A DNA stretch of 64,000 bases from Kitasatospora sp. NBC_01287. Its GTDB lineage: Bacteria > Actinomycetota > Actinomycetes > Streptomycetales > Streptomycetaceae. The notes under the pieces were generated by a model. That model had not been told where the DNA came from and did not search any database. It was given only the letters and a program-made list of their open reading frames with translations. The stretch is taken from NCBI RefSeq assembly GCF_026340565.1, contig NZ_JAPEPB010000001.1, positions 8,406,001 to 8,470,000 on the forward strand. The letters are read 5' to 3'. This document shows, piece after piece, positions 1 to 64,000 of the stretch; the stretch's first letter is position 1; each line of letters starts with the position of its first letter. Position numbers and translations under genes: made by a program.

Positions 1-330
1 CACCTGGTGGGCATCTTCGCCGCCAACTCGCAGACCGGTGAAGGGGTGGGCACCGGGCTCAAGAACGCGGGCAGGCAGGGCGCGGTGAAGGTGGTCTCCT
101 TCGACGCCGGCCCGCAGCAGGTCAGCGAGCTGAAGAGCGGCGCGGTGGACGCGTTGATCTCGCAGGACCCGTACGGGATCGGGCAGCAGGCGGTGGACCA
201 GTTGGTGAACGCGTTGACCGGCAAGCCGGTGACCGGGAGCATCCAGACCGATCTGGCCGGCATCACCCGGGACAACGTGGGCGACCCGAGCATGTCTCGC
301 TTCCTGTACCGGACGGACTGCGACTCCTGA
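1..330 (+). CDS. sugar ABC transporter substrate-binding protein, C-terminal part
   Basis: The reading frame is open from base 1 and ends at TGA 328-330, so only the last 109 residues are present and the start lies outside the window. The segment has the end of a type I periplasmic-binding fold of the ribose/xylose-binding group: a GIFAAN strand, a VVSFDA strand, a loop ending SGAVDALISQDPYGIG, and the final helix QAVDQLVNALTGKPV. Family members are secreted lipoproteins that capture a sugar for an ABC importer. The GH92 mannosidase starts 76 bp downstream on the same strand, which suggests uptake of released sugars, but this is inference from position. The sugar cannot be assigned from this fragment. 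Confidence 0.85.
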   Translation, partial: HLVGIFAANSQTGEGVGTGLKNAGRQGAVKVVSFDAGPQQVSELKSGAVDALISQDPYGIGQQAVDQLVNALTGKPVTGSIQTDLAGITRDNVGDPSMSRFLYRTDCDS

Positions 331-406
331 CGTCCGCCCCCCTGGACCGGCATGAACCGCACCTGATCTGACCCGACTTGCCCCCGACCGGACGCGAGGT
401 GCCCGC

Positions 407-3400
407 GTGCTCCGCCTGTCAGCCGCCACCGCCCGGCGCCCCCGAGCACTGCTGCTCGCCGGTGCCCTGCTGGCCGCCCTCACCCTCGCCCCGGCCGCCC
501 GGGCGGGCGCCGAGGCGCCGGCGGACCGGGTCACCGACCCGGCCGCCCTGGTCGACACCTTCGCGGGCACCGGCAACGGCGGCGGCGTGGTCGGCCAGGT
601 GGACACCTTTCCGGGGGCCGACGCGCCGTTCGGTATGCTGCAGTGGAGTCCTGACACACCGTCACGTCCGCCGGGCGGCGGCTACGACGACGCGGACCAG
701 GCGATCACCGGCTACAGTCTGACCCACCTCTCCGGTCCTGGCTGCTCGATCGCGGGCGACATCCCGTTCCTGCCGCTCACCGGCGCGCTGCCCGCCGATC
801 CCGGAGCGGCCGGCGCGCCCTTCGACCACGCGAGCGAGCAGGCCGGTCCCGGTTCGTACGCGGTCACCGCCGGCGGCGTGCGAACCCGACTGGCCGTCAG
901 TACCCGTGCCGGGGTGGGAAGTTTCAGCTACCCGGCGACCGACCGGGCCCTGCTGCTGGTCAAGGTCGCCGACAGTGCCAACGGCAGCTCGGCGGCGGCG
1001 TTCCAGACCGTCGGCGACCGGGAGATCACCGGCACCGTGACCAGCGGCCACTTCTGCGGTCAACCGGACAGCTACACCGTGCACTTCGCCGCCCGCTTCG
1101 ACCGCCCGTTCAGCTCGGTGGGCACCTGGGGCGGCCAGGACGCCGCGAGCGCGGTGCCGCGTCCGGGTAGCGGCAGCGTGAGCGTCAGCGGTCCGGACGC
1201 GCAGCCGCCCGCCAGCGCGCAGCCGCCCCTCAGCGCGCAGCCGGGCGGCACCGCGCAGGCGGCGCAGGGCGGCCCGGCCGCGCGGCAGCGCACCGCGCCG
1301 GACGGTGCCGTGGTGGCGGGCGGCTGGCTGACCTTCGACACCCGCACCGACCCCGTGGTCGGCATGCAGGTGGCCCTCTCCTACGTCAGCGTGCGGGGCG
1401 CCGAGGCCAACCTCGCCGCCGAGGCCAGGAGCTGGGACGTCGACGCGGTGGCCCGGCAGACCCACGACGCCTGGAACCGGGCGCTCGGGGCGGTCGCGAT
1501 CGGCGGTGGCACCCGGCAGCAGCAGGCCACCTTCTACACCGCGCTCTACCACTCGCTGCTGCACCCCAACACCTTCAGCGACGCGGACGGCAGCTACCTC
1601 GGCTTCGACAACGCGGTGCACCACGTGCCCAAGGGCCATGCGCAGTACGCCGACTACTCGGGCTGGGACATCTACCGCTCGCAGATCCCGCTGCTCGCCC
1701 TGATCGCCCCCGACAGGATGGGCGACATGGCCACCTCGCTGCTGGACGACGCCGACCAGATGGGCGGTTGGCTGCCCAAGTGGCCGGTGGCCAACGGCGA
1801 GAGCGGGGTGATGAACGGCGACCCGGCCGATCCGATCCTGGCCGACGCCTACGCCTTCGGGGCCCGCGACTTCGACGCGGGCAAGGCGCTGGCGGCCATG
1901 GTGAACGGCGCGGAGGCCACCGGCGGCCCGCCCGGCCAGGGCTGGTACGTGGAGCGCCCGAACGCCGCCGCCTACCTCAGCCGCGGCTACGTGCCCAACC
2001 TGGGCTCCGACTCGATCAGCCCGGTGCCCAACGGCGCCTCGGAGACGCTGGAGTACGCGCTGGACGACTTCGCGGTCTCCCGGCTGGCCGGCGCGCTCGG
2101 GCAGCGGGACACCGCGGCGCGCTTCGCCGGCCGCTCGCAGAACTGGGCCCAGCTCTTCGACACCGCCACCGGCTACCTGCGCCCCCGGGACGCCCAGGGG
2201 GCCTTCCCCAGCGGCCCGCCCGTGCAGACCACCGGCGGCTTCGGCCAGAGCGGCTTCCAGGAGGGCAACGCGGCGCAGTACACCTGGATGGTCCCGCAGA
2301 ACCTGGCCGCGCTGATGGCGGGGATGGGCGGTCCGGCGGCCGCGGCCGGCCGACTGGACGCCTACTTCAGCCAGTTGAACGCCGGTCCAGACCTGCCCTA
2401 CCACTGGCAGGGCAACGAGCCGGCCTTCGACACCCCCTGGGCCTACGACACCGCCGGGCAGCCCTGGAAGACGCAGGCCACGGTGCGGGCCGTCATGGAC
2501 CAGCTCTACCGGCTCGGCCCGGGTGGCGAACCCGGCAACGACGACCTCGGCGCGATGAGCTCCTGGTACGTCTGGGCGGCGCTCGGGCTCTACCCGCAGA
2601 CGCCGGGAGTGCCGATGCTGGTGCTGGGCAGCCCGCTCTTCCCGCACGCCGTGCTGCACACCGGGCACGGCGACCTGACCATCAACGCCCTTGGCGCTGG
2701 CGGCACTTACGTGCAGAGCCTGGCCGTCGACGGCCGGCCGAGCAGCCGCACCTGGATCGATCCGACCCGCGCCCACCGGCTCGACTTCACCCTCGGGACC
2801 AACCCGGACCCGGCCTGGGGCAGCGGCGCCGGCGACGCGCCGCCCTCCTTCGGCGCCGGTCCTGTGCACTTCCCGCCCACCACCCGGGCGGCCGTCAGCG
2901 CCGATCCGGCCCAGCTGCGGATCGCGCCCGGCGCCGGGAGCGGCTTCGGCATCACGGTCGACAACAGCGCGGGCGCGGTGCCGGCCACCGTCAGCTGGAG
3001 TCTGACCGACGTCCCGGCGGCGCTGACCGCGAGCCCCGCCGCCGGCACCGCCACCGTCGCCCCGGGCGCCACCGCACGCACCCCGGTGACGCTCACCGCG
3101 GCGGCGGACGCGGCCACCGGGTACTACCAGGTCGGGGTGGACGCGCACGAGGCCGACGGCGCGGTGATCGCGCACACCTCACTGCTGGTCACCGTGGCCC
3201 GCCCCGGCGAGACCATCCCCACCGCCTACGTCTCGAATTACAGCGACAACACCGTCACCCCGGTGGACACCCGCACCCGCACCGCGGGCCCGCCGATCCC
3301 GGTGGGCAGCGGCCCCGACGGCATGGTGGTCGCCGCCGGCCACCTCTTCGTGGCCGACAACAACAGCGACGACGTCACGGTGATCGACACCACCAGCAAT

Positions 3401-4090
3401 GCCGTGACCGCCACCGTGAAGGTCGGCGGCGTCGCGGCGGGCCTGGCCGCCACCCCGGACGGGAAGACGGTCTGGGTGAGCGACTTCGGCGACGGCACCG
3501 TGCAGCCGATCGACACCGCGACCCTGGCGGCCGGCCCGCCGGTGCGGGTGGGCAGCCAGCCCGAGCGGGTGGCGGTGTCGCCCGACGGTGCCCACCTGTG
3601 GGTCGCGGACCAGGGGGACGGCACGGTCAGCGTGGTCGACCTGGCGAGCCGTGCGGTGACCGCCACGATCCCGGTCGGCACCGCGCCGTTCGGCGTCGCG
3701 CTGACCCCGGACGGCAGCCGGGCCTATGTGAGCGACAACGGCAGCGGCGCGGTGAGCGTGCTCGACGCACGTGGCTACCGGCTGCTGGGCACCGTGCCGG
3801 TCGGCGCCGCGCCCGAGGGCCTGGCGCTCACCCCGGACGGCGGCACGCTCTACGTCACCGACGCGGGCAGCGGCGGCGTCACCCCGATCGCGGTGGCGAC
3901 CGGCACCCCGGGGCCGCTGCTGGCGACCGGTGCCGGGGCCTACGCGGTGGCGTTCGGACCGGACGGGAGCACGGCCTGGGTGGTGGACAGCAACGTCAAC
4001 GACGTGCGCCCGGTGACGGTGGCCACCGGCCAGGTCGGGCCGCCGATCGCGACCGGCAACGTGCCGGACGGGATCGCGGTGACGGGGTGA
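407..4090 (+). CDS. secreted GH92 alpha-mannosidase with NEW3-like and YVTN-propeller domains
   Basis: A 1,227-residue protein with a GTG start, an Arg-rich N terminus and a hydrophobic signal segment ending near ARAGAEA. Residues about 45-780 match family 92 (exo-acting alpha-mannosidases, mostly alpha-1,2): DTFPGADAPFGMLQWSPDT, YSLTHLSGPGC, GNEPAFDTPW near 669 with the expected acid Glu, and GNDDLGAMSSWYVWAALGLY near 710 with the Asp pair used as base. Residues about 835-925 resemble a NEW3-type beta-sandwich. Residues about 935-1227 contain six or seven propeller blades of the type AYVSNYSDNTVTPVDT. GH92 enzymes usually end soon after the catalytic region, so the propeller is an addition, possibly for binding. 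The longest antisense frame here is a GC-bias shadow. Confidence 0.93.
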   Translation: MLRLSAATARRPRALLLAGALLAALTLAPAARAGAEAPADRVTDPAALVDTFAGTGNGGGVVGQVDTFPGADAPFGMLQWSPDTPSRPPGGGYDDADQAITGYSLTHLSGPGCSIAGDIPFLPLTGALPADPGAAGAPFDHASEQAGPGSYAVTAGGVRTRLAVSTRAGVGSFSYPATDRALLLVKVADSANGSSAAAFQTVGDREITGTVTSGHFCGQPDSYTVHFAARFDRPFSSVGTWGGQDAASAVPRPGSGSVSVSGPDAQPPASAQPPLSAQPGGTAQAAQGGPAARQRTAPDGAVVAGGWLTFDTRTDPVVGMQVALSYVSVRGAEANLAAEARSWDVDAVARQTHDAWNRALGAVAIGGGTRQQQATFYTALYHSLLHPNTFSDADGSYLGFDNAVHHVPKGHAQYADYSGWDIYRSQIPLLALIAPDRMGDMATSLLDDADQMGGWLPKWPVANGESGVMNGDPADPILADAYAFGARDFDAGKALAAMVNGAEATGGPPGQGWYVERPNAAAYLSRGYVPNLGSDSISPVPNGASETLEYALDDFAVSRLAGALGQRDTAARFAGRSQNWAQLFDTATGYLRPRDAQGAFPSGPPVQTTGGFGQSGFQEGNAAQYTWMVPQNLAALMAGMGGPAAAAGRLDAYFSQLNAGPDLPYHWQGNEPAFDTPWAYDTAGQPWKTQATVRAVMDQLYRLGPGGEPGNDDLGAMSSWYVWAALGLYPQTPGVPMLVLGSPLFPHAVLHTGHGDLTINALGAGGTYVQSLAVDGRPSSRTWIDPTRAHRLDFTLGTNPDPAWGSGAGDAPPSFGAGPVHFPPTTRAAVSADPAQLRIAPGAGSGFGITVDNSAGAVPATVSWSLTDVPAALTASPAAGTATVAPGATARTPVTLTAAADAATGYYQVGVDAHEADGAVIAHTSLLVTVARPGETIPTAYVSNYSDNTVTPVDTRTRTAGPPIPVGSGPDGMVVAAGHLFVADNNSDDVTVIDTTSNAVTATVKVGGVAAGLAATPDGKTVWVSDFGDGTVQPIDTATLAAGPPVRVGSQPERVAVSPDGAHLWVADQGDGTVSVVDLASRAVTATIPVGTAPFGVALTPDGSRAYVSDNGSGAVSVLDARGYRLLGTVPVGAAPEGLALTPDGGTLYVTDAGSGGVTPIAVATGTPGPLLATGAGAYAVAFGPDGSTAWVVDSNVNDVRPVTVATGQVGPPIATGNVPDGIAVTG

Positions 4091-4152
4091 GGACGGCGAG
4101 GTCGAAGGCGGCGGGCGCTGCGATCTCCCGGCAGGAGGCGCAGCCTGGTGGT

Positions 4153-4383
4153 ATGGACACGAACGCGAGTCATGATCCGCTGGTCGAGGTCGCCGCGCTG
4201 AGCAGCGACAGCCGCTACCGCCTGGTCCGCTTCAAGGGGCACTCCTGGGAGCCGGTCGAGCAGGCGGAGTTCCGGGCCGAGGCGGCGCGCCTCTTCCCGC
4301 GGATCGACATGGACGACCCCGAGCAGGTCGAGTGGCAGGACCATCCCTGGGAGTGGCCCTCCTGGCGGCCGGGCGAGGCGTAG
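4153..4383 (+). CDS. small conserved-looking hypothetical protein
   Basis: A 76-residue protein that starts at ATG 4153. An AGGAGG sits near 4134-4139, which is a rather long spacing. The sequence is acidic and soluble, rich in Trp near its end (WQDHPWEWPSWRPGEA), with no signal peptide or membrane segment. It begins 62 bp after the mannosidase on the same strand and faces the SpoIIE-type phosphatase gene across 24 bp. I do not recognise a family. An Arg-rich frame that runs through the mannosidase in this phase looks like a long ORF, but only the last 76 codons look like a natural protein. Confidence 0.6.
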   Translation: MDTNASHDPLVEVAALSSDSRYRLVRFKGHSWEPVEQAEFRAEAARLFPRIDMDDPEQVEWQDHPWEWPSWRPGEA

Positions 4384-4407
4384 CGCCGTCCCCCACCGCC
4401 CGGGTGC

Positions 4408-6192
4408 TCAGACGGTCTCGCTCGGTGCGGAGAGGCGGGTGGCGAGGATGGCGACGTCGTCCTCGCCGTGGCCGGCGGACAGTCCGGTCAGCGCGGTGTC
4501 GATCAGGTGCTCCAGCGGGGCGGCCGGGTCGAAGCGCAGCGCGGCCAGTGCCGTGAGCGACTCCTCGATGTCGCGGGTGCGGCGCTCGATGAGGCCGTCG
4601 GTGTAGAGCAGCAGCGTCGAACCCGGGCCGAACGGCAGGGTGAGCTGGCTGTGGCCGCCCGCCCCCGCGCCCAGGGGCGGGCCGACCGGCAGCCGCAGCA
4701 GGCGGCCGCGCAGGTGCGGCCGGTCGAGCTGGAGCGGCGGCAGGTGGCCGGCGGTGGCGAAGGTGCACAGCTGCGAGGCGGGGTCGAGCAGCGCCAGCAC
4801 GCAGGTCGCGACCCGCTCCTGTTCGAGCGCCTCGGTGATCCGCTCCGCCTCGCGCAGGATCCCGGCCGGCGAGCGCCGCTGCAGCGCCAGCGCCCGCACC
4901 AGCGAGCGGTACTCGCTCATGGTGGCGGCCGCGTCGAGACCGTGCCCCATCACATCGCCCACCACCAGCAGGGTCCGTCCGCCGGGCAGCGCCACCGTGT
5001 CGTACCAGTCGCCGCCCACCTCGGCGCTGGTGCCGGCCGGCAGGTAGCGCCCGGCGGACTCGACGTCGGGGTGCGGGGTCATCGGCTCGGCCAGCAGTGC
5101 CCGCTGCAGGGCCAGCGCGGATTCGTGCTCGTGCGAGTAGAGCTGCGCGTTGTTGATCCCCGAGCCGGCCCGGCCCGCCAGCTCGACCATCAGCGCCACC
5201 TCGTCCGGGCTGAAGGCGGGTGAGTCGCCGCCCCGGATCAGGATCACCGTGCCGATCACCAGGCCGCCCGCGGTGAGCGGCACGTAGACGCCCGAGTGCA
5301 GCCCGAGCCGCCGGTAGCGGCTGATCCGGGCGGCGTTGGGCGCGGTGGTGCGCAACTGGGCGTCGGTCGGGAAGTTGAGCACGACCGGCCGCTGCTCCAG
5401 CACGCACCGGGCGGCGGCCGAGCCCGGCTGCGGGTGGACCGCCGCGCCGGTGCCGCCGATCGAGGCGGCGAGGCCGACCAGCTCCGGCGTGCTGCTCAAG
5501 GCGAGCCGGCGCATCGCCGGCCCGCCGCCGTTCTCGGCCGCGGGCCGCTCCGGCTCCAGGATGTCGACCATGGCGGCGTCGGCCAGCCGGGGCACCAGCA
5601 ACCGGGTCAGCTCCTTGGCGGCCTGTTGCACGTCGAGGGTGGTGCCGATCCGGGTGGCGGCCTCGTCCAGCAGCGCCAGGCGGACCCTGGCCCGGTCCAG
5701 CGCCTGGCGGATCCGGCGGTCCTCGGTGATCTCCAGCACCATCGCGACCAGGCCCAGCGCGGTGCCGTCCGCGGCTTCCAAGCGGTGGTAGGAGTTGTGC
5801 CACCAGCGCCGCTCGGTCGGCGGTCCGGAGGCGGTGGTCCCCTCGACGGTGTGCACCCGCGGCTTGCCGTCGGCCAGCACGGCGCGCAGCTCGGCCTCGG
5901 CGGCGCCGGCGTCGATCCCGGGGACCACCTCGGCGATGGTGCGCCCCGTGTGCCCGGCCGCGCTGACGCCGTTGACGGCGGCGAGGGTGGCGTTGACGTA
6001 CTGGTAGCGCAGCTCCAGGTCGAGGACGGCGATGCCCACCGTGGCGCGGTCCAGGATCTGGCGGACCAGGTGGTAGTCGCTCAGCAGCGTCTCCAGCTCG
6101 GGCCGCTCGCCGAGCGCGGTGCCGAGGACGGCCAGCAGTTCGCGGGCCTGCGCGTCGTCGAGGAAGGAGAGTGGGGCGCCGGGATCGGCCAT
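4408..6192 (-). CDS. PAS-GAF-SpoIIE (PP2C-type) protein phosphatase
   Basis: A 594-residue cytoplasmic protein. The chosen ATG at 6192 is preceded by GGCAGGAGGGACC, an excellent ribosome binding site, so the longer upstream frame is rejected. A PAS domain lies at about 45-165 and ends VAMVLEITEDRRIRQAL. A GAF domain follows at about 180-345 and a PP2C-like SpoIIE domain at about 375-590. Metal-site motifs are visible: GGDWYDTVALP near 395, GDVMGHGLDAAATM near 410, TDGLIERR near 533 and GEDDVAIL near 575. Proteins of this design in streptomycetes are thought to dephosphorylate anti-anti-sigma factors in response to a signal sensed by PAS or GAF. No kinase or anti-sigma partner is adjacent, so its target is unknown. 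Confidence 0.92.
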   Translation of the reverse strand: MADPGAPLSFLDDAQARELLAVLGTALGERPELETLLSDYHLVRQILDRATVGIAVLDLELRYQYVNATLAAVNGVSAAGHTGRTIAEVVPGIDAGAAEAELRAVLADGKPRVHTVEGTTASGPPTERRWWHNSYHRLEAADGTALGLVAMVLEITEDRRIRQALDRARVRLALLDEAATRIGTTLDVQQAAKELTRLLVPRLADAAMVDILEPERPAAENGGGPAMRRLALSSTPELVGLAASIGGTGAAVHPQPGSAAARCVLEQRPVVLNFPTDAQLRTTAPNAARISRYRRLGLHSGVYVPLTAGGLVIGTVILIRGGDSPAFSPDEVALMVELAGRAGSGINNAQLYSHEHESALALQRALLAEPMTPHPDVESAGRYLPAGTSAEVGGDWYDTVALPGGRTLLVVGDVMGHGLDAAATMSEYRSLVRALALQRRSPAGILREAERITEALEQERVATCVLALLDPASQLCTFATAGHLPPLQLDRPHLRGRLLRLPVGPPLGAGAGGHSQLTLPFGPGSTLLLYTDGLIERRTRDIEESLTALAALRFDPAAPLEHLIDTALTGLSAGHGEDDVAILATRLSAPSETV

Positions 6193-6223
6193 GGTCCCTC
6201 CTGCCGAACGAGGGGCACTCCTC

Positions 6224-6243
6224 GATCGATCATCCCATCGATC
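6224..6243. promoter_or_regulatory. inverted repeat upstream of the phosphatase gene
   Basis: Perfect 7-bp arms GATCGAT and ATCGATC are separated by CATCCC. The repeat is 32 bp upstream of the phosphatase start and 63 bp downstream of the GH31 stop, so it could be an operator, or a weak terminator for the GH31 gene. The sequence alone does not decide. Confidence 0.35.
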
Positions 6244-6305
6244 AGCGGTGGCCGCCGGGTGCCGCGAGTTCCGCGGGTCCCGGCGGCCACCGGCCGTTCC
6301 GCTCG

Positions 6306-9017
6306 TCAGTGGGCGAGCCCGCCCGAGCCCGCCAGCAGCAGCGAGAAGCCGCTCCCGGTGGACTCCCGCGGTGTGCTGATGTGCACCACACCGGCCGCCG
6401 CGTCGTACCACCAGCCGCCGGTGGCCGCCGCGGGCGCGGCCGCCGTGGTGACGGTGGGCGTGGTGATGGTGGGCGTGCTGACGGCGGGCAGCGGGCGGCC
6501 GCCCAGCAGCACCGCCGCCGGCGCGGCGCCCACGTGCACCGTGAAGTCGTACGCGCGGGCGGCGGGCTTGCCGGTGTAGTCGCCGACGCTCGGGCCGACC
6601 GTCACCTCGGTCACCCCGTGCCCCTGGCCCAGGGCCCGCACGTCGACCCGCTGGGTGGCGTCGGCACCCTGCTGGTAGGCCCGGGTGGTGCCGTCGTCCT
6701 CGTAGAGGGTGTAGTCCGACTGCCCCTGGGCGTAGATGTCGTAGGCCAGCCTGCTGGTGTCCCGGGTCTGCCAGGAGAGGGTGCCCTGCGGCCACATCGG
6801 CACCACCGCGCCCGCCTTGACGAAGAGCGGCAGGGTGGCGAGCGGCGCCTGGTAGCCGTTGATCGTGGTCGGGCCCTGGTAGGTCTTGCCGCTCCAGTAG
6901 TCGACCCAGGTGCCCTTGGGCAGGTAGATGCCGTCGCGGGTCTGCGAGCCGTCGTAGACCGGCGCGACCAGGAAGTCGTCACCGGAGAGGAACTCGTACT
7001 TGGCCGCGTCGCCCCAGGTGTTCGGGTCGTCCGGGTAGTCCAGGACCAGCGGGCGCACCGGGCCGACGCCGGTCGTGTGGGCCTGGGCGGCCAGCGTGTA
7101 GAAGTAGGGCAGCAGCCGCTCCTTGAGCTGCAGGTAGCTCGTGTTGACCGCGCTGTAGGGCTGGCCGGAGCGCCAGGGCTGCTTGTCGGTGGCGGCCCAG
7201 CCGTCCATGGTCATGATGGTCGGGATGAAGGTCTTCCACTCCAGGTCGCGGGTCTCCACCTGCGGATCGCTGCCGAAGATGCCGCCCACGTCGCCGGTGT
7301 CGTAGGCGATGCCGGACATGGTGGCGCCCGCGTAGGTGGGGATCTGCCACTTCAGGTAGTCGGTGGTGCCGGTCTGGTCGCCGCTCCACACCACTCCGCA
7401 GCGCTGCACGCCGGCCCAGGAGACCGGCAGCCAGACGAAGCCGCGCGCGTCGCTGTTCTGCTCGATGCCGTCCTTGGCCTGCTGGCAGCCGTCCAGCGCG
7501 AACTGGTAGCCGGGGCCGACCCAGCCGACGTCGAGCTTGCGGACCCGGACCCCGGCCTGCACCTCCTGGTCCTGGCCCGGCAGGCCGGTGGAGGTCCACA
7601 GGCCCAGCTGCATGTGGTGGTCGCGCAGGCCCTGGCCGGTCTGCTGGAGGTCCTCGTAGCCGCAGCCGTAGCCGTCGTTGACCAGCATCCAGCCCAGCGG
7701 GTCCTGGTTGGCGGTGTAGCCGTCGGCCACCGTGAGCGCGTCCAGGGTGTGCCGCTCACCGCGGTTGGCGTTGTGCAGGTAGCAGTCCGAGTCGCCCGGC
7801 TCCAGGCCGTAGACCGGGGGCATGAAGGGCTTGCCGACCAGGTCGGTGTACTGGCCGATGATCTTCTTCAGGTCGGGGCCGTAGAAGTAGTAGCCGTCGA
7901 AGCGGCGCTCCTGGGCCGAGGTGGCCACCGGGTCGCCGAAGTCGTAGAGCCCCGGCGCGAAGGTGTCGCGGAAGACCCCGTAGCCGGCGCTGGAGAGGTA
8001 GAAGGGCTGCGAGTTGTTGTAGCCGCCCTCGTTCCAGTCGAAGCTGTTGGCCACGTGCACGCTCTGGTCGCGGTGCGAGAAGCTGCCGTTCTGCTCGCCA
8101 CCGCCGTAGAACTGCTCCTGCGGGCCGCGCGCGAGGGTCTGCTGCATCGCGTCCCCGGTCCAGGTCAGGCCGCGGGTCTCCTGCCAGACGACGGTGCGGT
8201 TGTCGGCCCTGTAGAGCGCGAAGCGCAGCGGGTTCTTGTAGGCGCGCAGCACCAGGTCCTTGGAGGCCACCGCCCAGTAGGCACCGGCGTCCCACTGGTG
8301 GGTACCGGCGACGGCCTTGGGCGGGTCCGGGACCATCTCCTGGCCCGGCGGGTCGGTGAAGGTGCCGTCGGGGGCCAGCTGGAGCCGGAAGACGTCGTCA
8401 CCGGTGAAGTCGATCCGGGCCCTGGCGCTGCCGGCCTGGATCAGGTAGCCGTTGCCGTCGTGGGTCAGCGCGGTGGCGGCGCCGACCGTGGTGGGCTGCG
8501 GGATGCTCGCGGTCGCGGTGTAGCCGGAGCCGGTCACCGCGTACGGCACGACCAGCACGTGGTAGAGGCCCGAGGCGTTCGGGACCACGGTCGACTCGGG
8601 GTCGGCGGAGGAGGCGCTCTCGGCGACCTCGTGACCGGCGCTGTCGTAGATGTAGAGGTCGAAGTCGTTGTTCTGGTCGGCCCAGCTGATGGAGACCGGG
8701 ACGCCGCCGTCCGGGTTGCCCTGCCAGTAGCTCGCGGGGACGTCGACGGTGAGGTCGAAGTGGTCGCACGTCAGGTTCTGCGGGTCCTGGGCCTGTGGCG
8801 GGCAGTGGGCCGGGTCGGGGACCGAGCCCTGTGCGAAGCTCTGGCCCTGCCAGCCGATGGAGTGCTGCCCGGTCAGGGCCAGGGTGCCGCCGGGCGGGGC
8901 GGCGGCGCGGGCGGCGACCTGACCGCCCAGCAGGGCGCAGAGCACGGCGAGGACGGCGCTCAGGGCGAGGGAGCGGGGCGGGGGAGTTCGGCGCGGGGGA
9001 GTTCGGCGCGTTCGCAT
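6306..9017 (-). CDS. secreted GH31 family glycoside hydrolase
   Basis: A 903-residue protein with an Arg-rich N terminus and a hydrophobic segment LALSAVLAVLCALLGG followed by ARAAA, a signal peptide with possible Tat character. Residues about 55-170 form an added beta-sandwich (DNFDL-type motif NNDFDLYIYDSAG). The catalytic barrel has GYYFYGPD, KLDVGWVGPGYQFALDG near 492 (expected nucleophile Asp) and SGDQTGTTDYLKWQIPTYAG near 543 (expected acid/base Asp), then a DUF5110-like C-terminal region. GH31 enzymes act on alpha-linked glucose, xylose or galactose; the substrate cannot be fixed here. No strong ribosome binding site precedes ATG 9017, so the start is less certain than the product. It lies 113 bp upstream of the phosphatase gene on the same strand. 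Confidence 0.9.
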   Translation of the reverse strand: MRTRRTPPRRTPPPRSLALSAVLAVLCALLGGQVAARAAAPPGGTLALTGQHSIGWQGQSFAQGSVPDPAHCPPQAQDPQNLTCDHFDLTVDVPASYWQGNPDGGVPVSISWADQNNDFDLYIYDSAGHEVAESASSADPESTVVPNASGLYHVLVVPYAVTGSGYTATASIPQPTTVGAATALTHDGNGYLIQAGSARARIDFTGDDVFRLQLAPDGTFTDPPGQEMVPDPPKAVAGTHQWDAGAYWAVASKDLVLRAYKNPLRFALYRADNRTVVWQETRGLTWTGDAMQQTLARGPQEQFYGGGEQNGSFSHRDQSVHVANSFDWNEGGYNNSQPFYLSSAGYGVFRDTFAPGLYDFGDPVATSAQERRFDGYYFYGPDLKKIIGQYTDLVGKPFMPPVYGLEPGDSDCYLHNANRGERHTLDALTVADGYTANQDPLGWMLVNDGYGCGYEDLQQTGQGLRDHHMQLGLWTSTGLPGQDQEVQAGVRVRKLDVGWVGPGYQFALDGCQQAKDGIEQNSDARGFVWLPVSWAGVQRCGVVWSGDQTGTTDYLKWQIPTYAGATMSGIAYDTGDVGGIFGSDPQVETRDLEWKTFIPTIMTMDGWAATDKQPWRSGQPYSAVNTSYLQLKERLLPYFYTLAAQAHTTGVGPVRPLVLDYPDDPNTWGDAAKYEFLSGDDFLVAPVYDGSQTRDGIYLPKGTWVDYWSGKTYQGPTTINGYQAPLATLPLFVKAGAVVPMWPQGTLSWQTRDTSRLAYDIYAQGQSDYTLYEDDGTTRAYQQGADATQRVDVRALGQGHGVTEVTVGPSVGDYTGKPAARAYDFTVHVGAAPAAVLLGGRPLPAVSTPTITTPTVTTAAAPAAATGGWWYDAAAGVVHISTPRESTGSGFSLLLAGSGGLAH

Positions 9018-9154
9018 ACAGCCGTCCAGGGGCGTGGAGGGGAGCGGGAGGCGGAACCGGCGTGGCGCATTCCTGCAGATGGTGAGTGCATGACAAGAGA
9101 GGTCGCGGAGCTGTGCGCGAGCCGCGACCGTGGCCGAGGGTAGCAGTGCGTTTC

Positions 9155-9179
9155 TGCGCGCTCAATGGTGTTGCGCGCA
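9155..9179. promoter_or_regulatory. GCGC-rich inverted repeat between GH31 and SHOCT genes
   Basis: The 277-bp divergent gap (9018-9294) contains TGCGCGC (9155-9161) and GCGCGCA (9173-9179) separated by 11 bp. Its position 138 bp upstream of the GH31 start suits an operator for a sugar-responsive repressor of the LacI kind, but it does not match a motif I can name. No gene is visible in the gap. Confidence 0.3.
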
Positions 9180-9294
9180 CGAACGCGCAGCTTTCTGAGA
9201 AGCGCGCTCATGATCGGGGCGCACACTGGAGGGGATTCGACTGGCGGGGGGTGGCGCGGACGGCCTCGACCCGAGGTCGGAGAGGTGGCGTGAG

Positions 9295-9666
9295 ATGAAC
9301 TTCCACCGCTATCACCACGGAGGTGGGATCGGCGGCTGGCACGCCGGTTTCTGGCTCTTCTCGATCGGCGGCTTCGTGCTGCTCGCACTGCTGGTCGTGC
9401 TCATCGTGCTGCTGGTCCGGCTGCTGGGGAGCCGGCACCACCCGGCCTCGCACGGTGGCGCCGGTGCGGGCGGACCGGGCGCCGGCGGGCCCGGTGCGTC
9501 GGGCGGCGGCGAGGCCGAGCGCATCCTCGGCGAGCGGTACGCGCGGGGCGAGATCGACGAAGCGGAGTACCAGCGGCGGCTGCGGATGCTGCGCGATCCA
9601 GGCGGGCCGGGCGGGCCGGGCGTTCCGGGCGGGCCGCCCGTCGGCGGGCCGCCCGGAACGGGCTGA
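9295..9666 (+). CDS. SHOCT-domain small membrane protein
   Basis: A 123-residue protein with ATG 9295 preceded by GGAGAGG. After a His/Gly-rich start it has a single membrane segment at about 22-43 (IGGFVLLALLVVLIVLLVRL), a Gly/Ala linker, and a C-terminal SHOCT motif AERILGERYARGEIDEAEY followed by QRRLRML. SHOCT helices are found at the ends of many actinobacterial membrane proteins and are thought to mediate oligomerisation. The tail is a Gly/Pro repeat. The gene converges on the amine oxidase gene with 23 bp between stop codons. Confidence 0.85.
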   Translation: MNFHRYHHGGGIGGWHAGFWLFSIGGFVLLALLVVLIVLLVRLLGSRHHPASHGGAGAGGPGAGGPGASGGGEAERILGERYARGEIDEAEYQRRLRMLRDPGGPGGPGVPGGPPVGGPPGTG

Positions 9667-9702
9667 TCAGCGCGGGTGCGCCTGGCTGATCAGCGCGGGT
9701 GC
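9661..9702. repeat. 19-bp direct duplication that holds both stop codons
   Basis: GGCTGATCAGCGCGGGTGC occurs at 9661-9679 and again at 9684-9702. The palindrome TGATCA in each copy supplies TGA on both strands. The first copy ends the SHOCT gene on the plus strand and the second ends the amine oxidase gene on the minus strand. Confidence 0.7.
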
Positions 9703-11549
9703 ACCTCCAGGAAGGTGCGGACCGCCGATTCCAGGGCGCCCTCGATCCAGGCCGGCTTCAGGCTGGTGTGCTCACCCGCGAAGTGCACCCGGCCCTCCAC
9801 CGTGCGGGTGGCCGGGTGCAGCTCGTGCAGCTGTCCCGGGGTGAAGATGCCGGCCTCGCCCAGCGCGTACCGGGCGCGGGCCCAGGACTGGGTGGCGGCC
9901 CGGCCGGTGAACTCCTTGCGGACGCCGGGGCCGAAGAGCCTCGCCAGGTCGTCCAGCGCGAAGGCGTACCGCTCGCCCGGGGTCAGCGAGTCCCAGCGCA
10001 TCGCGTCGTCGGACCAGGTGTAGGAGGCGAGCAGCACACCGCCCGGCGAGCCGGCCGGCGAGTGCGAGGGCATGTAGGTGAAGCGGCTGGGGCTGTCCGA
10101 GGTGCAGCCGCCGCCGGTGAAACCGGTACCGCCCTGCTCCCAGAACCTGGTCTTGAACTCCAGCAGCACCTTGGTCGCCGCGTCGTAGTGCAACTCGTTG
10201 ACCGCCCGGCGCTTCGGGTAGGACATCAGCGGCTCGACGGAGCAGAAGCGCAGCGCGCTGAACGGGATGGTGACGATCGCGTAGTCGCCCTCGAAGGACT
10301 CGACGGGGCCGGTGGGCGCGCCGTCGCAGGACTCCTCGGTGCCGCTCTCGGCCGTGGTCTCGATCCGCACCCCGGTGTCGGTCTGCACCAGGCGGGTCAT
10401 CCGCCGGCCCATCCGCAGCTCGTTGCGCAGCGGCGCGGCGAGCGCGGTGGTCAGCGTGTCGGTGCCGCCCTCCAACTCCCAGTAGCGGTTGCCCGGTTGG
10501 ATCACGGCGTGGTCCATCAGGGTGGGGATCAGCGAGTAGTGCAGCCGGGAGGTGAGGTTCTCCAGGGTGCCGGCCGCCTGGACGGTGGCCAGGTCCCAGC
10601 CGGCCTGCTCGATCAGGAAGCGGTGGGTCGAGTAGTCGTCGTAGTCCTGGATGATCCGGGTCCAGGCGTCCAGCTGGGTGTCGATCGGCTGGTTGGTCGG
10701 CACGGTCACCGGGGCCAGCGCGGCGTTGATCGTGTCCGCCATGGTGCTGGTGGCGTCGGTGCCGAAGCTCTCGTTGATCCGCTGCGGGCTGTTCGCGTAG
10801 CCGGCCCGGGTGGTGGCGAGATCGTTGACCCGGATCAGCCGGCGGTCGGTGGCCGGGGGCGGGGTGAACGGGCCCTGGGGGCTGCCGTTGCTCCAGCTCT
10901 CACCGGTGAACGCCTGGTAGCTCACCGGCGGCAGCGGGCCGGTCGGTTCGGCGCCCGGGGCGACGTCGGCGTTGTAGAAGAGCCGGCGCTTCAGGTTCAG
11001 CTTGTCGGCCAGCGCCAGTACCAGCGGGTGGAAGTCCGGCAGCCGCATCGCCCCGGCCTCCGCGTACAGCGCCGGGTCCTTGAAGCCGCGGAAGGTCTTC
11101 ACCCGGCCGCCGGTCCGGCTCGCGTTGGCCTCGATGATCACCACCTCGTGCCCGGCCTGCTTGAGCAGGGTCGCGGCGGTCAGGCCGGCCACGCCGGCGC
11201 CCACCACGAGCACCTTCTTGCGTGCCGCGCGGGCGGGCAGTTGGCCGTCGATCAGGATCCGCAGGTACTGGTACTTGAGGTCGGAGCCGTCGTCGCCGAC
11301 CAGCAGCAGCTTGCGTGCCAGGTCGCGGGCGAGGTCGGCGTCGATCTCGCGCGTGCCGCCGGTGCTGCCGGGGGCGGCGGCGGGCGCGGGGACGGCGCGC
11401 GGTGCGGTGGTGGTGGCGAACGCGGGGGCGGCGGTGGCGGTGGCGGCGAGGGCGGCCGTCGCGCCGGCCGCGCCGAGGAAGCCGCGGCGGCGCAGTCGCG
11501 GGCTCGTCTCCTCCGCTGAAGTTGCCTCGTTGACAGGCGGGTTGGACAT
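9690..11549 (-). CDS. Tat-exported flavin monoamine oxidase / L-amino-acid oxidase family
   Basis: About 619 residues. ATG 11549 is chosen because CAGGAG lies 7 bp upstream; a start at 11591 would read through a repeat. The N terminus carries a twin-arginine signal ([15 protein letters not shown]) and an Ala-rich hydrophobic stretch ending AAPAFA, so export in folded, flavin-loaded form is expected. The Rossmann motif [20 protein letters not shown] is followed by the FAD Glu in VVIIEANAS and by GGRVKTFR. The C terminus has the second flavin motif ([19 protein letters not shown]). The family oxidises amino acids or amines to an imine and hydrogen peroxide. Length and the Tat signal match secreted L-amino-acid oxidases of streptomycetes; the substrate is not readable. 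Confidence 0.92.
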
Positions 11550-11560
11550 CAAGGCTCCTG

Positions 11561-11594
11561 AATCGAAAGATACTGGCGAATCGAAAGACACTGG
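11561..11594. promoter_or_regulatory. tandem 16-bp repeat in the amine oxidase leader
   Basis: AATCGAAAGATACTGG (11561-11576) and AATCGAAAGACACTGG (11579-11594) lie just upstream of the ribosome binding site with an 18-bp period. On the minus strand a TTGACG hexamer lies upstream of this block, so the repeats overlap the likely promoter and may bind a regulator. Confidence 0.35.
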
Positions 11595-11721
11595 ACGCCA
11601 ACGTCAACTTGGTTGAGATAGTCAAGGGAACGCGTCGGCCGCCCGGTTCACCCGAAGGTGGTCGGGATGGCGCGAGCGGTTGGAATGGTCGGGACAGCAA
11701 GGGTGGTGGGGACAGTGGGGG

Positions 11722-13125
11722 TCACGGAGTGGCCGGGCCGGTCGCGGGGCGGTGGGTGCGCGGCCTGATCTCGATCCGGGTGGGGTCGAAGACGCCGCGG
11801 CTGGTGGCGGACGCGGAGATCCGGATGCTCGCGAAGAGGTGCCGGAAGACCGCGGCCTTGCGGGCCGGGGTGAGCCCGGACCAGCCCGACCGGGCCGCCG
11901 CACCGAGCGGGACGCCGTGCAGGGCGCCGTGCAGGGCGCGGTGCAGGGCGCGGTGCGGGGGCTGAGGCTGGGCGCTCGGGGCCGGGGGGCTTGGGACCGG
12001 ACGGCTTGGAGCGCGGGGGTGCGCGCCGTCGGCGGGTGGCTCGGCCCGGTCCGGCGCGAGGGCTTCGAGCAGCGCGATCGCCCGCTCGGTGACGTGCGCC
12101 TCCAGCGACTCGGCGCCGATGTGCCGGGAGCAGCGATCCGCCTCCAGGCTGCTGCTGGAGGTGCAGGCGTAGGTCGGGTACGTGCCCACCATCGACCCCA
12201 CCATGTGGCGTTCGCAGCGGGTGCAGCGCACCAGCGAGGTGAGCGGGTACACGCGCCGCGGCCTGCTGGTCGCCGCCTGCTCCCGCGCCCGCCTGCTGCG
12301 CAGCTCCCCTGCCGCCTCCCAGTCGGCGACGCTCACGCACGCGGGCCAGCCGGCACTCAGGTAGCCGCCCTCGGGCGAGCGCACGATCCCGCCCGCCAGC
12401 AGTCGCAGCCCGGCGTAGCGCGGTGCGGCGATCAGCCGGCCGACCCCGCTGACGGTCCAGTTCTTGCCGTAGGCGGTGGGTATCCGGCGGTGGTTCAGGT
12501 CGAGCGCGAGCGCGCGCAGCGACTCCCCGGCCAGGAACCGCGCGAACAGCTCGCGGACCACCACCGCCTCGGCCTCGACCAGTTCGGCCATCCCGGCGGC
12601 GTAGCCGAATGGGCGCAGCCCGCCGCCGTGGGTGCGCCCCGCCTCGGCCGCGGCCCGGTGCGCGGTGCGGGCGCGCTCGGAGCTGAGGCGCGCGGCGCGG
12701 CAGGCGCGTTCGGCCGGGCGCAGCAGCGCGGCGCGGACGGCGGGGTCGTCCAGGTCCTGCGGGTGCCCGTGCAGGCGCAGCCCGTGCCGGGTGGCGAGGG
12801 TGAGCAACTCGGTCAGGGCGCACGGGTGTTCCGCAAGCCGTTCGGCCTGGTGCAGGAAGAGGTGGCCGAACTCCTGGGCGGTGACCGCGTCGAGCAGCGC
12901 GGCCCAGCCCGGCTGCGCCGCGGGGGACAGGGCGGCCGGCGGGCGGGCGTCGGTGAAGACGTGGCGGGCGGCCAGCGTGAGACCGAGTGCGGCGCTCCGC
13001 TCGCGGGCCAGTGACTCCTGTAGATCGAGGCTGTCCTGACCGTCCCGGCTCGTGGCGCCGGTCAGCGGCCAGCAGTAGACCGCGGCGCGGCGGGCGGGGT
13101 CGCTGGCGGGGCTGGCAGCGGGCAC
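11722..13125 (-). CDS. serine recombinase-like protein lacking the canonical catalytic serine
   Basis: A 467-residue protein counted from GTG 13125, which has GAGG 6 bp upstream; a start at 13284 would add an implausible run of PHPRTP repeats. Domain order is that of large serine recombinases: resolvase-like N terminus, recombinase domain with PFGYAAGMAELVEAEAVVVR and the typical LNHRRIPTAYGKNWTVSGVG, then a zinc ribbon (CTRCERHM and a later Cys pair), and a Pro/Ala-rich tail. The normal start motif is Y-x-R-x-S. Here it reads YCWPLTGATS at residue 17, with neither the Arg nor the Ser, and the DRLxR motif reads ERLAEHP. It may be an inactivated or repurposed recombinase. No phage genes or att sites are nearby. 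Confidence 0.8.
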   Translation of the reverse strand: MPAASPASDPARRAAVYCWPLTGATSRDGQDSLDLQESLARERSAALGLTLAARHVFTDARPPAALSPAAQPGWAALLDAVTAQEFGHLFLHQAERLAEHPCALTELLTLATRHGLRLHGHPQDLDDPAVRAALLRPAERACRAARLSSERARTAHRAAAEAGRTHGGGLRPFGYAAGMAELVEAEAVVVRELFARFLAGESLRALALDLNHRRIPTAYGKNWTVSGVGRLIAAPRYAGLRLLAGGIVRSPEGGYLSAGWPACVSVADWEAAGELRSRRAREQAATSRPRRVYPLTSLVRCTRCERHMVGSMVGTYPTYACTSSSSLEADRCSRHIGAESLEAHVTERAIALLEALAPDRAEPPADGAHPRAPSRPVPSPPAPSAQPQPPHRALHRALHGALHGVPLGAAARSGWSGLTPARKAAVFRHLFASIRISASATSRGVFDPTRIEIRPRTHRPATGPATP

Positions 13126-13130
13126 GGCGG

Positions 13131-13190
13131 TCCTCGGGTGTGGGGTCCTCGGGTGTGGGGTCCTCGGGTCTGGGGTCCTCGGGTGTGGGG
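13131..13190. repeat. 15-bp tandem repeat, 4 copies
   Basis: TCCTCGGGTGTGGGG occurs four times (the third copy has one change, GTCTG). It lies immediately upstream of the recombinase-like gene and would encode the PHPRTP repeats of its longer possible N terminus. Confidence 0.9.
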
Positions 13191-13342
13191 GTTGCGGCCT
13201 CCCGCAGGGGATGCCGTCCGGACCGGGCGTGGTGACGGGCTCGGGGGAAGCCTGCGGTGGCCAGGCCAGGCCAGGACAACCCAAGGGAGGCTAGCCCGGC
13301 CCAGGGCTCGCTGGAAGAGGGCGGCCTGACGGGTGGTCTGCT

Positions 13343-13423
13343 GGGTCTGCTGGGTCTGGCGGGTCTGGCGGGTCTGGCGGGTCTGGCGGGTCTGGCGGGT
13401 CTGGCGGGTCTGGCGGGTCTGGC
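13343..13423. repeat. 9-bp tandem repeat, 9 copies
   Basis: GGGTCTGGC is repeated nine times with only the first copy altered. The array lies between the upstream end of the recombinase-like gene and the stop codon of the CGNR gene. A looser GGGTCAGCC repeat follows at about 13441-13466. Confidence 0.9.
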
Positions 13424-13462
13424 AGGTCTCTGGGGTCCGTCAGGTCAGCCGGGTCAGCCGGG

Positions 13463-14026
13463 TCAGTTGTGCGGTTGGGCGCGGCGGTGCGCGGCGACCC
13501 GTTCGCGGGTGGCGCAGCGGCGCGAGCAGTAGCGGCGAGTGGGGCCGCTGCCCTGCGCGAGGAAGACCTGGTGGCAGCTCGGGGAGGCGCAGAGTCCGCC
13601 CGGCGGGCGCTGGCGGTCCCAGAGCAGCACGGTCAGGGCCAGGCAGGAGGAGGCCAGCAGCCAGGCGCCCCACGGGCCGTCGTCATCGGCGTCCAGGTGC
13701 GGGTGCCATGGAGTGCTGCCCCGGTGCGAGGAGATGCGCAGCTGTCCGGTGTGCGCGGCGAGCAGCCGGTTCAGGACGCCTGCGACCGCGTCGGCCTCCT
13801 CGGCCGCGAAAGCCTCGCGCAGCAGCAGCGCGGCGGCGCGGAGCTCCGCGAGATCGCGTTCCGTCAGCTCGATCGGGTCGCCCTCGCCGTGCTCGCGCAG
13901 CACCGCGGCGACGGCCGCCGCCGGTGCCGACTGCTCGGCGGTCAGCACGTTGACCAGTGCGGCGGTGCGGCGGGCGGTGGCCGCCACCGAGTGGCGGGTC
14001 GACCAGTCGTCGTCGGTGAGTGGCAT
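13463..14026 (-). CDS. ABATE/CGNR zinc-finger transcriptional regulator
   Basis: A 187-residue protein from ATG 14026; an in-frame ATG at 14044 would add six residues. The N-terminal region resembles the ABATE sensor domain, with helices rich in Ala and Arg (ELRAAALLLREAFAA). The C-terminal CGNR-type zinc finger is clear: GLCASPSCHQVFLAQ, then RRYCSRRCATRERVAAHR, giving Cys pairs that hold zinc and a basic stretch for DNA. Such proteins usually repress an adjacent transporter. An MFS gene starts 80 bp away in the opposite direction, and the inverted repeat at 14036-14064 lies in the shared promoter. Confidence 0.88.
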   Translation of the reverse strand: MPLTDDDWSTRHSVAATARRTAALVNVLTAEQSAPAAAVAAVLREHGEGDPIELTERDLAELRAAALLLREAFAAEEADAVAGVLNRLLAAHTGQLRISSHRGSTPWHPHLDADDDGPWGAWLLASSCLALTVLLWDRQRPPGGLCASPSCHQVFLAQGSGPTRRYCSRRCATRERVAAHRRAQPHN

Positions 14027-14035
14027 CCAGGCAAT

Positions 14036-14064
14036 GTAACGCATCTGGCGAAGGATTGCGTTAC
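14036..14064. promoter_or_regulatory. probable CGNR-regulator operator
   Basis: GTAACGCA (14036-14043) and TGCGTTAC (14057-14064) are perfect 8-bp inverted arms 13 bp apart. CCAGG and CCTGG lie further out on either side. The element is immediately upstream of the regulator start and 43 bp upstream of the MFS start, the place expected for an autoregulated divergent operator. Confidence 0.6.
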
Positions 14065-14106
14065 CTGGATACCGTGCCGTCAGGCGGGACCAGGAGGGTG
14101 ATCGAG

Positions 14107-16164
14107 ATGGCACGGACAGCACGGACAGCACGGATGGCGCGGCCAGGTGGGACGGGTGGGATGAGTGCGACAGATGGGACGGCCGCGGGGATGAGGACGG
14201 CGACCTACCTCGCCGGTGCGGCCGGCGCGCGGATCGGTGACGAGATGTCAGGTCCGGCCCTGCTGCTGGCAGGGCTGGCGGCCACTGGATCGACCGCGTC
14301 GGCCTCGGCGTTGCTGGCCGGGCTCACCGTCGCCGCGGCGGTCGGCGGGCCGGTCTTCGGAGCGCTGCTCGACCGCGCGGCCCGTCCCGGACGGCTGCTG
14401 GCCGGGGCGCTGGCGCTCTACGCGGTGGCGCTGGCGGCGGTGCCGCTGAGCCTGGGCCGCCTGCACCTGGCGGTCGGGCTGCTGATCGCCGTCGGGGCGG
14501 GCCTGCTCGCTCCCGCACTCTCCGGCGGTTGGACGGCGCAGTTGTTCCACCTGGTGTCGCCGGGCGGGCGGGCCCGGGCGAGCGCGCTGGACGCGATGAC
14601 CTTCGACGTGGCGAGCCTGGCGGGACCCGCGCTTGCCGGGGCGGTCGCGGGGCTCGCCGGGGCGCGGTCCGGTGTGGCGGCCGCGGTCGGCCTGATCTGC
14701 TGCGCCGTGCCGGTGGCGTGGCGGCTTCCCGGCGGCGGCCGTACGAGCGACGGCGACGGCGAGGGCGACGTCGCTGTCGGCGCGGCGGTTGGTGGGCTGG
14801 GCGCCGAGCTGGGTGCCGGGTTCCGCGCCGCGCTGCGCAGCCGTCCGCTGGCCTTGGCCACCGTCAGTTCGGTGGTGTCCTGCGCGGGCCAGGGCGTGCT
14901 GGTCGCCTGCGTGCCGCTGCTCGGGGCGCGGGTGCTCGGCGGCGCCGGGCGCGGCCCGCTGCTGCTCGCCGTGATCGCCGGTGCCGCGCTGGCGGCCAAC
15001 GCGCTGATCGCCCGGCTGCCGCGGGTGCTCGCGCCTGACCCGGTGGTCCGCTGGGCGCCGACCGGGCAGGCGGGCGGGCTGCTGCTGGTGGCGACCGGCC
15101 GACCGGGGCCGGTGCTGGCAGGTGCGGTCCTGCTGGGTGCCGTCGAGGGGCCGCAGCTCACGGCGCTCTTCGCGGTGCGCCACCGGGAGGCGCCGGCGCG
15201 GCTGCGGGGCCAGCTCTTCACCACCGGCGCCAGCCTCAAGCTGACCGGCTTCGCGCTCGGTGCGGGCCTGTCCGGGCTCCTCGCGAGCCGTTCGCCGGCC
15301 CCCGCGCTGCTGACCGCCGCAGCCCTCCAACTGCTCGTGCTGCCACTTCCCGCGCTGCTGGACCGCGTCGGCCGGAGGCGGGGCGGGCACGGTGCTCGGG
15401 CAGGTCGGGCAGGTCGGGCAGGTCGGGAAACCCGGGAAACCCGGGAAACCCGGGAAACCCGGGAAACCCGGGAAACCCCCGGCCCGGGGAGCGGGTCGGG
15501 GGAGTCGCGCGGGGGAGTGTGCCAGGCGTCAGACGGTACGGGCGGCCACCGCACCGGGTGCGGTGCGCAGGCGCAGCGCGCGGAGCCGGATGGTCAGCAG
15601 CCGCGAGACGGCCTCGCCCAGCGCCATCAGGACGAAGGCGGCCACCCAGGCCTGCTGGCTGGTGATGTGGTTGTTCCGGCTGAAGTCGGTCACCCGCTGC
15701 CCGAACCCGGTGTGCTCACTGGCCAGGACGAAGGCGATCCGGGCGCCGATCCCGCCCACCCAGAAGGCGGCCGCGAGCAGCCCGGCCTTCGCGAACGCAC
15801 CCTCGCGGGTGTTCCAGACCTTGGTGGTCAGGCCGGCCAGCGTGCCGAGCAGCACACCGGCTGCGGCCAGGCCGACCTCCAGCCCGAGGTCCCCGCCCGC
15901 GGTGGGTACCGACTTGAGGTAGAACACGGCGGTGGCGGCGATCAGCACAACCGGCAGGACCAGGCTGGCCAGGTCCAGCTTGCCGCCCTTCATCTGCCGC
16001 AGGACCAGCAGGACCAGGGCGATCTGCACGCAGTACTCGGTGGTGTTCATGGGACCAGCGTGCCGCCGACCGGCCCCCCACCGCCTCGGCCCCCGGGTGG
16101 GCGGAGGGTTGAACCCGTTCTCCACCCGGGGGTGGAGAGGTCTCCCGTGGCAGGCGGCGGGTGA
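14107..16164 (+). CDS. MFS transporter with an abnormal open C-terminal extension
   Basis: ATG 14107 follows AGGAGGG by 9 bp. About 430 residues (to near 15,400) form a complete 12-helix MFS transporter, with the loop VFGALLDRAARPGRLL after helix 2. These are typical of drug or metabolite exporters controlled by a neighbouring CGNR repressor. The frame then runs through two 9-bp tandem arrays, giving GRAGRAGRE and RET repeats, and stays open to 16164. That tail is antisense to the whole membrane-protein gene at 15529-16050 and has no natural character. Either the native stop is lost or translation produces a long tail. The functional part probably ends near 15,400. Confidence 0.75.
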   Translation: MARTARTARMARPGGTGGMSATDGTAAGMRTATYLAGAAGARIGDEMSGPALLLAGLAATGSTASASALLAGLTVAAAVGGPVFGALLDRAARPGRLLAGALALYAVALAAVPLSLGRLHLAVGLLIAVGAGLLAPALSGGWTAQLFHLVSPGGRARASALDAMTFDVASLAGPALAGAVAGLAGARSGVAAAVGLICCAVPVAWRLPGGGRTSDGDGEGDVAVGAAVGGLGAELGAGFRAALRSRPLALATVSSVVSCAGQGVLVACVPLLGARVLGGAGRGPLLLAVIAGAALAANALIARLPRVLAPDPVVRWAPTGQAGGLLLVATGRPGPVLAGAVLLGAVEGPQLTALFAVRHREAPARLRGQLFTTGASLKLTGFALGAGLSGLLASRSPAPALLTAAALQLLVLPLPALLDRVGRRRGGHGARAGRAGRAGRETRETRETRETRETRETPGPGSGSGESRGGVCQASDGTGGHRTGCGAQAQRAEPDGQQPRDGLAQRHQDEGGHPGLLAGDVVVPAEVGHPLPEPGVLTGQDEGDPGADPAHPEGGREQPGLRERTLAGVPDLGGQAGQRAEQHTGCGQADLQPEVPARGGYRLEVEHGGGGDQHNRQDQAGQVQLAALHLPQDQQDQGDLHAVLGGVHGTSVPPTGPPPPRPPGGRRVEPVLHPGVERSPVAGGG
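15396..15478. repeat. two adjoining 9-bp tandem arrays in the MFS C terminus
   Basis: TCGGGCAGG occurs three times (15396-15422) and GGGAAACCC six times (15425-15478). Units of 9 bp preserve the frame, so changes in copy number would only lengthen or shorten the RAG and RET repeats in the encoded protein. Confidence 0.9.
15529..16050 (-). CDS. multi-spanning membrane protein (DUF1453/CcdC-like)
   Basis: A 173-residue protein from ATG 16050 to TGA 15529. It has four to five hydrophobic segments: IALVLLVLRQ, LASLVLPVVLIAATAVFY, VGLAAAGVLLGTLAG, AGLLAAAFWVGGIGARIAF and AWVAAFVLMALGEAVSRLL. The pattern resembles DUF1453 membrane proteins of streptomycetes, whose function is not known. The hydrophobic pattern shows this is the real gene of the region rather than the opposing MFS tail. 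It follows the metal-receptor gene on the same strand after 197 bp. Confidence 0.8.
   Translation of the reverse strand: MNTTEYCVQIALVLLVLRQMKGGKLDLASLVLPVVLIAATAVFYLKSVPTAGGDLGLEVGLAAAGVLLGTLAGLTTKVWNTREGAFAKAGLLAAAFWVGGIGARIAFVLASEHTGFGQRVTDFSRNNHITSQQAWVAAFVLMALGEAVSRLLTIRLRALRLRTAPGAVAARTV
16119..16138. terminator. hairpin downstream of the metal-receptor gene
   Basis: TCTCCACCC and GGGTGGAGA form perfect 9-bp arms around GG. It lies in the 197-bp gap after the stop at 16248, which suits a factor-independent terminator of the GC-rich actinomycete type without a T tract. Confidence 0.45.
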
Positions 16165-16247
16165 GCTGAAGGCACGTCAGGAACCGGTGTCCCGAGCGGT
16201 ACCGCCGAGCACGCCGAGCACGCCGACCACGCCGATCGGGGCTCCGC

Positions 16248-17051
16248 TCAGCCGTCCAGGCCCTGGCCGGCGCGGCGCAGCTGGGCGGTGAGAAGGTCGG
16301 GCGCCTCGGTCAACGATGGTCCGTACCAGGTGAGGTGACGGCCGCTCAACAGCGCCGTCGGGATCCCGGGGAAGGCTTCGGGGCCGTCCGCGGCGCTGAA
16401 CCGGTACGGCTCGTCCGGCAGTACCACCAGCTCCGCGCCGCAGGCCAGCAGCTCGGGCAGCGGGACGGCGGGGTAGCGCTCGGAGTGGTCCGCGTAGAGC
16501 TGGTGCACGCCCAGCCGTCGCAGCACGTCACCGGCGAAGGTGTCCCGACCCAGCACCATCCACGGCCGGCGCCAGATCGGGACGATCGCGCGCCGCGTGC
16601 CCTCCGGTGCCGGCACCGGCAGCCGCTGCCAGGCGGCCCTGGCCCTGGTCAGCCAGGCCGGGCCCGGCAGCCCGCAGGCCACGGTCAGCAGGCGCTCCAG
16701 CGAGGTGAACGCGGCGTCCAGGGTGCGGATCTCGGTCACGTACACCGCGATCCCGGCCGCGCGCAGGGCAGTCAGGTCGGGCAGCCGGTTCTCCTCCTCG
16801 TTGGCGATCACCAGGTCGGGCGCCAGTGCGCGGATGGCGGCCACGTCCGGGTTCTTGGTGCCGCCGATCCGGGTCACCGCCAGGTCGGCCGGCCGGCTGC
16901 ACCAGTCGGTCGCGCCGACCAGCAGGCCCGGCGAGGTGGCGGCGACCGCCTCGGTGAGCGAGGGCACCAGCGAGACCACCCGCCGTACGGCGCCGATCGG
17001 CACGGGCCTGCCCTGGTCGTCGTGGATCGTGCGGGGGAGAGGTGCGGTCAT
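16248..17051 (-). CDS. helical-backbone metal receptor / cobalamin-binding-like protein
   Basis: A 267-residue protein from ATG 17051. It belongs to the BtuF/FepB-type fold: RRVVSLVPSLTEAVAA at about 24-39, GATDWCSRPADL, RIGGTKNPDVAAIRALAPDL, then ELLACGAELVVLPDEPYRF. There is no signal peptide or lipobox, unlike transport receptors, so it is probably cytoplasmic. Such soluble versions are common in actinobacteria and their ligand is unknown. No permease or ATPase gene is beside it. The start has only a weak GGAG upstream; longer frames extend into a 12-bp repeat and are rejected. Confidence 0.85.
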   Translation of the reverse strand: MTAPLPRTIHDDQGRPVPIGAVRRVVSLVPSLTEAVAATSPGLLVGATDWCSRPADLAVTRIGGTKNPDVAAIRALAPDLVIANEEENRLPDLTALRAAGIAVYVTEIRTLDAAFTSLERLLTVACGLPGPAWLTRARAAWQRLPVPAPEGTRRAIVPIWRRPWMVLGRDTFAGDVLRRLGVHQLYADHSERYPAVPLPELLACGAELVVLPDEPYRFSAADGPEAFPGIPTALLSGRHLTWYGPSLTEAPDLLTAQLRRAGQGLDG

Positions 17052-17142
17052 CGCGCTGCTCCGGGTCGGCGGGCGGGCGGGGGGCGTTGGCGGGAGGCGT
17101 TGGCGGGGCGGGGACGGCCAACGGCCGGTACGGCATTCTCGC

Positions 17143-17178
17143 CGAACTCGCCCCCGAACTCGCCCCCGAACTCGCCCC
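17143..17178. repeat. 12-bp tandem repeat, 3 copies
   Basis: CGAACTCGCCCC is repeated three times in the gap between the metal-receptor start (17051) and the end of the small acidic-protein gene (17276). Confidence 0.85.
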
Positions 17179-17275
17179 CGCACCGGACCGCGCACACGCT
17201 CCCGCACTCGACCCCGCCGCTCCGGGGCTACCGGGCTCCGGGCTCCGGGCCTCGGCGCGGCAGGGCGGCTCGCGC

Positions 17276-17572
17276 TCAGCCGTCGTAGCGGGTCGGCGGA
17301 AGGGGATCGCGTTCCTTGCGGGTGGTCCCCCGGTCCGTGGGTACGTCGCCCTCCGCGACCTCGCGGTCGAGCTCGTTCCGCTCGTCCGCGTAGTTCGCCT
17401 CGGGGTTCTGGTCGGCGAACGACACACCAGGATCCGGGTCCAGGCCCGCCTCCTCGCGGTCCTGCTCGGTGCGCTCCTCCAGTTGGTCGCCGTCGGGACG
17501 GCGCGGCATGCCGCGCCCGTGGCCGGTGGCCTCCTCGCCCTCGACGGCCTTGTTCGACTTGTGGTGCGACAT
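17276..17572 (-). CDS. small hydrophilic hypothetical protein
   Basis: A 98-residue protein; ATG 17572 follows TGGAGGAGCC, a strong ribosome binding site. It is almost wholly charged and polar (RRPDGDQLEERTEQDREEAG, DQNPEANYADERNELDREVA), with no hydrophobic core, and is probably disordered. The composition recalls small stress-related proteins of actinomycetes, but I do not recognise a family. It is transcribed away from the GreA-like gene with 341 bp between them. Confidence 0.7.
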   Translation of the reverse strand: MSHHKSNKAVEGEEATGHGRGMPRRPDGDQLEERTEQDREEAGLDPDPGVSFADQNPEANYADERNELDREVAEGDVPTDRGTTRKERDPLPPTRYDG

Positions 17573-17913
17573 GGCTCCTCCAGACGCTCGCGGCCCGGTC
17601 CGGCAGCCGGCGGCCACCGCTCCCGGTCGCCCTCGGTGCCGGCGACGGACTGGCGGCACCCCCACCTCTAAACTCCAACTCCGCGCCCAGGTGCCCGCAA
17701 CCGGGGGCCAGCGGCCGCTCCGCACCGGTCCCAGCTGCTGACGCCGGCTGCCGACCCCCTGCGGTCGGAACGCACTCCTCCCGGTGGCCCAAGGGGCGTC
17801 GGGCTCGGCACGGGACGAGAATTGCTGTGCGCGGACATGTCTCAATTCGCGGCGGTCGCGGCGGTCACGCTGATGCCGATCGATGCGGTCCCGCCACCAC
17901 CACGGGAGCAGGA
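17573..17913. other. divergent intergenic region, no gene seen
   Basis: A 341-bp spacer between the small hydrophilic protein gene and the GreA-like gene. It should hold both promoters. I see no convincing paired hexamers, RNA gene or long repeat; only a GGCGGTCGC duplication near 17851-17867. Confidence 0.5.
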
Positions 17914-18396
17914 ATGACTGGTATCCCCGAGCCGATCAGCCCTGAGGCCCGCCGGGCGCTCGAACAGGAACTCGCCGACCTGCGCGCCGAACGCGACGCG
18001 GTCGCGGCGACCCTGCAGGGCAACGACGCCGACTCACCCGGCGACCAGGCCGACCAGGCCGACGAACTGCAGCGTGCTGGTGAGGCAGCACGCCTTGACG
18101 CCGGGATCGCCGAGATCACCTCGCGGCTGAGCGAGGCGGCCGTGGCCGCCGCGCCGCGCCAGGACGTGATCGGGGTGGGCAGCAGCTTCACCGTGTCGTT
18201 CGCCGACGGCACGCGGGAGTCCTTCCAGCTCGGTGAGCTGGCCAACGAGCTGGACCAGGGCCTGTTGACGGCCGACAGCCCGCTCGGCCACGCGCTGCTC
18301 GGCCACCGGGCCGGTGACTCGGTGAGCTACGACACCCCCGTCGGGCGGGCCAGCGCGGTGGTGGAGTCCGTCGGCGATCCGCCCAGCAGCGGCTGA
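17914..18396 (+). CDS. GreA/GreB-family elongation-factor-like protein
   Basis: A 160-residue protein; ATG 17914 follows GGGAGCAGGA. Residues about 10-80 form the expected coiled coil (ARRALEQELADLRAERDAVA), and residues 85-160 the FKBP-like domain with SFTVSFADGTRESFQLGE, SPLGHALLGHRAGDSVSYD and a closing strand. GreA rescues backtracked RNA polymerase by inserting its coiled-coil tip into the secondary channel. Here the tip carries an Asp-rich DADSPGDQADQAD loop. The gene lacks the usual neighbours of the main greA and is probably an accessory paralogue. Confidence 0.85.
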   Translation: MTGIPEPISPEARRALEQELADLRAERDAVAATLQGNDADSPGDQADQADELQRAGEAARLDAGIAEITSRLSEAAVAAAPRQDVIGVGSSFTVSFADGTRESFQLGELANELDQGLLTADSPLGHALLGHRAGDSVSYDTPVGRASAVVESVGDPPSSG

Positions 18397-18459
18397 GCGG
18401 TCCGACCGAGTACGGCGTCGACCCGCCGACCGCGTGCCGGCCCGCCGCCACGGCGCCGC

Positions 18460-18498
18460 GAGTGTCGTGGCCGAGTGTCGTGGCCGAGTGTCGCGGCC
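18460..18498. repeat. 13-bp tandem repeat, 3 copies
   Basis: GAGTGTCGTGGCC occurs three times (one base changed in the last copy) in the 240-bp gap upstream of the ABC-2/YhgE-like gene. Confidence 0.85.
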
Positions 18499-18636
18499 GC
18501 CCGTGCTCGCCCGCGGCGTCTATCGTCGTGCTGCGACCGTGGTCGTGCGCTCCTCGGCGGCGTGCAAGTCCGTCGTGGGCATCCCTACCCGCCGCTGGCC
18601 CCTCTTCGGAACGGACCACCGAGCCACAGGAGTTGC

Positions 18637-19953
18637 GTGGCCTCCGCGATGCCTCCGCGCCTGCCGTCCCTCGACACGCGTGCGGCGGTGCTGCTGCGTC
18701 GGGGGAAGCTCTGGCTCGTCCCGAGCGTGCTCAGTGGTTTGGTCGCGTTGCTGCTCTCGCTGCTGTACATGGGCGGCATCCTGACCCCCACCAGCAGCCT
18801 GCGCCACCTGCCCATCGCCCTGGTGAACGCCGACACCGGCCCTGCGCTGCCCGGCGGGCGGGAGAACCTCGGCACCCAGCTGAGCGTCCAGGTCACCGCC
18901 GCCACCCCCGCCGGGCACGTCGCCTGGCGCCCGCTGACCCGGGCGCAGGCCGACGAGCAGCTCGCCTCCGGCAAGGTGTACGGCGCACTGGTGATCCCCG
19001 CCGACTTCACCGCCACCGTCACCGCGCTGACCACCAGCCGGGCCACGACCCGCCCCACCCTCACCGTGCTGACCAACCCCGGGGTGGGGAGCCTGGCCTC
19101 CTCGATCGCCTCCCAGATCACCCAGAGTGCGGCGCACCAGGGGTCGCTGGCCATCGGCCGACAGCTGACCGCCTCGCCGGCGGTCGCGGGCGACAGCTCC
19201 ACCGCAGGCTCCACCGCACGCGTGCTGCTCGCCGATCCGGTCCAGGTCGACACCGAGGTCGGCCATCCGATCGGCACGCACACCGGACTCGGCCTGAGCG
19301 CTTTCTACTACACCCTGCTGCTGGTGCTGGCGGGGTTCATCGGCGCGAACATCATCCACAACGGCGTGGACACCGCCCTCGGCTACGCCGACAGCGAGCT
19401 CGGCCCGTGGCACACCCGCCGTCCCACGGTGCCGATCAACCGCACCCAGACGCTGCTGCTGAAGATGGGGATGACCGCCGGGATCTCGCTCCTGACGACC
19501 GCGCTGATCCTGCTCGCCACGGTGGCGGTCCTCGGCATGGACGCGCCGCACCTGCTGCTGCTGTGGCTCTTCTCCTACTGCGCGTGCCTGGCGGTGGGCC
19601 TGGGCGTCCAGGCCATCAACGCCGCGTTCGGCGGCATCGGCCAGCTCGTGGCGATGTTCGTGTTCATCGCCCTGGCCCTGCCCTCCTCCGGTGCCACCAT
19701 CCCGCTGGAGGCCGTGCCGGGCTTCTACCGCTTCCTCGCCGTCTTCGAGCCGATGCGCCAACTCGCCGCCGGAGTGCGGGCGATCCTCTACTTCGACGCC
19801 CGCGCGGACGCCGGCCTCACCCGGGGCTGGATCATGATCGCGATCGGGTTCGCCGCCGCCCTGGTCTTCGGCTTCGGCATGACCCGCTACTACGACCGCC
19901 GAGGCCTGCGCCGTCTGACGCCCCAGCCTGCCCCCACGCCCCAGCCCGTCTGA
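18637..19953 (+). CDS. ABC-2 / YhgE-Pip-like (DUF3533 type) membrane protein
   Basis: About 438 residues. GTG 18637 follows AGGAG at 18628-18632 closely; ATG 18649 is the alternative. One membrane segment near 25-45 is followed by a 160-residue outer domain (LPIALVNADTGPALPGGREN is typical of YhgE/Pip proteins), then five C-terminal segments, including LSAFYYTLLLVLAGFIGANI, LLLLWLFSYCACLAVGLGVQ and GWIMIAIGFAAALVFGFGM. The design is that of ABC-2-like export permeases and the SNG1/DUF3533 group. No ATPase is adjacent, and substrate and partner are unknown. The tail is a PQPAPTPQPV repeat from a CCCCGACGCC-type DNA repeat that continues beyond the stop. Confidence 0.82.
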   Translation: MASAMPPRLPSLDTRAAVLLRRGKLWLVPSVLSGLVALLLSLLYMGGILTPTSSLRHLPIALVNADTGPALPGGRENLGTQLSVQVTAATPAGHVAWRPLTRAQADEQLASGKVYGALVIPADFTATVTALTTSRATTRPTLTVLTNPGVGSLASSIASQITQSAAHQGSLAIGRQLTASPAVAGDSSTAGSTARVLLADPVQVDTEVGHPIGTHTGLGLSAFYYTLLLVLAGFIGANIIHNGVDTALGYADSELGPWHTRRPTVPINRTQTLLLKMGMTAGISLLTTALILLATVAVLGMDAPHLLLLWLFSYCACLAVGLGVQAINAAFGGIGQLVAMFVFIALALPSSGATIPLEAVPGFYRFLAVFEPMRQLAAGVRAILYFDARADAGLTRGWIMIAIGFAAALVFGFGMTRYYDRRGLRRLTPQPAPTPQPV

Positions 19954-20093
19954 CGCCCCGGGCCGCCCCGACGCCCCGGCTTGCCCCGACGCCCCGGCCC
20001 GTCTGGCGCGCCGGCCCGTTTGCTGCGTGGCGGGACTGGGCGGCGGGGCCTCAGCGGTTGCCGGCCGGTCGGCGGCCGGTCGGCGGTCCCGGG

Positions 20094-21005
20094 TCAGCTC
20101 GGCCGGGCCGGAAGCGTACCCGCCTGGGCCGGGTCGGTCACCGCGGCGTGCGGATCGCCGGTGGTCCGGACCCGCTCGGCCACTTGGTCGGCGCTGAAGA
20201 CCAACTGCTCGGCCCGGCGGCAGCCGGCCACCTCCGACCACTCCAGCGGTGTCGAGACGGTGGGCTCCGGGCGGGCCCGCAGCGAGTACGCGGCCACCGT
20301 GGTCTTCGAGCTGTTGTTCTGCGACCAGTCCACGAAGACCCGCCCGGACCGCAGCTCCTTCGCCATCTGGTCCACCACCAGCTCCGGCAGTGCCGCGCGC
20401 AGCCGCCGGGCCAGCTCGCGGGCGTACCCCGCCACGCGTGCGGCCGGGGTCTCGCGCAGCGGCACGGTCAGGTGCAGCCCCTTGCTCCCGGTGGTCTTGG
20501 GCCAGCAGCGCAGCCCGTCCGCCGCCAGCAGCTCGCGCGCGGCCAGCGCCACCGCGCAGCACTCCACCACCCCCGTCCCCTCGCCGGGATCCAGGTCGAT
20601 GATCAGCCGGTCGTGGGTGCGGGGATCCGTGCGCCACTGCGGGACGTGGAACTCCAGGCAGCCCAGGTTCGCGGCCCAGAGCAGCGTCGGCAGGTCGGCC
20701 ACCACGGCCTGGCGCAGGACTTCATGACGGTGCGTCACCTCCAGGGCGGGCACCCAGTCCGGTGCGCCCGGCGGCACCCGCTTGGCCCAGAACCGCTGCC
20801 CCTCCACCCCCTCGGGCAGCCGCAGGAAGCTGGCCGGACGCCCGGCCAGCTGCGGCAGCAGGACGGGCGCGACCAGCGTGTAGTAGCGCAGCACGGCGGC
20901 CTTGGTGTAGCCGGTCCGCGGGTAGAGCACGCGGTCCAGGTGGGTCAGCCGCAGGCGCCGGCCGGCCACCTCGGTGACCGCGGCGGTGGGGTCGGGGTCG
21001 GGCAT
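20094..21005 (-). CDS. LigD-type polymerase/primase domain protein (bacterial NHEJ)
   Basis: A 303-residue stand-alone polymerase domain of the archaeo-eukaryotic primase superfamily, as in the Pol part of LigD. The start RLRLTHLDRVLYPRTGYTKA is diagnostic. The metal motif LIIDLDPG lies near 133-140, the nucleotide-binding TGSKGLHLTVPL near 171-182 and VFVDWSQNN near 221-229. These enzymes add ribonucleotides or fill gaps during end joining with Ku. No ligase, phosphoesterase or Ku gene is present in the window, so it must work with partners elsewhere. It is divergent from a PHP-domain gene with 71 bp between starts. Confidence 0.92.
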   Translation of the reverse strand: MPDPDPTAAVTEVAGRRLRLTHLDRVLYPRTGYTKAAVLRYYTLVAPVLLPQLAGRPASFLRLPEGVEGQRFWAKRVPPGAPDWVPALEVTHRHEVLRQAVVADLPTLLWAANLGCLEFHVPQWRTDPRTHDRLIIDLDPGEGTGVVECCAVALAARELLAADGLRCWPKTTGSKGLHLTVPLRETPAARVAGYARELARRLRAALPELVVDQMAKELRSGRVFVDWSQNNSSKTTVAAYSLRARPEPTVSTPLEWSEVAGCRRAEQLVFSADQVAERVRTTGDPHAAVTDPAQAGTLPARPS

Positions 21006-21076
21006 GCCTTCGATGGTGGCAGCCCGCCCGGCGAGTCGTCGGCGGCGCGCGGGACGGGCTGCCCGATGATGAGCGG

Positions 21077-22096
21077 GTGACGGACCCGATCACGACGCTG
21101 GAGCGGATCGCCTTCCTGCTGGAGCGGGAGCAGGCCTCCACCTACCGGGTCCAGGCCTTCCGCAAGGCGGCCGCGACCCTGCGCTCCCGCGCCGAACTGC
21201 CGCGCACCACCGCCGGACTGACCGCGCTCCCCGGGCTGGGCCCGGTCACCGCCGCCGTGGTCGTCGAGGCCCAGGCCGGCCGCACCCCCGACTACCTCGC
21301 CGAGCTGGAGGAGCGGGCCGCCGCCCCGCTCGCCGAGTTGGACGGCCCGGCCACCGCGCTGCGCCGGGCCCTGCGCGGGGACTGCCACCTGCACTCCGAC
21401 TGGTCGGACGGCGGCAGCCCGATCGAGCTGATGGCCCGCACCGCCCGCGACCTCGGCCACGACTGGGCCGTGCTGACCGACCACTCCCCGCGGCTGACCG
21501 TGGCCCGCGGCCTGAGCGCCGAACGGCTGCGCGAACAGCTCGCGGTGGTGGCCGAGGTGAACCGGGCGCTGGCGCCGTTCCGGCTGCTCACCGGGATCGA
21601 GTGCGACATCCTGGACGACGGCTCGCTCGACCAGGAGGACGAGCTGCTGGCCGAGTTGGACGTGGTGGTCGCCTCCGTGCACTCCAAGCTGCGGATGGCC
21701 GCCGAGCCGATGACGCGGCGCTTGCTGGCCGCCGTCAGCAACCCGCTGGTCGACGTGCTGGGCCACTGCACCGGCCGGCTGATCAGCGGCAAGCAGCGCC
21801 CGGAGTCGGTGTTCGACGCCGCCACGGTCTTCGCCGCCTGCGTCGAACACCGCACCGCCGTCGAGATCAACTCCCGCCCCGAGCGGTTGGACCCGCCGAG
21901 CCGCCTGCTCCGCCAGGCCGAGGAGGCCGGCTGCCTCTTCGCGCTCGACACGGACGCGCACGCGCCGGGCCAGCTCACCTGGCAGGACTACGGCTGCGCC
22001 CGGGCCGCCCGGGCGGGCGTCCCGGCCGAGCGGGTGATCACCACGTGGTCGGTGGACCAACTGCTGGACTGGACGCGGACGGGCCGGCGGCCGTAG
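21077..22096 (+). CDS. PHP-domain phosphoesterase with PolX-like helix-hairpin-helix N terminus
   Basis: A 339-residue protein from GTG 21077. Residues 1-85 resemble the N-terminal HhH region of family X polymerases (TYRVQAFRKAAATLRSR, GLTALPGLGPVTAAVV) but the nucleotidyltransferase core is missing. Residues about 98-335 are a PHP domain with metal-binding motifs DCHLHSDWSDGG near 102, VLTDHSPRLTVARGL, the Glu in LLTGIECDIL, ASVHSKL, LGHCTGRL and ALDTDAHAPGQL. PHP domains hydrolyse phosphate esters, and in bacterial PolX give 3'-5' exonuclease activity. Divergent pairing with the LigD-type polymerase suggests a role in end processing; this is inference. Confidence 0.88.
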   Translation: MTDPITTLERIAFLLEREQASTYRVQAFRKAAATLRSRAELPRTTAGLTALPGLGPVTAAVVVEAQAGRTPDYLAELEERAAAPLAELDGPATALRRALRGDCHLHSDWSDGGSPIELMARTARDLGHDWAVLTDHSPRLTVARGLSAERLREQLAVVAEVNRALAPFRLLTGIECDILDDGSLDQEDELLAELDVVVASVHSKLRMAAEPMTRRLLAAVSNPLVDVLGHCTGRLISGKQRPESVFDAATVFAACVEHRTAVEINSRPERLDPPSRLLRQAEEAGCLFALDTDAHAPGQLTWQDYGCARAARAGVPAERVITTWSVDQLLDWTRTGRRP

Positions 22097-22348
22097 CTGC
22101 GCTGGGTGCTTCGGTTCTGAACCATCCGGTTCTGGACGATCATGTTTTGGACGATCCGGTCTTGGTTCTTTGGGGCCTGGGTTCCTTTGGTTCCCGGGCT
22201 TTTCGGTTCTGGACCATCCAATTCTGGACCACACGATCCTGGGCGATCCAATTTGGGACCATCAGTTCCTTGACGATCAGATTTTAGATGATCCGGTTCT
22301 GGATAATCCTGCTCTGGACGACCTGGTCCGGGACGATCTGGTCCTCGA
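22097..22348. repeat. degenerate 15-bp repeat region, lower GC
   Basis: The whole convergent gap is built from diverged copies of a unit near GATCCGGTTCTGGAC. The plus strand reads as DPVLD-type pentapeptides (SVLDHPILDHTILGDP, FLDDQILDDPVLDNPALDD) and the minus strand as IVQNR-type ones (QNRIVQNMIVQNRMVQNR). No start with a ribosome binding site leads into it. It is clearly richer in A/T than the flanking genes. Confidence 0.75.
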
Positions 22349-24124
22349 CTATCCCGTCTTCGCCAGGTCGCCGCTGACGCCGTCGATCACCAGGTGGAGG
22401 GTGCCGTTCGCGTTGCGGGTGTATATCTGCGGCAGGGTGATCGCGATGCAGCCGCTGAGCCCGGTGGTCGGTTCGGAGGTGATGACCAAGCGCTCGGCGG
22501 CGGCGGAGGTCAGCGAGCCCACGTCGTCGCAGTAGGCGGTGCCGGGGCCGGTGTTGTTGTGAATGGTGGCGACCGGGTCGCCGACCTGGCCCTGGGCGAT
22601 GGTGATACGGAAGTCGGCCTGGGTGCTGAACTGCGGACTGCTGAGCTTGCCCTGCCAGGTGCCGAGGAAGGCGCTCGGCACCGCCCCGGCTGCCGCGGCC
22701 CCGGCCGCCGAGGGCGAGTCGGGCGCCGCCGGCGGGGCGGAGGTGCCCGGGTGTGTGCCGCTGCCGGGGGTGCCGGTGGCCGCGTTGAGGGTCGGTGCCT
22801 GCTGGTGGCTCTGCTGCTGCGTCGTGGCGGCGGTCGGGGTGCTCCCGTGATCGTCGGTCAGCCACACCGCCGTTCCCGCCACCGCCGCCGCGACGACCGC
22901 CGCGAGCAGCACGGTCAGCAGCCCGCGTCCACGTGGCGGTCGGCCGCCGGGCACCGCAGTGGGAAGTGCGCCGGGCGAGGGCGTGGGAGCGTACGTCGGA
23001 GCCGGGGGCGGTGTCGCCCCGTGCGCCGATCCGTGCGCCGCCCCGTGCACTGATCCAGGTGCTGATCCGGCCGTCCGGGTGAAGGCCGGCGCTGCCCGTC
23101 CCGTCCCGTCCAAGCCGGCCCCTGTCGCGTGCCCGCCGCCGATCTGTGGGGCGCCGATCCGTGGGTCGCCGATGTTCGAGCCGCCGATGTTCGAGCCGCC
23201 GGCCCCGGTGGCGCCGTCCAGGTCCAGCAGTTCGACCGCCAGCCGGGCCAGCGCCCCCGCGACCGGCGCCGGGAGCCAGTCGCGCCGCTCCAGCGCGAGC
23301 GCCGGCTCGCCGTCCGACGCGAGTGCGGCGCGCAGCTGAACCGGTGTCGGGCGCGCCTGCGGGTCCTTGGCCAGGCAGGCGGCGACCAGCGCCCGCAACG
23401 CGGGGTCGACCGAGCTCAGCCGTGCCAGGTCCGGCTCCTCGTGCAGCACCCGGTAGAGCAGCACGGGCGCGCTCACCCCCTCGCCGAACGGGGCGTCCCC
23501 GGTGGCCGCGTAGGCGAGCACGGCGCCGAGCGAGAAGATGTCGCTGGGTGGCCCGGCCAACAGCCCCTGGGCCTGTTCGGGGGAGAGGAACCCGGGGGAG
23601 CCGACGACGAAGCCGGACCGGGTGAGGGCGGTGGCGGCGTCCATCGCCCTGGTGATGCCGAAGTCGATCAGCCGTGGGCCGTCCAGCGCGAGCAGGACGT
23701 TGGACGGCTTCACGTCACGGTGCACCAGGCCCAGCCCGTGCACGGTGGCGAGCGCTTCCGCGAGCCCGAACCCGAGCGCGCGGACCGCCGCACCCGGCAG
23801 CGGGCCGAACTCGCGCACCGCCGTGCCCAGCGCGGGCCCGGCCACGTAGCCGGTGGCCACCCAGGGCTGCGGGCCCTCGGTGTCAGCGTCCAGCACAGGC
23901 GCCGTCCAGCGGCCGCCGACCTGCCGGGCGGCCGCCACCTCCTGGCGGAAGCGCACCCGGAACTCGTGGTCCGCCGCGTACTCGGCGCGCACCGTCTTCA
24001 CGGCCACCGTCCGCCCGCCGGCCGTCCGGCCCAGGTAGACCTGGCCCATCCCGCCCGCGCCCAGCCTGCGCAGCAGCCGGTACCCGCCCAACTGCCGCGG
24101 GTCCGCCGCCCCCAGCGCCTCCAT
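22349..24124 (-). CDS. transmembrane serine/threonine protein kinase (PASTA-less, PknB-type)
   Basis: A 591-residue protein. The kinase domain spans about 12-270: glycine loop RRLGAGGMGQVYLG, VAVKTV with the ATP-binding Lys, catalytic HRDVKPSNVLL near 134, RLIDFGITRAMD near 150, activation loop GSPGFLSPEQAQG, and APE-equivalent SPEQ. A Pro/Gly/Ala-rich linker of about 120 residues includes repeats such as NIGGSNIGDPRIG and HGAAHGSAHGAT. One membrane segment (LLTVLLAAVVAAAVAGTAVW) lies near 398-422. The outer part (GTWQGKLSSPQFSTQADFRI and later) has a beta-rich look and two Cys and is probably a ligand-binding domain. The stimulus and substrates are unknown. Confidence 0.92.
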   Translation of the reverse strand: MEALGAADPRQLGGYRLLRRLGAGGMGQVYLGRTAGGRTVAVKTVRAEYAADHEFRVRFRQEVAAARQVGGRWTAPVLDADTEGPQPWVATGYVAGPALGTAVREFGPLPGAAVRALGFGLAEALATVHGLGLVHRDVKPSNVLLALDGPRLIDFGITRAMDAATALTRSGFVVGSPGFLSPEQAQGLLAGPPSDIFSLGAVLAYAATGDAPFGEGVSAPVLLYRVLHEEPDLARLSSVDPALRALVAACLAKDPQARPTPVQLRAALASDGEPALALERRDWLPAPVAGALARLAVELLDLDGATGAGGSNIGGSNIGDPRIGAPQIGGGHATGAGLDGTGRAAPAFTRTAGSAPGSVHGAAHGSAHGATPPPAPTYAPTPSPGALPTAVPGGRPPRGRGLLTVLLAAVVAAAVAGTAVWLTDDHGSTPTAATTQQQSHQQAPTLNAATGTPGSGTHPGTSAPPAAPDSPSAAGAAAAGAVPSAFLGTWQGKLSSPQFSTQADFRITIAQGQVGDPVATIHNNTGPGTAYCDDVGSLTSAAAERLVITSEPTTGLSGCIAITLPQIYTRNANGTLHLVIDGVSGDLAKTG

Positions 24125-24567
24125 GTCGACACCGCTCCCCTCGCCGCCGTCGCGCCGCCGATCACTCGCCCGACGTCACGCCAGACGGTACCGGTAGCCG
24201 GGCCGGTTCCCGAACGCGGCGGCCGGGGCCGGGCAGCGGTTCTCCCGGCGCTGCCTCCTTTGACCTGTCGACGAATTGACAGATCGTCAGCGCACAGGTC
24301 CAGGAGTCGGGGCCGGCGGTCGGCCGGTCGGCCGGTCGGGCGGTCAGCGCTGGTCGGCTGCGGGCTGCGGGCTGCGGGCTGCGAGGTGCGGGCTCCGGGT
24401 GGGCTGCGGGCTCCGGGGTGCGACTGTGCGAATGATCGCGGAAAACCGGGGGAGGATCGGTGGTGTCCATGGTCGACCCGCGCTTGGCATGGTTGTCATG
24501 ACCGTTGACACTCGCACGCTCCGCTCCTTAGCGTGGGCGCCCCAGCTACCGGCCAGTAGGGATCAGC
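24125..24567. other. 443-bp divergent intergenic region with short repeats
   Basis: Between the kinase start and the enoyl-reductase-like gene. It holds GGTCGGCC-type repeats at about 24319-24345 and CGGGCTG-type repeats at about 24360-24420. No gene is visible. The promoter of the rightward gene is described separately. Confidence 0.6.
24505..24534 (+). promoter_or_regulatory. vegetative promoter of the enoyl-reductase-like gene
   Basis: TTGACA (24505-24510) and TAGCGT (24529-24534) are 18 bp apart, close to the consensus used by the main actinomycete sigma factor, with ATG 24568 about 33 bp downstream. Confidence 0.6.
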
Positions 24568-25782
24568 ATGCACTCCGAGCGCCCCTATGACCTCGTCCTG
24601 TTCGGCGCGACCGGCTTCACCGGTCGGCTCACCGCGGAGTACCTCGCCCGTGCCGTGCCCGAGGGCTGCCGCTGGGCCCTGGCCGGCCGCAGCCTCGACC
24701 GGCTGACCGAGGTGCGGCGCTCGCTCACCGCCATCGATCCCGCGCTCGCCGAACTGCCGTTGCTCACCGCCGATGCCGCCGACCGGACGGCGCTGCGGGA
24801 GGTGGCCGGTGCGGCCCGGGTGGTGATCTCCACCGTCGGTCCCTACCTGCGCCACGGCGAGCCGCTGGTCGCCGCCTGCGCCGACGCGGGCACCGACTAC
24901 GTCGACCTGACCGGCGAGCCCGAGTTCGTGGACCGGATGTACCTGCTGCACCACGCGCGGGCCAAGGCGAACGGCGCACGGCTGGTGCACGCCTGCGGCT
25001 TCGACTCGGTGCCGCACGACCTCGGGGTGCTCTTCACCGTGCGCACGCTGCCGGCCGGTACCAGGGACGCCCCGGTCGAGGTGCGCGGGTTCGTCCGGGC
25101 CGGCGGCACCTTCTCCGGCGGCACCTTCGCCTCGGCACTGACCGCGCTCTCCCGGCCGCGGGCCGCCGCCAGGGCCGCGCGCGAGCGCCGCGCGGTCGAG
25201 GAGCGCCCGGCCGGCCGGCGGATCCGCACCACGCCGGACCGTCCGCGCTGGTCCGACGACGCGCGGGCCTGGGCCTGGCCGTTGCCCACCATCGACGCGC
25301 AGGTGGTGGGCCGTTCGGCGGCCGCATTGCCGCTCTACGGACCCGACTTCCGGTACGGCCACTACGCCGCCGTCAAGCACCTGCCGGTCGCGCTCGGCGG
25401 CAGCGCGGGGATCGCGCTACTGCTCGCGGCGGCCCAACTGCCGGCCCTGCGCCGCGGGCTCTCGGCGCTGCGCAAGCCGGGGGAGGGGCCCAGTGCGGCG
25501 CGGCGGGCCGACTCCTGGTTCACCGTCAGGTTCGCGGCCGAGAGCGGTGGGGCGCGGGTCTGGACCGAGGTCGGCGGCGGCGATCCCGGATACACCGAGA
25601 CGGCGAAGATGCTGGCCGAGTCGGCGCTCAGCCTCGCCTTCGACGAGCTACCGGTGACGGCGGGGCAGGTGACGCCGGCCGTCGCCATGGGCGAGGCGCT
25701 GATCGAGCGGCTGCAGGCCGCCGGCATCCGTTTCAGGGTGCTGGTCAAGCCCCCGGCGAGGGCGCCACGCCGGGTGGTCTGA
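24568..25782 (+). CDS. saccharopine dehydrogenase-like / trans-acting enoyl reductase family protein
   Basis: A 404-residue protein from ATG 24568. The N-terminal Rossmann fold begins YDLVLFGATGFTGRLTAEYL with the dinucleotide-binding GATGFTG, followed by ALAGRS. VVISTVGPYLRHGEPLVAAC, YVDLTGEPEFVDRM and HACGFDSVPHDLGV are typical of the actinobacterial trans-acting enoyl reductase group that includes mycobacterial Rv2449c and Rv2953. The latter reduces a double bond made by a polyketide synthase. Other members act on unknown lipids. The central segment LALGGSAGIALLLAAAQLPA-like stretch near 275-295 is hydrophobic and may contact membrane. No polyketide or lipid genes are adjacent, so the substrate is unknown. 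Confidence 0.88.
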   Translation: MHSERPYDLVLFGATGFTGRLTAEYLARAVPEGCRWALAGRSLDRLTEVRRSLTAIDPALAELPLLTADAADRTALREVAGAARVVISTVGPYLRHGEPLVAACADAGTDYVDLTGEPEFVDRMYLLHHARAKANGARLVHACGFDSVPHDLGVLFTVRTLPAGTRDAPVEVRGFVRAGGTFSGGTFASALTALSRPRAAARAARERRAVEERPAGRRIRTTPDRPRWSDDARAWAWPLPTIDAQVVGRSAAALPLYGPDFRYGHYAAVKHLPVALGGSAGIALLLAAAQLPALRRGLSALRKPGEGPSAARRADSWFTVRFAAESGGARVWTEVGGGDPGYTETAKMLAESALSLAFDELPVTAGQVTPAVAMGEALIERLQAAGIRFRVLVKPPARAPRRVV

Positions 25783-25806
25783 GGTGGCCGGTCGAGCCAG
25801 GGCCTC

Positions 25807-25837
25807 TCTTTCGGATCTTTCGGATCCTTCGGATCCT
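25807..25837. repeat. short TTCGGATC repeat downstream of the enoyl-reductase-like gene
   Basis: Three near copies of CTTTCGGATC lie 25 bp after the stop codon at 25782. The rest of the 217-bp gap to the DUF1963 gene shows no gene. Confidence 0.6.
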
Positions 25838-25999
25838 GTCGGGCGCGCGACGTAACGGGCAGCCTGCCGAGCGCCGAAGGGGCCTCTCCTGGCGCGAGCC
25901 CTCCGGCAGTGCCGGATCCCGGCAAGGCGGCGGGCTTCGCGGTGGTGATGCGGGCAACCCGCCGCGGTGATGTCGCCACCGTTTGCCATGATGCCGGGC

Positions 26000-26671
26000 A
26001 TGGTGAGAACACTGCGTATCAAGGGCTTCTCCGAGACCGGCCGGCCGATCTCCACGCCGACCACCAAGTTCGGCGGCCAGCCCGGGTGGCTGGCAGGTCC
26101 GCAGTGGCCGATCAGCGCGGCGTGGGGTCGACCGATGCGGTTCGTCGGCCAGATCGAGTTGGGCCCGGTGATCGGAGCGGCCGGCCAGGGGAGGATGGCC
26201 TATGTCTTCGTGACCCATGCCGATCACGAAGAGGACTTCTTCGACCCCGACATCGTCGACCCCGATGGCGGTGAGAACGCGGTGATCGTGCAGCCGGGCG
26301 GCCACTATGCCGGTCCGGTGCGCCCGCTGGCGACCGGGCCCGGGCTGTACGGCGTCGACGGGTCGGAGGTGGAGTACACCGTCGACCTCCGCGCTGCCGA
26401 CGAGCCCGGTTCCGTGACGGATGAGGAACTCGAAGGCCTGCCCTCCACCGATCGAAGCCGCTACGTCGAGTTGACCGACGGCGACCAGATCGGCGGAACG
26501 CCGCTGTTCTTCCAGGGCGACGAGTGGCCGGACGGCGGCCCTTGGCGGCTGCTGCTGCAACTTGACTCGAACTGGCTGCCGTTCCACCTCGACCTGGGCG
26601 CGGCGCCGAGGCTTTTCGCCTTCGTGTCCGAGGACGGCACCGAGGGCAGGCTGCTCGTTCAGGACTCCTGA
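26000..26671 (+). CDS. DUF1963 (YwqG-like) family protein
   Basis: About 223 residues from ATG 26000; in-frame ATGs at 25988 and 25991 are alternatives, and no start has a strong ribosome binding site. Features of the family are the early GGQPGWLAGPQWP, RFVGQIELG, then FFQGDEWPDGGPWRLLLQLD and the closing strand RLFAFVSEDG. The protein is soluble and acidic. The family is widespread but has no established biochemical role. It is followed after 175 bp by a DUF4259 gene on the same strand. Confidence 0.82.
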   Translation: MVRTLRIKGFSETGRPISTPTTKFGGQPGWLAGPQWPISAAWGRPMRFVGQIELGPVIGAAGQGRMAYVFVTHADHEEDFFDPDIVDPDGGENAVIVQPGGHYAGPVRPLATGPGLYGVDGSEVEYTVDLRAADEPGSVTDEELEGLPSTDRSRYVELTDGDQIGGTPLFFQGDEWPDGGPWRLLLQLDSNWLPFHLDLGAAPRLFAFVSEDGTEGRLLVQDS

Positions 26672-26846
26672 GCCGGTCGGGCCATCGCGGGGGTGGCGTG
26701 GGACCGGCAGATGTCGCGAGCAGGTGAGAACCATCGCGACCAGTCACATCGGGCCGGGGGCCGGCCCCGCGCTCCCGTGATTGTCAGTGGTAGGTGCCAT
26801 GCTGGCGGCATCTATTCGAACAATTGCTCGATTGAGGAGAGCGGTC

Positions 26847-27275
26847 ATGGGCACCTGGGACGCCGGCCCCTTCGACAACGACACCGCCGCTGACTTCTCC
26901 CTGAGGCTGGACGAGGCGGGCTCTGCCGAGCGCCCGGCTCTGCTGCTGGCGGCGCTGGAGCGCGCGCTCGCCGCTGACGTCCGCCTGGAGCCCGCGCACG
27001 CCGAGGAGGCGATGGCAGCCGTGGCATTGGTCGCGGCGCAGTTGCCCGGCGGCGAGCCGATCGACCCGGCCTATGCGCCGAAGGAGCGGATCCCCTGGCT
27101 CGACGCCGAGTTCGGCGGGCTCGCCCGCCGGGTGCTGGACCTGGTCGGCGGGGAGGGGAGCGCGCTCGCCGAGCAGTGGGCGGACTCCGGGGAGGAGCCC
27201 CGCTGGCGCGAGCGGCTGGCCAGGCTGCGCGCGGTGCTCGACGGGCACGGTCGGTGGCGGCCCGGGTGCGGGTAG
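26847..27275 (+). CDS. DUF4259 family protein
   Basis: A 142-residue soluble protein. ATG 26847 follows GAGGAGAGCGGTC. The start MGTWDAGPFDNDTAADFSL is the hallmark of DUF4259, followed by alpha-helical segments such as LLLAALERALAA and AEEAMAAVALVAAQLPGG. Function is unknown. It is often found near other small uncharacterised proteins in streptomycetes, as here. Confidence 0.85.
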   Translation: MGTWDAGPFDNDTAADFSLRLDEAGSAERPALLLAALERALAADVRLEPAHAEEAMAAVALVAAQLPGGEPIDPAYAPKERIPWLDAEFGGLARRVLDLVGGEGSALAEQWADSGEEPRWRERLARLRAVLDGHGRWRPGCG

Positions 27276-27455
27276 TGGCCCTGGGTGCGGGAGCGGGCAG
27301 AACGGTGCGGTAGGTTATCCGAGACCTTCAAGAGAGGGTAAAGAAATAGGGTGCTTTTTGCTTGCACTTTGTGATCTTCTGGCTCGTACGTTCCGCTGTC
27401 CGGGCGGATCGCAGCCCTGCCGAAGTGCCGTGCGCCCACACACAGGAGAAGAACC

Positions 27456-28772
27456 ATCAATACCGCCATAGCCCGTGCCGCCCGCACCGTCGTCGTCGTG
27501 GCCACCAGCGCCGCTCTGCTGACCGCCGGCCTGGCAGCCTGCGGCACGGTGAAGGAGCTGACTGCTGCCCAGAAGCTCTCCAACGCCTTCGGCAAGCTCG
27601 GCGACAGCAAGGATCTGAGCGTCAAGTTCGACCTGGACGCCACTCCTGATCAGCTCATGGCCTATGGCAAGGCCACCGGCGAGAAGATGGAGCAGCAGGA
27701 CGCCGATGCGGTCGCCGGCCTGGGCATCTCGGTGGCGCTGCACGCCGACAAGCCGTTGAAGGAGCTGGAGAGCGTCAAGCACCCGGCGAACCCGCAGGAC
27801 GCCAAGGTGAAGGCCGAGGCCGAGGCGATCAACGTCGATTACCAGCTGACCGATCGGTCCGGCGCCGCGCTGATCGAGTTCCGGCAGGTCGGCGGTGTGG
27901 TCTACCTGCGGGGTGACATCTCCGGTCTGGCCAAGCTCTCCGGCGAGGACGGGGCCGCGGTGCGCGGGGAGTTCGACAAGGTGGCCGCCGACCTGGGGCC
28001 GCTGCACGACGCGCTGACCGGCAGTTGGGTCTCGCTCGACGCCAAGACCCTGGAGGAGTTCGGCGCCGACCCCACGGGAGAGGGTGCGCCGGTCCCGTCG
28101 GCGGCGCCCTCGCTGGACCCGAAGACCACCACGGACCTGCTCGGGTCGCTCAAGGGCATCCTCTCCAACGACCTCACCTTCGCGAGCAAGGGCACCGTGG
28201 ACGGAGCCGACCAGGTTCAGGTCACCGCCCCGTTCCGCAAGGCGGCCGAGGACCTGCTCAAGGCCGTCAAGCCGGTGATGGCGCAGCTGCCGACCAAGGA
28301 GAAGCTGCCCGACACGGTGCCCGCCGACGTCCCGGACAAGAATGTCGCGGCCGACTTCTCGATCAAGAACGGCGTGCTGGTCGGCGCCCGGTTCGACCTG
28401 GCCCAGTTGGACAGCAAGGCCACCGCCGACGTCCACCTGCCGCTCAAGATCGCCGTCGACACGAACGCCCCTGTGATCCAGGCGCCCGACAAGGCCGCCA
28501 AGCTCACCGAGACCGACCTCCAGCAGGCCTTGATGGCCATGGTGGCAGGCTTCGGGGACGCTGAGGGGGACGCGACCGGCACCGGCGGGGCCGCCGACAG
28601 CTCGTTGCTGAAGGGCAGCACCTTCCCGACGGTCCCTGCGCCGCCGCTGACGGCCGCCCAGGTCAAGGAGCTGACCGCGAAGACCGGCCAGACGCCGGAG
28701 TCGATCACCGCGCTGAACCAGCTCGGCCTGGGCTACGACGAGATCCTGGGCCTCGGGGCCGGGGAGAACTGA
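27456..28772 (+). CDS. secreted lipoprotein with a probable non-canonical ATC start
   Basis: AGGAG (27444-27448) is followed after 7 bp by ATC at 27456. From there the frame reads NTAIARAARTVVVVATSAAL and then LTAGLAACG: a basic n-region, a hydrophobic core and a lipobox LAAC at the right distance. The first standard in-frame start, GTG 27498, would remove all positive charge and has no ribosome binding site. The mature protein is about 410 residues, Lys/Asp-rich, with repeated beta-type segments like those of LppX/LprG-like or LolA-like lipid-handling lipoproteins (SVKFDLDATPDQLMAYG, VYLRGDISGLAKLSG, DLTFASKGTVDGADQVQV). That resemblance is weak and the function is open. An A/T-rich promoter region precedes it at 27310-27400. 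Confidence 0.8.
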   Translation: MNTAIARAARTVVVVATSAALLTAGLAACGTVKELTAAQKLSNAFGKLGDSKDLSVKFDLDATPDQLMAYGKATGEKMEQQDADAVAGLGISVALHADKPLKELESVKHPANPQDAKVKAEAEAINVDYQLTDRSGAALIEFRQVGGVVYLRGDISGLAKLSGEDGAAVRGEFDKVAADLGPLHDALTGSWVSLDAKTLEEFGADPTGEGAPVPSAAPSLDPKTTTDLLGSLKGILSNDLTFASKGTVDGADQVQVTAPFRKAAEDLLKAVKPVMAQLPTKEKLPDTVPADVPDKNVAADFSIKNGVLVGARFDLAQLDSKATADVHLPLKIAVDTNAPVIQAPDKAAKLTETDLQQALMAMVAGFGDAEGDATGTGGAADSSLLKGSTFPTVPAPPLTAAQVKELTAKTGQTPESITALNQLGLGYDEILGLGAGEN

Positions 28773-28894
28773 GCCTCCAGGGGGTGGTGACTGGCGAGGA
28801 GTCGGTCGCCACCCCTGAGCTCCCGGGGACCGAGCGGTCCTCGCCACGGTCGGATCGGTCAGGTTCAGAGGTCGCGCGTTTGTGCGGGGCCCGG

Positions 28895-29182
28895 TCAACG
28901 TCGGGCCAACACCGCGACCTCCCAGCCGAAGCCCACCACCAGCCGGCCATCCGGCACCACGGCCACCGCGCAGACCGGCAACGGGAACACCAACTCCGGC
29001 CCGACCTGGTCGCCGGTGGTCAGGTCCCGGATCCGCACCGTGCAATCGTCGCCGCCGGTGACCGCGACGGGGCGGCCGTCGAGCACCGCCGTCGCCACCG
29101 CCGGCAACGCATCGGCGTGGGCGGTCGGAATTCGACGCAGGGACCGGTCGAGCTGCGCAGCCGCGCGAGCACGAAGCGTCAC
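28895..29182 (-). pseudogene. C-terminal remnant of a WD40-repeat protein
   Basis: A 95-codon frame that contains one nearly complete WD40 repeat (DGRPVAVTGGDDCTVRIRD, LTTGDQVG) and the closing strand VVPDGRLVVGFGWEVAVL seen at the end of large streptomycete WD40 proteins. A natural member has several repeats, usually after an ATPase or HTH region. None of these is found upstream, where the frame runs into non-coding-like sequence. GTG 29182 has no ribosome binding site, so this is best read as a decayed gene. Confidence 0.65.
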
Positions 29183-29260
29183 CGTCGCACACTGCGCAGG
29201 CCCCTGCCCGGACCCCGCCGGTATCCTCCTTCCGCCTATCCGCGCGAGTACCTAGGCGGA

Positions 29261-29290
29261 CTTGGTCGGAGTTGGTCGGAGTTGGTCGAG
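29261..29290. repeat. 10-bp tandem repeat, 3 copies
   Basis: CTTGGTCGGA, GTTGGTCGGA and GTTGGTCGAG run in tandem in the gap before the stop of the maleylpyruvate-isomerase-like gene. Confidence 0.75.
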
Positions 29291-29303
29291 ATGGTCAGGC
29301 TGG

Positions 29304-29870
29304 TCAGCTCACCGCGGCCTTCCATACCCAGGAGCTGAGCGGCTCGCGGTCACCGAGCGGACCGCGGCCGGTGGACCAGAGCAGGACCTCGACCGGGTCC
29401 CCCGCGGGTGCGGTCGGGAAGAGTCGGGAAAGCACCTTGGCGCACAGGTCGACCGGCGGACGCCAGTCGATCCGCAGGCCCTGGGTGATGTCGTGGGTGT
29501 GCAGCAGGGTCTCGGCGACACCCATCGCGGCGAAACCGCTCGGATCGGTCGGGCCCCAGTGCCACGCCCGGTCCGCCGGGTCGGCGGCGGCGAGTGCGCC
29601 GCTCAGCAGCCGGCCGCAGGCGCGCACCACCGCGAGCAACTCGTCCGGCGTGGCCGTGGGGCGGACCTGGAGGTCGAAGGGCAGGTAGGCGCCGGCCGGT
29701 CTGGCAGCCACCTGGCCGGCGTAGGCGAGCAGGTCGTGCGCGATGTGGGCGGCGGTCGCCGCGCACGTCCATTCCAGGGTGCCGGCCCGCACCTGCCAGT
29801 CGGCCGCCAGCTGCGGTGAGAGTGCCCGGAGCAACTCGGCGACGGCGAGGTCGACGTCATGGCTGGTCAT
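29304..29870 (-). CDS. maleylpyruvate isomerase N-terminal (DinB-like) domain protein
   Basis: 188 residues from ATG 29870; in-frame ATGs at 30044 and 30080 would add a Pro/Asp-rich repeat (DPQADPQADPRAD) that does not belong to the family. The sequence VAELLRALSPQLAADW, then TCAATAAHIAHDLLAYAGQ and the late AETLLHTHDITQGL give the four-helix bundle with His residues suited to bind a metal. The family includes mycothiol-dependent isomerases and transferases. A conserved C-terminal part (DPVEVLLWSTGRGPLGD) is present. The natural substrate is unknown. It is transcribed in the same direction as the upstream TetR gene. Confidence 0.75.
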   Translation of the reverse strand: MTSHDVDLAVAELLRALSPQLAADWQVRAGTLEWTCAATAAHIAHDLLAYAGQVAARPAGAYLPFDLQVRPTATPDELLAVVRACGRLLSGALAAADPADRAWHWGPTDPSGFAAMGVAETLLHTHDITQGLRIDWRPPVDLCAKVLSRLFPTAPAGDPVEVLLWSTGRGPLGDREPLSSWVWKAAVS

Positions 29871-30108
29871 CTCGCCGGGCCGACCGTGCTGCCGCCCGCT
29901 CGGCCCACCGCTCGGCCCACCGGTGTCCGGGGCGGCGGGTGGCGTGTTCCCCGGGGTGGCCTTCGGTGTGGCGGGCCAGTCGGCCCGGGGGTCGGCCTGG
30001 GGGTCGGCCTGGGGGTCGCTCTGCGGCGGGTCCGTCTGCTCCATCGAGCGATCGTGGCAGGCCAGGCCGTCCATCGGCAAACGATTTCGGCCGGTGGTTG
30101 ACGGTCGA

Positions 30109-30747
30109 TCAGCTCGGCGCGACGCCTGGCGGCGGGGTGGGCGAGCCGGTGCGCAGCCCGTCGAGCAGGACCTGCAGGGTGCGGCGCCACTGCTCGCCGC
30201 CGGCCCGCAGGCCCACGGTGCGTTCGCCGGTGGCGGCGACCGAGGCGAGCAGGAACGGGACGTCCTGCCAGCGCAGGTCCCGCCGCATCGCGCCGGCCTC
30301 CTGGGCGCGCTCGACCAGGAGGCGGAATCGCTCGCGCAGGGCGGCCAGGGTGGCCTCCAGCGCTGCGCCGCAGGCGCCGCCGAGCGCTTCGCCGATGCCG
30401 CAGCTCTCGGTGCGCAGCCCCACGTACGCGGCCGCGAAGGTGCTGAGCCCCTGCCAGGGGTCCGGCTCGGCCAGCGCGCGGTCGGCGAGTTCGATCATCT
30501 CGCCCAGCACCTCGTCCAGGACGGCCAGCAGCAGCGCCTCGCGCGACGGGATCCGCCGGTAGAAGGTGCCGACGCCGACTCCGGCCCGGGCGGCGATCTC
30601 GTGCGCGGAGGCGTCCACGCCCAGTTCGGCGATCGCCGTGCGGGCCGCCACCACCAGCCGTGCCACGTTCCGCCTTGCGTCCGCTCGGGGTTGACGCCCC
30701 GTCGGGTCGGTGGTCAGGCGGTCCACGGCGCTGATCGAACTGCTCAT
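30109..30747 (-). CDS. TetR-family transcriptional regulator
   Basis: A 212-residue protein from ATG 30747. The N-terminal HTH is typical: ARTAIAELGVDASAHEIAAR, then AGVGVGTFYRRIPSREALLL at about 48-70. The C-terminal ligand domain has the SBP-like helices ERFRLLVERAQEAGAMRRDL and VPFLLASVAATGERTVGL seen in regulators of divergent oxidoreductase genes. It is divergent from the Gfo/Idh/MocA gene; two palindromes with GGAC/GTCC arms lie between them. Self-repression and repression of the oxidoreductase are expected from this arrangement. Confidence 0.92.
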   Translation of the reverse strand: MSSSISAVDRLTTDPTGRQPRADARRNVARLVVAARTAIAELGVDASAHEIAARAGVGVGTFYRRIPSREALLLAVLDEVLGEMIELADRALAEPDPWQGLSTFAAAYVGLRTESCGIGEALGGACGAALEATLAALRERFRLLVERAQEAGAMRRDLRWQDVPFLLASVAATGERTVGLRAGGEQWRRTLQVLLDGLRTGSPTPPPGVAPS

Positions 30748-30777
30748 GACCCGATCCTATCCCGGTCGCGAAATAAC

Positions 30778-30839
30778 TGGACCAAGTCTGTCCGGTTGGC
30801 TAGAGTCCGGTTACGTCAGAAGCGGACAAGATCTGTCCG
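30778..30839. promoter_or_regulatory. two TetR-type operator palindromes over the Gfo/Idh promoter
   Basis: Site 1 (30778-30795) is TGGACCAAGTCTGTCCGG and site 2 (30823-30839) is CGGACAAGATCTGTCCG; both share GGAC-N7-GTCC. A -10-like TAGAGT at 30801-30806, 17 bp after TGGACC, lies between them. Binding at both sites would cover the promoter of the oxidoreductase gene and the leader of the TetR gene. Confidence 0.65.
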
Positions 30840-30859
30840 TTTGACGTACGGGAGGAGCC

Positions 30860-32089
30860 ATGGCCATGGTCGGGCAGGGGCAGGGGCAGGGGCAGGGGCA
30901 GGGGCAGGGGCAGGGGCACGCGTCGGAGGTGCGGGCGTCGCAGGGGCGCGACCGCCGGGCGGTGCCGCGGATCCGGGTGGGCATCATCGGGGTCAACCCG
31001 CGGCAGGGGTGGGCGGCGCGAGCCCACATCCCGGCGCTGCGCGCGCTGCCCGACTACGAGATCACCGCGGTCGGCACCAGTCGGATCGAGAGCGCCCGGG
31101 CGGCCGCGCAGCACTTCGGCGTCCCGCACGCTTTCGCCGACGCGCGGGCGCTGGCCGAGCACCCCGAGGTCGACCTGGTCGTCGTCACCGTGAAGGTACC
31201 CGCTCATCTGGAGCTGGTGGAGGCCGCGCTCGCGGCCGGCAAGCACGTCTACTGCGAGTGGCCGCTCGCCCGCACCACGGCGCAGGCCGAGCGGCTGGTC
31301 GCCGCCGCCGAGGGGGCGGGGGTCCACCACGCGGTCGGCCTGCAGGCCAGGAGTGCCCCCGCGCTGGCCTACGCGCGGGAGTTGATCGCGGACGGCTACC
31401 TCGGCGAGGTCGACTCGGCCACCCTCTACGCCGCCCGCGGGAAGGGGGCCGGCCCGGCCCTGCCGGCCTGGGCCGCCTACACGCTGGACCAGCGCAACGG
31501 CGCCGGGACGCTGGAGGTGGCCGGTGGCCACACGCTGGACGCGGTGCAGCACCTGCTGGGCGACATCGAGCAGCTCTCCGCGACCCTCGCGGTGCGCCGG
31601 TCGTCCTTCCGGATCGCCGAGACGGACGAGCGGGTCGAGGTCACCAGCCCCGACCAGGTGCTGCTGAACGCGCGGCTGGCCGGCGGCACGCTGCTCGCCG
31701 CGCACCTGCACGACGGCAAGGGCGCCGACGCGCGCACCCGGTTGGAGGTCTCGGGTACCGAGGGCGACCTGGTGCTGGTCTCGGCAGGCCCGGCCGGTCC
31801 GCTGGGCGTCCAGGTCGGCGAACTGCGGCTGCTGGGCGCGCGCGGCCAGGCCGGCGCGGATCGATCCTTCGTCGAACTTCCCGTTCCGTCAAGGTACTTC
31901 GCGGTCGACCCGACTGCCGTCGACGAGCAGGGGTTCCATGTCGCGCAGCAGTACGCGCAGTTCGCCGCCGACCTGCGCGGCGGCGGGCGCACCGTGCCGG
32001 ACTTCGCGGCGGGCCTGCGCCTGCACCGGTTGCTCGACGCGATCCGGCGCTCGGACGCGACCGGGGCGCGGCAGACACTCGACATATAG
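30860..32089 (+). CDS. Gfo/Idh/MocA family protein, Gal80-like variant
   Basis: A 409-residue protein; ATG 30860 follows GGAGGAGCC. After a (GQ)7 tract coded by a 6-bp repeat, the Rossmann fold starts RIRVGIIGVNPRQGWAARAH. The family motif E-K-P is replaced by CEWPLA near 132-137, so the usual catalytic Lys is a Trp; this is the form seen in Gal80-like members. The C-terminal part has GAGTLEVAGGHTLDAVQHLL and the closing LRLHRLLDAIRRS. It may bind NAD(P) or a sugar and act as an oxidoreductase or as a sensor. The divergent TetR gene very likely controls it. Confidence 0.85.
   Translation: MAMVGQGQGQGQGQGQGQGHASEVRASQGRDRRAVPRIRVGIIGVNPRQGWAARAHIPALRALPDYEITAVGTSRIESARAAAQHFGVPHAFADARALAEHPEVDLVVVTVKVPAHLELVEAALAAGKHVYCEWPLARTTAQAERLVAAAEGAGVHHAVGLQARSAPALAYARELIADGYLGEVDSATLYAARGKGAGPALPAWAAYTLDQRNGAGTLEVAGGHTLDAVQHLLGDIEQLSATLAVRRSSFRIAETDERVEVTSPDQVLLNARLAGGTLLAAHLHDGKGADARTRLEVSGTEGDLVLVSAGPAGPLGVQVGELRLLGARGQAGADRSFVELPVPSRYFAVDPTAVDEQGFHVAQQYAQFAADLRGGGRTVPDFAAGLRLHRLLDAIRRSDATGARQTLDI
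30872..30919. repeat. 6-bp tandem repeat within a coding region
   Basis: GGGGCA is repeated about eight times directly after the start codon and encodes Gly-Gln repeats in the Gfo/Idh/MocA protein. Confidence 0.9.
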
Positions 32090-32151
32090 TCTCTGCGGAG
32101 ATAATCTGTTGGAAGGTTATCGCCCGCCGCGCCGCACCGGAGGTAGTTGCC

Positions 32152-32640
32152 ATGTGGGAGTACGAGCACCGGATCGAGACCACCGCTTCGCCGCGGGCTC
32201 TCTGGGGGCTCTGGGCCGATGTGGCGAACTGGGGCCGCTGGAACGCCGACATCGAGCGGATCGAGCTGCGCGGACCGTTCGCGACCGGCAGTGAGATCAC
32301 CATGACCCCGGCCGGGCAGGACCCGGTCGAGCTGCGGATCGGTGATCTGGTGCCTGGCGAACTCTTCATCGACGAGGCGGAGTTCGACGGCCTCCTGCTG
32401 CGCACCGCGCACCGTCTGGAGCCGGTCGGGCCGGGCCGCACCCGGGTCGTCTACCGGATGGAGATCACCGGCCCGACGGCCGACCGGCTCGGCCCCGAGG
32501 TGGGCCCGGCGGTCACCGGTGACTGGCCGGTGACGATGGCGGCCCTGGTCAAGGCGGCCGAGGGGGCGGAGGCGGTGGACGGGGGCCGAGCCGCGGTGGA
32601 CGGGGCCGGGCGGGCCGAGGCCGAGGCTGCGGGACGGTGA
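32152..32640 (+). CDS. SRPBCC-family (polyketide cyclase-like) protein
   Basis: A 162-residue protein; ATG 32152 follows CCGGAGG. The helix-grip fold is visible: MWEYEHRIETTASPRALWGL, WADVANWGRWNADIERIEL, then GSEITMTPAGQDPVELRIGD and TRVVYRMEITGPTADRLG. The last 25 residues are Ala/Gly/Glu-rich. Such proteins bind hydrophobic ligands. Its stop overlaps the start of the HAD gene (GTGA), so the two are translationally coupled. A GATAA/TTATC inverted repeat at about 32099-32120 precedes it. Confidence 0.85.
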   Translation: MWEYEHRIETTASPRALWGLWADVANWGRWNADIERIELRGPFATGSEITMTPAGQDPVELRIGDLVPGELFIDEAEFDGLLLRTAHRLEPVGPGRTRVVYRMEITGPTADRLGPEVGPAVTGDWPVTMAALVKAAEGAEAVDGGRAAVDGAGRAEAEAAGR

Positions 32641-33404
32641 CGGCCGCAGGGCTCGTGCTCTTCGACCTGGACAACACCCTGGTCGACCGTGATGCCGCCC
32701 TTGCCGCCTGGGTCGAGGAGTTCAGCGGACACTGGCGGCTCGGGCCGGACGCCGCCGCCTGGCTGACCGAGCTGGACGGCGACGGGCTGCGTCCCAAGGC
32801 CGAGGTCTTCACCGCCATCCGCGACCGCTTCGACCTGCCGAGCCCGGTGGCGGAGCTGTGGGCGCAATACCGGCGCCGTCACGCGGAGCTGATGCGGTGC
32901 GAGCCCGCGGTGTCGGCGGGCCTGACCCGGCTGCGCGCGGCGGGCTGGCGGATCGGCGTGGTGACCAACGGCACCAACGAGCAGCAGGTCGCCGCCCTGT
33001 GGCTGACCGGTCTCGCCGATCTGGTCGACGGTTGGTGCGTCTCCGAGGCGGAGGGCCTGCGCAAACCCGACCCGCGGATCTTCGCCCTGGCGGCCGAACG
33101 CTGCTGCTTTCCCGGACTCCGTCCCGCCGCGGACGCGCGAGCGGAGGCCGTGCTGATGGTGGGCGCGCCCATGGTGGCCGCGTCGGTGGCGGACACGCGA
33201 GCGGAGGTCGCTGCGGCGCCGGTCTGGATGGTCGGCGACAGCGTCGCCGCCGACATCGGCGGCGGCCAGGCGGCCGGGCTGCGCACGGCCTGGATCCGTC
33301 GCGGTCGCACTTGGCCCGCTACCGCGCGGCCTCCCGACCTGGTGGCCGATCGGGTCACCGAGGTGATCGACGCGCTGCTGGATGGCGGGGCTACGCCCGG
33401 CTGA
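32637..33404 (+). CDS. HAD-superfamily hydrolase
   Basis: A 255-residue protein from GTG 32637, which overlaps the previous stop by 4 bp. All four HAD motifs are present: LVLFDLDNTLVD (nucleophile Asp10, Asp12), VVTNGTNEQQ, the Lys in RKPDPRIF, and WMVGDSVAADIGGG. An Arg/Ala-rich segment between motifs III and IV contains a 60-bp-spaced duplication (ADARAEAVLMVG and ADTRAEVAAAPVWMVG). It is probably a phosphatase of small phosphorylated metabolites. The last 14 bp overlap the convergent reductase gene. Confidence 0.88.
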   Translation: MTAAGLVLFDLDNTLVDRDAALAAWVEEFSGHWRLGPDAAAWLTELDGDGLRPKAEVFTAIRDRFDLPSPVAELWAQYRRRHAELMRCEPAVSAGLTRLRAAGWRIGVVTNGTNEQQVAALWLTGLADLVDGWCVSEAEGLRKPDPRIFALAAERCCFPGLRPAADARAEAVLMVGAPMVAASVADTRAEVAAAPVWMVGDSVAADIGGGQAAGLRTAWIRRGRTWPATARPPDLVADRVTEVIDALLDGGATPG

Positions 33405-34035
33405 GGACCAGGTGCGTGACCCCGCTGGGCGTCGTCACGGACTCGGTCCTGAAGCGCTGCTCAAGCCCTTCGAGGCCGTCCCAGAGCCGCACGCCGCGGC
33501 CCAGCACGATCGGGACGATGGTGACGTGGAGGTAATCGACCAGGTCGGCGGCCAGGAACTCCCGCACCGTGCTGGGCCCGCCGCCGATCCGCACGTCCAG
33601 CCCCCCGGCGGCCTCGCGCGCCTGGCGCAGCGCCTCCTGCGGCGTGGCGTCGATGAAGTGGAACGTGGTGCCGCCCGCCATCTCGACGGAGGGGCGGGGG
33701 TGATGGGTGAGCACGAACACGGGGGTGTGGAAGACCGGGTCCGGGCCCCACCAGCCGGTCCACTCGTGGTCCTCCCAGGGCCCGCGCTGCGGCCCGAACT
33801 TGTTCCGCCCCATGATCTCCGCGCCGATGCCGACCCCCCAGGTCAGGGCCATCGCGTTGTCGACCCCGGTCTCGCCGCTGCCCTGCCCGTGCATCTGGCG
33901 GAACGCCTGCGTCTGCGTGAACCAGTCGACGAGCCGCATCCCGGCGTGCCCGAACGGCGCTTCCAGGTTCTGCCCGTCGCCGGTGCCGAAGCCGTCGAGG
34001 GAGACGGAGAAGTTGTGGACCCGTACCCGGGACAT
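33391..34035 (-). CDS. dihydrofolate reductase family protein (RibD C-terminal type)
   Basis: A 214-residue protein from ATG 34035 with GGAGG upstream. The motifs VHNFSVSLDGFGTG at the start, IGAEIMGRNKF, TPVFVLTHHPRPSVEM and DVRIGGGPSTVREFLAADLV belong to the RibD-C/DHFR-like group, which reduces substrates with NADPH. In this group the folate site is not conserved, and members are common single-gene reductases of unknown substrate in actinomycetes. It converges on and overlaps the HAD gene by 14 bp. Confidence 0.88.
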   Translation of the reverse strand: MSRVRVHNFSVSLDGFGTGDGQNLEAPFGHAGMRLVDWFTQTQAFRQMHGQGSGETGVDNAMALTWGVGIGAEIMGRNKFGPQRGPWEDHEWTGWWGPDPVFHTPVFVLTHHPRPSVEMAGGTTFHFIDATPQEALRQAREAAGGLDVRIGGGPSTVREFLAADLVDYLHVTIVPIVLGRGVRLWDGLEGLEQRFRTESVTTPSGVTHLVLSRA

Positions 34036-34160
34036 GGTGAGACCTCCTGCTGCTGCTGACCACTGGATGACTGCGGACGCTCCGTCGGTCACCGGTGCCG
34101 AGCCTAGGCGTGATGGCACGCCTCCGAAGGGGAGCGACATGAACGGGTCTGAGCCGTGCG

Positions 34161-34235
34161 GCTGTCGAGACGGTGGCTGTCGAGACGGTGGCTGACGAGA
34201 TGGTGGCTGACGAGATGGTGGCTGACGAGATGGGG
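34161..34235. repeat. 15-bp tandem repeat, 5 copies
   Basis: GCTGTCGAGACGGTG occurs twice and its variant GCTGACGAGATGGTG three times (the last with GGGG). It occupies part of the 301-bp gap between the reductase start and the alpha/beta-hydrolase gene, in which no gene is visible. Read on the minus strand it gives PPSRQ repeats. Confidence 0.9.
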
Positions 34236-34336
34236 GTGGTCGTGCCGGGGGTGGCCGTGCCGGTGTCGAGACGGGTGGCCGGGCTGACCCCCATGGCCAG
34301 GCCACGCGCCTTGGCATGGTTCGTAGGATGAGCATT

Positions 34337-35122
34337 ATGGGACGCGAAGCAGTTCATGTGACGACGTGGCAGGACGAGGCATCAGCAACCGTTCCCCGGG
34401 CACTGCTTGTGCACGGCACCATGAGCTGGGGGACCGACTGCTTCCGGGCTCAGCGTCCGCTGGCCGGCGGGTTCCGGCTGGAGCTGATGGACCGGCGCGG
34501 CTTCGGGGACAGCCCCGACATCGAGCGCGCCGACTACGAGGTGGACGCCGAGGACATCGCGGAACTGCTCGGCACCGGCGCGCACTTGGTGGGATATTCC
34601 TACGGCGCCGCCGGTGCGATGATCGCTGCGGCGCGCCGTCCGGAGGCCGTCCACTCGCTGACGCTGATCGAGCCGTCGGTGCTGCGCGTCGCCGAGGAGG
34701 TCCCGGCGGTCCGGGAGGCGCTCGTCCGGATCCGGGCGGCCTTCGGCGAGGAGCGCGAGCCGATGAGCCCCGAGGAGTACCTGCGCCACTCGACGGAGGA
34801 CTACGGCCTGCCGCTCCCCGAGTTCACCCCGCACCTGCTGCGTGCCGCGGCCTCGGCAATGGCGGAGCGCGTGGTCTGGGACGCCGAGATCCCGCTGACC
34901 CCGCTCGCCCGCGCCGACTATCCGAAACTGGTGCTCAACGGCACCTGGGACACAGCGCACCCGGAGTACCGAGCGTTCATCGGCGAGGCCATGACGGCTT
35001 GCGGCGAGTTCATCGCGGAGCGGATCGGCGCCCGCCTGGTCCGGATCCCGGGCGCGGACCACCTGCCGCACCGCGACCAGCCCGAAGAGGTGAACCGCCT
35101 GCTGGCCGAGGCCTGGGCGTAG
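34337..35122 (+). CDS. alpha/beta-fold hydrolase
   Basis: A 261-residue protein from ATG 34337; ATG 34328 is an alternative. The fold is plain: LLVHGTMSWGTD (oxyanion loop), LELMDRRGFGDSPD, the nucleophile elbow GYSYG with Ser88, and GADHLPH near 239-244 with the catalytic His. An Asp within LVLNGTWDTAHPEYRAF is the likely third member of the triad. A signal peptide is absent, so it acts in the cytoplasm. Substrate is unknown. It is followed by the ArsR-like regulator gene after 95 bp. Confidence 0.88.
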   Translation: MGREAVHVTTWQDEASATVPRALLVHGTMSWGTDCFRAQRPLAGGFRLELMDRRGFGDSPDIERADYEVDAEDIAELLGTGAHLVGYSYGAAGAMIAAARRPEAVHSLTLIEPSVLRVAEEVPAVREALVRIRAAFGEEREPMSPEEYLRHSTEDYGLPLPEFTPHLLRAAASAMAERVVWDAEIPLTPLARADYPKLVLNGTWDTAHPEYRAFIGEAMTACGEFIAERIGARLVRIPGADHLPHRDQPEEVNRLLAEAWA

Positions 35123-35179
35123 CTCCTGCCGTACCGGAAGCCGATGTTCGTGTCGCCTCGCGGGTGGCCCCCCGAGGCC

Positions 35180-35216
35180 TTGTCGAAAGGGTCGTTTCGA
35201 GCCTAGTCTCTCGAAA
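35180..35216 (+). promoter_or_regulatory. promoter and overlapping operator of the ArsR-like/MFS operon
   Basis: TTGTCG (35180-35185) and TAGTCT (35204-35209) are 18 bp apart. Three hexamers form two inverted repeats across this promoter: TCGAAA (35183-35188), TTTCGA (35195-35200) and TCGAAA (35211-35216). The ATG at 35218 would be at or near the transcript start, so the mRNA may be leaderless. The layout fits autorepression by the encoded regulator. Confidence 0.6.
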
Positions 35217-35217
35217 C

Positions 35218-35844
35218 ATGTCTTCTGAGGAATCAGGGCCGACCGCTGAGCGCCGGATGGAGAGCGAGCGTCCGCTCCGCCGACTCACGGACCCCAGGAC
35301 GATGAGAGCGGTCGCCCATCCAACCCGGCTCGCGCTGCTGGAGGTGCTTGCCCGGCACGCACCCCTCACGGCGACCGAGGCCGCCGAGCTGCTCGGGGAG
35401 TCACCGACCAACTGCGCGTTCCATCTGCGCACCTTGGCCAAGTACGGCTTCGTGGAGGAAGCCGGCGACGCGCCTGGGCGGCGTAGGCCGTGGCGACTCA
35501 GGCACCTCGGCTTCCGGGTGGACCACGCGCAGGGCGGGACCGAGGCATCCCATGCGTCCGAAGCCTTGGCCAGGGTGCTGTGGGAGACCTGGCTCAACCG
35601 GGCCGCCGCGGTGAACGCCCGCCGGTCCGGGTTCGAGGGCCCCTGGCTGCAGGTGACCAGTGGAATCGAGAACCTGGCCTACCTGACACCCGATGAGGCC
35701 CGGCAACTGCACGCCGACCTCCGTGTGGTCCTCGACCGCTACCAGGACCGCTTGGAGGATCCTTCGCGCCGCCCGGCCGAGAGCCTGCCGGTCGAGATGC
35801 TCCTGTTCACGTACCCGCTCGACGCCGCCAAGCCGGAGGAATGA
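35218..35844 (+). CDS. ArsR-like winged-helix transcriptional regulator
   Basis: A 208-residue protein from ATG 35218. The winged helix is at about 25-95: DPRTMRAVAHPTRLALLEVL, TATEAAELLGESPTNCAFHL with the recognition helix, then RTLAKYGFVEEAGDAPGRRR for the wing. The rest is a helical domain of the HTH_20 type (WETWLNRAAAVNARRSGFEG, YLTPDEARQLHADLRVVLDR). Metal-binding Cys pairs of classical ArsR are absent, so a small organic ligand is more likely. It is 4 bp upstream of an MFS gene and forms an operon with it. Confidence 0.9.
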   Translation: MSSEESGPTAERRMESERPLRRLTDPRTMRAVAHPTRLALLEVLARHAPLTATEAAELLGESPTNCAFHLRTLAKYGFVEEAGDAPGRRRPWRLRHLGFRVDHAQGGTEASHASEALARVLWETWLNRAAAVNARRSGFEGPWLQVTSGIENLAYLTPDEARQLHADLRVVLDRYQDRLEDPSRRPAESLPVEMLLFTYPLDAAKPEE

Positions 35845-35848
35845 GCAG

Positions 35849-37072
35849 ATGCGACGGCTGTTGGCGAACCGCAACGCCCGCCTCTACATAGCCGGGCAGA
35901 CCTTGTCGACCTTCGGGGACTCGGCGCTGTGGCTGGCCCTGGGCATCTGGGTCAAGATGCTCACCGGGAGCGCGTCGGCCGCGGGCCTGTCGTTCTTCAT
36001 GTTCACGCTGGGGACGTTGGGCGGGCCGGTCGGTGGCGTTCTCGCCGACCGGCTGCGCCGCAGGCCCTTGCTGATCGCCACCAATCTGGCCACCGCGACG
36101 CTGGTCATGGTCCTGCTGCTGGTCCACGTCCGGAGCCAGGTGTGGCTGATCTACGTCGTGATGCTCGGCTACGGCCTGTCGGCCGCTGTCCTCGGGCCGG
36201 CGCAGACCGCCCTGCTGCAGTCCATGGTCCCCGCCGAACTCCTGGGGGACGCGAACAGCGCCATGCAGACAACGCAGTGGGGGCTGAGACTGGCCACCCC
36301 GCTCCTCGGCGCCGGGCTGCTGGCCGCGTTCGGCGCGGCCCCGGTGATCATCGGCGACGCCGTGACGTTCCTTGTCGCCGTTGCCTCCCTGCTCGCCCTG
36401 CGGGTGCGGGAGGAGCGGCCGACGCCGTCCGAGAAGCCCTGGCTCGCCGAAGCGCTCGCCGGCGCCCGCCACATCCGCGACACCCCCGTTCTGCGGCAAC
36501 TGGCCATGGCCGGCGCGCTGGCCGTGATCGCGTTCGGGTTCTCGGAGACAGCCGTCTTCGCCGTGGTGAGTGAGGGATTGCACCGTCCGGATGCCTTCCT
36601 GGGGGTCCTGATCTCGACCCAGGGAGCCGGTGCGGTCGCCGCCGGGGTCACGGCGGCTCCGCTGATGCGACGCCTCAGCGAGGGGCGCGTCGTCGCCCTG
36701 GGCCTGGTCGGCACCGCGGTCGGGTTCCTGCTGCAGACCGCCTCGTCGACGCCGGCCGTCCTCGCGGGCTGCGCACTCATCGGATCAGGCCTGCCGTGGA
36801 TCAGCGTCGGCATCGTGACGCTCTTTCAGCGGCGCACACCGGCTGAGCTGATGGGCAGGACGGACGCGGCGCTCGGCCTGGTGCTGTCCGCCCCGCAGAC
36901 GATCGCGATCGCGGTTGGAGCCGCACTGATCGCCGTGCTGGACTACCGGATCCTGCTCCTGGCCATCGCGAGCCTGGCGGCGCTGGCGTCGGCCTACCTG
37001 CTCACCCGCCCCGAGCACCGCCGCCGTGGCGGAGTCGAACCAGCGGTGGATACCGCTGACACTGCCCCGTAG
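35849..37072 (+). CDS. MFS transporter (drug-efflux type)
   Basis: A 407-residue protein of 12 membrane helices; ATG 35849 lies 4 bp after the regulator stop with GGAGG upstream. The start NRNARLYIAGQTLSTFGDSA and the loop GGVLADRLRRRPLLI between helices 2 and 3 are typical of the MFS_3 (enterobactin/macrolide exporter) group. The central loop EERPTPSEKPWLAEALAGAR is charged. It probably exports a toxic compound or macrolide-like molecule and is controlled by the linked ArsR-like protein. The 3' end lies next to the HIT gene. Confidence 0.9.
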   Translation: MRRLLANRNARLYIAGQTLSTFGDSALWLALGIWVKMLTGSASAAGLSFFMFTLGTLGGPVGGVLADRLRRRPLLIATNLATATLVMVLLLVHVRSQVWLIYVVMLGYGLSAAVLGPAQTALLQSMVPAELLGDANSAMQTTQWGLRLATPLLGAGLLAAFGAAPVIIGDAVTFLVAVASLLALRVREERPTPSEKPWLAEALAGARHIRDTPVLRQLAMAGALAVIAFGFSETAVFAVVSEGLHRPDAFLGVLISTQGAGAVAAGVTAAPLMRRLSEGRVVALGLVGTAVGFLLQTASSTPAVLAGCALIGSGLPWISVGIVTLFQRRTPAELMGRTDAALGLVLSAPQTIAIAVGAALIAVLDYRILLLAIASLAALASAYLLTRPEHRRRGGVEPAVDTADTAP

Positions 37073-37151
37073 CCGCGGCGTTGATCGTTCACGGTTCCCA
37101 CCGGCACCCGCGACAGGGCCCGACGATATGGTCCAACGATATGGTCCGATC

Positions 37152-37643
37152 ATGAAGAATGACTGGCGGACGGACAGGATCGGCAGCGCACTGCGCGGCG
37201 AGAACCCCTCGGTGCTGAGGCGCCTGGAGGCGGGGTTCGCGGTGATCGGGGACGTCCAGTTCCTTCCCGGGTACTCGGTGCTCCTGACGGACGAGCCCGC
37301 CGTGCAGCGGTTGTCCGACCTCCCGCGCGCGAGGCGATCGGCGTTCCTGGCCGACATGGAGCGACTGGCGGAGGCGGTCGAACGCGCCTGCCGCCGGTCG
37401 GATCCGTCCTTCCGCCGGGTGAACCTGGAGATCCTGGGGAACACCGACGGCTTCCTGCACGCCCACATCTGGCCGCGTTACGCGTGGGAGCCCGCGGAGC
37501 TGGTCGGCATGCCGGTTTGGCTGTATCCGCTGGAGCGCTGGAGTGACGAGCGGTTCGCGCTCGGGCCGCACCATGACGCGCTGCGGGAGGAGATCGGCGC
37601 CGAGCTGGACCGGTTGGCCCAGCTGGGTCCGGACGCTGACTGA
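37152..37643 (+). CDS. HIT-family nucleotide hydrolase-like protein
   Basis: A 163-residue protein from ATG 37152; an upstream in-frame ATG at 37128 gives a weaker alternative. The signature is GNTDGFLHAHIWPRY: the HxH pair is present but the third His of the classical HxHxH is Trp, a form common in streptomycete members. ERLAEAVERACRRSD and ALREEIGAELDRLAQL supply helices. HIT proteins hydrolyse or transfer nucleoside phosphates (for example diadenosine polyphosphates). The exact activity is not predictable. It starts 79 bp after the MFS gene. Confidence 0.85.
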   Translation: MKNDWRTDRIGSALRGENPSVLRRLEAGFAVIGDVQFLPGYSVLLTDEPAVQRLSDLPRARRSAFLADMERLAEAVERACRRSDPSFRRVNLEILGNTDGFLHAHIWPRYAWEPAELVGMPVWLYPLERWSDERFALGPHHDALREEIGAELDRLAQLGPDAD

Positions 37644-37811
37644 CGGTCGGTTGTTCGGGGCGGACCTGATCGTGGCGGATCTGATCGGGGCGTACCCGTC
37701 CGGGCGGTGCGGTGCTCGTCGGCCGCGCTCGTGAGGCGGGGTGCGGGCACTGCGGTGGACGGTCGTGCGTTTGACAGGGCGAGAGCGTCGAGCGGGACGG
37801 AGGGTGGGTCG

Positions 37812-38117
37812 ATGGGCAGCGCGGACACGCCGTCGGGGCTGCCGGAGCCGTCCGGGAGTTCGGAGAGGTCCGAGAGGTTTGGCGGGTCCGGAGGGTCCGG
37901 AGGGTCGGATCAGTGGCCGGCCGGTGACTGGGACGAGGTGGAGCTGGACGAGGCCTTCGTCCGCTCCGCCTCGGTGGTCGAGCCCTCCGGACGGGCCCGG
38001 ATGCTGGCCGCCCGCTGGCGTCGCGAGCCCCCGGAGCCGCAGCCGTGGCGGTCCGACCGACCGCCGGCCGGGTGGTTCTGGAGCAGGGTGCGCAAGGTGC
38101 GTCGCCGTCGACGCTGA
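37812..38117 (+). CDS. small basic-tailed hypothetical protein
   Basis: A 101-residue protein; ATG 37812 follows GGAGGG. After a Ser/Gly-rich start it has DWDEVELDEAFVRSASVVEP, then ARMLAARWRREPPEPQPWRS and a Trp-rich end (PPAGWFWSRVRKVRRRRR). The pattern is familiar from conserved streptomycete proteins of unknown function near 2Fe-2S proteins; it has no signal peptide. The basic C terminus might bind nucleic acid or membrane. It is 152 bp upstream of the 2Fe-2S gene. Confidence 0.75.
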   Translation: MGSADTPSGLPEPSGSSERSERFGGSGGSGGSDQWPAGDWDEVELDEAFVRSASVVEPSGRARMLAARWRREPPEPQPWRSDRPPAGWFWSRVRKVRRRRR

Positions 38118-38157
38118 TGGCGGGCCGGCCGCGGTGTTCGGCCTCGGGCCTGGACCC

Positions 38158-38196
38158 GGTGATGGGGTCCGGTGATGGGGTCCGGTGGTGGGGTCC
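38158..38196. repeat. 13-bp tandem repeat, 3 copies
   Basis: GGTGATGGGGTCC is repeated three times (one base changed in the last) in the gap between the basic-tailed protein and the 2Fe-2S protein. Confidence 0.9.
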
Positions 38197-38269
38197 GGGG
38201 GTGCATCAGGTCCTGTTCATGCCACCCTGCCCGGCCTGCGGGGGATGAGGGGTGGGATACGGTGCCGTG

Positions 38270-38719
38270 GTGAGCAAGCGGCGTGGGGACAAGGGCGGCA
38301 AGGGCCGTTCGGCAGTGGTGGCGGAGCCTGGTCAGCGAGCCGGTGGCGGTGGGGTGGCGCGTTGCACGGTGAGCGTCTGCCGCGGCTGCTGCTGCGGCAC
38401 TCCGAAGGTGCCGGGGATCGACCACGCCGCTCAGTTCACCGGGCTCCGCGCGAGCCTGACCGGGGTGTCCGAGGTGCGGGCGGTCGGCTGCCTGGACGCT
38501 TGTGACCGCGCGAACGTGATCGTCATACAGCCCTCGCCGCAAGGCCGCAGAGCCGGTGGCCGGCCGGTCTGGCTCGGATTCGTCAACGATGAGGACGCGG
38601 CGCGGGACATCACCGCCTGGGTCGCGGCCGGTGGGCCGGGGCTGGTGGAGCCGCCGGAGATCCTGGACCTTTACTCCTTCAGCCCGTCCCGCCGGATTCG
38701 TGAGTCGCTGGAGGGGTGA
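38270..38719 (+). CDS. 2Fe-2S ferredoxin (thioredoxin-like) domain protein
   Basis: A 149-residue protein from GTG 38270; GTG 38267 and 38252 are in frame too. It begins with a basic stretch KRRGDKGGKGRS. Cysteines are at 32, 37, 40, 41 and 42 (RCTVSVCRGCCCGTP) and at 74 and 78 (VGCLDACDRANV). This is the pattern of thioredoxin-like 2Fe-2S ferredoxins, with two extra Cys beside the first ligand. Such proteins shuttle electrons; the partner is unknown. A very strong hairpin follows 22 bp after the stop. Confidence 0.85.
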   Translation: MSKRRGDKGGKGRSAVVAEPGQRAGGGGVARCTVSVCRGCCCGTPKVPGIDHAAQFTGLRASLTGVSEVRAVGCLDACDRANVIVIQPSPQGRRAGGRPVWLGFVNDEDAARDITAWVAAGGPGLVEPPEILDLYSFSPSRRIRESLEG

Positions 38720-38740
38720 GGCGTTGTCGGCTGGAGGTTG

Positions 38741-38786
38741 ACGGATAACAGCTGACAGATTTCATCATCTGTCAGCTGTTATCCGT
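38741..38786. terminator. 20-bp perfect inverted repeat (probable bidirectional terminator)
   Basis: Arms at 38741-38760 and 38767-38786 pair perfectly around the 6-base loop TTCATC. The arms contain the palindrome CAGCTG and are A/T-richer than the genome. Direct ACCCGTT repeats follow at about 38807-38825 and a second GTTAGCTGTCAGCTG motif near 38840. It sits between convergent genes ending at 38719 and 38975. There is no T tract, so a mobile or protein-binding origin is possible. Confidence 0.6.
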
Positions 38787-38974
38787 CGCCTGTTGCCCGA
38801 TCCCCATTACCCGTTACCCGTTACCTGTTGAGCGTCGTCTGTTAGCTGTCAGCTGCTGGACCGATTTCCACGGGGCAGACCGAACCGGTGCCCCCCGGCC
38901 TGTGAGCCCGGCGCGCCACCTTCGCCGACACCCGGACTCCTCCGGGCCCGCGCCCGGCGGGCCTCCGGGGCCGC

Positions 38975-39442
38975 TCAGACCGGGTGGTGGTCGGGCACGG
39001 CGTTGAGCTCGATACCGTGCTCCAGCAGGGCCTTCATCGCACACAGGGCGGTGGTGAAGCCGCCGACGGTGTCGTTGACCCAGCGGACGGCATCGTCACC
39101 TGAGCCCTGGAAGCCGGTCTCAGTGACCTCGACGAACGTGGCGTACGCCGACCGTGGGGTGAACCGCAGTTCGACGGTGGTCGGCTGCTCGTAGTTCCCC
39201 CACTCGAACCGGATCAGCCGCCCATCGCGCACCTCCTTGACCACCACGTCGACGGACGCGCCGTACGTCTCCCACTCCCAGCGCAGCCGGGCCCCCGCGA
39301 CCATCGGTCCGCTGCTCCCGCTGTACCAGAACCGGGAGGTGACGCCCGGGTCGGCGAACGCCTGGAAGGCCTCCTCGGCCGGCCTTCGGATGATCATGCA
39401 TGCACGGGCGGCGGGGGCCTGCGTGAGGTGAGGTGTCCGCAT
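38975..39442 (-). CDS. AHSA1/SRPBCC-family protein
   Basis: A 155-residue protein from ATG 39442; ATG 39454 and 39523 are longer options. Motifs of the Aha1/START-like fold are AFQAFADPGVTSRFWYSGSS, GARLRWEWETYGASVDVVVK and LIRFEWGNYEQPTTVELRF, followed by the C-terminal helix that starts with the WVNDTVGGFTTALCAMKALL segment. The group binds small hydrophobic ligands or acts as a heat-shock-linked cofactor; no specific role is known. It is divergent from the GNAT gene. Confidence 0.85.
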   Translation of the reverse strand: MRTPHLTQAPAARACMIIRRPAEEAFQAFADPGVTSRFWYSGSSGPMVAGARLRWEWETYGASVDVVVKEVRDGRLIRFEWGNYEQPTTVELRFTPRSAYATFVEVTETGFQGSGDDAVRWVNDTVGGFTTALCAMKALLEHGIELNAVPDHHPV

Positions 39443-39552
39443 GGACCTGATCATGCGTCCTGAGGGCCCCGGCGGGGCCGAGGCCTCGCTGTTCGGTGAG
39501 AGCGCCGCAAAGGCGTTGAGCACGGTCGCCGGTTCGTGCCAGGCTGCTCGGC

Positions 39553-39966
39553 ATGATGATCAGCCAGGCGCCGGGGGCCGGAGACGAGGTGCTCGCGGTG
39601 CGTCCCGAGCTGACGGACGTCGAGCTCAACGAGTTGTTCGGTGCGTCGTGGCCGGCCCACCGGCCGACCTCCTTCGCGCGGATGCTGTCCCGCAGTCTGA
39701 CTTGGATCGCGGCGCGGCGGGGGAGCCGGCTGATCGGCTTCGTCAACGTGGTCGGCGACGGCGGCGCGCACGCCTTCGTCCTGGACACGACCGTGCACCC
39801 GGACGAGCGCCGGCAGGGACTCGGGATCCGGCTGGTGCGGGCGGCCGCCGAGGCGGCGAAGACGCACGGTGCCCAGTGGCTGCACGTCGACTACGAGCCG
39901 CACTTGGAGTCCTTCTACGAGCAGTGCGGATTCCGGCCGACCGCCGCCGGGCTCATGCGGCTCTGA
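39553..39966 (+). CDS. GNAT-family N-acetyltransferase
   Basis: A 137-residue protein from ATG 39553. The acetyl-CoA motif RRQGLGIRLVRAAAEAAK follows the strand AFVLDTTVHPDE, and a late LHVDYEPHLESFYEQCGFRP completes the fold. The N-terminal part has GFVNVVGDGGAHAF. These are typical of small single-domain acetyltransferases that act on amines; the substrate is unknown. Separated by 155 bp from the next gene on the same strand. Confidence 0.9.
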   Translation: MMISQAPGAGDEVLAVRPELTDVELNELFGASWPAHRPTSFARMLSRSLTWIAARRGSRLIGFVNVVGDGGAHAFVLDTTVHPDERRQGLGIRLVRAAAEAAKTHGAQWLHVDYEPHLESFYEQCGFRPTAAGLMRL

Positions 39967-40121
39967 ACGGACTGCCCTGGATCCGGCTCTGCCTGTGCCC
40001 GGCCCGTCCCATGCCTCCGCTGCCGCCCCCGCGCCCACGTCCGGCCGTCCCGAGATGCCGTGGGCCGGGCCGCCTGCGAGCGTTCTGAGCAGGAGTCGGA
40101 CACGGAGCGAAGGAGCACACC

Positions 40122-40979
40122 ATGGCGCAGACCCCGGGTCCGGGCGGCTGGACGATGCCGGTGGCGCCGGCGCCACCGGAGTTCCTGCCGATCCTGGACA
40201 TCCCCGGCCCGGGCCCGCAGCGCCGGTTGACCGTCCTCTTCCGCTGGCTCCTGCTGCTGCCCCAGTTCATCGTGCTCTGGGTGCTCTCGGTGGTCGCCTT
40301 CTTCGCCGCCGTGATCGGCTGGTTCGCCGCACTCTTCACCGCGCACCTGCCCGGCGGGATCGCCCGCTACCTGGCGGACTACGTCGCCTACGACACCCGG
40401 GTGGCGGCGGCCGCCACGCTGCTGGTCGACCGCTACCCGCCGTTCTCGCTGCGCCGGCAGCCCGACTACCCCGTCCAGATCGAGCTGCGCCCGGGCCGGT
40501 TGAACCGGGCGGCGGTCTTCTTCCGGTTGATCCTGATGATCCCGGCGGCGGTGGTCAACAGCCTGCTCGGCACCGGCTGGCTGGCGCTCGCCTTCTTCAT
40601 CTGGCTCTGGGTGCTGGTCACCGGGCGGTTGCCCCGGCCGGTCTTCGAGGCGACGGCGGCCTTCGTGCGGTTCCGGATGCGGTTCGACGCCTATGTGCTG
40701 ATGCTGACCTCCGCCTATCCCAAGGGCCTGTTCGGTGAGGAGCCCCAGCTCACCGCACCGGGCGCCGCCGCACCGGACACCAGCACGCCGGGCTTTGCCG
40801 CACCGGGCGCCGCCGAGCCGGCGGCCTCCGCCACCCGGCCGCTGGTGCTGAGCGGTGCGGGCAAGGGGTTCCTGGTGGCGTTCCTGGTGCTCGGGCTGGC
40901 GGGCCACGTGTCCAGTGACTTCGTGAGCACGGATCACCACTCGTCCAGCGCGCCGCCCGTCACCACACCGGTGCGGTAG
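40122..40979 (+). CDS. DUF4389 membrane protein
   Basis: A 285-residue protein; ATG 40122 follows GAAGGAG. Membrane segments are at about 40-68 (LLLLPQFIVLWVLSVVAFFA), at 130-165 (FFRLILMIPAAVVNSLLG and LALAFFIWLWVLVTGRL), and at 245-262 (FLVAFLVLGLAGHV). The motifs RWLLLLPQ and DRYPPFSL are typical of the DUF4389 family of actinobacteria, function unknown. A Pro/Ala-rich spacer precedes the last segment. Confidence 0.85.
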   Translation: MAQTPGPGGWTMPVAPAPPEFLPILDIPGPGPQRRLTVLFRWLLLLPQFIVLWVLSVVAFFAAVIGWFAALFTAHLPGGIARYLADYVAYDTRVAAAATLLVDRYPPFSLRRQPDYPVQIELRPGRLNRAAVFFRLILMIPAAVVNSLLGTGWLALAFFIWLWVLVTGRLPRPVFEATAAFVRFRMRFDAYVLMLTSAYPKGLFGEEPQLTAPGAAAPDTSTPGFAAPGAAEPAASATRPLVLSGAGKGFLVAFLVLGLAGHVSSDFVSTDHHSSSAPPVTTPVR

Positions 40980-40995
40980 GCCACTGCCGCGCCCC

Positions 40996-41098
40996 GAGCC
41001 CGCGCCGCTCCCGGCGTCCCCCGCGCCGCGCCGCGCCCTGAGCCCGCGCCGCTCCCGGCGTCCCCCGCGCCGCGCCGCGCCGCGCCGCGCCGCGCCGC
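40996..41098. repeat. 44-bp duplication plus GCC/CGC tract
   Basis: A block beginning GAGCCCGCGCCGCTCCCGGC occurs at 40996 and 41040 (44-bp period) and is followed by a CGCGC-type 5-bp repeat to about 41098. It fills the gap between the DUF4389 gene and the end of the FadR-type gene. Confidence 0.85.
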
Positions 41099-41127
41099 CC
41101 CGGCCCGGCCCCCGCCCTGTGCCCCCG

Positions 41128-41844
41128 TCAGCCCAGGAACCCGCGCAGCAGTGCCGCCGTCGCCGCGAGGTGCTCCTCCGTCGAGCGCCGCGCGCCCGCC
41201 ACGTCCCCGCCCAGGATCGCCCGCACCATCGCGCGGTGCTGGTGCGAGGCGTGCTCGATGTTGCGCTCCAGCACGGGTATCGCGTTCAGCAGGTCGTTGA
41301 GCCGCATCCGGCTCTCGGCCACCCCGGCGGCCAGCGAGGGTGAGCCGGTCAGTTCGGCGATCGCCAGGTGGAAGCGCGAGTCCAGGCGGCGGTACTCCTC
41401 GGTGCCGGCCGCCTCCAGCTCGGCCAGCCGCCGCTGGAGGTAGTCGCGCTGGTCCTCGGTCAGCTCGCGCCGGGCGGCCTGTTCGGCGGCGCCGGTCTCC
41501 AGCACCATCCGGAAGGTCAGCGCGTCCTCCAACTCGCCGCCCATGTGCTGGACGGCGCGCCGCAGTTCGCCCAGGTCCGGGGCCGGCAGCCGGTAGGTGA
41601 CGAAGGTGCCGCCGTAGCGGCCGCGGCGGGACTCCACGCAGCCCGCCTCCTGCAGCGAGCGGATCGCCTCGCGCAGCGTCTCGCGGCTGATCCCGAGCCG
41701 GGCGGCCAGTTCCCGCTCGGGCGGCAGCCGGTCCCCGTAGCCGAAGACCCCGAGCTTGACCGCCTCCAGGATCCGTTCGACGGTCTCCTCGAAGGTGTTT
41801 CCGGTCCGGACGGGGCGGAAGATCGCGCCGCCCTGCCAGTCCAT
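41128..41844 (-). CDS. FadR-type GntR-family transcriptional regulator
   Basis: A 238-residue protein from ATG 41844 with GAGGG upstream; a longer frame up to 42039 runs into non-coding-like sequence. The GntR winged helix is at about 15-85: VERILEAVKLGVFGYGDRLP, PERELAARLGISRETLREAI, RSLQEAGCVESRRGRYGGTF. The FCD ligand domain has metal-binding His and Asp: DSRFHLAIAELTGSPSLA and ASHQHRAMVRAILGGD. Members control amino-acid or organic-acid use. The gene is divergent from the interrupted permease gene, which may be its target. Confidence 0.92.
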   Translation of the reverse strand: MDWQGGAIFRPVRTGNTFEETVERILEAVKLGVFGYGDRLPPERELAARLGISRETLREAIRSLQEAGCVESRRGRYGGTFVTYRLPAPDLGELRRAVQHMGGELEDALTFRMVLETGAAEQAARRELTEDQRDYLQRRLAELEAAGTEEYRRLDSRFHLAIAELTGSPSLAAGVAESRMRLNDLLNAIPVLERNIEHASHQHRAMVRAILGGDVAGARRSTEEHLAATAALLRGFLG

Positions 41845-42048
41845 TCCCGCGTCACCCTCGCCTGCTCCTGCCACCAGCGAATCGTACCGAGGTGCGAGCC
41901 CGCGACCAGCGGGCATGCCCCTCTTGACGCGGTGCGGGCGGAGACGGAAGCATGCGCGGTACGTCAAAGGTCTAGTTCCGGGCCATTGGCGGCCACAGTG
42001 CTGTGGGCGCATGTTTCGGATCCCCCACCGAACCCCCAAGGGGTGCGC

Positions 42049-42543
42049 ATGTCCTCCGAGCAGTCACCCGTCAACCAGGATTCCCCGCCTGTGTTGCACG
42101 TGGTTCCCCCGCGTGTTTCCACCGGCCCTCATGTTTCCACCGGCCCCGCCGACTCCACCAGTGCCGACACGCCGGCCGGCCCCGATGCCGCCGCCGACCC
42201 GGCCCTCTCGGAGGACGAGCAGCGGCTGCGCGAGCTGGGCTACACCCAGGAGCTGGCCCGCTCGCTCTCCGGCTTCTCCAACTTCGCCGTCTCCTTCTCC
42301 ATCGTCTCGATCCTCTCCGGTTGCCTCACCCTCTACGGCTTCGGCATGGTGACCGGCGGCCCCGCACTGATCACCTGGGGCTGGCCGCTGGTCGGCGCCA
42401 TGACCCTGTGCGTGGGCCTGGCCATGGCCGAGATCTGCTCCGCCTACCCGACCGCGGGCGGCCTCTACTACTGGGCGGCCAAGCTGGCGCGCGGCAACGC
42501 GCCCGCCGCGAGCTGGTTCACCGGCTGGTTCAGTTTTCTCTAG
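42049..42543 (+). pseudogene. amino-acid (APC-family) permease, 5' part, interrupted by the prophage
   Basis: 165 codons encode the start of an APC permease: a disordered N terminus, then ELGYTQELARSLSGFSNFAV, SIVSILSGCLTLYGFGMVTG, WGWPLVGAMTLCVGLAMAEI and CSAYPTAGGLYYWAAKLARG, all typical of streptomycete amino-acid or GABA permeases of about 500 residues. After PAASWFTGWFSFL a TAG stops it at 42543. The family continues GWFNFLGQIAVTAG at this point. The remaining 70 percent is absent from the window and should lie beyond the right end of the prophage. The divergent FadR-type gene may regulate it. Confidence 0.9.
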
Positions 42544-42558
42544 AGGGTCAAGTTGCCC

Positions 42559-42810
42559 TTAGCTATTTCCCCAGGTGGGAGGCGTTGCCCGCTCTCGGTG
42601 GAGCCGAATCAGGTCGGCTACCGCGCCCTTGAGTTTCGCGACAAGGACCACTAGGTCGGCTGCTCCGGCGGTTGCGAGGTTGACCTCGTCAGCCTCGGTT
42701 AGGTCCTGTTCGGCGAGTGCGATGCGGGCTTCGATCATGTCGGGGGTTGGGGATCCGTGCTTGCTGCTGACGTCGGAGCCCTGCTTGCTGCCATGGTCCG
42801 GGCTGGTCAC
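42559..42810 (-). CDS. small prophage protein
   Basis: An 83-residue protein from GTG 42810 (AGGA 6 bp upstream) to TAA 42559; ATG 42738 is an alternative. The C-terminal 60 residues are an amphipathic helical stretch (EARIALAEQDLTEADEVNLA and LVVLVAKLKGAVADLIRLHR). The family is not recognised. It is the first gene inside the prophage, next to the attachment site; position alone suggests a control or excision role, but it lacks an excisionase-type HTH. Confidence 0.6.
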   Translation of the reverse strand: MTSPDHGSKQGSDVSSKHGSPTPDMIEARIALAEQDLTEADEVNLATAGAADLVVLVAKLKGAVADLIRLHRERATPPTWGNS

Positions 42811-43158
42811 TGTCTTCCTGGTGCGCTGTTGGTGCCCGTGCGGGTGTGCGCTGACGCCGTCGGGGCGCGGTGGGGGTGGCCGCGCTGGTGTGGGGTGTGG
42901 TGGGCCGTCAGGTGTCCGATTCTGTCCCCGAGGACTGGGTAGCGGAATCTTGCTTCACCTTGGCAGATCGCCAGGTGGGACGGCTACGGACTTCGTCGAA
43001 CTGTTGCCTGTTGTTCGAATATGAAGTGACTGGGTGCTACCTGTGGCCCAGTTTGCATCGACGGTAAGTGACGTCTCGGTTGCTTATTGACGCCATGTCT
43101 TGCTGATTTACCACCCGGCGGTAGGGACGTGCTCTGATACGTCACCTAAGCGTTAGGG
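42811..43158. other. 348-bp prophage control region
   Basis: A gap between the small protein gene and the XRE gene, transcribed away from each other. It holds TTCG-rich inverted elements near 42,992-43,023 (CTTCGTCGAAC and GTTCGAATATGAAG) and two copies of the GACGT/ACGTC core (near 43,069 and 43,134). It probably contains promoters and repressor sites; no gene is visible. Confidence 0.5.
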
Positions 43159-43422
43159 GTGGCGAAAGATGATCAACCGGAGTGGGTCCGACAACACCGT
43201 CGAGAGGTCGGCGAGCGCATCGGCCAGGCCCGTCGGCGGCGCGGCCTGACCCAGGAACAACTGGCCGAGCAGCTCAGCGTCGACAGCAAAACCATCTCGC
43301 GGGCCGAGAATGGCTGGCACTCGATCGGCCTCGATCTCGTCGCCTGGATCGCCCACGCTCTCGAAGTCCCGTCAGGCGATCTCCTGCCGAGGGATAGGCC
43401 GCCCGGCCCTGCCGGGGGGTGA
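43159..43422 (+). CDS. XRE-family helix-turn-helix protein
   Basis: An 87-residue protein from GTG 43159. A single lambda-repressor-type HTH fills it: VGERIGQARRRRGLTQEQLA, EQLSVDSKTISRAENGWHSI, GLDLVAWIAHALEVPSGDLL. Size and place next to the control region suit a phage Cro- or repressor-like protein. It is the only phage gene on the plus strand besides the HAD gene. Confidence 0.85.
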   Translation: MAKDDQPEWVRQHRREVGERIGQARRRRGLTQEQLAEQLSVDSKTISRAENGWHSIGLDLVAWIAHALEVPSGDLLPRDRPPGPAGG

Positions 43423-43439
43423 GCGGGGCCGGGCGGCGG

Positions 43440-43610
43440 TCAGCGGGCGTGACGGTAGAACTGGGGCGGCAGCGGGCCCGGGGCCGGCCACGGGTCGGGA
43501 GCCTCGTCCTCGAGGTCGTCCGGAGTGGGGTCGGTGCGTCCGATGACGGTGCGGCCGGCACGGTGTGCGGCGCCATGCTGCCAGGGCCGTGGCGGGTCAG
43601 CGTCGGCCAC
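43440..43610 (-). CDS. small prophage protein (56 residues)
   Basis: Starts at GTG 43610 with AGGAG 7 bp upstream, inside the end of the preceding gene (14-bp overlap with its stop at 43597), and ends at TGA 43440. The sequence is acidic and Pro-rich (RTDPTPDDLEDEAPDPWPAP, ending LPPQFYRHAR). The overlap and strong ribosome binding site argue for a real, translationally coupled gene. No family is recognised. Confidence 0.6.
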   Translation of the reverse strand: MADADPPRPWQHGAAHRAGRTVIGRTDPTPDDLEDEAPDPWPAPGPLPPQFYRHAR

Positions 43611-43923
43611 GGGACGTCTCCTGGTCGAGCTGGTGCTCGCGGTCGATCCACGCCTGGGCGGTGGCGCGGTCGGGGTAGAGGAGGGGGCGGCCGTCGGCGA
43701 CGTGGACGGTGAGGGTGCCGTCGCTGCGGTCGCGGACGGCCCACTGCCCGTCGCGGAGTTCCTGGGGCTCGTACCGCTGGACCTGGCATGGGGTGCAGCG
43801 GTGGACGCGCTGGTCGCGGACGACGCCGTCGGCTACGCGGGTCGTCCGGATCTCCCCGCGGTGTGGGGCGTCGGGGCTGCCGCAGTTGATGCATGTGGCC
43901 GGCGTGGTGGTGATCTCTGCCAT
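43597..43923 (-). CDS. zinc-ribbon-like prophage protein
   Basis: A 108-residue protein from ATG 43923. Cysteines CINCGSPDAPHRGE and HRCTPCQVQRYEPQ suggest one zinc site. The second half has an RDRSDGTLTVHVADGRPLLY strand pair and AQAWIDREHQLDQE, a motif seen at the end of small streptomycete proteins found near XRE regulators. Its stop overlaps the next small gene. Upstream, the decamer GAACTGTCAG occurs twice (43960-43969 and 43977-43986). Confidence 0.7.
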   Translation of the reverse strand: MAEITTTPATCINCGSPDAPHRGEIRTTRVADGVVRDQRVHRCTPCQVQRYEPQELRDGQWAVRDRSDGTLTVHVADGRPLLYPDRATAQAWIDREHQLDQETSRGRR

Positions 43924-43999
43924 GGGCAGGACGGTAGGGCCGTCCCGGTCGGGCTGGACGAACTGTCAGCTCGGGTGAACTGTCAGTACGGCATTGCTC

Positions 44000-45199
44000 T
44001 CACAGGACACCGACCCTGCCGGCCAGCGCCTCTGCCTGTCGGGCGTGCATCGCCCGGGCCCGCCGGATCAGGCCGAGGAGCATGTCGCGGGCCATCGGCT
44101 GCCTGGCCAGGTCCTCGGGGGCCATCTGCTCCAGCTCCAGGAGGTGAAGGAGGACGGCGGAGTCCTCACGGCGCAGGTCGTAGCAGCGGGCGACTTCGAG
44201 GAGGAACGTGAATTCGCGCTCCATCGACGGCAGGCCGCTGGTGTCGACGGCATCGGCCATTCGCAGGGCCTCCCCTGCTTCGCCGGCCTCCATCTCAATC
44301 GAGACGCGGTGCAGCTCGACGTTGACGGGTCCGTAGACGGTCCAGGCGACGTTGCCTTCGCCGACGTGTTGGGCGGTCGTGCGGGCCTTGTTGAGTCGAT
44401 CGCGGGCGGTCCACCAGTCGCGGCGGCGGGCCGCGGCGACGACGCTGACGAGCTGCAGGGCGCCGGCCATGGCGGCGCGCTTCTCCTCCTCGATCGCCTC
44501 CTGCTTGATGGCCTCCGCGGCTCGCAGGACGACCTGTTCGGCACCGTCGGGCTCATCAGCGGCGAGGAGGACATGGCCCAAATTCCACTGAGCGGCGGCG
44601 ATCCGCAGCGGGTCGTCGGCATCCTCGGCGGCGCGGACGGCCCGGTCGGCGGCCATGAGGGAGAGGTCGACGCGTCCGGTGCGGCGGAGATAGGAGCGGA
44701 GAAGGAAGTAGAGGTCGGCGGAGATCCGTAGGGCGTTGCGGTGCTGTCCCGGGTCAGCGCGGTGGGCGCGGACGGCGTGTTCGGTGTCGGCGATGAGTGC
44801 GGGCAGCACGGTGGCGGCGTCAGTGAATCTGGTGCGCGAGGTCTGCCAGCTGCGCCAGGCTTGCTCGACGCGTTCGCGCAGGGCCGGGGTGGGAACGGGT
44901 TCGGCACTACGGGGCGGCCCGTAGCCCATGAGGGCCTGGGCGATGGCCGGTTCGGTGCTGTCGCGGGGCGTGCTGGCCAGCACGGGCGCCTCGGCTAGCA
45001 GGGCTGCTGTGGGCACTCCGAGCTCCTGGGCGATGGCATGCAGGACCTGGATGGTGGGGGTTTTGAGGCCGCGTTCGATCTGGCCGAGGTAGTCCGGGGT
45101 GATCCCGACGAGGCCGGCGATGACGTCCTGGCGGCGGCCGCCGCGGGTTTGCCGGTAGTGCCGGATGCGGTCACCGATGGGGAGATCTGGGGCGACCAT
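44000..45199 (-). CDS. XRE-family regulator with long helical (TPR-like) domain
   Basis: A 399-residue protein; ATG 45199 follows AGGAGCCGCG. The N-terminal HTH is IGDRIRHYRQTRGGRRQDVI, AGLVGITPDYLGQIERGLKT and PTIQVLHAIAQELGV. The other 320 residues are TPR-like helices (RAVRAAEDADDPLRIAAAQW, NLGHVLLAADEPDGAEQVVL). This build is common in streptomycete regulators that sit beside a HAD phosphatase, as here (101 bp away, divergent). It may sense a peptide or small molecule. It is larger than a typical phage repressor and may be a cargo gene. Confidence 0.85.
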   Translation of the reverse strand: MVAPDLPIGDRIRHYRQTRGGRRQDVIAGLVGITPDYLGQIERGLKTPTIQVLHAIAQELGVPTAALLAEAPVLASTPRDSTEPAIAQALMGYGPPRSAEPVPTPALRERVEQAWRSWQTSRTRFTDAATVLPALIADTEHAVRAHRADPGQHRNALRISADLYFLLRSYLRRTGRVDLSLMAADRAVRAAEDADDPLRIAAAQWNLGHVLLAADEPDGAEQVVLRAAEAIKQEAIEEEKRAAMAGALQLVSVVAAARRRDWWTARDRLNKARTTAQHVGEGNVAWTVYGPVNVELHRVSIEMEAGEAGEALRMADAVDTSGLPSMEREFTFLLEVARCYDLRREDSAVLLHLLELEQMAPEDLARQPMARDMLLGLIRRARAMHARQAEALAGRVGVL

Positions 45200-45300
45200 C
45201 GCGGCTCCTGTCGTGGTGGTGGGTTCTCTAGGGTAGGGGCGGCCGGGGGTGGTTCGTGGCAGGCTGTTGAACTCGGGCCGGGCTGACTTGGGGAGCGGGT

Positions 45301-45975
45301 ATGGTGCTGGTGCTTTGGGATGTTGACCACACGCTGATCGCGACGCGCGGGGTTGGACGCGACGCGTTCGCGGGTGCGTTCGAGCGGGCGACTGGGCGGC
45401 CGTTGGTGCATCAGGCGGAGATCACGGGCCGCAGCGAGTTGGTCATTTTCCGGGAGACGCTGGCGCTGCATGGCCTGCCTCGGGATCTGGTCGATTTCCC
45501 GACGTACACGGCGCTGCTCGCGGATGAGTACGGGCGGCGGGCGGCGGATTTGCGGGAGCGCGGGCATGCGCTGCCGGGGGCCGCGGCCGCGCTGGATGCG
45601 CTCGCGGCGGTGCCGGGGGTGGTGCAGACGGTGGGGACGGGGAATGTGCGGCCGGTTGCGGAGGTCAAGCTGGCTACGTTCGGCCTGGATCGGCACATTG
45701 ACTTCGAGGTGGGCGGGTATGGGGAGGACGCGGAGGTGCGGGCGGACATGATCCGGGTCGTGCTCAGGCGGGGTGGCGTGAAGCCGTTCGAGGCGATCAT
45801 TTTCGGGGACACGGTCGCGGACGTTGAGGCCGGCTGGGAGACGGGCGTGGGCGTCGTGGGGGTGGCCACCGGGCGGACGAGTGCGGAGGAGCTGGCGGCG
45901 GCCGGTGCCGACGTGGTGCTGCCCAGCCTGGAGGACACGGCGCGGGTCGTGGAGCTGGTCCAGGCGCGAGGCTGA
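45301..45975 (+). CDS. HAD-superfamily phosphatase (prophage cargo)
   Basis: A 224-residue protein; ATG 45301 follows GGGGAGCGGGT. HAD motifs: VLVLWDVDHTLIATRG (Asp7, Asp9), TVGTGNVRPVAEVKL, the basic residue near KPFEAIIFGDT and FGDTVADVEAGWETGVGVVG. Unlike many members the third-motif Lys is in RGGVKPFEAI. It resembles phosphoglycolate-phosphatase-like proteins. Divergent pairing with the long XRE gene suggests a cassette. A strong terminator follows 17 bp after the stop. Confidence 0.88.
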   Translation: MVLVLWDVDHTLIATRGVGRDAFAGAFERATGRPLVHQAEITGRSELVIFRETLALHGLPRDLVDFPTYTALLADEYGRRAADLRERGHALPGAAAALDALAAVPGVVQTVGTGNVRPVAEVKLATFGLDRHIDFEVGGYGEDAEVRADMIRVVLRRGGVKPFEAIIFGDTVADVEAGWETGVGVVGVATGRTSAEELAAAGADVVLPSLEDTARVVELVQARG

Positions 45976-45991
45976 CCCCGGGCATGCAGAA

Positions 45992-46021
45992 GCGCCCCGC
46001 CTCCTTCGGGAGGCGGGGCGC
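45992..46021. terminator. strong hairpin terminator after the HAD gene
   Basis: GCGCCCCGCCTCC (45992-46004) pairs perfectly with GGAGGCGGGGCGC (46009-46021) around the stable loop TTCG. The left flank GGGCATGCAGAAG resembles those of the other phage hairpins at 50740 and 62311. Confidence 0.85.
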
Positions 46022-46241
46022 ACAACCCGCGAGCGCGGGGCCAACGTGCAGGTGAGACGGAGCTATGGGCCATCCCCGCAGATGCGGGGCCAAGCCGACC
46101 CCCGCTTGCGCGGGGCGTACGCACTGAACCTCTCCAACCGGTCAGCTAGAGGAGGCTCACCCCCGCTCGCGCGGGGAGGGCGTCATGCCGAATGAGATTC
46201 TTACACCCCACGCGGCTCACCCCCGGCTTCCCGGGGACGGC
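46017..46241. CRISPR. degenerate type I-E-like CRISPR mini-array (5 repeat-like units)
   Basis: Five units contain the 16-base I-E hairpin CCCCGC-N4-GCGGGG or a close variant: at 46025-46040 (altered), 46074-46089, 46100-46115, 46161-46176 and 46221-46236 (CCCCGGCTTCCCGGGG). Flanks also fit I-E repeats: GGCTCAC before the last two, CCAT before the second. The third, fourth and fifth hairpins start 61 and 60 bases apart, the exact period of a 29-bp repeat plus 32-bp spacer. The first two are closer (49 and 26 bases) and look collapsed. No cas gene is in the window. Divergence between units suggests a decayed array or a set of phage structured elements. Confidence 0.55.
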
Positions 46242-46263
46242 TTCACCGTAGCACCGGCCACCG

Positions 46264-46755
46264 TCAGTCGGTGGCCGGTTCACCCGAAAGGCGGAGTTCT
46301 GCCGCGACCCGCAGCCACTCCGCACGCGATGTGCTACCGCGCGCAGTGTCCACACGCTCGCGCAGGTCGTCCGGGAATTTGATGCTGAACGCCTTGCCGA
46401 CCTCGGGCCGGCCGCCGAGGTTCGGGCCGGCCTCCTCGTCCGGCTCCCCGAAGTACTTCAGGAGTGCCTCTTCGGCTTCCTCGCTGTCTGCGGTCATCAG
46501 CCAGTGACGCGCCTCGTCGTCGGCCAGGAATTCCCATGTCTCGGGCCCGTTGAACTCGGAGCGGGCGTCGGTGTGCTGGACCCATCGGCCCTGCTTGGTG
46601 CGGATCAGCTCGCTGTAGCCGATCTGCAGGCCGGACTTGACGCCGCGGTGGTTGTTGCCGTCCCACCGCTTGCCCTCAGGAATCTCGGCGGTGGTGACGT
46701 TGGGGTTGAACCAGCCGAGGCTGCCGTCGGGCTGCTGGACGGTGATTCGGGCCAT
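46264..46755 (-). CDS. ribbon-helix-helix-type prophage protein
   Basis: A 163-residue protein; ATG 46755 has GGAG 7 bp upstream. The N-terminal 110 residues are of unknown type (QQPDGSLGWFNPNVTTAEIP, KSGLQIGYSELIRTKQGRWV). The C terminus carries GRPEVGKAFSIKFPDDLRER and STSRAEWLRVAAELRLSGEP, which matches the ribbon-helix-helix DNA-binding form used by antitoxins and phage regulators. It follows the HTH gene by 20 bp on the same strand and is probably co-transcribed. The CRISPR-like region starts just beyond its stop. Confidence 0.7.
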   Translation of the reverse strand: MARITVQQPDGSLGWFNPNVTTAEIPEGKRWDGNNHRGVKSGLQIGYSELIRTKQGRWVQHTDARSEFNGPETWEFLADDEARHWLMTADSEEAEEALLKYFGEPDEEAGPNLGGRPEVGKAFSIKFPDDLRERVDTARGSTSRAEWLRVAAELRLSGEPATD

Positions 46756-46775
46756 GGTGGCGCTCCGTTCCGGGG

Positions 46776-47312
46776 TCAGTTCGTTGCGGCGGCGCGGATG
46801 CCGGCCACGACGAGGGCGAACAGGTTGATGGTGTCGCGGTCGCCGTTGAGGTAGCGGATGGAGAGCTCGGTGGACCCGTTCTCGTAGGCGTAGAACTTGC
46901 CGTCGGCGACGTCGAACCAGACCTTGTCGATGCTGGCCAGGATGGCGCCGATGCGGCCGTTGGCGATGCCGCGGCCGCCGAGGCTGGCGCCGTTCACGCC
47001 GCCGCTCTGGTAGCGGCTGATGTCGAGCCCGGCGAACTGGGCCCAGTCGTTGAAGTAGATGCGGTCCTTGCCGTTCTTCTGCCAGCGGCTGCCGCCGATG
47101 GCGACGAGGCGCTCGGGGGTGAGGGTCACGGGCTTGGCCTTCCGGGTGCGGCGGATGCTGAGGGCGATCCGGTGGGTGAGGGAGGCGGTTTCGATGGCCC
47201 AGCGGCGGCCGACCTTGGCGGCGGTGACGGCTCCGTAGCGGCACCAGTGGCGGATGGTGGCGATGGTGACGCCGGCCTGGTGGGCTGCTTCGGTGGTGGT
47301 GATGGTGGCCAT
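46776..47312 (-). CDS. MerR/excisionase-type helix-turn-helix prophage protein
   Basis: A 178-residue protein; ATG 47312 follows GGAGGGGACACG. The N-terminal HTH is TTTEAAHQAGVTIATIRHWC then RYGAVTAAKVGRRWAIETAS, the form shared by MerR-like and excisionase proteins. The rest has GSRWQKNGKDRIYFNDWAQF and WFDVADGKFYAYENGSTELS, which look beta-rich and may bind a ligand. A consensus-like promoter with flanking direct repeats precedes it. Role could be phage control or excision. Confidence 0.75.
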   Translation of the reverse strand: MATITTTEAAHQAGVTIATIRHWCRYGAVTAAKVGRRWAIETASLTHRIALSIRRTRKAKPVTLTPERLVAIGGSRWQKNGKDRIYFNDWAQFAGLDISRYQSGGVNGASLGGRGIANGRIGAILASIDKVWFDVADGKFYAYENGSTELSIRYLNGDRDTINLFALVVAGIRAAATN

Positions 47313-47330
47313 CGTGTCCCCTCCTCTGAC

Positions 47331-47381
47331 GTTTCCGATACCGAAAACTATAGCCGCCCTGCCCGAGGTTTTCAATACCGA
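47331..47381 (-). promoter_or_regulatory. prophage promoter with 14-bp direct-repeat operators
   Basis: On the minus strand TTGAAA (47375-47370) and TATAGT (47352-47347) are 17 bp apart, close to consensus. Two 14-bp direct repeats of the form TCGGTAT-N-G-N-AAAC lie at 47381-47368, overlapping the -35, and at 47344-47331, just downstream of the -10. This suits control of the HTH/RHH gene pair by a DNA-binding protein, perhaps one of the two. Confidence 0.65.
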
Positions 47382-47402
47382 CAACCCAGCTGGACGCACA
47401 GA

Positions 47403-47442
47403 AGCGCCCCCGCCCGGCCCGAAGGCCAGGCGGGGGCGTGGC
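47403..47442. terminator. GC-rich hairpin at the end of the lysis operon
   Basis: GCGCCCCCGCC and GGCGGGGGCG flank an inner GGCC/GGCC stem with the loop CGAA; the stem has a small mismatch. It lies directly beyond the stop of the last membrane-protein gene (47445), which suits termination of the late transcript before the regulator pair. Confidence 0.65.
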
Positions 47443-47444
47443 TA

Positions 47445-47807
47445 CTACTGGTGGGGTTCCTTCATCGGGTCGCGAATCGGCTCGACCTTGCCGCGGCGCC
47501 CGTCGGCGACCATGCGGGCCCGCTGGTGCATCAGCACGGCGAGGACCATCAGGACGACGACCCGGACAACCCGCAGCACAGTCGAGACCGGACCCGATGG
47601 CCACAGGGTCGCGGCGACGGTGTAGGCGCCGAGCAGCCCGATCGACACCGTGACCGTCATCATGTGCCGGCCGACCCTGCTGCTCCTCCACGGTGCCCGC
47701 CGGTACACGGCCACCGTGCGCGTGCACGCGATGGCGATTAAAGCCGACGCCGAGACGTTCGCGAGCTGCGACCAATCAAGGCGTGACAGATCCGCTAGCG
47801 CCAGCAT
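47445..47807 (-). CDS. prophage membrane protein, holin-like
   Basis: A 120-residue protein; ATG 47807 follows AAGGAGG. It has two or three hydrophobic segments: LANVSASALIAIAC, MMTVTVSIGLLGAYTVAATL and VLRVVRVVVLMVLAVLM, then a basic end. Size and place at the end of the lysis module suggest a holin. The start overlaps the preceding stop (TGATG). Confidence 0.7.
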   Translation of the reverse strand: MLALADLSRLDWSQLANVSASALIAIACTRTVAVYRRAPWRSSRVGRHMMTVTVSIGLLGAYTVAATLWPSGPVSTVLRVVRVVVLMVLAVLMHQRARMVADGRRGKVEPIRDPMKEPHQ

Positions 47808-48052
47808 CAGCGGCCTCCTTCCAACGCCCCCCGGATTGCGTCTGCGAAATGGTTGCGCTCGCGGAGCACCCGGAGGACACCCGCGACCTCCCCGACTTCG
47901 CTTGCCTGCCCTTCGCAGGCGATTCGCCCCGCCTCAGCCCGACGCAGGGCCGCCTCCGCATCCCTCTGACCCTGCGTCGTGCGCGGCACCATCCGCACCA
48001 GCGACACCGGGTCAGGGCGGCGACGCCACAGCCTGCGGATCCACTGCGGCAC
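47807..48052 (-). CDS. small basic prophage protein of the lysis module
   Basis: An 81-residue protein from GTG 48052 (GGAGG 9 bp upstream). It has a basic start MPQWIRRLWRRRPDP and a helical centre (DAEAALRRAEAGRIACEGQA). It overlaps the previous gene by 41 bp and couples to the next one by a 3-bp overlap. It could be a membrane-associated lysis accessory. No family is recognised. Confidence 0.6.
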   Translation of the reverse strand: MPQWIRRLWRRRPDPVSLVRMVPRTTQGQRDAEAALRRAEAGRIACEGQASEVGEVAGVLRVLRERNHFADAIRGALEGGR

Positions 48053-48404
48053 CGGCGGTCACCTCCCGAGTAGGGCGAGGCAGCGACGTCAGGACGTGCG
48101 CCGCGGTGCGGGACAGCTCCAGCAGCTCGCCAGTCTGAGACTGCGACAGATGCCGGCCGGCCTCACTGGTCTCGTACGCGGCCCGCCAGGTGTCCCGCTC
48201 CGCCATCAGCTCTTTTATCCTCGCGTCCCGGTCGGCGATCCGCGCGTCCCGGTCCGCCCTGAAGTCCCTCACGGTGGAGCGCGGCACGAGCGCGCCGCGC
48301 AGTACCAGCACAACGAACAGCGCAACCAGGCCGGCCGCGCCGCCCGGCCACAGGGATACAGCCATCACATCCGGAGCCCCCTCCGCAGCCAGAGCCCAGA
48401 TCAC
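48012..48404 (-). CDS. membrane-anchored coiled-coil prophage protein
   Basis: A 130-residue protein from GTG 48404; ATG 48365 is an alternative. One N-terminal membrane segment (WPGGAAGLVALFVVLVLRGA) is followed by a charged coiled coil with the repeat RDARIADRDARIKELMAERD and a Ser/Thr-rich end. The build resembles phage spanin or accessory lysis proteins, but this is inference from topology. Confidence 0.65.
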   Translation of the reverse strand: MIWALAAEGAPDVMAVSLWPGGAAGLVALFVVLVLRGALVPRSTVRDFRADRDARIADRDARIKELMAERDTWRAAYETSEAGRHLSQSQTGELLELSRTAAHVLTSLPRPTREVTAGAAVDPQAVASPP

Positions 48405-48447
48405 AACCCCCAGCGGGTAGACAAGTGAGCGGTCACGAGCGGGCGGC

Positions 48448-49269
48448 TCACGTCACCGGATCCGCCCAGGCCGCCGCCCACGTGGCCGGGCCGACCACGC
48501 CGTCCACGGTGAGCCGCTTCTCCTGCTGGAACTGCCGGCACACCGCGGCGGACGCCGAGCCGTACCAGCCGTCCACGGTCAGCGACCAGCCGCGGTCAGC
48601 CATCTGCTGCTGCCAGGTCCGTACGTTCCCGTCGTGCAGCATCGGGGACTGCAGCCGCAGGTACTCGCCCGGCCACGCCGGGGCCGGAGCGAACGACCGG
48701 GCCCAAGCGCTCAGCGCCGCGGTGCTGCCCAGGTGGCAGTAGTCGTGGTCGACACCCGAGCTGGAGTACTGGTGGAACAGCCAGCTCGCGCTGATGCCCG
48801 GCTGCCCGGCGGGAAGACCCGAGGTGGCGATCCACAGGAAGTCCTGGAAGTACCCCGTGGTGTCGACGTGCTGCCAGTACTCCGTGTTGCAGTACAGGCC
48901 GACAGGGCTGTGCGGGGCAGCGCCCTTCAGGTGCCGGAGGAACGCCTCCTTGTAGGCGAGCTGCGTGGCGTGCGACACCGCGGTGTTCGCCGCGTCGTAG
49001 CCCTCCCAGTCCAGACACACCAGCTCGCCCACCTGCGGCTGCGCGAGCGAGAGGAAGTGATCGGCCTCCTGCTGCGGCGAGTTGGCCATGTCCGGGTAGT
49101 GGTAGTACCCCACCACCAGGCCGGCGGCGCGGGCGTGGTCCCGCTGCGCCGTCCACTCCGGGTTGGTGTAGGTCAGGCCCTGGCTCACCTTGATAAACGC
49201 GAAGCTCAAGCCGGTCGTATCCGGTGTCGCCGACTGGTAACTCGCCCAGTCCTGCCCGTAGATGCCCAT
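48448..49269 (-). CDS. endolysin: GH25-type muramidase with peptidoglycan-binding domain
   Basis: A 273-residue protein; ATG 49269 follows AAGGAGCACTGAC. Residues 1-190 resemble the GH25/DUF1906 barrel: MGIYGQDWASYQ with Asp7, FAFIKVSQGLTYTNPEW, VVGYYHYPDMANSPQQEADH, VCLDWEGYDAAN with Asp87 and Glu89 as likely catalytic pair. Residues about 205-270 are a PG_binding_1 domain (DGWYGSASAAVCRQFQQEKR, LTVDGVVGPATWAA). It should cut the glycan strand at lysis. Its start is one base past the stop of the PLD-type gene, so translation is probably coupled. Confidence 0.85.
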   Translation of the reverse strand: MGIYGQDWASYQSATPDTTGLSFAFIKVSQGLTYTNPEWTAQRDHARAAGLVVGYYHYPDMANSPQQEADHFLSLAQPQVGELVCLDWEGYDAANTAVSHATQLAYKEAFLRHLKGAAPHSPVGLYCNTEYWQHVDTTGYFQDFLWIATSGLPAGQPGISASWLFHQYSSSGVDHDYCHLGSTAALSAWARSFAPAPAWPGEYLRLQSPMLHDGNVRTWQQQMADRGWSLTVDGWYGSASAAVCRQFQQEKRLTVDGVVGPATWAAAWADPVT

Positions 49270-49270
49270 G

Positions 49271-49840
49271 TCAGTGCTCCTTGTCGGTCTTCGCGGCGAT
49301 CGTTGACGGGCGGGCCGCCCGAGCGGCGGCCAGCATGTGTGCATGGATCGCGTCTACCCGGGCCCGCGCACGCGTCGCGACCTTCTCGTTCCTGATCACG
49401 ACCAAGTGGTTGTCCTGCAGCGTCTCGCCGGACGTCGACCAATTCGTTGAGCCGGTGACGACATCCTGACCGTCGACGATCAGCAGCTTGAGGTGCTGAA
49501 TGGCGCCCTTCTCGGACCGGCCGACCGCGACACTGCTCGCCGGGTATGACTCGCGTGCCAGTAGGACGCGTTCGTGGACGCCGCCTGCCTGACTTGAGTC
49601 GAGCGTCAACTGGACGAAGACCTTCTCGTCGGCGAGCTTCTCGTGAAGAGCATCGGCGAGCTCGTCGTCGTCAAAGCCGTACTGGGCGAGAATCAGGCTC
49701 GTATCGGCCGACTTGATCAGGTCGAGGAGGACTCCGTGGACATCGTCAACCGGGGAGTAGAAGTCGCGCAGGCCTGGCTTGTAGCCGGGGAAGCCGCCGA
49801 CCCGGTGGCCATCGAGCGCGCTCAGATCGGGGAGGGCCAT
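49271..49840 (-). CDS. phospholipase D-superfamily protein, single HKD motif
   Basis: A 189-residue protein from ATG 49840, which overlaps the preceding stop (ATGA). The HKD motif is intact: [20 protein letters not shown] with His116, Lys118, Asp123. A single motif means the active form should be a dimer, as in Nuc-type endonucleases. [15 protein letters not shown]-like start and [20 protein letters not shown] precede it. Within a phage lysis block it may attack membrane lipid, host DNA or incoming DNA; the sequence does not decide. Confidence 0.85.
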
Positions 49841-50718
49841 CACAGGCCCTTCGCGGTGAGCCAGGTGTGCACCGCGGCGGCGAGCGTGGCGTCCACGGAG
49901 GCAGGGGCCGGCGTGGGTGCCGGGGTGGGGCTCGGGGTCGGCTGCGGGGTGGGGATCGGGTTGGGCTTGCCGGTCAGCGCCGCGAAGTCCTGGCCGAGCT
50001 GGTACAGGTTGATGCCCTGCGGGTCCAAGCCCTTCGCCGACAGCCAGTCCTGGGTGATGACGACCCACGCCTCGTCCACGTACGTGGACCAGAACGCCGC
50101 GGTCAACTTCTGTACCGCACCCCAGGTGACGCAGGTCAGGGTCCCGTCGGCGGCGTAGGCCCCGACCGGGACGCTGTGGCCGCCCTCGATCTTCGAGCCC
50201 TTGACGACGTCCCAGGGCTGCCCGGCGTTGAACTGGGTCATGGCGCTGGCTGGGAAGTTGAAGCCGACGTCAACGGATCCGAACAGGTCGATCGCAGCCC
50301 GGATCTCGGCGGGGTTGCCGACGTCAACGGACGCGTACGCCAGGATCTTGTGGCCCGCGATGCCGGTCTTCTGCCAGTAGGCGAGGACGTCCTGGATCAC
50401 CGCGCCCTGATCGGTGGAGGGGTCAGCGGGGTTGTAGCCGCTGACCTTCTCGTAGGTGGTGAGGATGTCCTGGTCGGCGACGGTGACGGTGGTGCCCTGG
50501 CCGTAGGTGGTCTCGGCCTGGATCATGTGGCCGACCGCGGCACAGGTGCAGTCCCCGATCTGGTCGTTCAGGTACATGGGCCAGCTGGTGACGCGGGACT
50601 GCCAGTCGGCTGTGGTCGGTGCCGGCGGCACTGTGCCCGCGGTCAGGTAGTCGCGAAGCCGAAGTTGCGGTCGGGCAGGCTGGGCGGGGAGCCGGCCGCC
50701 ACGGAATGTGAGGGTCAT
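49840..50718 (-). CDS. cysteine-peptidase-like prophage protein
   Basis: A 292-residue protein; ATG 50718 follows GGAGG. A possible papain/C39-like active site is seen: [18 protein letters not shown] with Cys57 or 59, and [15 protein letters not shown] with a His. A late strand [18 protein letters not shown] carries Asn/Asp candidates. A Pro/Thr-rich linker ([18 protein letters not shown]) leads to a short helix with the same WLTAKGL motif found before the linker. It may cleave peptide cross-links at lysis or act at infection. Family assignment is tentative. Confidence 0.65.
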
Positions 50719-50739
50719 GCGATTGCCTCCGGGCATGCG

Positions 50740-50765
50740 AAAGCCCCGCGCGGTGGCGGGGCTTT
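50740..50765. terminator. hairpin terminator after the tailspike gene
   Basis: AAAGCCCCGC (50740-50749) pairs with GCGGGGCTTT (50756-50765) around GCGGTG. On the minus strand it is followed by CGCATGCCC. It lies between the tailspike stop and the peptidase-like gene and separates tail from lysis transcription. Confidence 0.85.
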
Positions 50766-50787
50766 GAGGGAGTCGGTGAGGTGGTTG

Positions 50788-52581
50788 TTAGGCGGGCTCG
50801 ACCAGGAGCCACGCCACGACGCTCGTGTCACTGGCAGACGTCGACTTGATCGTGAACGAGGTGGAGGCCGTACGGGCGTTGACGTACGGGGCGCCCACCG
50901 TGCCGCCAGGGGACTGGATCGTCAATTGGATCCGGGTGTTGGCCGTCACGCTCGTGTTGGAGACCGTCACGGTCCCAGCAGCCAGGGTCGCTGTGCCGGA
51001 GCGGGCGTTGCTGCCCTCCGCGATTGCCAGTCCTGCGCCTGCCGAACCGCAGATGAGAGCCTTCGCGCTGCTCGACCACGAGGTCCAGGTCCCGTTGGAC
51101 TGACCAGCACCCACCACGAAATACGAGTCGGTCTGCAGTTGGGCGCTGCTGGACCGGTACAGGTCGACGTCCTGGCCGGCGTTCCCAGGGCCCCACTGGA
51201 GTTTGCCGTCCGAGCCGACCGTGAACCGCTGCTGCGTGTCCCCGGTGACCTGGGCCTGCAGAAGCACCGTCGAGGTCGCCGCCCCGACGGGCGACGCCGT
51301 CCCTGACCATGACCAGGTGCTGATGCCCGTTCCGGTCAGCATCGCGCCGCGCCGGGCAACTGTGTTGCCGCCGCCGTCGTACCAGCCCGCCGTGACAGCG
51401 GTGAGGATCCCGGAGGACACGGTGACGTAGGCGGAGCTGGTGACGGACACGCCGTACTGCGGGGTGGTGAGGCCACTGCCGTCGTCGTTCGCGCCGGTGA
51501 CGGTCTGGAAATTGTCGACGATCACCTTGCGGGTGGTGCTGGCGACTGCGAGGCCGGCGTATCCGGCGGAGGTGCTGGCGCTGCCGTCGCGGGTGGCGCG
51601 GCAGCCGACCATGGTGATCAGTCCAGTGTTGGTGGACGCGGTGACGGACCAGCCGTTGTGCGCGTTGCGGTCTGTCGAGCAGCTGATGTAGCTCTGGATG
51701 CCGTTGCCGCCGGCGAGTTGAAAGCCGTCGCTGCCGGACCACTCGGCGCGGCACCCGACGAACGTGGTGCTGTCGGCTCCGGAGATGTACCAGCCGGGCC
51801 CGGTACAGCCCAGAACGTACACATCGTTCAGGAAACTGTCGGTGGAGTTGTTGAGGACCACGCCGTAGCTCGCCGCCCACAGGACGGACACCCGGTCGAA
51901 GTGCAGGCAGTACGGGGCCTGCGGCCCCGACGAAACACCCATGTTGTAGGTGGTGTTGATGCCGACCCCGGTCGCACTGCGGACCTGCACTTCGCGCAGA
52001 ACCAGATGCTGGATCTGCCCGGTGGCGCGAATACCGTCGACCGCGGTCGCCCCAGGGACCGCGGAGCCATCGATCGTCAGGTTGCGGATGGTGATCTCGC
52101 TGGCCAGCGTCGCGTAGCTGCCGAGCTGCTGGTCCAGGACCTGAATGGCCGCCACACCGCTGAACGTGGCGAGCGGCTTGATGCAGGACGGCGCGACCCA
52201 GGCCGTGGACTGGGCCTCGCCCCCGCCGTGACTGCCCTCCAGGGTGGTTCCCGGCAGGACCTTGATCGGTGCGCTGGTGCGGTAGATGCCCTTGGGCAGG
52301 TAGACGACGCCCCCCACCGGGCATGTGTTCAGCGCGCTCTGGATGGCCGCGGTGTCGTCGGTGGCACCATCCCCCAGGGCCCCGTATGCCTTGACGTTCA
52401 GGTAGTCCAGGCCGGACACAGCCCCCGGCGTCTGCCAGGAGGCGTTGCCGGCGGAGTCGGAGGTGAGGACGCTGCCGTTGGCCGGGCTGGTCGTCACTTT
52501 CAACGCCGGGAGGTTGAGCGGGCCGGTCATCGTGTCACCGGCTTTCGAAACTTTGTCGGTGGCGCCGTACATGGAGACCAC
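50788..52581 (-). CDS. tailspike/tail fibre protein with pectate-lyase-like beta-helix
   Basis: A 597-residue protein from GTG 52581 (GGGAGGACCCAC upstream); ATG 52572 is an alternative. The N terminus has the phage fibre motif DKVSKAGDTMTGPLNLP. A pectate-lyase superfamily (PF12708-like) start LDYLNVKAYGALGDGATDDT, then AAIQSALNTCPVGGVVYLPK leads into right-handed beta-helix repeats (TFVGCRAEWSGSDGFQLAGG, SYISCSTDRNAHNGWSVTA). The C-terminal 120 residues are a beta-sandwich (SGTATLAAGTVTVSNTSVTA). Such proteins bind or digest surface glycans of the host and determine host range. Confidence 0.9.
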   Translation of the reverse strand: MVSMYGATDKVSKAGDTMTGPLNLPALKVTTSPANGSVLTSDSAGNASWQTPGAVSGLDYLNVKAYGALGDGATDDTAAIQSALNTCPVGGVVYLPKGIYRTSAPIKVLPGTTLEGSHGGGEAQSTAWVAPSCIKPLATFSGVAAIQVLDQQLGSYATLASEITIRNLTIDGSAVPGATAVDGIRATGQIQHLVLREVQVRSATGVGINTTYNMGVSSGPQAPYCLHFDRVSVLWAASYGVVLNNSTDSFLNDVYVLGCTGPGWYISGADSTTFVGCRAEWSGSDGFQLAGGNGIQSYISCSTDRNAHNGWSVTASTNTGLITMVGCRATRDGSASTSAGYAGLAVASTTRKVIVDNFQTVTGANDDGSGLTTPQYGVSVTSSAYVTVSSGILTAVTAGWYDGGGNTVARRGAMLTGTGISTWSWSGTASPVGAATSTVLLQAQVTGDTQQRFTVGSDGKLQWGPGNAGQDVDLYRSSSAQLQTDSYFVVGAGQSNGTWTSWSSSAKALICGSAGAGLAIAEGSNARSGTATLAAGTVTVSNTSVTANTRIQLTIQSPGGTVGAPYVNARTASTSFTIKSTSASDTSVVAWLLVEPA

Positions 52582-52603
52582 GTGGGTCCTCCCAGGTCGA
52601 GGG

Positions 52604-52909
52604 TCAGACGAGTTTGCCGAGGACCACGTAGGTCCGGGACGCGCCTACCGGCACGACCAGGACGCTGTCGCCGGCCGCGGGCGTGTAGGGCGCGAGGCGC
52701 TGGTAGGGGCCGGTCAGGGTGGTTGCCCCGTTGAGGTAGGCCTTGGGGTCGCCGCTGCTGTAGCCCGGGTCGATGGTGGCGGGCAGCGCTGCGAGGGGCC
52801 AACCCGAGTCGATGGACGCCGTCCGCGTCTCCAACCTCGAGACGCGCTGCAAAAGGGCCCTGAACGTCGTCTCGAAACGCCGTTGCAGGTCCGTCGGATA
52901 GAGGGTCAC
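52604..52909 (-). CDS. small tail-tip-associated protein
   Basis: A 101-residue protein; GTG 52909 follows AGGAGGCTGTC. The N-terminal half is a short coiled coil (TDLQRRFETTFRALLQRVSR), the C-terminal half a small beta domain (GDSVLVVPVGASRTYVVLG). It sits between the Gp37-like and tailspike genes, as small baseplate or fibre-linker proteins do. No specific family is recognised. Confidence 0.7.
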   Translation of the reverse strand: MTLYPTDLQRRFETTFRALLQRVSRLETRTASIDSGWPLAALPATIDPGYSSGDPKAYLNGATTLTGPYQRLAPYTPAAGDSVLVVPVGASRTYVVLGKLV

Positions 52910-52918
52910 GACAGCCTC

Positions 52919-54127
52919 CTAGGCGGCGATCACACTGGACGTTGTCAGCTGGTACGACTCCGCTTGCTGCGGGCCGGGCGGGTAGGCGGTCCAACCGGTG
53001 ACCCGGACCGCCACCTGCAGGCCAGGGGAGCCGTCAGCCTTGGCCGGGTGCAGCGCGGACGTCGCGGTGAGGACCGTGGAGTCGCCGAGGGTGATGTCCC
53101 GCAGTCGCGGGAGGGAAGAGCCACCCACGGTGATGACGGGCAAGGTCATCGCCTGAGTCTTCAGGGCGACTTGGCCATCCGCCCAGGAGTCGATCTGGGC
53201 TTGCGTGGTGACAACTGAGCCCTGCCAGGACGCGGTGGACTCCATCAGCGGATACCCGCCGGCCAGGTCCGCGAGGTCAGCACCGTGCGGGTACACCGAC
53301 TGCCACTGCTGCGCCGAGCCGTTGGGTGGTGCGGTGGCCCAGACGATGTTGCTGGACTGCGAGCCGGTGCGCTGGTAGCCGTAATCCAGGCAGTTGCCCG
53401 GGTAGCTGAGCGTGTACCCGGCTTGCGCGGCGGGGCGCCCCAGTTGCAGGTAGGCGAGCCGCAGGAACACCACGAGGTTGCCGCTGCTGTCCAGGCCGGG
53501 CACGAACGCGTACTCCAGTTGGCCGCTGGCGCACATGTCGGACCAGGCGCTGGATATCTGGGTGAGGTCTGACCACACGTATGACGCGGTCCATGGGACC
53601 CCTGCGATCGCCGCGGCCCCCGTCGGGAGCACCAGGCGTGCGACCGGCCCGTTGGTGGCAACCGTCTGCAGGTATGCGGCGGTGCGGGTGGCGGCCGGTG
53701 AGACGCCGGTGGCGATGTACGCCGACTGCTTGCTCTGCCCGTAGACGATCAGGTCGGTGAATGCGGTGCAGAGGTCGACCTGCTGGTACTCGATCGTGTC
53801 CGTGATCAGCCGGTGCGACCAGATGCTGTCGAAAGTGTGCGCCTGGATCGGCAGCGTGCCCTGGGCGCGGCTGGTGTCCGGCCAGTCCCACACCGGGCCG
53901 GCCCACACCGGGTAGCCGTCCTCGAGGACCCACAGGACGGCCCGTCGGCATTCCAATGCCCGGACAAACGGGGCGTTGACCGCGTAGATCTCGTCCAGGG
54001 TCAGCTGTCCGGACAGCGTGCCCGACCCGTTGAGTTGGGCGCTGAAACTCTGGACGTTCAGGGGGATGCTGTCGGCCAGGACCCGGCCGCTGATCAGGTC
54101 GGTCGCCTGATACGTGAAGACACCCAT
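52919..54127 (-). CDS. minor tail protein, siphovirus ReqiPepy6 Gp37-like
   Basis: A 402-residue protein from ATG 54127, which overlaps the previous stop (ATGA). Typical segments of the Gp37-like family are IPLNVQSFSAQLNGSGTLSG, YPVWAGPVWDWPDT, FDSIWSHRLITDTIEYQQVD and the closing VAVRVTGWTAYPPGPQQAES. This family forms part of the tail tip, comparable to tail-associated baseplate hub proteins. No lysin domain is seen. Confidence 0.88.
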   Translation of the reverse strand: MGVFTYQATDLISGRVLADSIPLNVQSFSAQLNGSGTLSGQLTLDEIYAVNAPFVRALECRRAVLWVLEDGYPVWAGPVWDWPDTSRAQGTLPIQAHTFDSIWSHRLITDTIEYQQVDLCTAFTDLIVYGQSKQSAYIATGVSPAATRTAAYLQTVATNGPVARLVLPTGAAAIAGVPWTASYVWSDLTQISSAWSDMCASGQLEYAFVPGLDSSGNLVVFLRLAYLQLGRPAAQAGYTLSYPGNCLDYGYQRTGSQSSNIVWATAPPNGSAQQWQSVYPHGADLADLAGGYPLMESTASWQGSVVTTQAQIDSWADGQVALKTQAMTLPVITVGGSSLPRLRDITLGDSTVLTATSALHPAKADGSPGLQVAVRVTGWTAYPPGPQQAESYQLTTSSVIAA

Positions 54128-55215
54128 CAGGTCGACACTGGCTTTACGCGCAGGATGATGCTCGCCGCGGTGCTTGTTGTGGCGAACTGGCTGAACTGGA
54201 TCGATGACAGCGTGTTGGTGATGCTCACCGATACGGTGTGCGTTCCGGCGGACGGGGTGTCGGCGGTCGACGGGGAGGTGTAGTAGCTCCAGGCCACCCC
54301 CGACTGGATGTAGGAGTCGGCTGTTGCCTCGGCAGCGTAGATGCTGTCCAGCAGGGTGCTGTCCAGATAGAGCCGGTAAAAGGGCCGGATCTTCGATGAG
54401 GATGTGGTGGCGGACTGCACGCCGGGGCTCTTGAAAAAACACTCGATGTCGGTGTAGCCGTCGGTGGTGACGGTGGTGCTGATGATGGTGTGCTCGGCCG
54501 AGTCACTGACCGTGTACGGGGTCGTCAACTTCGTCATCGCGGGCTGCCACGGCAACACCTTCAGCTGGGTGGCCGCCGTCAGATTGTTGTTGTGGTAGAA
54601 CGCGCCGGACGTAGGATCGTAGGCCAACTGTCCGAGGTACCCGGAGGCGGACCCCTTGACGGCGACCAGGACACCACCCGCGGCCGTCGTGAAAACCCGT
54701 TTTTCCGTCAGCAGACCCGACGTGATGGTCGACGTCCCCGCCGGGACCGACAGCTGTGACAGCGTCAGCGAGTTCGCCGGTGCGGACGGGGCGGAGGGGG
54801 CCGGGCCGGGTGTTCCGGTGATAATCGCCACAGCCCCGAAAGACGCTGAGGTACCCACGTCGGAGACATAGGCGACGATCAGGTCGATTCGTGGATTCGT
54901 CGGGTCCGCGGTGGCCACCGACAGAGTCGCCTGCGAGGCGAGCGTCGAAGCGTACCCGCCGTACAGGACGTTCGAGGAATTCGCGACAACGAAACTGCCG
55001 GGCTGCACCAGCACGTTCATGCCCGTGCCGGGCTGCACGTACAGGCCGGCACCACCAACGACCCCGGAGCGTAGACCGATCGTGCTGCCGGTGGTAATGC
55101 CCGGGTCGAAGAAGAAAGCAGTGACCCCGCTGTTACGCAGGTCATTTCCGCCGCTGCCGTCGTAGGTGCAGCCGGTCAGCCACATCGGCAGGCTGGTGGT
55201 CACAGATGTCGCCAT
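54127..55215 (-). CDS. minor tail / baseplate protein
   Basis: A 362-residue protein; ATG 55215 follows AGGAGGGCCGC. It has beta-rich, Gly/Ser/Thr-rich sequence: an N-terminal domain with LYVQPGTGMNVLVQPGSFVV and NPRIDLIVAYVSDVGTSASF, seen in actinophage receptor-binding or baseplate proteins, and a C-terminal lectin-like domain (YTDIECFFKSPGVQSATTSS, TPSAGTHTVSVSITNTLSSI). It lies between the distal tail and Gp37-like genes and probably contacts the host surface. Confidence 0.8.
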   Translation of the reverse strand: MATSVTTSLPMWLTGCTYDGSGGNDLRNSGVTAFFFDPGITTGSTIGLRSGVVGGAGLYVQPGTGMNVLVQPGSFVVANSSNVLYGGYASTLASQATLSVATADPTNPRIDLIVAYVSDVGTSASFGAVAIITGTPGPAPSAPSAPANSLTLSQLSVPAGTSTITSGLLTEKRVFTTAAGGVLVAVKGSASGYLGQLAYDPTSGAFYHNNNLTAATQLKVLPWQPAMTKLTTPYTVSDSAEHTIISTTVTTDGYTDIECFFKSPGVQSATTSSSKIRPFYRLYLDSTLLDSIYAAEATADSYIQSGVAWSYYTSPSTADTPSAGTHTVSVSITNTLSSIQFSQFATTSTAASIILRVKPVST

Positions 55216-55224
55216 GCGGCCCTC

Positions 55225-56475
55225 CTAAAGGTACGCGTCATGCCAATACGCTGTCGCGGTGCTGCCACTGGAGATCGACGCGCCGCCGTACTGCAACGTG
55301 TTGGAGCCCGGAGCCAGTTGCCACCAGGACGAGGTCAGGTCGGCGGGCCAGTACGTGCCGCCGGTGGACGGAAAACCCGGACTGGTGGAAACCATCGTGG
55401 GATTCACATAACCCTGCCGGTTGAGGAAATCCACCACCAGCACATCACCCGAATTGAGCGTCACCGACGACCAGGACACGGTCTGACCGGTTGTCACGTT
55501 CGAGATTCGTGGCCCGCTTGCCGGCCCAGAAATGACAACGACCGGTGGTGAGAGGAAACTTCCGCCGTTGACCGCGTAACCCCCACCCGGTGGCGGTGAC
55601 GAATGCAACGTCACGGGGACGGTGAAAGGTGTCACCATGGTGCCGCCGCCGCCGGACGGCAGCAGACCGACGGACAGGGACCGTTGAGCCACCGCGTATT
55701 TTCGCGGATCCGGTGCCACGAGACCGACGGTGAACGTCACATCAGTGAGCGTCGGATACGCCTCGGTCAACTTCCCCGACCGGCGCACCCATGCGTATTT
55801 CGGCACCGGCTCGTCATACCGGAGCATCGCGAGATCCGACACGGGAACCGCCTGCTGCAGCGTCGCACGGGCCACATCCCGCAGCGCCTGTGTCGGGGCC
55901 GACGCCGTCACGGTGAGAGTCATCGTGCGGGCCGCGACGTACTGGGGGGAGGCCCAGGCGCCGTGGTCACCGGCGCGGGCGACCAGCCCGCCGCCCTGCA
56001 CGTCCGGGCCGTCCCAGCCCTCGATCTTTCGCCAGATCCAGGAAACCCCGCTGGCATCTGTCTGGCCGAACTCCACGTCCTGGGACCCGTAGAGCAGGCC
56101 GCCGGTCCAGTAGCCGACGTCACCGGCCGGCACCGCCGGTGTGACACCGCCGGTGACCGTGAAATCCTCGACGCCCAGGAACGTGCTAGTGCCGTACCCG
56201 CACGTCCAGTTGGCGACGTACACGCCTTGCGGGGAACCCGCCGGGATGATCCAGATGCACGAGTACTGGCCGACGCCAGTGCGCCAAACCTGCCCGTAGG
56301 TCGGGGAGGAGGCCCCCGAGTAGGTGAACGGGCCGGCGACGTCAGGGACGAAGCCGACTTGCTGGCCGTAGGTGATGTCCAGGGTGATGGTGGACGGGTC
56401 GGCCAGGACGCCGGCGGTCGCCGAGTAGAAATTCAGGTTGAGCTGGTACGGCTGCCCCGCCTGCGCTGTTGACAC
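55225..56475 (-). CDS. distal tail protein (Dit-like)
   Basis: A 416-residue protein; GTG 56475 follows GGAGGAGGCGAGT. Residues about 135-285 show the siphovirus distal tail pattern (GWDGPDVQGGGLVARAGDHG, ARTMTLTVTASAPTQALRDV, FTVGLVAPDPRKYAVAQRS). An N-terminal extra beta-sandwich of about 120 residues and a C-terminal domain of about 120 residues enlarge it. Its place directly after the tape measure gene fits a Dit hub that joins tail tube and tip. Confidence 0.82.
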   Translation of the reverse strand: MSTAQAGQPYQLNLNFYSATAGVLADPSTITLDITYGQQVGFVPDVAGPFTYSGASSPTYGQVWRTGVGQYSCIWIIPAGSPQGVYVANWTCGYGTSTFLGVEDFTVTGGVTPAVPAGDVGYWTGGLLYGSQDVEFGQTDASGVSWIWRKIEGWDGPDVQGGGLVARAGDHGAWASPQYVAARTMTLTVTASAPTQALRDVARATLQQAVPVSDLAMLRYDEPVPKYAWVRRSGKLTEAYPTLTDVTFTVGLVAPDPRKYAVAQRSLSVGLLPSGGGGTMVTPFTVPVTLHSSPPPGGGYAVNGGSFLSPPVVVISGPASGPRISNVTTGQTVSWSSVTLNSGDVLVVDFLNRQGYVNPTMVSTSPGFPSTGGTYWPADLTSSWWQLAPGSNTLQYGGASISSGSTATAYWHDAYL

Positions 56476-56507
56476 TCACTCGCCTCCTCCGTCGTGCTGG
56501 GCATTGG

Positions 56508-59500
56508 TCAGCCGAGTGCGAGAGCCATGTCCCGTTTGATCGCGGCGAGTTGCTCAGGATTCGGGTACTGGGTGCCGGTGAAATTGATGACGACGCCCTT
56601 CGATCCGAGGGCGGTGCCGGCCCCGCCCTGTTGGGTCAGTTGCCGCACGATCGCTACGAATGCTTGCGATTCGTCCGGGGTCAGGACTGCCTCGGGCCGG
56701 CCGAGCCCGTTGACGGGCATCCCGGACGGCATGAGCCAGCCCCCGGAGTCGTAGCCGACGTAAGGGCCACCGCGGGCGAGTGACTTGATGCCGGGCACGT
56801 TGGTGACGTCGTGGTAGCGGGCCTTGATGTAGTTGATCGCGGAGGCGATGTTTGCCGTCGGATCGAAAATGTTGTTGGCGGTCCCGGCCTGGTGATAGGC
56901 AAGAAACGTCGACATGATCGTCTGCATGATGCCGCGCGACGGGTCCCCGGCTGCGGCGTTGGAGTCCCAGTTGTTCGCCGCGTTGGGGTTGTTGCTCGAC
57001 TCGTGCATCCCGATCGTCTCCAGGTCCGGGATCCACGACGTCGGAACGCCTGTTGCCTGCACGGCGGCTGCGAACCAGTCGGCGACGGTGCCGCTGATCG
57101 GCCCCGGGGACGAGGCGCTGCTGCTGCCCTTGCCCGATGAGCCGCCGCCGAAGAGGGACGCAACAGCCTGAACCGCGTCATGGATGAGTGTCGTCGGCAT
57201 GCCGAGCATCAGCTTGCCGAGATTCCCGACCGCATTCGTCCCGACCAACTTCGTCAGTGCGTTGTCCAGCGCGGTGGTGTTTCCGGTCGTCACCGCTGCG
57301 ACGATCTTGCCGAGGTCGACAGCTTTGCTGATACCCCCGGTGACGTCACCCCAAAGGTTGCTGATGATGCCGCCGCCCTTGTAATGGCCCGGGGTTGAGA
57401 CCCGCCCACCGCCGTAAGCAGCGTTCAGAGCCAGGACCGTCTGCGGCCCGAGCGCCCGAACAGCCTCCGGCACAAGGACACCCTCACCCGGGCTGAGCAT
57501 CGCCGGCACAGTGTCCTCACCCGGCGCATAACCGGGAACCACACCGCCAGTCGCGAACGGCTTGATGTCCGGCAGCTTCAGGGAGTCCTGCCCGATCGCC
57601 CCGACAACACCGTTCCACAGGGCCTCAATACCGTCGGTGTAGACCGTGGAGATCAGAAAGTTCACTGGCGACTTGAAGACGTCCTCCAGCTTTCCCCACG
57701 CCGTCCCGAAAGTGCTGACGAAGGACTCAGCCCCTTTCTGAATGTCCGAGAAAAACGGCGCGAAGACATGGTCCTTCAGCCAACCGGCGCCGGACTCGAT
57801 CTTGTCGAAAGCTTCGGTGAAACCGGTGACTAGCGGCTGGATCCCGTGATCGTAAAGCCACATTGCCCCCCACTCGATCGCCTGCCAGAACGGGTCCAGC
57901 ACGTTGTGCCACAACCACAGTGTCCAGCTCTCGATATCCGCGAAGACTTGCTTCCAGTGCGTCGCCAGATAGATAACCGCGGTGACAACCAGGGCGATCC
58001 CGGCAACGATGCCCATCGTCGCCAGGTTCTCCGCGATGAACGCTGTCGTCGCAGCCGCCGCCTCGGCGACGTTCTCCGCAATGAACGTCGCCGCAGCCAC
58101 GGTCTGTTCGGCGATCCACGTGCCGGTAGCGACGGCGGCCGCAGCCAGTTTGGAGCCGAAGTCGGCGACAAAAGCCGCGGTGCTGGACGCCGCACTGCTC
58201 ATGGCAGTGCCAACGGACGACCCCCAACCGGCGATGGTCTCGCCCGCGCTCGACGCGAACGTCCCCAGGGAACTCATCCCCGAGCGGGTCGCCGCCGGCA
58301 GGGTTGTCGTGAACCAGGTGCCGACCGAACTCGCCGCACTCATGAAACGCGACGCCAACTGCGAACCGGCGTCTTTCGCGGACTGCAGCAGGAGTTGCGC
58401 GTCCAGCTTGGTCGGCATGACGCCCTTCACCGCGTTGGCGATGTTCGAGCCCCACCCAGAGACGGCCTTGGAGACGTTCTCGCCGGCATACATGGCCTGC
58501 AGTCGGATCCCGTCCCACGGGCCCCCGGGAGCGGCGAATCCCTTGACGGACTGCACCAGGTAGTCCCAGCCGCCCCCAGGACCGAGCGAGTCCTTGAACA
58601 GGCCCGGTATCGACTTCAGGGTGCTCTTCAGCGGGCCGAGGAGCGCCTTGTCGCCGAGCTTCTCCAACGGCCCGAGCAAGACATCGGGGATGATCTTCTT
58701 CAGGCCCTGGAGGGCGAGCATCCCGGCGACGATGTCACCGATCACTTTGACGACCGTGCCGTTGGGGTGCTGGTTGAGGTATGTCGCGAGCGGGCCCAGG
58801 GCCTTGGCCACCTGACCGATGATCACGCCGAGCGGAGGGCCGATCTGCGCGATGATCACGCCGACAGCGCTCAGGAAATTGTTGATCTGCGGCGTGTACG
58901 TGCCGATGCTCGCCGTCAGCCCGGTCAGAGCATGCCCGATACCGGCCAGCACGTTCGCTATGCCGCTCGACGCTCCCGGCGCCGAACCGATCTTCAGCAG
59001 CTCGCCGGCGAACCCGGCGAACGCTGGCACCACGACCTGTGCGAACTGCAGACCGTTGGTGACCAGGCCCGCGAAAACCTCCTGCGCGCCCTTGGTCTGC
59101 ATCGCCCGACCCAGATCGGCGAACGCCCCCGAGATCAACGTGGCCATCTTCGTGACCGCGACCGTGACCTCCGGCATCATCGCCGACACGCCCTGCAAGA
59201 ACACCAGTAGGCCAGGGGCGATCGCGTTCTGTGCGGCCGTCTCCAGCTCCTTGAAAGATCCCTTCATGCTCAGGATCTGCTCAACGACCTGCTGGGCCGC
59301 GGGCGACAAACGCGCCATGTCCTTCGCGAACTCGTTCGCCGCCTCATTGCTGGTCGACATCGTCGCGGCCATCTGCAGCTGCTGCTCCCGCAGCGTATCC
59401 GTCACATTCCGCTCGGCCAGCGCAACGTTCCGGGCGTCCATCTCCCGCTGGAAAGCGGTCTGCTCCTCCGTCGCGGCCAGCTGCATCTGAGCCTGCTTGA

Positions 59501-60860
59501 TCTGGTCCGCATTGTTCAGCTGCGTCAACGTGGCCTGCGACTGCGCCTCCGTGAGGCTCGCGTGCGAGTCCGCCTGCCCGTACTGCGCGGCGGTCACCGC
59601 CTGCTGAGCCTGAATGACGGTCTGGGAACCGGACACACCCTGCTGATGCGCCAGGTTCGCCGCATACGCGGACGCCGTCTGCTGATCCTGGGCGTCCGTC
59701 AGCTGCTGCTGGGCACGGGCCACCGCAAGCGCCGCCTGCTGACGGTCCAGGCTGGTCGAGTAAGCGTTCTGGTTCGTCAGGCGCTGCTGATACATCGCCT
59801 GCTGAATCGCCAACTCAGCTGACTGCACGTTCAGTTTCGAGTCGGCCAGCTGGTCATCGAGCTGCCGGACCTGCTCGCGGGCGGCCTCCCACGCCTGGTT
59901 GAGGTTGTACTGCGCCTCACTGAGGCTGTAGTCCGCCTCCTCCACGCCCTGCTGCGCCTGCTTCACGGCCTGCAGGGCCTGGACCTGCTGCTCCGCCGCG
60001 TTCCGCTGCACCGACGCCAAGTTCATCTGCGACTGCTCGATGCTGTTCGCCGAGGTGATCGCGTCCTGCGACGCCTGCATCCGGGCCTGCGTCACCTGGT
60101 CCTGCGCCTGCTTGTTCTGCACCGAGTTCGAGAACTGGGTGGACGCCAACTCCTGCGGAGTCAGGCCGACGTTCAGGCTCGCCTGGTGCGCGGCGGACAG
60201 CGCCTTCCCGATCCCACCCAGGCCAAGGAACCCGGCGGCACCCCCCAGACCAACGGCCGCGGCAGCACCACCCAGACCCGGCAACATGGCACCCAAACCC
60301 AGGGCCAGCGCGCCGCCCAGGCCGCCGCCCTCACCGCCACCACCGGACGAGCCCCCACTACCACCGGACGCACCCAGCCGGGCCGAGGCGGACTTGGAGC
60401 TGAAAGCATCGAGCTTCGCCCGAGCCTCATCCAACTTCGCGTCGAACTCCGCCGTGTCCAGCGAAACCACCGGCGCGGTGCGCTTGCCGTCGAGCTGATC
60501 CAACTTCTCGCGGGCCCGATCAACCTGCTCGTCCAGCTCCGAGCTTTCCAGGCCGATATCCGGCCGCGCGCTCTTGCTGTCCAGTTCGTCGATCTTCGCC
60601 CGAGCCTGATCAGCCCGTGCACCCAGGTCCGCGTCGTCCAGGTGCACCGACGGCTCAGCCCTGGCGCCATCCAGCTCATCGACCCGCGCCCTGGCCTGGT
60701 CTGCTTTCGCGTCCAGCTCGGACGTGTCGAGGGTGACCCGAGCCCGCGCCTCAGTGCCAGCCACCGCCTCATCGAGCCTCGCCTTCAGCTCCTCCTTGAA
60801 ACCCTCCATGTCGGGGCTGACCTGCACAAACGCGCTGGCAACGCGGAAACCCTCAGGCAT
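56508..60860 (-). CDS. tape measure protein with C-terminal lytic transglycosylase domain
   Basis: A 1,450-residue protein; ATG 60860 follows AAAGGGGG. Residues about 20-140 contain four copies of a 28-residue unit such as ADQARARVDELDGARAEPSV. A Gly-rich hydrophobic stretch follows, then a long Gln/Ala-rich coiled coil (residues 230-480), and hydrophobic segments typical of tape measures (LATMGIVAGIALVVTAVIYL near 950). Residues about 1280-1390 resemble a soluble lytic transglycosylase: TIGMHESSNNPNAANNWDSN with the catalytic Glu, SRGIMQTIMSTFL, NIASAINYIKARYHDV. Length predicts a tail of about 200 nm at 0.15 nm per residue. Confidence 0.92.
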   Translation of the reverse strand: MPEGFRVASAFVQVSPDMEGFKEELKARLDEAVAGTEARARVTLDTSELDAKADQARARVDELDGARAEPSVHLDDADLGARADQARAKIDELDSKSARPDIGLESSELDEQVDRAREKLDQLDGKRTAPVVSLDTAEFDAKLDEARAKLDAFSSKSASARLGASGGSGGSSGGGGEGGGLGGALALGLGAMLPGLGGAAAAVGLGGAAGFLGLGGIGKALSAAHQASLNVGLTPQELASTQFSNSVQNKQAQDQVTQARMQASQDAITSANSIEQSQMNLASVQRNAAEQQVQALQAVKQAQQGVEEADYSLSEAQYNLNQAWEAAREQVRQLDDQLADSKLNVQSAELAIQQAMYQQRLTNQNAYSTSLDRQQAALAVARAQQQLTDAQDQQTASAYAANLAHQQGVSGSQTVIQAQQAVTAAQYGQADSHASLTEAQSQATLTQLNNADQIKQAQMQLAATEEQTAFQREMDARNVALAERNVTDTLREQQLQMAATMSTSNEAANEFAKDMARLSPAAQQVVEQILSMKGSFKELETAAQNAIAPGLLVFLQGVSAMMPEVTVAVTKMATLISGAFADLGRAMQTKGAQEVFAGLVTNGLQFAQVVVPAFAGFAGELLKIGSAPGASSGIANVLAGIGHALTGLTASIGTYTPQINNFLSAVGVIIAQIGPPLGVIIGQVAKALGPLATYLNQHPNGTVVKVIGDIVAGMLALQGLKKIIPDVLLGPLEKLGDKALLGPLKSTLKSIPGLFKDSLGPGGGWDYLVQSVKGFAAPGGPWDGIRLQAMYAGENVSKAVSGWGSNIANAVKGVMPTKLDAQLLLQSAKDAGSQLASRFMSAASSVGTWFTTTLPAATRSGMSSLGTFASSAGETIAGWGSSVGTAMSSAASSTAAFVADFGSKLAAAAVATGTWIAEQTVAAATFIAENVAEAAAATTAFIAENLATMGIVAGIALVVTAVIYLATHWKQVFADIESWTLWLWHNVLDPFWQAIEWGAMWLYDHGIQPLVTGFTEAFDKIESGAGWLKDHVFAPFFSDIQKGAESFVSTFGTAWGKLEDVFKSPVNFLISTVYTDGIEALWNGVVGAIGQDSLKLPDIKPFATGGVVPGYAPGEDTVPAMLSPGEGVLVPEAVRALGPQTVLALNAAYGGGRVSTPGHYKGGGIISNLWGDVTGGISKAVDLGKIVAAVTTGNTTALDNALTKLVGTNAVGNLGKLMLGMPTTLIHDAVQAVASLFGGGSSGKGSSSASSPGPISGTVADWFAAAVQATGVPTSWIPDLETIGMHESSNNPNAANNWDSNAAAGDPSRGIMQTIMSTFLAYHQAGTANNIFDPTANIASAINYIKARYHDVTNVPGIKSLARGGPYVGYDSGGWLMPSGMPVNGLGRPEAVLTPDESQAFVAIVRQLTQQGGAGTALGSKGVVINFTGTQYPNPEQLAAIKRDMALALG

Positions 60861-60879
60861 CGAGGCCCCCTTTCACCAG

Positions 60880-61215
60880 TCAGCCGTCAGGGGCCCCGAA
60901 AGAGAAAACACCGGCGAACGCCGGCTCCGCCTGCAAGGTGGCTCGTATCCCAGGGTTGATATCGCGTCGGCCTGTACCGGCCTCGTGACGCGGGCCGGCG
61001 GCGGGAGACTGCTGCTGCTCGTCGCGCGCCGCGAGCGTGCGGGCCTGCATCACGCCCTGGTAGGCGGCCAGCCGCCACACCAACCGGAAATACCGCGGAC
61101 CGTCGAGTGCGGTCGGGTCGTCGATGCGGTGGAACACGGACAGGTCGGACTCAATGTCGTCCAAGTAGTCCAGAATCCACGCCAGTTGGGCGACCCGCTC
61201 GGTCAGGCTTTTGGG
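60880..61215 (-). CDS. tail assembly chaperone, frameshifted T part
   Basis: This frame has no good start of its own. It is open from the slippery site CCCAAAA (61215-61209) and reads SLTERVAQLAWILDYLDDIE, SDLSVFHRIDD, RYFRLVWRLAAYQGVMQARTL to TGA 60880. It should be made as an extension of the upstream gene by a -1 shift, giving a fusion of about 240 residues, as for the lambda G/GT pair. Such fusions bind the tape measure during tail assembly. The tape measure gene follows after 19 bp. Confidence 0.8.
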   Translation of the reverse strand, partial: PKSLTERVAQLAWILDYLDDIESDLSVFHRIDDPTALDGPRYFRLVWRLAAYQGVMQARTLAARDEQQQSPAAGPRHEAGTGRRDINPGIRATLQAEPAFAGVFSFGAPDG

Positions 61216-61601
61216 AGTTCCAGGGCGCCCACAGTCAACCTTGAGGCGATCTCGCAGATCCCCTGGAACTGCTCCTGCGTCAGGTCGTCGTAGTCCATCA
61301 GCGCCTGGTAGCCCTCGGCGCCGAGGAGCTTCTCCAGCAGGTAGTCCATGGCCTGCGCCTCGCCGATAGTCCGCGACAAATGCAGGTACTTGAGGCCGAC
61401 GTTGACACCGGGCTTGAGCGTGACCGAGTACTCGCGGTCATCGATGTAGAACAGCGGCACACGCTCCGCCGGCGCTGTGCTGCTCGTCAGGCGCGGCGGC
61501 TCGAAGGCGACCGCCCCGCCGGCCGCGGGGGTGGGTGTCGGATCCGGCGCGGTGCGGCTGGGGCGCTTCGCGGGGGCCTTTGCTCTCACGGTTGCTGCCA
61601 T
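61203..61601 (-). CDS. tail assembly chaperone, G part
   Basis: A 132-residue protein from ATG 61601. A basic, Pro/Ala-rich start is followed by PLFYIDDREYSVTLKPGVNV and helical segments (AMDYLLEKLLGAEGYQALMD, LTQEQFQGICEIASRL). The pattern and position between major tail and tape measure genes are those of siphovirus tail chaperones. The slippery heptamer lies three codons before the stop. Confidence 0.85.
   Translation of the reverse strand: MAATVRAKAPAKRPSRTAPDPTPTPAAGGAVAFEPPRLTSSTAPAERVPLFYIDDREYSVTLKPGVNVGLKYLHLSRTIGEAQAMDYLLEKLLGAEGYQALMDYDDLTQEQFQGICEIASRLTVGALELPKA
61209..61215 (-). promoter_or_regulatory. programmed -1 ribosomal frameshift site CCCAAAA
   Basis: In the zero frame the codons read CTC CCA AAA GCC TGA; CCCAAAA fits the X-XXY-YYZ rule. 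A slip moves translation into the frame that stays open to 60880. The first stop is 3 bases after the GCC codon, which favours the shift. Confidence 0.8.
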
Positions 61602-61668
61602 GTGAATCTCGCTTGAGGGTTGAGGGTGATTGGCTGGGTCCCGGCACGGGCTCACGTGCCGGGACGGG

Positions 61669-62253
61669 TCACGCCGTTTGGTCGACGATGTGGACCGGCG
61701 AAATGCTGCTGCTCACGAAATACGCCGTGAACGTACAGTCGAGGCTCTGTTGCGTCTTCTTGTCGTACGCCAGCGTGGCCTTGACCTGCGACAGCACCTT
61801 GCGGACGATGATGCGCCGCAGCGCCGGAGCGCTCGTCGACAGCGTCGGCGCCCACCCATCGATCATCAGCGCCGCGTACGTCGGCTGCGTTGACGACGAG
61901 CCCACAGGAATGTCCAGCGTGCTGTAGCCGGTGCCGCCACCCGTCGTACCGATGCTGTTGAGCGCGGTGTTGAGGTTGGCGAGAGTCATCTCCGACAGCT
62001 TCGCGGTCACGGTCATCTTCATGGCCGTCAGCCGGGAGCCGACCATCATGGTCAGCTGATCGACCTGGAGGTCCTGGTACGTGTTGTCGACCTCGAAGGT
62101 CACACCGCCGTCAGTGCCGCCCACATCCGTCCACGGCGCCGACGGCGGATTCGACGGGCCATTGGGGGTCACGGCGGAGTCGAGTGGCTCGGTGGCACCG
62201 AAAGGGGCGACGTAGAGCCTGGCCGGACCTAGTACCAAATTTGCCGCATTCAC
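61669..62253 (-). CDS. major tail (tube) protein
   Basis: About 194 residues. GTG 62253 is chosen; TTG 62259 and 62268 are in frame with a nearby AAGG and may be the true start. Typical segments are NLVLGPARLYVAPFGATEP, GGVTFEVDNTYQDLQVDQLT, VTAKLSEMTLANLNTALNSI and PALRRIIVRKVLSQVKATLA. They match tail tube proteins of actinobacterial siphophages. Position before the chaperone pair confirms the role. Confidence 0.88.
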   Translation of the reverse strand: MNAANLVLGPARLYVAPFGATEPLDSAVTPNGPSNPPSAPWTDVGGTDGGVTFEVDNTYQDLQVDQLTMMVGSRLTAMKMTVTAKLSEMTLANLNTALNSIGTTGGGTGYSTLDIPVGSSSTQPTYAALMIDGWAPTLSTSAPALRRIIVRKVLSQVKATLAYDKKTQQSLDCTFTAYFVSSSISPVHIVDQTA

Positions 62254-62310
62254 GGTCAAGGCGATCAATCCTTCTGGATCAGGCGCCGCAACTGGGCGCG
62301 GGCATGCGAA

Positions 62311-62331
62311 AGGCCCGCACGTGGCGGGCCC
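62311..62331. terminator. hairpin upstream of the major tail gene
   Basis: AGGCCCGC and GCGGGCC pair around ACGTG between the stop at 62353 and the major tail start. On the minus strand it is followed by TTTCGCATGCCC. This should separate connector from tail transcription, or give a boost point. Confidence 0.75.
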
Positions 62332-62352
62332 GGACGTGGTGCGCAGGGAGGG

Positions 62353-62715
62353 TCAGATGACGCCGATGTACTGCACGAGCGCGACGGTCACGTTGGCCGC
62401 CGTCCCGAAATTCACGGTCATCACACCGCCGAGGGTCTCGTCGCTCGGGAACGGGCCGATGACGTTCGTCGCTGACGCGGTCAGCGTCGGCGTGAGCGGG
62501 GCGACAGCCTGACCCTCGATCGTCGTGCCGATCGGAATCGAGCACGTCGACCCGCCGGAGGCGACAGCGATGACCAGGAACTCCCGGCCGGTGTTCGCCC
62601 ACGTCACACCGGTGTTTGAGCCGAGCGTTCCGGCTGCCATGAGCGTCGTGAGATTGAGAGGCGCGGAAGCGCCCGTCCTGGGGAGCTGGGTGGGGGAGAG
62701 ACTGAGCAGGCTCAT
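62353..62715 (-). CDS. prophage structural protein of unknown type
   Basis: A 120-residue protein from ATG 62715, overlapping the previous stop (ATGA). It is beta-rich and Thr/Ala/Gly-rich (FLVIAVASGGSTCSIPIGTT, LTPTLTASATNVIGPFPSDE, VMTVNFGTAANVTVALVQYI). Its location between the tail terminator-like gene and the major tail gene suggests a decoration or tail-related role. No family is recognised. Confidence 0.7.
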   Translation of the reverse strand: MSLLSLSPTQLPRTGASAPLNLTTLMAAGTLGSNTGVTWANTGREFLVIAVASGGSTCSIPIGTTIEGQAVAPLTPTLTASATNVIGPFPSDETLGGVMTVNFGTAANVTVALVQYIGVI

Positions 62716-62888
62716 GGCGTCATGTCCTTCTGCGCGCTCCCCCTCGGGGCCGGCGCAAGGTCGGGGTCGGTGGGTGCAGCGGCCGGTTCGACGAGGAGGC
62801 CCTGCGAGCGCAGCACCTGCACCTCGTCCAGTGGCACTTCAATCGGGCCGGGGAAAATCGTCGTCTGAACGGTGGCGTACTCGGCCAC
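62712..62888 (-). CDS. small prophage protein
   Basis: A 58-residue protein; GTG 62888 follows AGAGG by 8 bp. AEYATVQTTIFPGPIEVPLD and EVQVLRSQGLLVEPAA form a short pattern seen in head or tail accessory proteins (a FluMu/Ala-rich terminal end), but it is too short to assign. It overlaps the next gene by 4 bp. Confidence 0.65.
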   Translation of the reverse strand: MAEYATVQTTIFPGPIEVPLDEVQVLRSQGLLVEPAAAPTDPDLAPAPRGSAQKDMTP

Positions 62889-62899
62889 AGCGGGTCCTC

Positions 62900-63400
62900 T
62901 CACTCGAAGACATCGGTGGGTGCTACCCAGGACAGGACCAAGTCCCCCTGGTAGCAGGCGTAATCACCCTGGTCGTCATAAAGCCGCCGGAAAGCCGTGG
63001 CCAGGTAGGCGCCTTGCACCACGGCCTGCGGGTAGGTGACGCCCGCGGCGGACAGCGCCAGCGGACGCGGAATGCGGCGCCGGTCCCACGTCGCGTACCT
63101 GATCGCCGAAGCGAGCGCCGCGGCCTTGTGCCAGGGCGGTTTGTTGCTGCCTGGCACAGCAGCCCAACAGTCGACCTGCAGCACCGGCCGGTTGATGGGC
63201 AGCAGCGGGTCCGGGGTCCCCCCGATGACCGACACGGTGATGAAGCCGGTCGCGATCCACGGTGCGACCAGGCCCTGCGGATCAACATCCGGGGGCAGTT
63301 GGGTGCCGACCATGGTTGGTGTGAGGCCCGGGATCGAGCCGAGCCATGCGGCCGCGACGAGTTCATCGTTCGGCAGTAGCGGCAGGGAAGGAGTCGTCAC
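62900..63400 (-). CDS. tail terminator-like / minor head-tail protein
   Basis: A 166-residue protein from GTG 63400. Segments are PLLPNDELVAAAWLGSIPGL, GFITVSVIGGTPDPLLPINR, PVLQVDCWAAVPGSNKPPWH, AALASAIRYATWDRR and GDYACYQGDLVLSWVAP. The alternating strands and the Arg-Trp-Asp pattern recall tail terminator proteins that end tube growth and dock on the head. The gene order (connector, HK97 gp10-like, this, major tail) supports it. Confidence 0.75.
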   Translation of the reverse strand: MTTPSLPLLPNDELVAAAWLGSIPGLTPTMVGTQLPPDVDPQGLVAPWIATGFITVSVIGGTPDPLLPINRPVLQVDCWAAVPGSNKPPWHKAAALASAIRYATWDRRRIPRPLALSAAGVTYPQAVVQGAYLATAFRRLYDDQGDYACYQGDLVLSWVAPTDVFE

Positions 63401-63418
63401 AGGTCACCCCCTGCTGTG

Positions 63419-63799
63419 CTACTCGCCGCGCTCCTTGAAAAGCGCCGGACGTAGAAAGGGCTGGGGGCGTGTGCCCGGGTGGTCGACTTTTCCGACTGGA
63501 TGGCCAGCACCCGGCCAGAACAGCGCCCTACGGTCCCGGGGCAGGATGACGTGCGGCCGCGTACCCAGCTCCACGTACGCCGCGTACGTGCGACCGTCGT
63601 CACCGCCCGTCGCGGAGACGATCAAGTCGCCGTCCTCGAGGTGGTGCTCGATGCTCTCCTGCAGTGCCCCGGTGCGCTCCGGGCAGTACCGTTTGGCGTC
63701 GCTGACGATGTCCGGGCCGAGCCTGTCCGTGAGGAAAGCCTCCACCGCGGCGCTGACCTCGGCGTGCCACGAGTCGTCAATGTCGACGCGGTTCGTCAT
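63419..63799 (-). CDS. HK97 gp10-like head-tail connector protein
   Basis: A 126-residue protein; ATG 63799 follows GGGGGGCGCC. Family features are SWHAEVSAAVEAFLTDRLGP, SDAKRYCPERTGALQESIEH, AAYVELGTRPHVILPRDRRA and the C-terminal GTRPQPFLRPALFKERGE. HK97 gp10-like proteins join head completion and tail. It starts 9 bp after the next gene's stop. Confidence 0.9.
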   Translation of the reverse strand: MTNRVDIDDSWHAEVSAAVEAFLTDRLGPDIVSDAKRYCPERTGALQESIEHHLEDGDLIVSATGGDDGRTYAAYVELGTRPHVILPRDRRALFWPGAGHPVGKVDHPGTRPQPFLRPALFKERGE

Positions 63800-63807
63800 G
63801 GCGCCCC

Positions 63808-64000
63808 CTAGTCCGAGGTGACGTTGATACCTGAACGCATGCGCAGGGTGAGGACTTTCGGGGCCGGGTAGTAGCCGATGCCTGGCTGTTCCCGGATTCC
63901 CTCGATCATGTAGTAGTAGCCGGTGGACTCGTCCATCAGCGTGTCCGTGGTCTCGACGTCGACCCACGCCGGGACGATGCACTCGATGGCCCGGATGATC
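63808..64000 (-). CDS. head-tail connector protein, C-terminal part
   Basis: Partial: the frame is open to the window edge and ends at TAG 63808. About 63 codons are visible: IECIVPAWVDVETTDTLMDE, GYYYMIEGIREQPGIGYYPA, then KVLTLRMRSGINVTSD. This is the C-terminal pattern of small head-closure proteins. It is the rightmost gene in view. Confidence 0.75.
   Translation of the reverse strand, partial: IIRAIECIVPAWVDVETTDTLMDESTGYYYMIEGIREQPGIGYYPAPKVLTLRMRSGINVTSD

Follow-up and report, generated by a model that had tools for sequence, protein, structure and literature searches.

When the effector of a CRISPR system is occupied or inhibited, a bacterium can raise the expression of its cas genes by means of CreR. 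Up to now, such cas-regulating RNAs are known for type I-B, I-E and V-A systems (PMC12737573, PMC13131331). A related guide is CreA of the CreTA module, which is crRNA-like, has partial complementarity to a promoter and represses it through Cascade (PMC12737573). Regarding viruses, two kinds of element come close to a CRISPR array, namely the Racrs, which are solitary repeat units that mimic host CRISPR repeats and exploit host Cas proteins as decoys (PMC10651486), and the virus-borne mini-arrays, which have one or two spacers, host-type repeats and no cas genes and use the host effector (PMC11656645). For type I-E Cascade, pairing over 5 nt plus a PAM suffices for binding and interference needs more than 18 bp, and most of the weak binding sites in the same study were without transcriptional effect (PMC5904413).

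Here we describe an element of Kitasatospora sp. NBC_01287 found in a 64,000-nt stretch of its 9.49-Mb genome (C1:8406001-8470000, hereafter the window). At 46026-46250, within an intact-looking siphophage prophage, I-E-type hairpins recur at 61- and 60-nt spacing, and the viral genome holds host-type repeats and two 32-nt spacers without cas genes, which is a genuine phage-borne I-E mini-array. It is like CreR in its crRNA-like repeat-spacer-repeat and in a seed that resembles one for a PAM-adjacent cas-promoter site, the handle and seed family being those of the host creR. However, it lies in a prophage and not by the cas genes, matches the target in this host at 9/10 and not 10/10 seed positions, has several repeats that enclose another, unrelated spacer as well, and would serve the phage and not the host. 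Because of its place outside the cas locus and its imperfect promoter fit we do not class it as a CreR, though it may work like one. With Racrs it shares the phage-borne mimicry of CRISPR repeats, but its repeats are spaced and separated by spacers, one with a putative regulatory seed, whereas Racrs are solitary. It differs from the known virus-borne mini-arrays in that no rival-virus protospacer was found and one spacer resembles a host cas-promoter guide, and from CreTA in having neither a toxin gene nor a target promoter adjacent, the suggested target being the cas operon. We found no earlier case of a phage CreR mimic in the open-licence literature, where a published example could be missed.

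Layout of the mini-array and its prophage

The initial annotation placed the mini-array inside a prophage, and the surrounding genes for terminase, head maturation protease, tape measure, tail proteins and endolysin agree with it. The element stands just beyond the lysis genes and two small genes, facing a convergent HAD gene with an XRE gene farther away; these two neighbours, and the HTH gene on the other side, had been named before and are supported by domain and PHROG matches (Table 1).

Table 1. Features of the mini-array and of the flanking prophage genes (window positions)
Feature	Position	Strand	Remarks
XRE-type transcriptional regulator, 399 aa	44000..45199	-	flanking; phrog_5823 5e-78; HTH_31
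HAD-family hydrolase, 224 aa	45301..45975	+	convergent with mini-array; PF00702/PF13419
Terminator-like perfect 13-bp hairpin	45992..46021	-	end of mini-array; comparable hairpin after R2 in G019
R1, imperfect hairpin	46026..46040	-	no clear G019 counterpart
R2, repeat-like hairpin	46066..46089	-	CCCCGC-ATCT-GCGGGG then ATGGCCCA; abuts R3, no spacer between
R3, repeat	46092..46120	-	GTACG + stem CCCCGC-GCAA-GCGGGG + handle GTCGGCTT
S1, spacer	46121..46152	-	CCTCTAGCTGACCGGTTGGAGAGGTTCAGTGC; identical to first spacer of host array 3
R4, repeat	46153..46180	-	stem CCCCGC-GCGA-GCGGGG, handle GTGAGCCT; core same as host system-2 repeat
S2, spacer	46181..46212	-	CGTGGGGTGTAAGAATCTCATTCGGCATGACG; CreR-like seed = first 11-14 nt
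R5, repeat (unit 5)	46213..46240	-	CCCCGG-GAAG-CCGGGG hairpin + handle GTGAGCCG
Putative promoter-like -10 box TACGGT	46245..46250	-	of mini-array transcript; from sequence alone
HTH (MerR/excisionase-like) protein	46776..47399	-	upstream of mini-array; phrog_2474, phrog_2655; weak Pfam HTH_17/MerR
Endolysin	48448..49344	-	prophage late region; phrog_291 9e-30
Tape measure protein, 1450 aa	56508..60860	-	marks siphophage prophage; phrog_4197 4e-74

On the minus strand, which is the I-E orientation, the order is promoter-like box, R5-S2-R4-S1-R3-R2-R1 and terminator. All five hairpin units announced by the initial annotation are present where it put them, with cores at 46026-46040, 46074-46089, 46100-46115, 46161-46176 and 46221-46236, the first of them being imperfect; of the two spacers it delimited, S1 was exact and S2 begins one base earlier, at 46181 and not 46182. 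The steps from unit 3 to 4 to 5 are indeed 61 and 60 nt, and a scan for hairpins of 6 bp with a 4-nt loop spaced 59-63 nt apart recovered both pairs from the window but nothing from a further 105 phage and genome loci, which add up to about 1.7 Mb. As the initial annotation noted, the repeats differ from each other (69-78% alike), so that the mini-array has the period of an ordinary I-E array for three units but not its near-identical repeats. None of 200 shuffles folds as well as the predicted transcript (z -4.07), and the transcript of the relative in another genome (G019, below) gives z -4.69 against shuffles. In an Rfam search no family reached its gathering score, and the host leader motif (GCAGGTCAGGAAGTGTCCG in array 2) is absent upstream of R5.

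A separate observation is that 66.5 kb including the mini-array (C1:8448525-8515067) is 99.998% identical to C3:1-66542, which is an assembly overlap, a terminal inverted repeat or a second copy.

Host CRISPR systems and the CreR guide

That no cas genes are in view holds for the window; the host, however, has two type I-E cas loci with two cse1 genes, and one of them uses these repeats. This system 2 (about C1:8103-8118 kb) lies about 340 kb from the mini-array, which is therefore not beside the cas locus that it would regulate, and comprises cas3, cse1, cas7, cas5, cas6e and three arrays; cse2 did not turn up in the frame tested, cas1 is not adjacent, the only cas1 match of the host belonging to system 1. 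The comparison with the host I-E repeats that had been proposed as a check gave a positive answer: the system-2 repeat GTCCGCCCCGCGCGAGCGGGGGTCAGCCG has the same stem as units 3 and 4 and an 8-nt handle nearly identical to those of the mini-array, which should hence be usable by the host Cas proteins.

Some irregularities of the host loci are worth recording. About 1 kb without recognised genes precedes array 3 of system 2 where cas1-cas2 would be expected (L018:18346-19432), the leader of array 3 is degenerate in comparison with its relatives, and arrays 1 and 2 hold duplicated spacers (L018:5613, 5674) and a duplicated four-unit repeat-spacer block (9414-9963). Outside the arrays seen, a pair of I-E-like hairpins with 61-nt spacing overlaps ORFs at L020:1291-1367 (C1:7364290).

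System-2 spacers also match the resident prophage with 1-4 mismatches, beside AAG at C1:8474184 (1 mismatch), 8475030 (2) and 8482203 (4), and with PAM TAC at window position 52956, as compared with 0.15 hits for the whole shuffled-spacer set; these matches point to a past conflict of the host with this phage group. We rejected such self-targeting as proof of anti-CRISPR activity, since each of the matches beside AAG is mismatched in the seed and escape mutation explains the coexistence of host and prophage equally well.

Between cas3 and cse1 of system 2, on the minus strand (L018:13050-13230), lies a crRNA-like repeat-spacer-repeat of the published CreR type, whose spacer starts with CCTGGGGTGTAGAT. 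About 113 nt beyond it, in the presumed cse1 promoter region, the guide seed is matched at AAG-CCTGGTGTGTAGAT, the sole such site in the genome, and the host element follows the published CreR logic (PMC12737573, PMC13131331, PMC12948488). The same arrangement, with different seeds, was found in eight more congeneric genomes and on Kitasatospora and Streptomyces plasmids. Across 14 Streptomycetaceae loci, chromosomal and plasmid-borne, guide and target covary: positions 1-5 and 7-11 are matched in all pairs (10/10), and within the first 14 positions mismatches are confined to position 6 (in ten pairs), position 12 (in seven) and position 13 (in two). As the pairs were chosen for matching at 1-5 and 7-11, the weight rests on the sparing of 6 and 12 in comparison with 13 and 14, on the constant geometry and on the AAG PAM. 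Mismatches at 6 and 12 are what one expects, because I-E Cascade flips out every sixth base (PMC5904413). In roughly half of the I-E loci surveyed, divergent-cse1 loci among them, no guide/target pair was found. Unannotated CreR-type elements in the cas3-cse1 gap of Streptomycetaceae I-E loci are present at L088-L091, L093, L094, L096, L098, L321-L324, L330 and L337.

Spacers S2 and S1 and the related prophage

S2 starts with CGTGGGGTGTAAGA and carries the CreR seed family. Against the host cse1 promoter target it matches 9/10 seed positions beside AAG, and only two sites in the genome fit PAM and S2 seed with at most one mismatch, one of them being this promoter. When nine targets are compared, a random seed attains 9/10 in about 0.03% of cases, and the best of 79 control spacer sequences, among which the system 1 spacers were entered in both orientations, matches 7 seed positions. 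A handle-plus-seed pattern, written to cover both host and phage forms, found in 395 Streptomycetaceae genomes nothing but three creR elements of hosts and the elements of the two prophages, the C3 duplicate apart, and its reversed control gave one match. The C at seed position 1 matches only the own host among nine congeneric promoters sampled. R5-S2-R4 has I-E stems, its 8-nt handles resemble the handles of system 2, and it is predicted to be processed in a crRNA-like way. Among the points against a CreR mimic, the S2 seed is mismatched to the target of this host at position 2, while all 14 native pairs are 10/10. A full match to S2 at a cse1 promoter would read AAG[CT]GTGGNGTGTA, and none of the sampled cse1 promoters perfectly matches S2 or either guide of the related prophage.

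This related prophage, in another species (G019), is syntenic and has the same element at the same place, with 74-86% DNA identity in aligned stretches. Its S2 counterpart keeps 13/14 positions of the seed (TGTGGGGTGTAAGA) and 7/18 of the distal spacer (Fisher p 0.003); the R5 counterpart is identical at 25/28 positions, the stems of R4 and R3 are preserved by compensatory G-C to A-T changes on both sides of the pair, the promoter-like box is kept as GTGCTACGGTGAAG[T/C]CGTCCCC, and the R2 counterpart is CCCCGCGATCGCGGGG, after which the terminator follows. The S1 slot holds a different spacer with another CreR-like seed (TGCGGGATGTACAC, best 8/10). No array with a system-2-type handle was found in G019, so the proposed target system appears absent in that lysogen. 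No third prophage with the mini-array was found in the genus, and as the element is known from two phages only, recent common descent accounts for part of the conservation. Searches elsewhere were negative: the whole-element query, as part of which alone S2 was compared with phage records, gave only weak chance-level matches in INPHARED, and none of 105 viral and genome loci encoding a relative of the 49840-50736 protein has the mini-array. CreR-type patterns in IMG/VR gave one chance match in coding sequence, 16 matches without a hairpin and, for a third pattern, none, and a search of plasmids for CreR target sites found nothing, although its composite 34-nt query was artificial and too short to be informative.

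S1 agrees at 32/32 positions with the spacer that opens host array 3 (C1:8117461-8117492), and window 46097-46176 agrees with the first repeat-spacer-repeat of that array at 97.5% over 80 nt. In both copies it is flanked by repeat variants (GTGAGCC; GTACG) unlike the system-2 consensus, and these shared variants mean that one of the S1 units, of phage or array 3, gave rise to the other or that both go back to the same donor. The GTGA handle, which G019 has too, is the form usual in the phages and mildly favours a transfer from phage to array. A protospacer of S1 was found neither in 50,697 phage records nor, with up to three mismatches, in 70 congeneric genomes, where the shared spacer itself occurs in its two copies and in the C3 duplicate. 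Upstream of host array 3, 9/10 seed positions of S1 are matched beside AAG at L018:19140, and the gapped alignment stands at about the 99.9th percentile of shuffles, which we keep as a weak lead. S1 does not fit the CreR model.

Possible function and rival explanations

We lean, with modest confidence, towards the view that the mini-array is a phage-borne CreR mimic which makes Cascade repress the cas genes, that is, an RNA-guided anti-CRISPR; the resemblance suggests that a virus may use the host immune machinery to silence that machinery. A short array RNA would be read leftwards from about 46244 to the terminator at 45992 and probably cut by the host Cas6e. The first guide, S2, would then bind in host Cascade to the cse1 promoter beside the AAG PAM, with a pairing presumably too short for cutting by Cas3, and may repress the Cascade operons of I-E system 2 and of related systems. 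Since most weak Cascade sites in the study cited above had no transcriptional effect, such repression would depend on the site lying within the promoter. The extra repeats may also occupy Cas6e and Cascade, a Racr-like decoy effect.

The initial annotation offered three options, namely targeting of rival phages, a decoy and a decayed capture, among which the decoy comes nearest, although the spacer evidence is more specific in that S2 appears to imitate the host cas-repressing guide. A pure Racr-like RNA decoy, in which the five repeat-like hairpins tie up Cas6e and Cascade whatever the sequence of the spacers, would account for five hairpins against at most two proper spacers and for R2 abutting R3, and Racrs are likewise phage-encoded behind promoters, with a non-targeting crRNA alone being inhibitory (PMC10651486). 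It would not lead one to expect selective conservation of the S2 seed, a match to the host CreR target or a second CreR-like seed in G019, nor is the repeat solitary, as is defining for Racrs, and we consider it unlikely.

Competition between mobile elements, with S1 (and S2) guiding host Cascade-Cas3 against rival phages or plasmids, appears improbable. Viral mini-arrays of such kind are known (PMC11656645), and S1 is an ordinary 32-nt spacer also held in a host array; but the S1 searches reported above leave rival-phage targeting without support, S1 differs in G019, and S2 points to a cas promoter. Slightly less credible still, and least probable of all, is a decayed capture of a host-array piece or a creR locus with no present function. 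The mutual divergence of the repeats and the missing host leader motif agree with it, and the S1 unit common to phage and host array means that recombination has happened; simple decay is nevertheless disfavoured by the G019 prophage, which despite its divergence has this element at the corresponding site, retains the seed, the promoter-like box and the terminator, and balances changes on one side of a stem by changes on the other.

Returning to the CreR mimic, we regard as evenly balanced a broader proposal, in which phage guides copy the cas-autorepression code of the host (a PAM-adjacent cse1-promoter seed), so that the effector silences its own operon in a sequence-specific anti-CRISPR, and host promoter/CreR pairs then diversify in response. 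Host CreR/promoter seeds do vary widely. If true, a phage-supplied CreR-like guide would attack the cas feedback loop by making the defence complex its own repressor, viral mini-arrays, Racrs and CreR would be joined in one mechanism, and the strong seed differences of CreR/promoter pairs between related hosts would have a reason. It would also give a search signature, that is, viral spacer seeds matching cas promoters and sparing positions 6 and 12.

As an observation in its own right, 65 viral contigs in IMG/VR (L233-L297) contain an I-E-type repeat, a 32-nt spacer and a repeat, and several of them resemble mini-arrays without cas genes. Another phage-borne I-E mini-array family is found among them at L237:9207-9279 and L270:3819-3891 and in L277 and L284. 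The first 22 nt of its spacer read TCGCT[A/T]AGCAC[T/C]CGGTGCGGGCA, two lineages differing only at positions 6 and 12 while the distal spacer has diverged, and its layout of promoter-R-S-R-R-terminator is like that of the window element.
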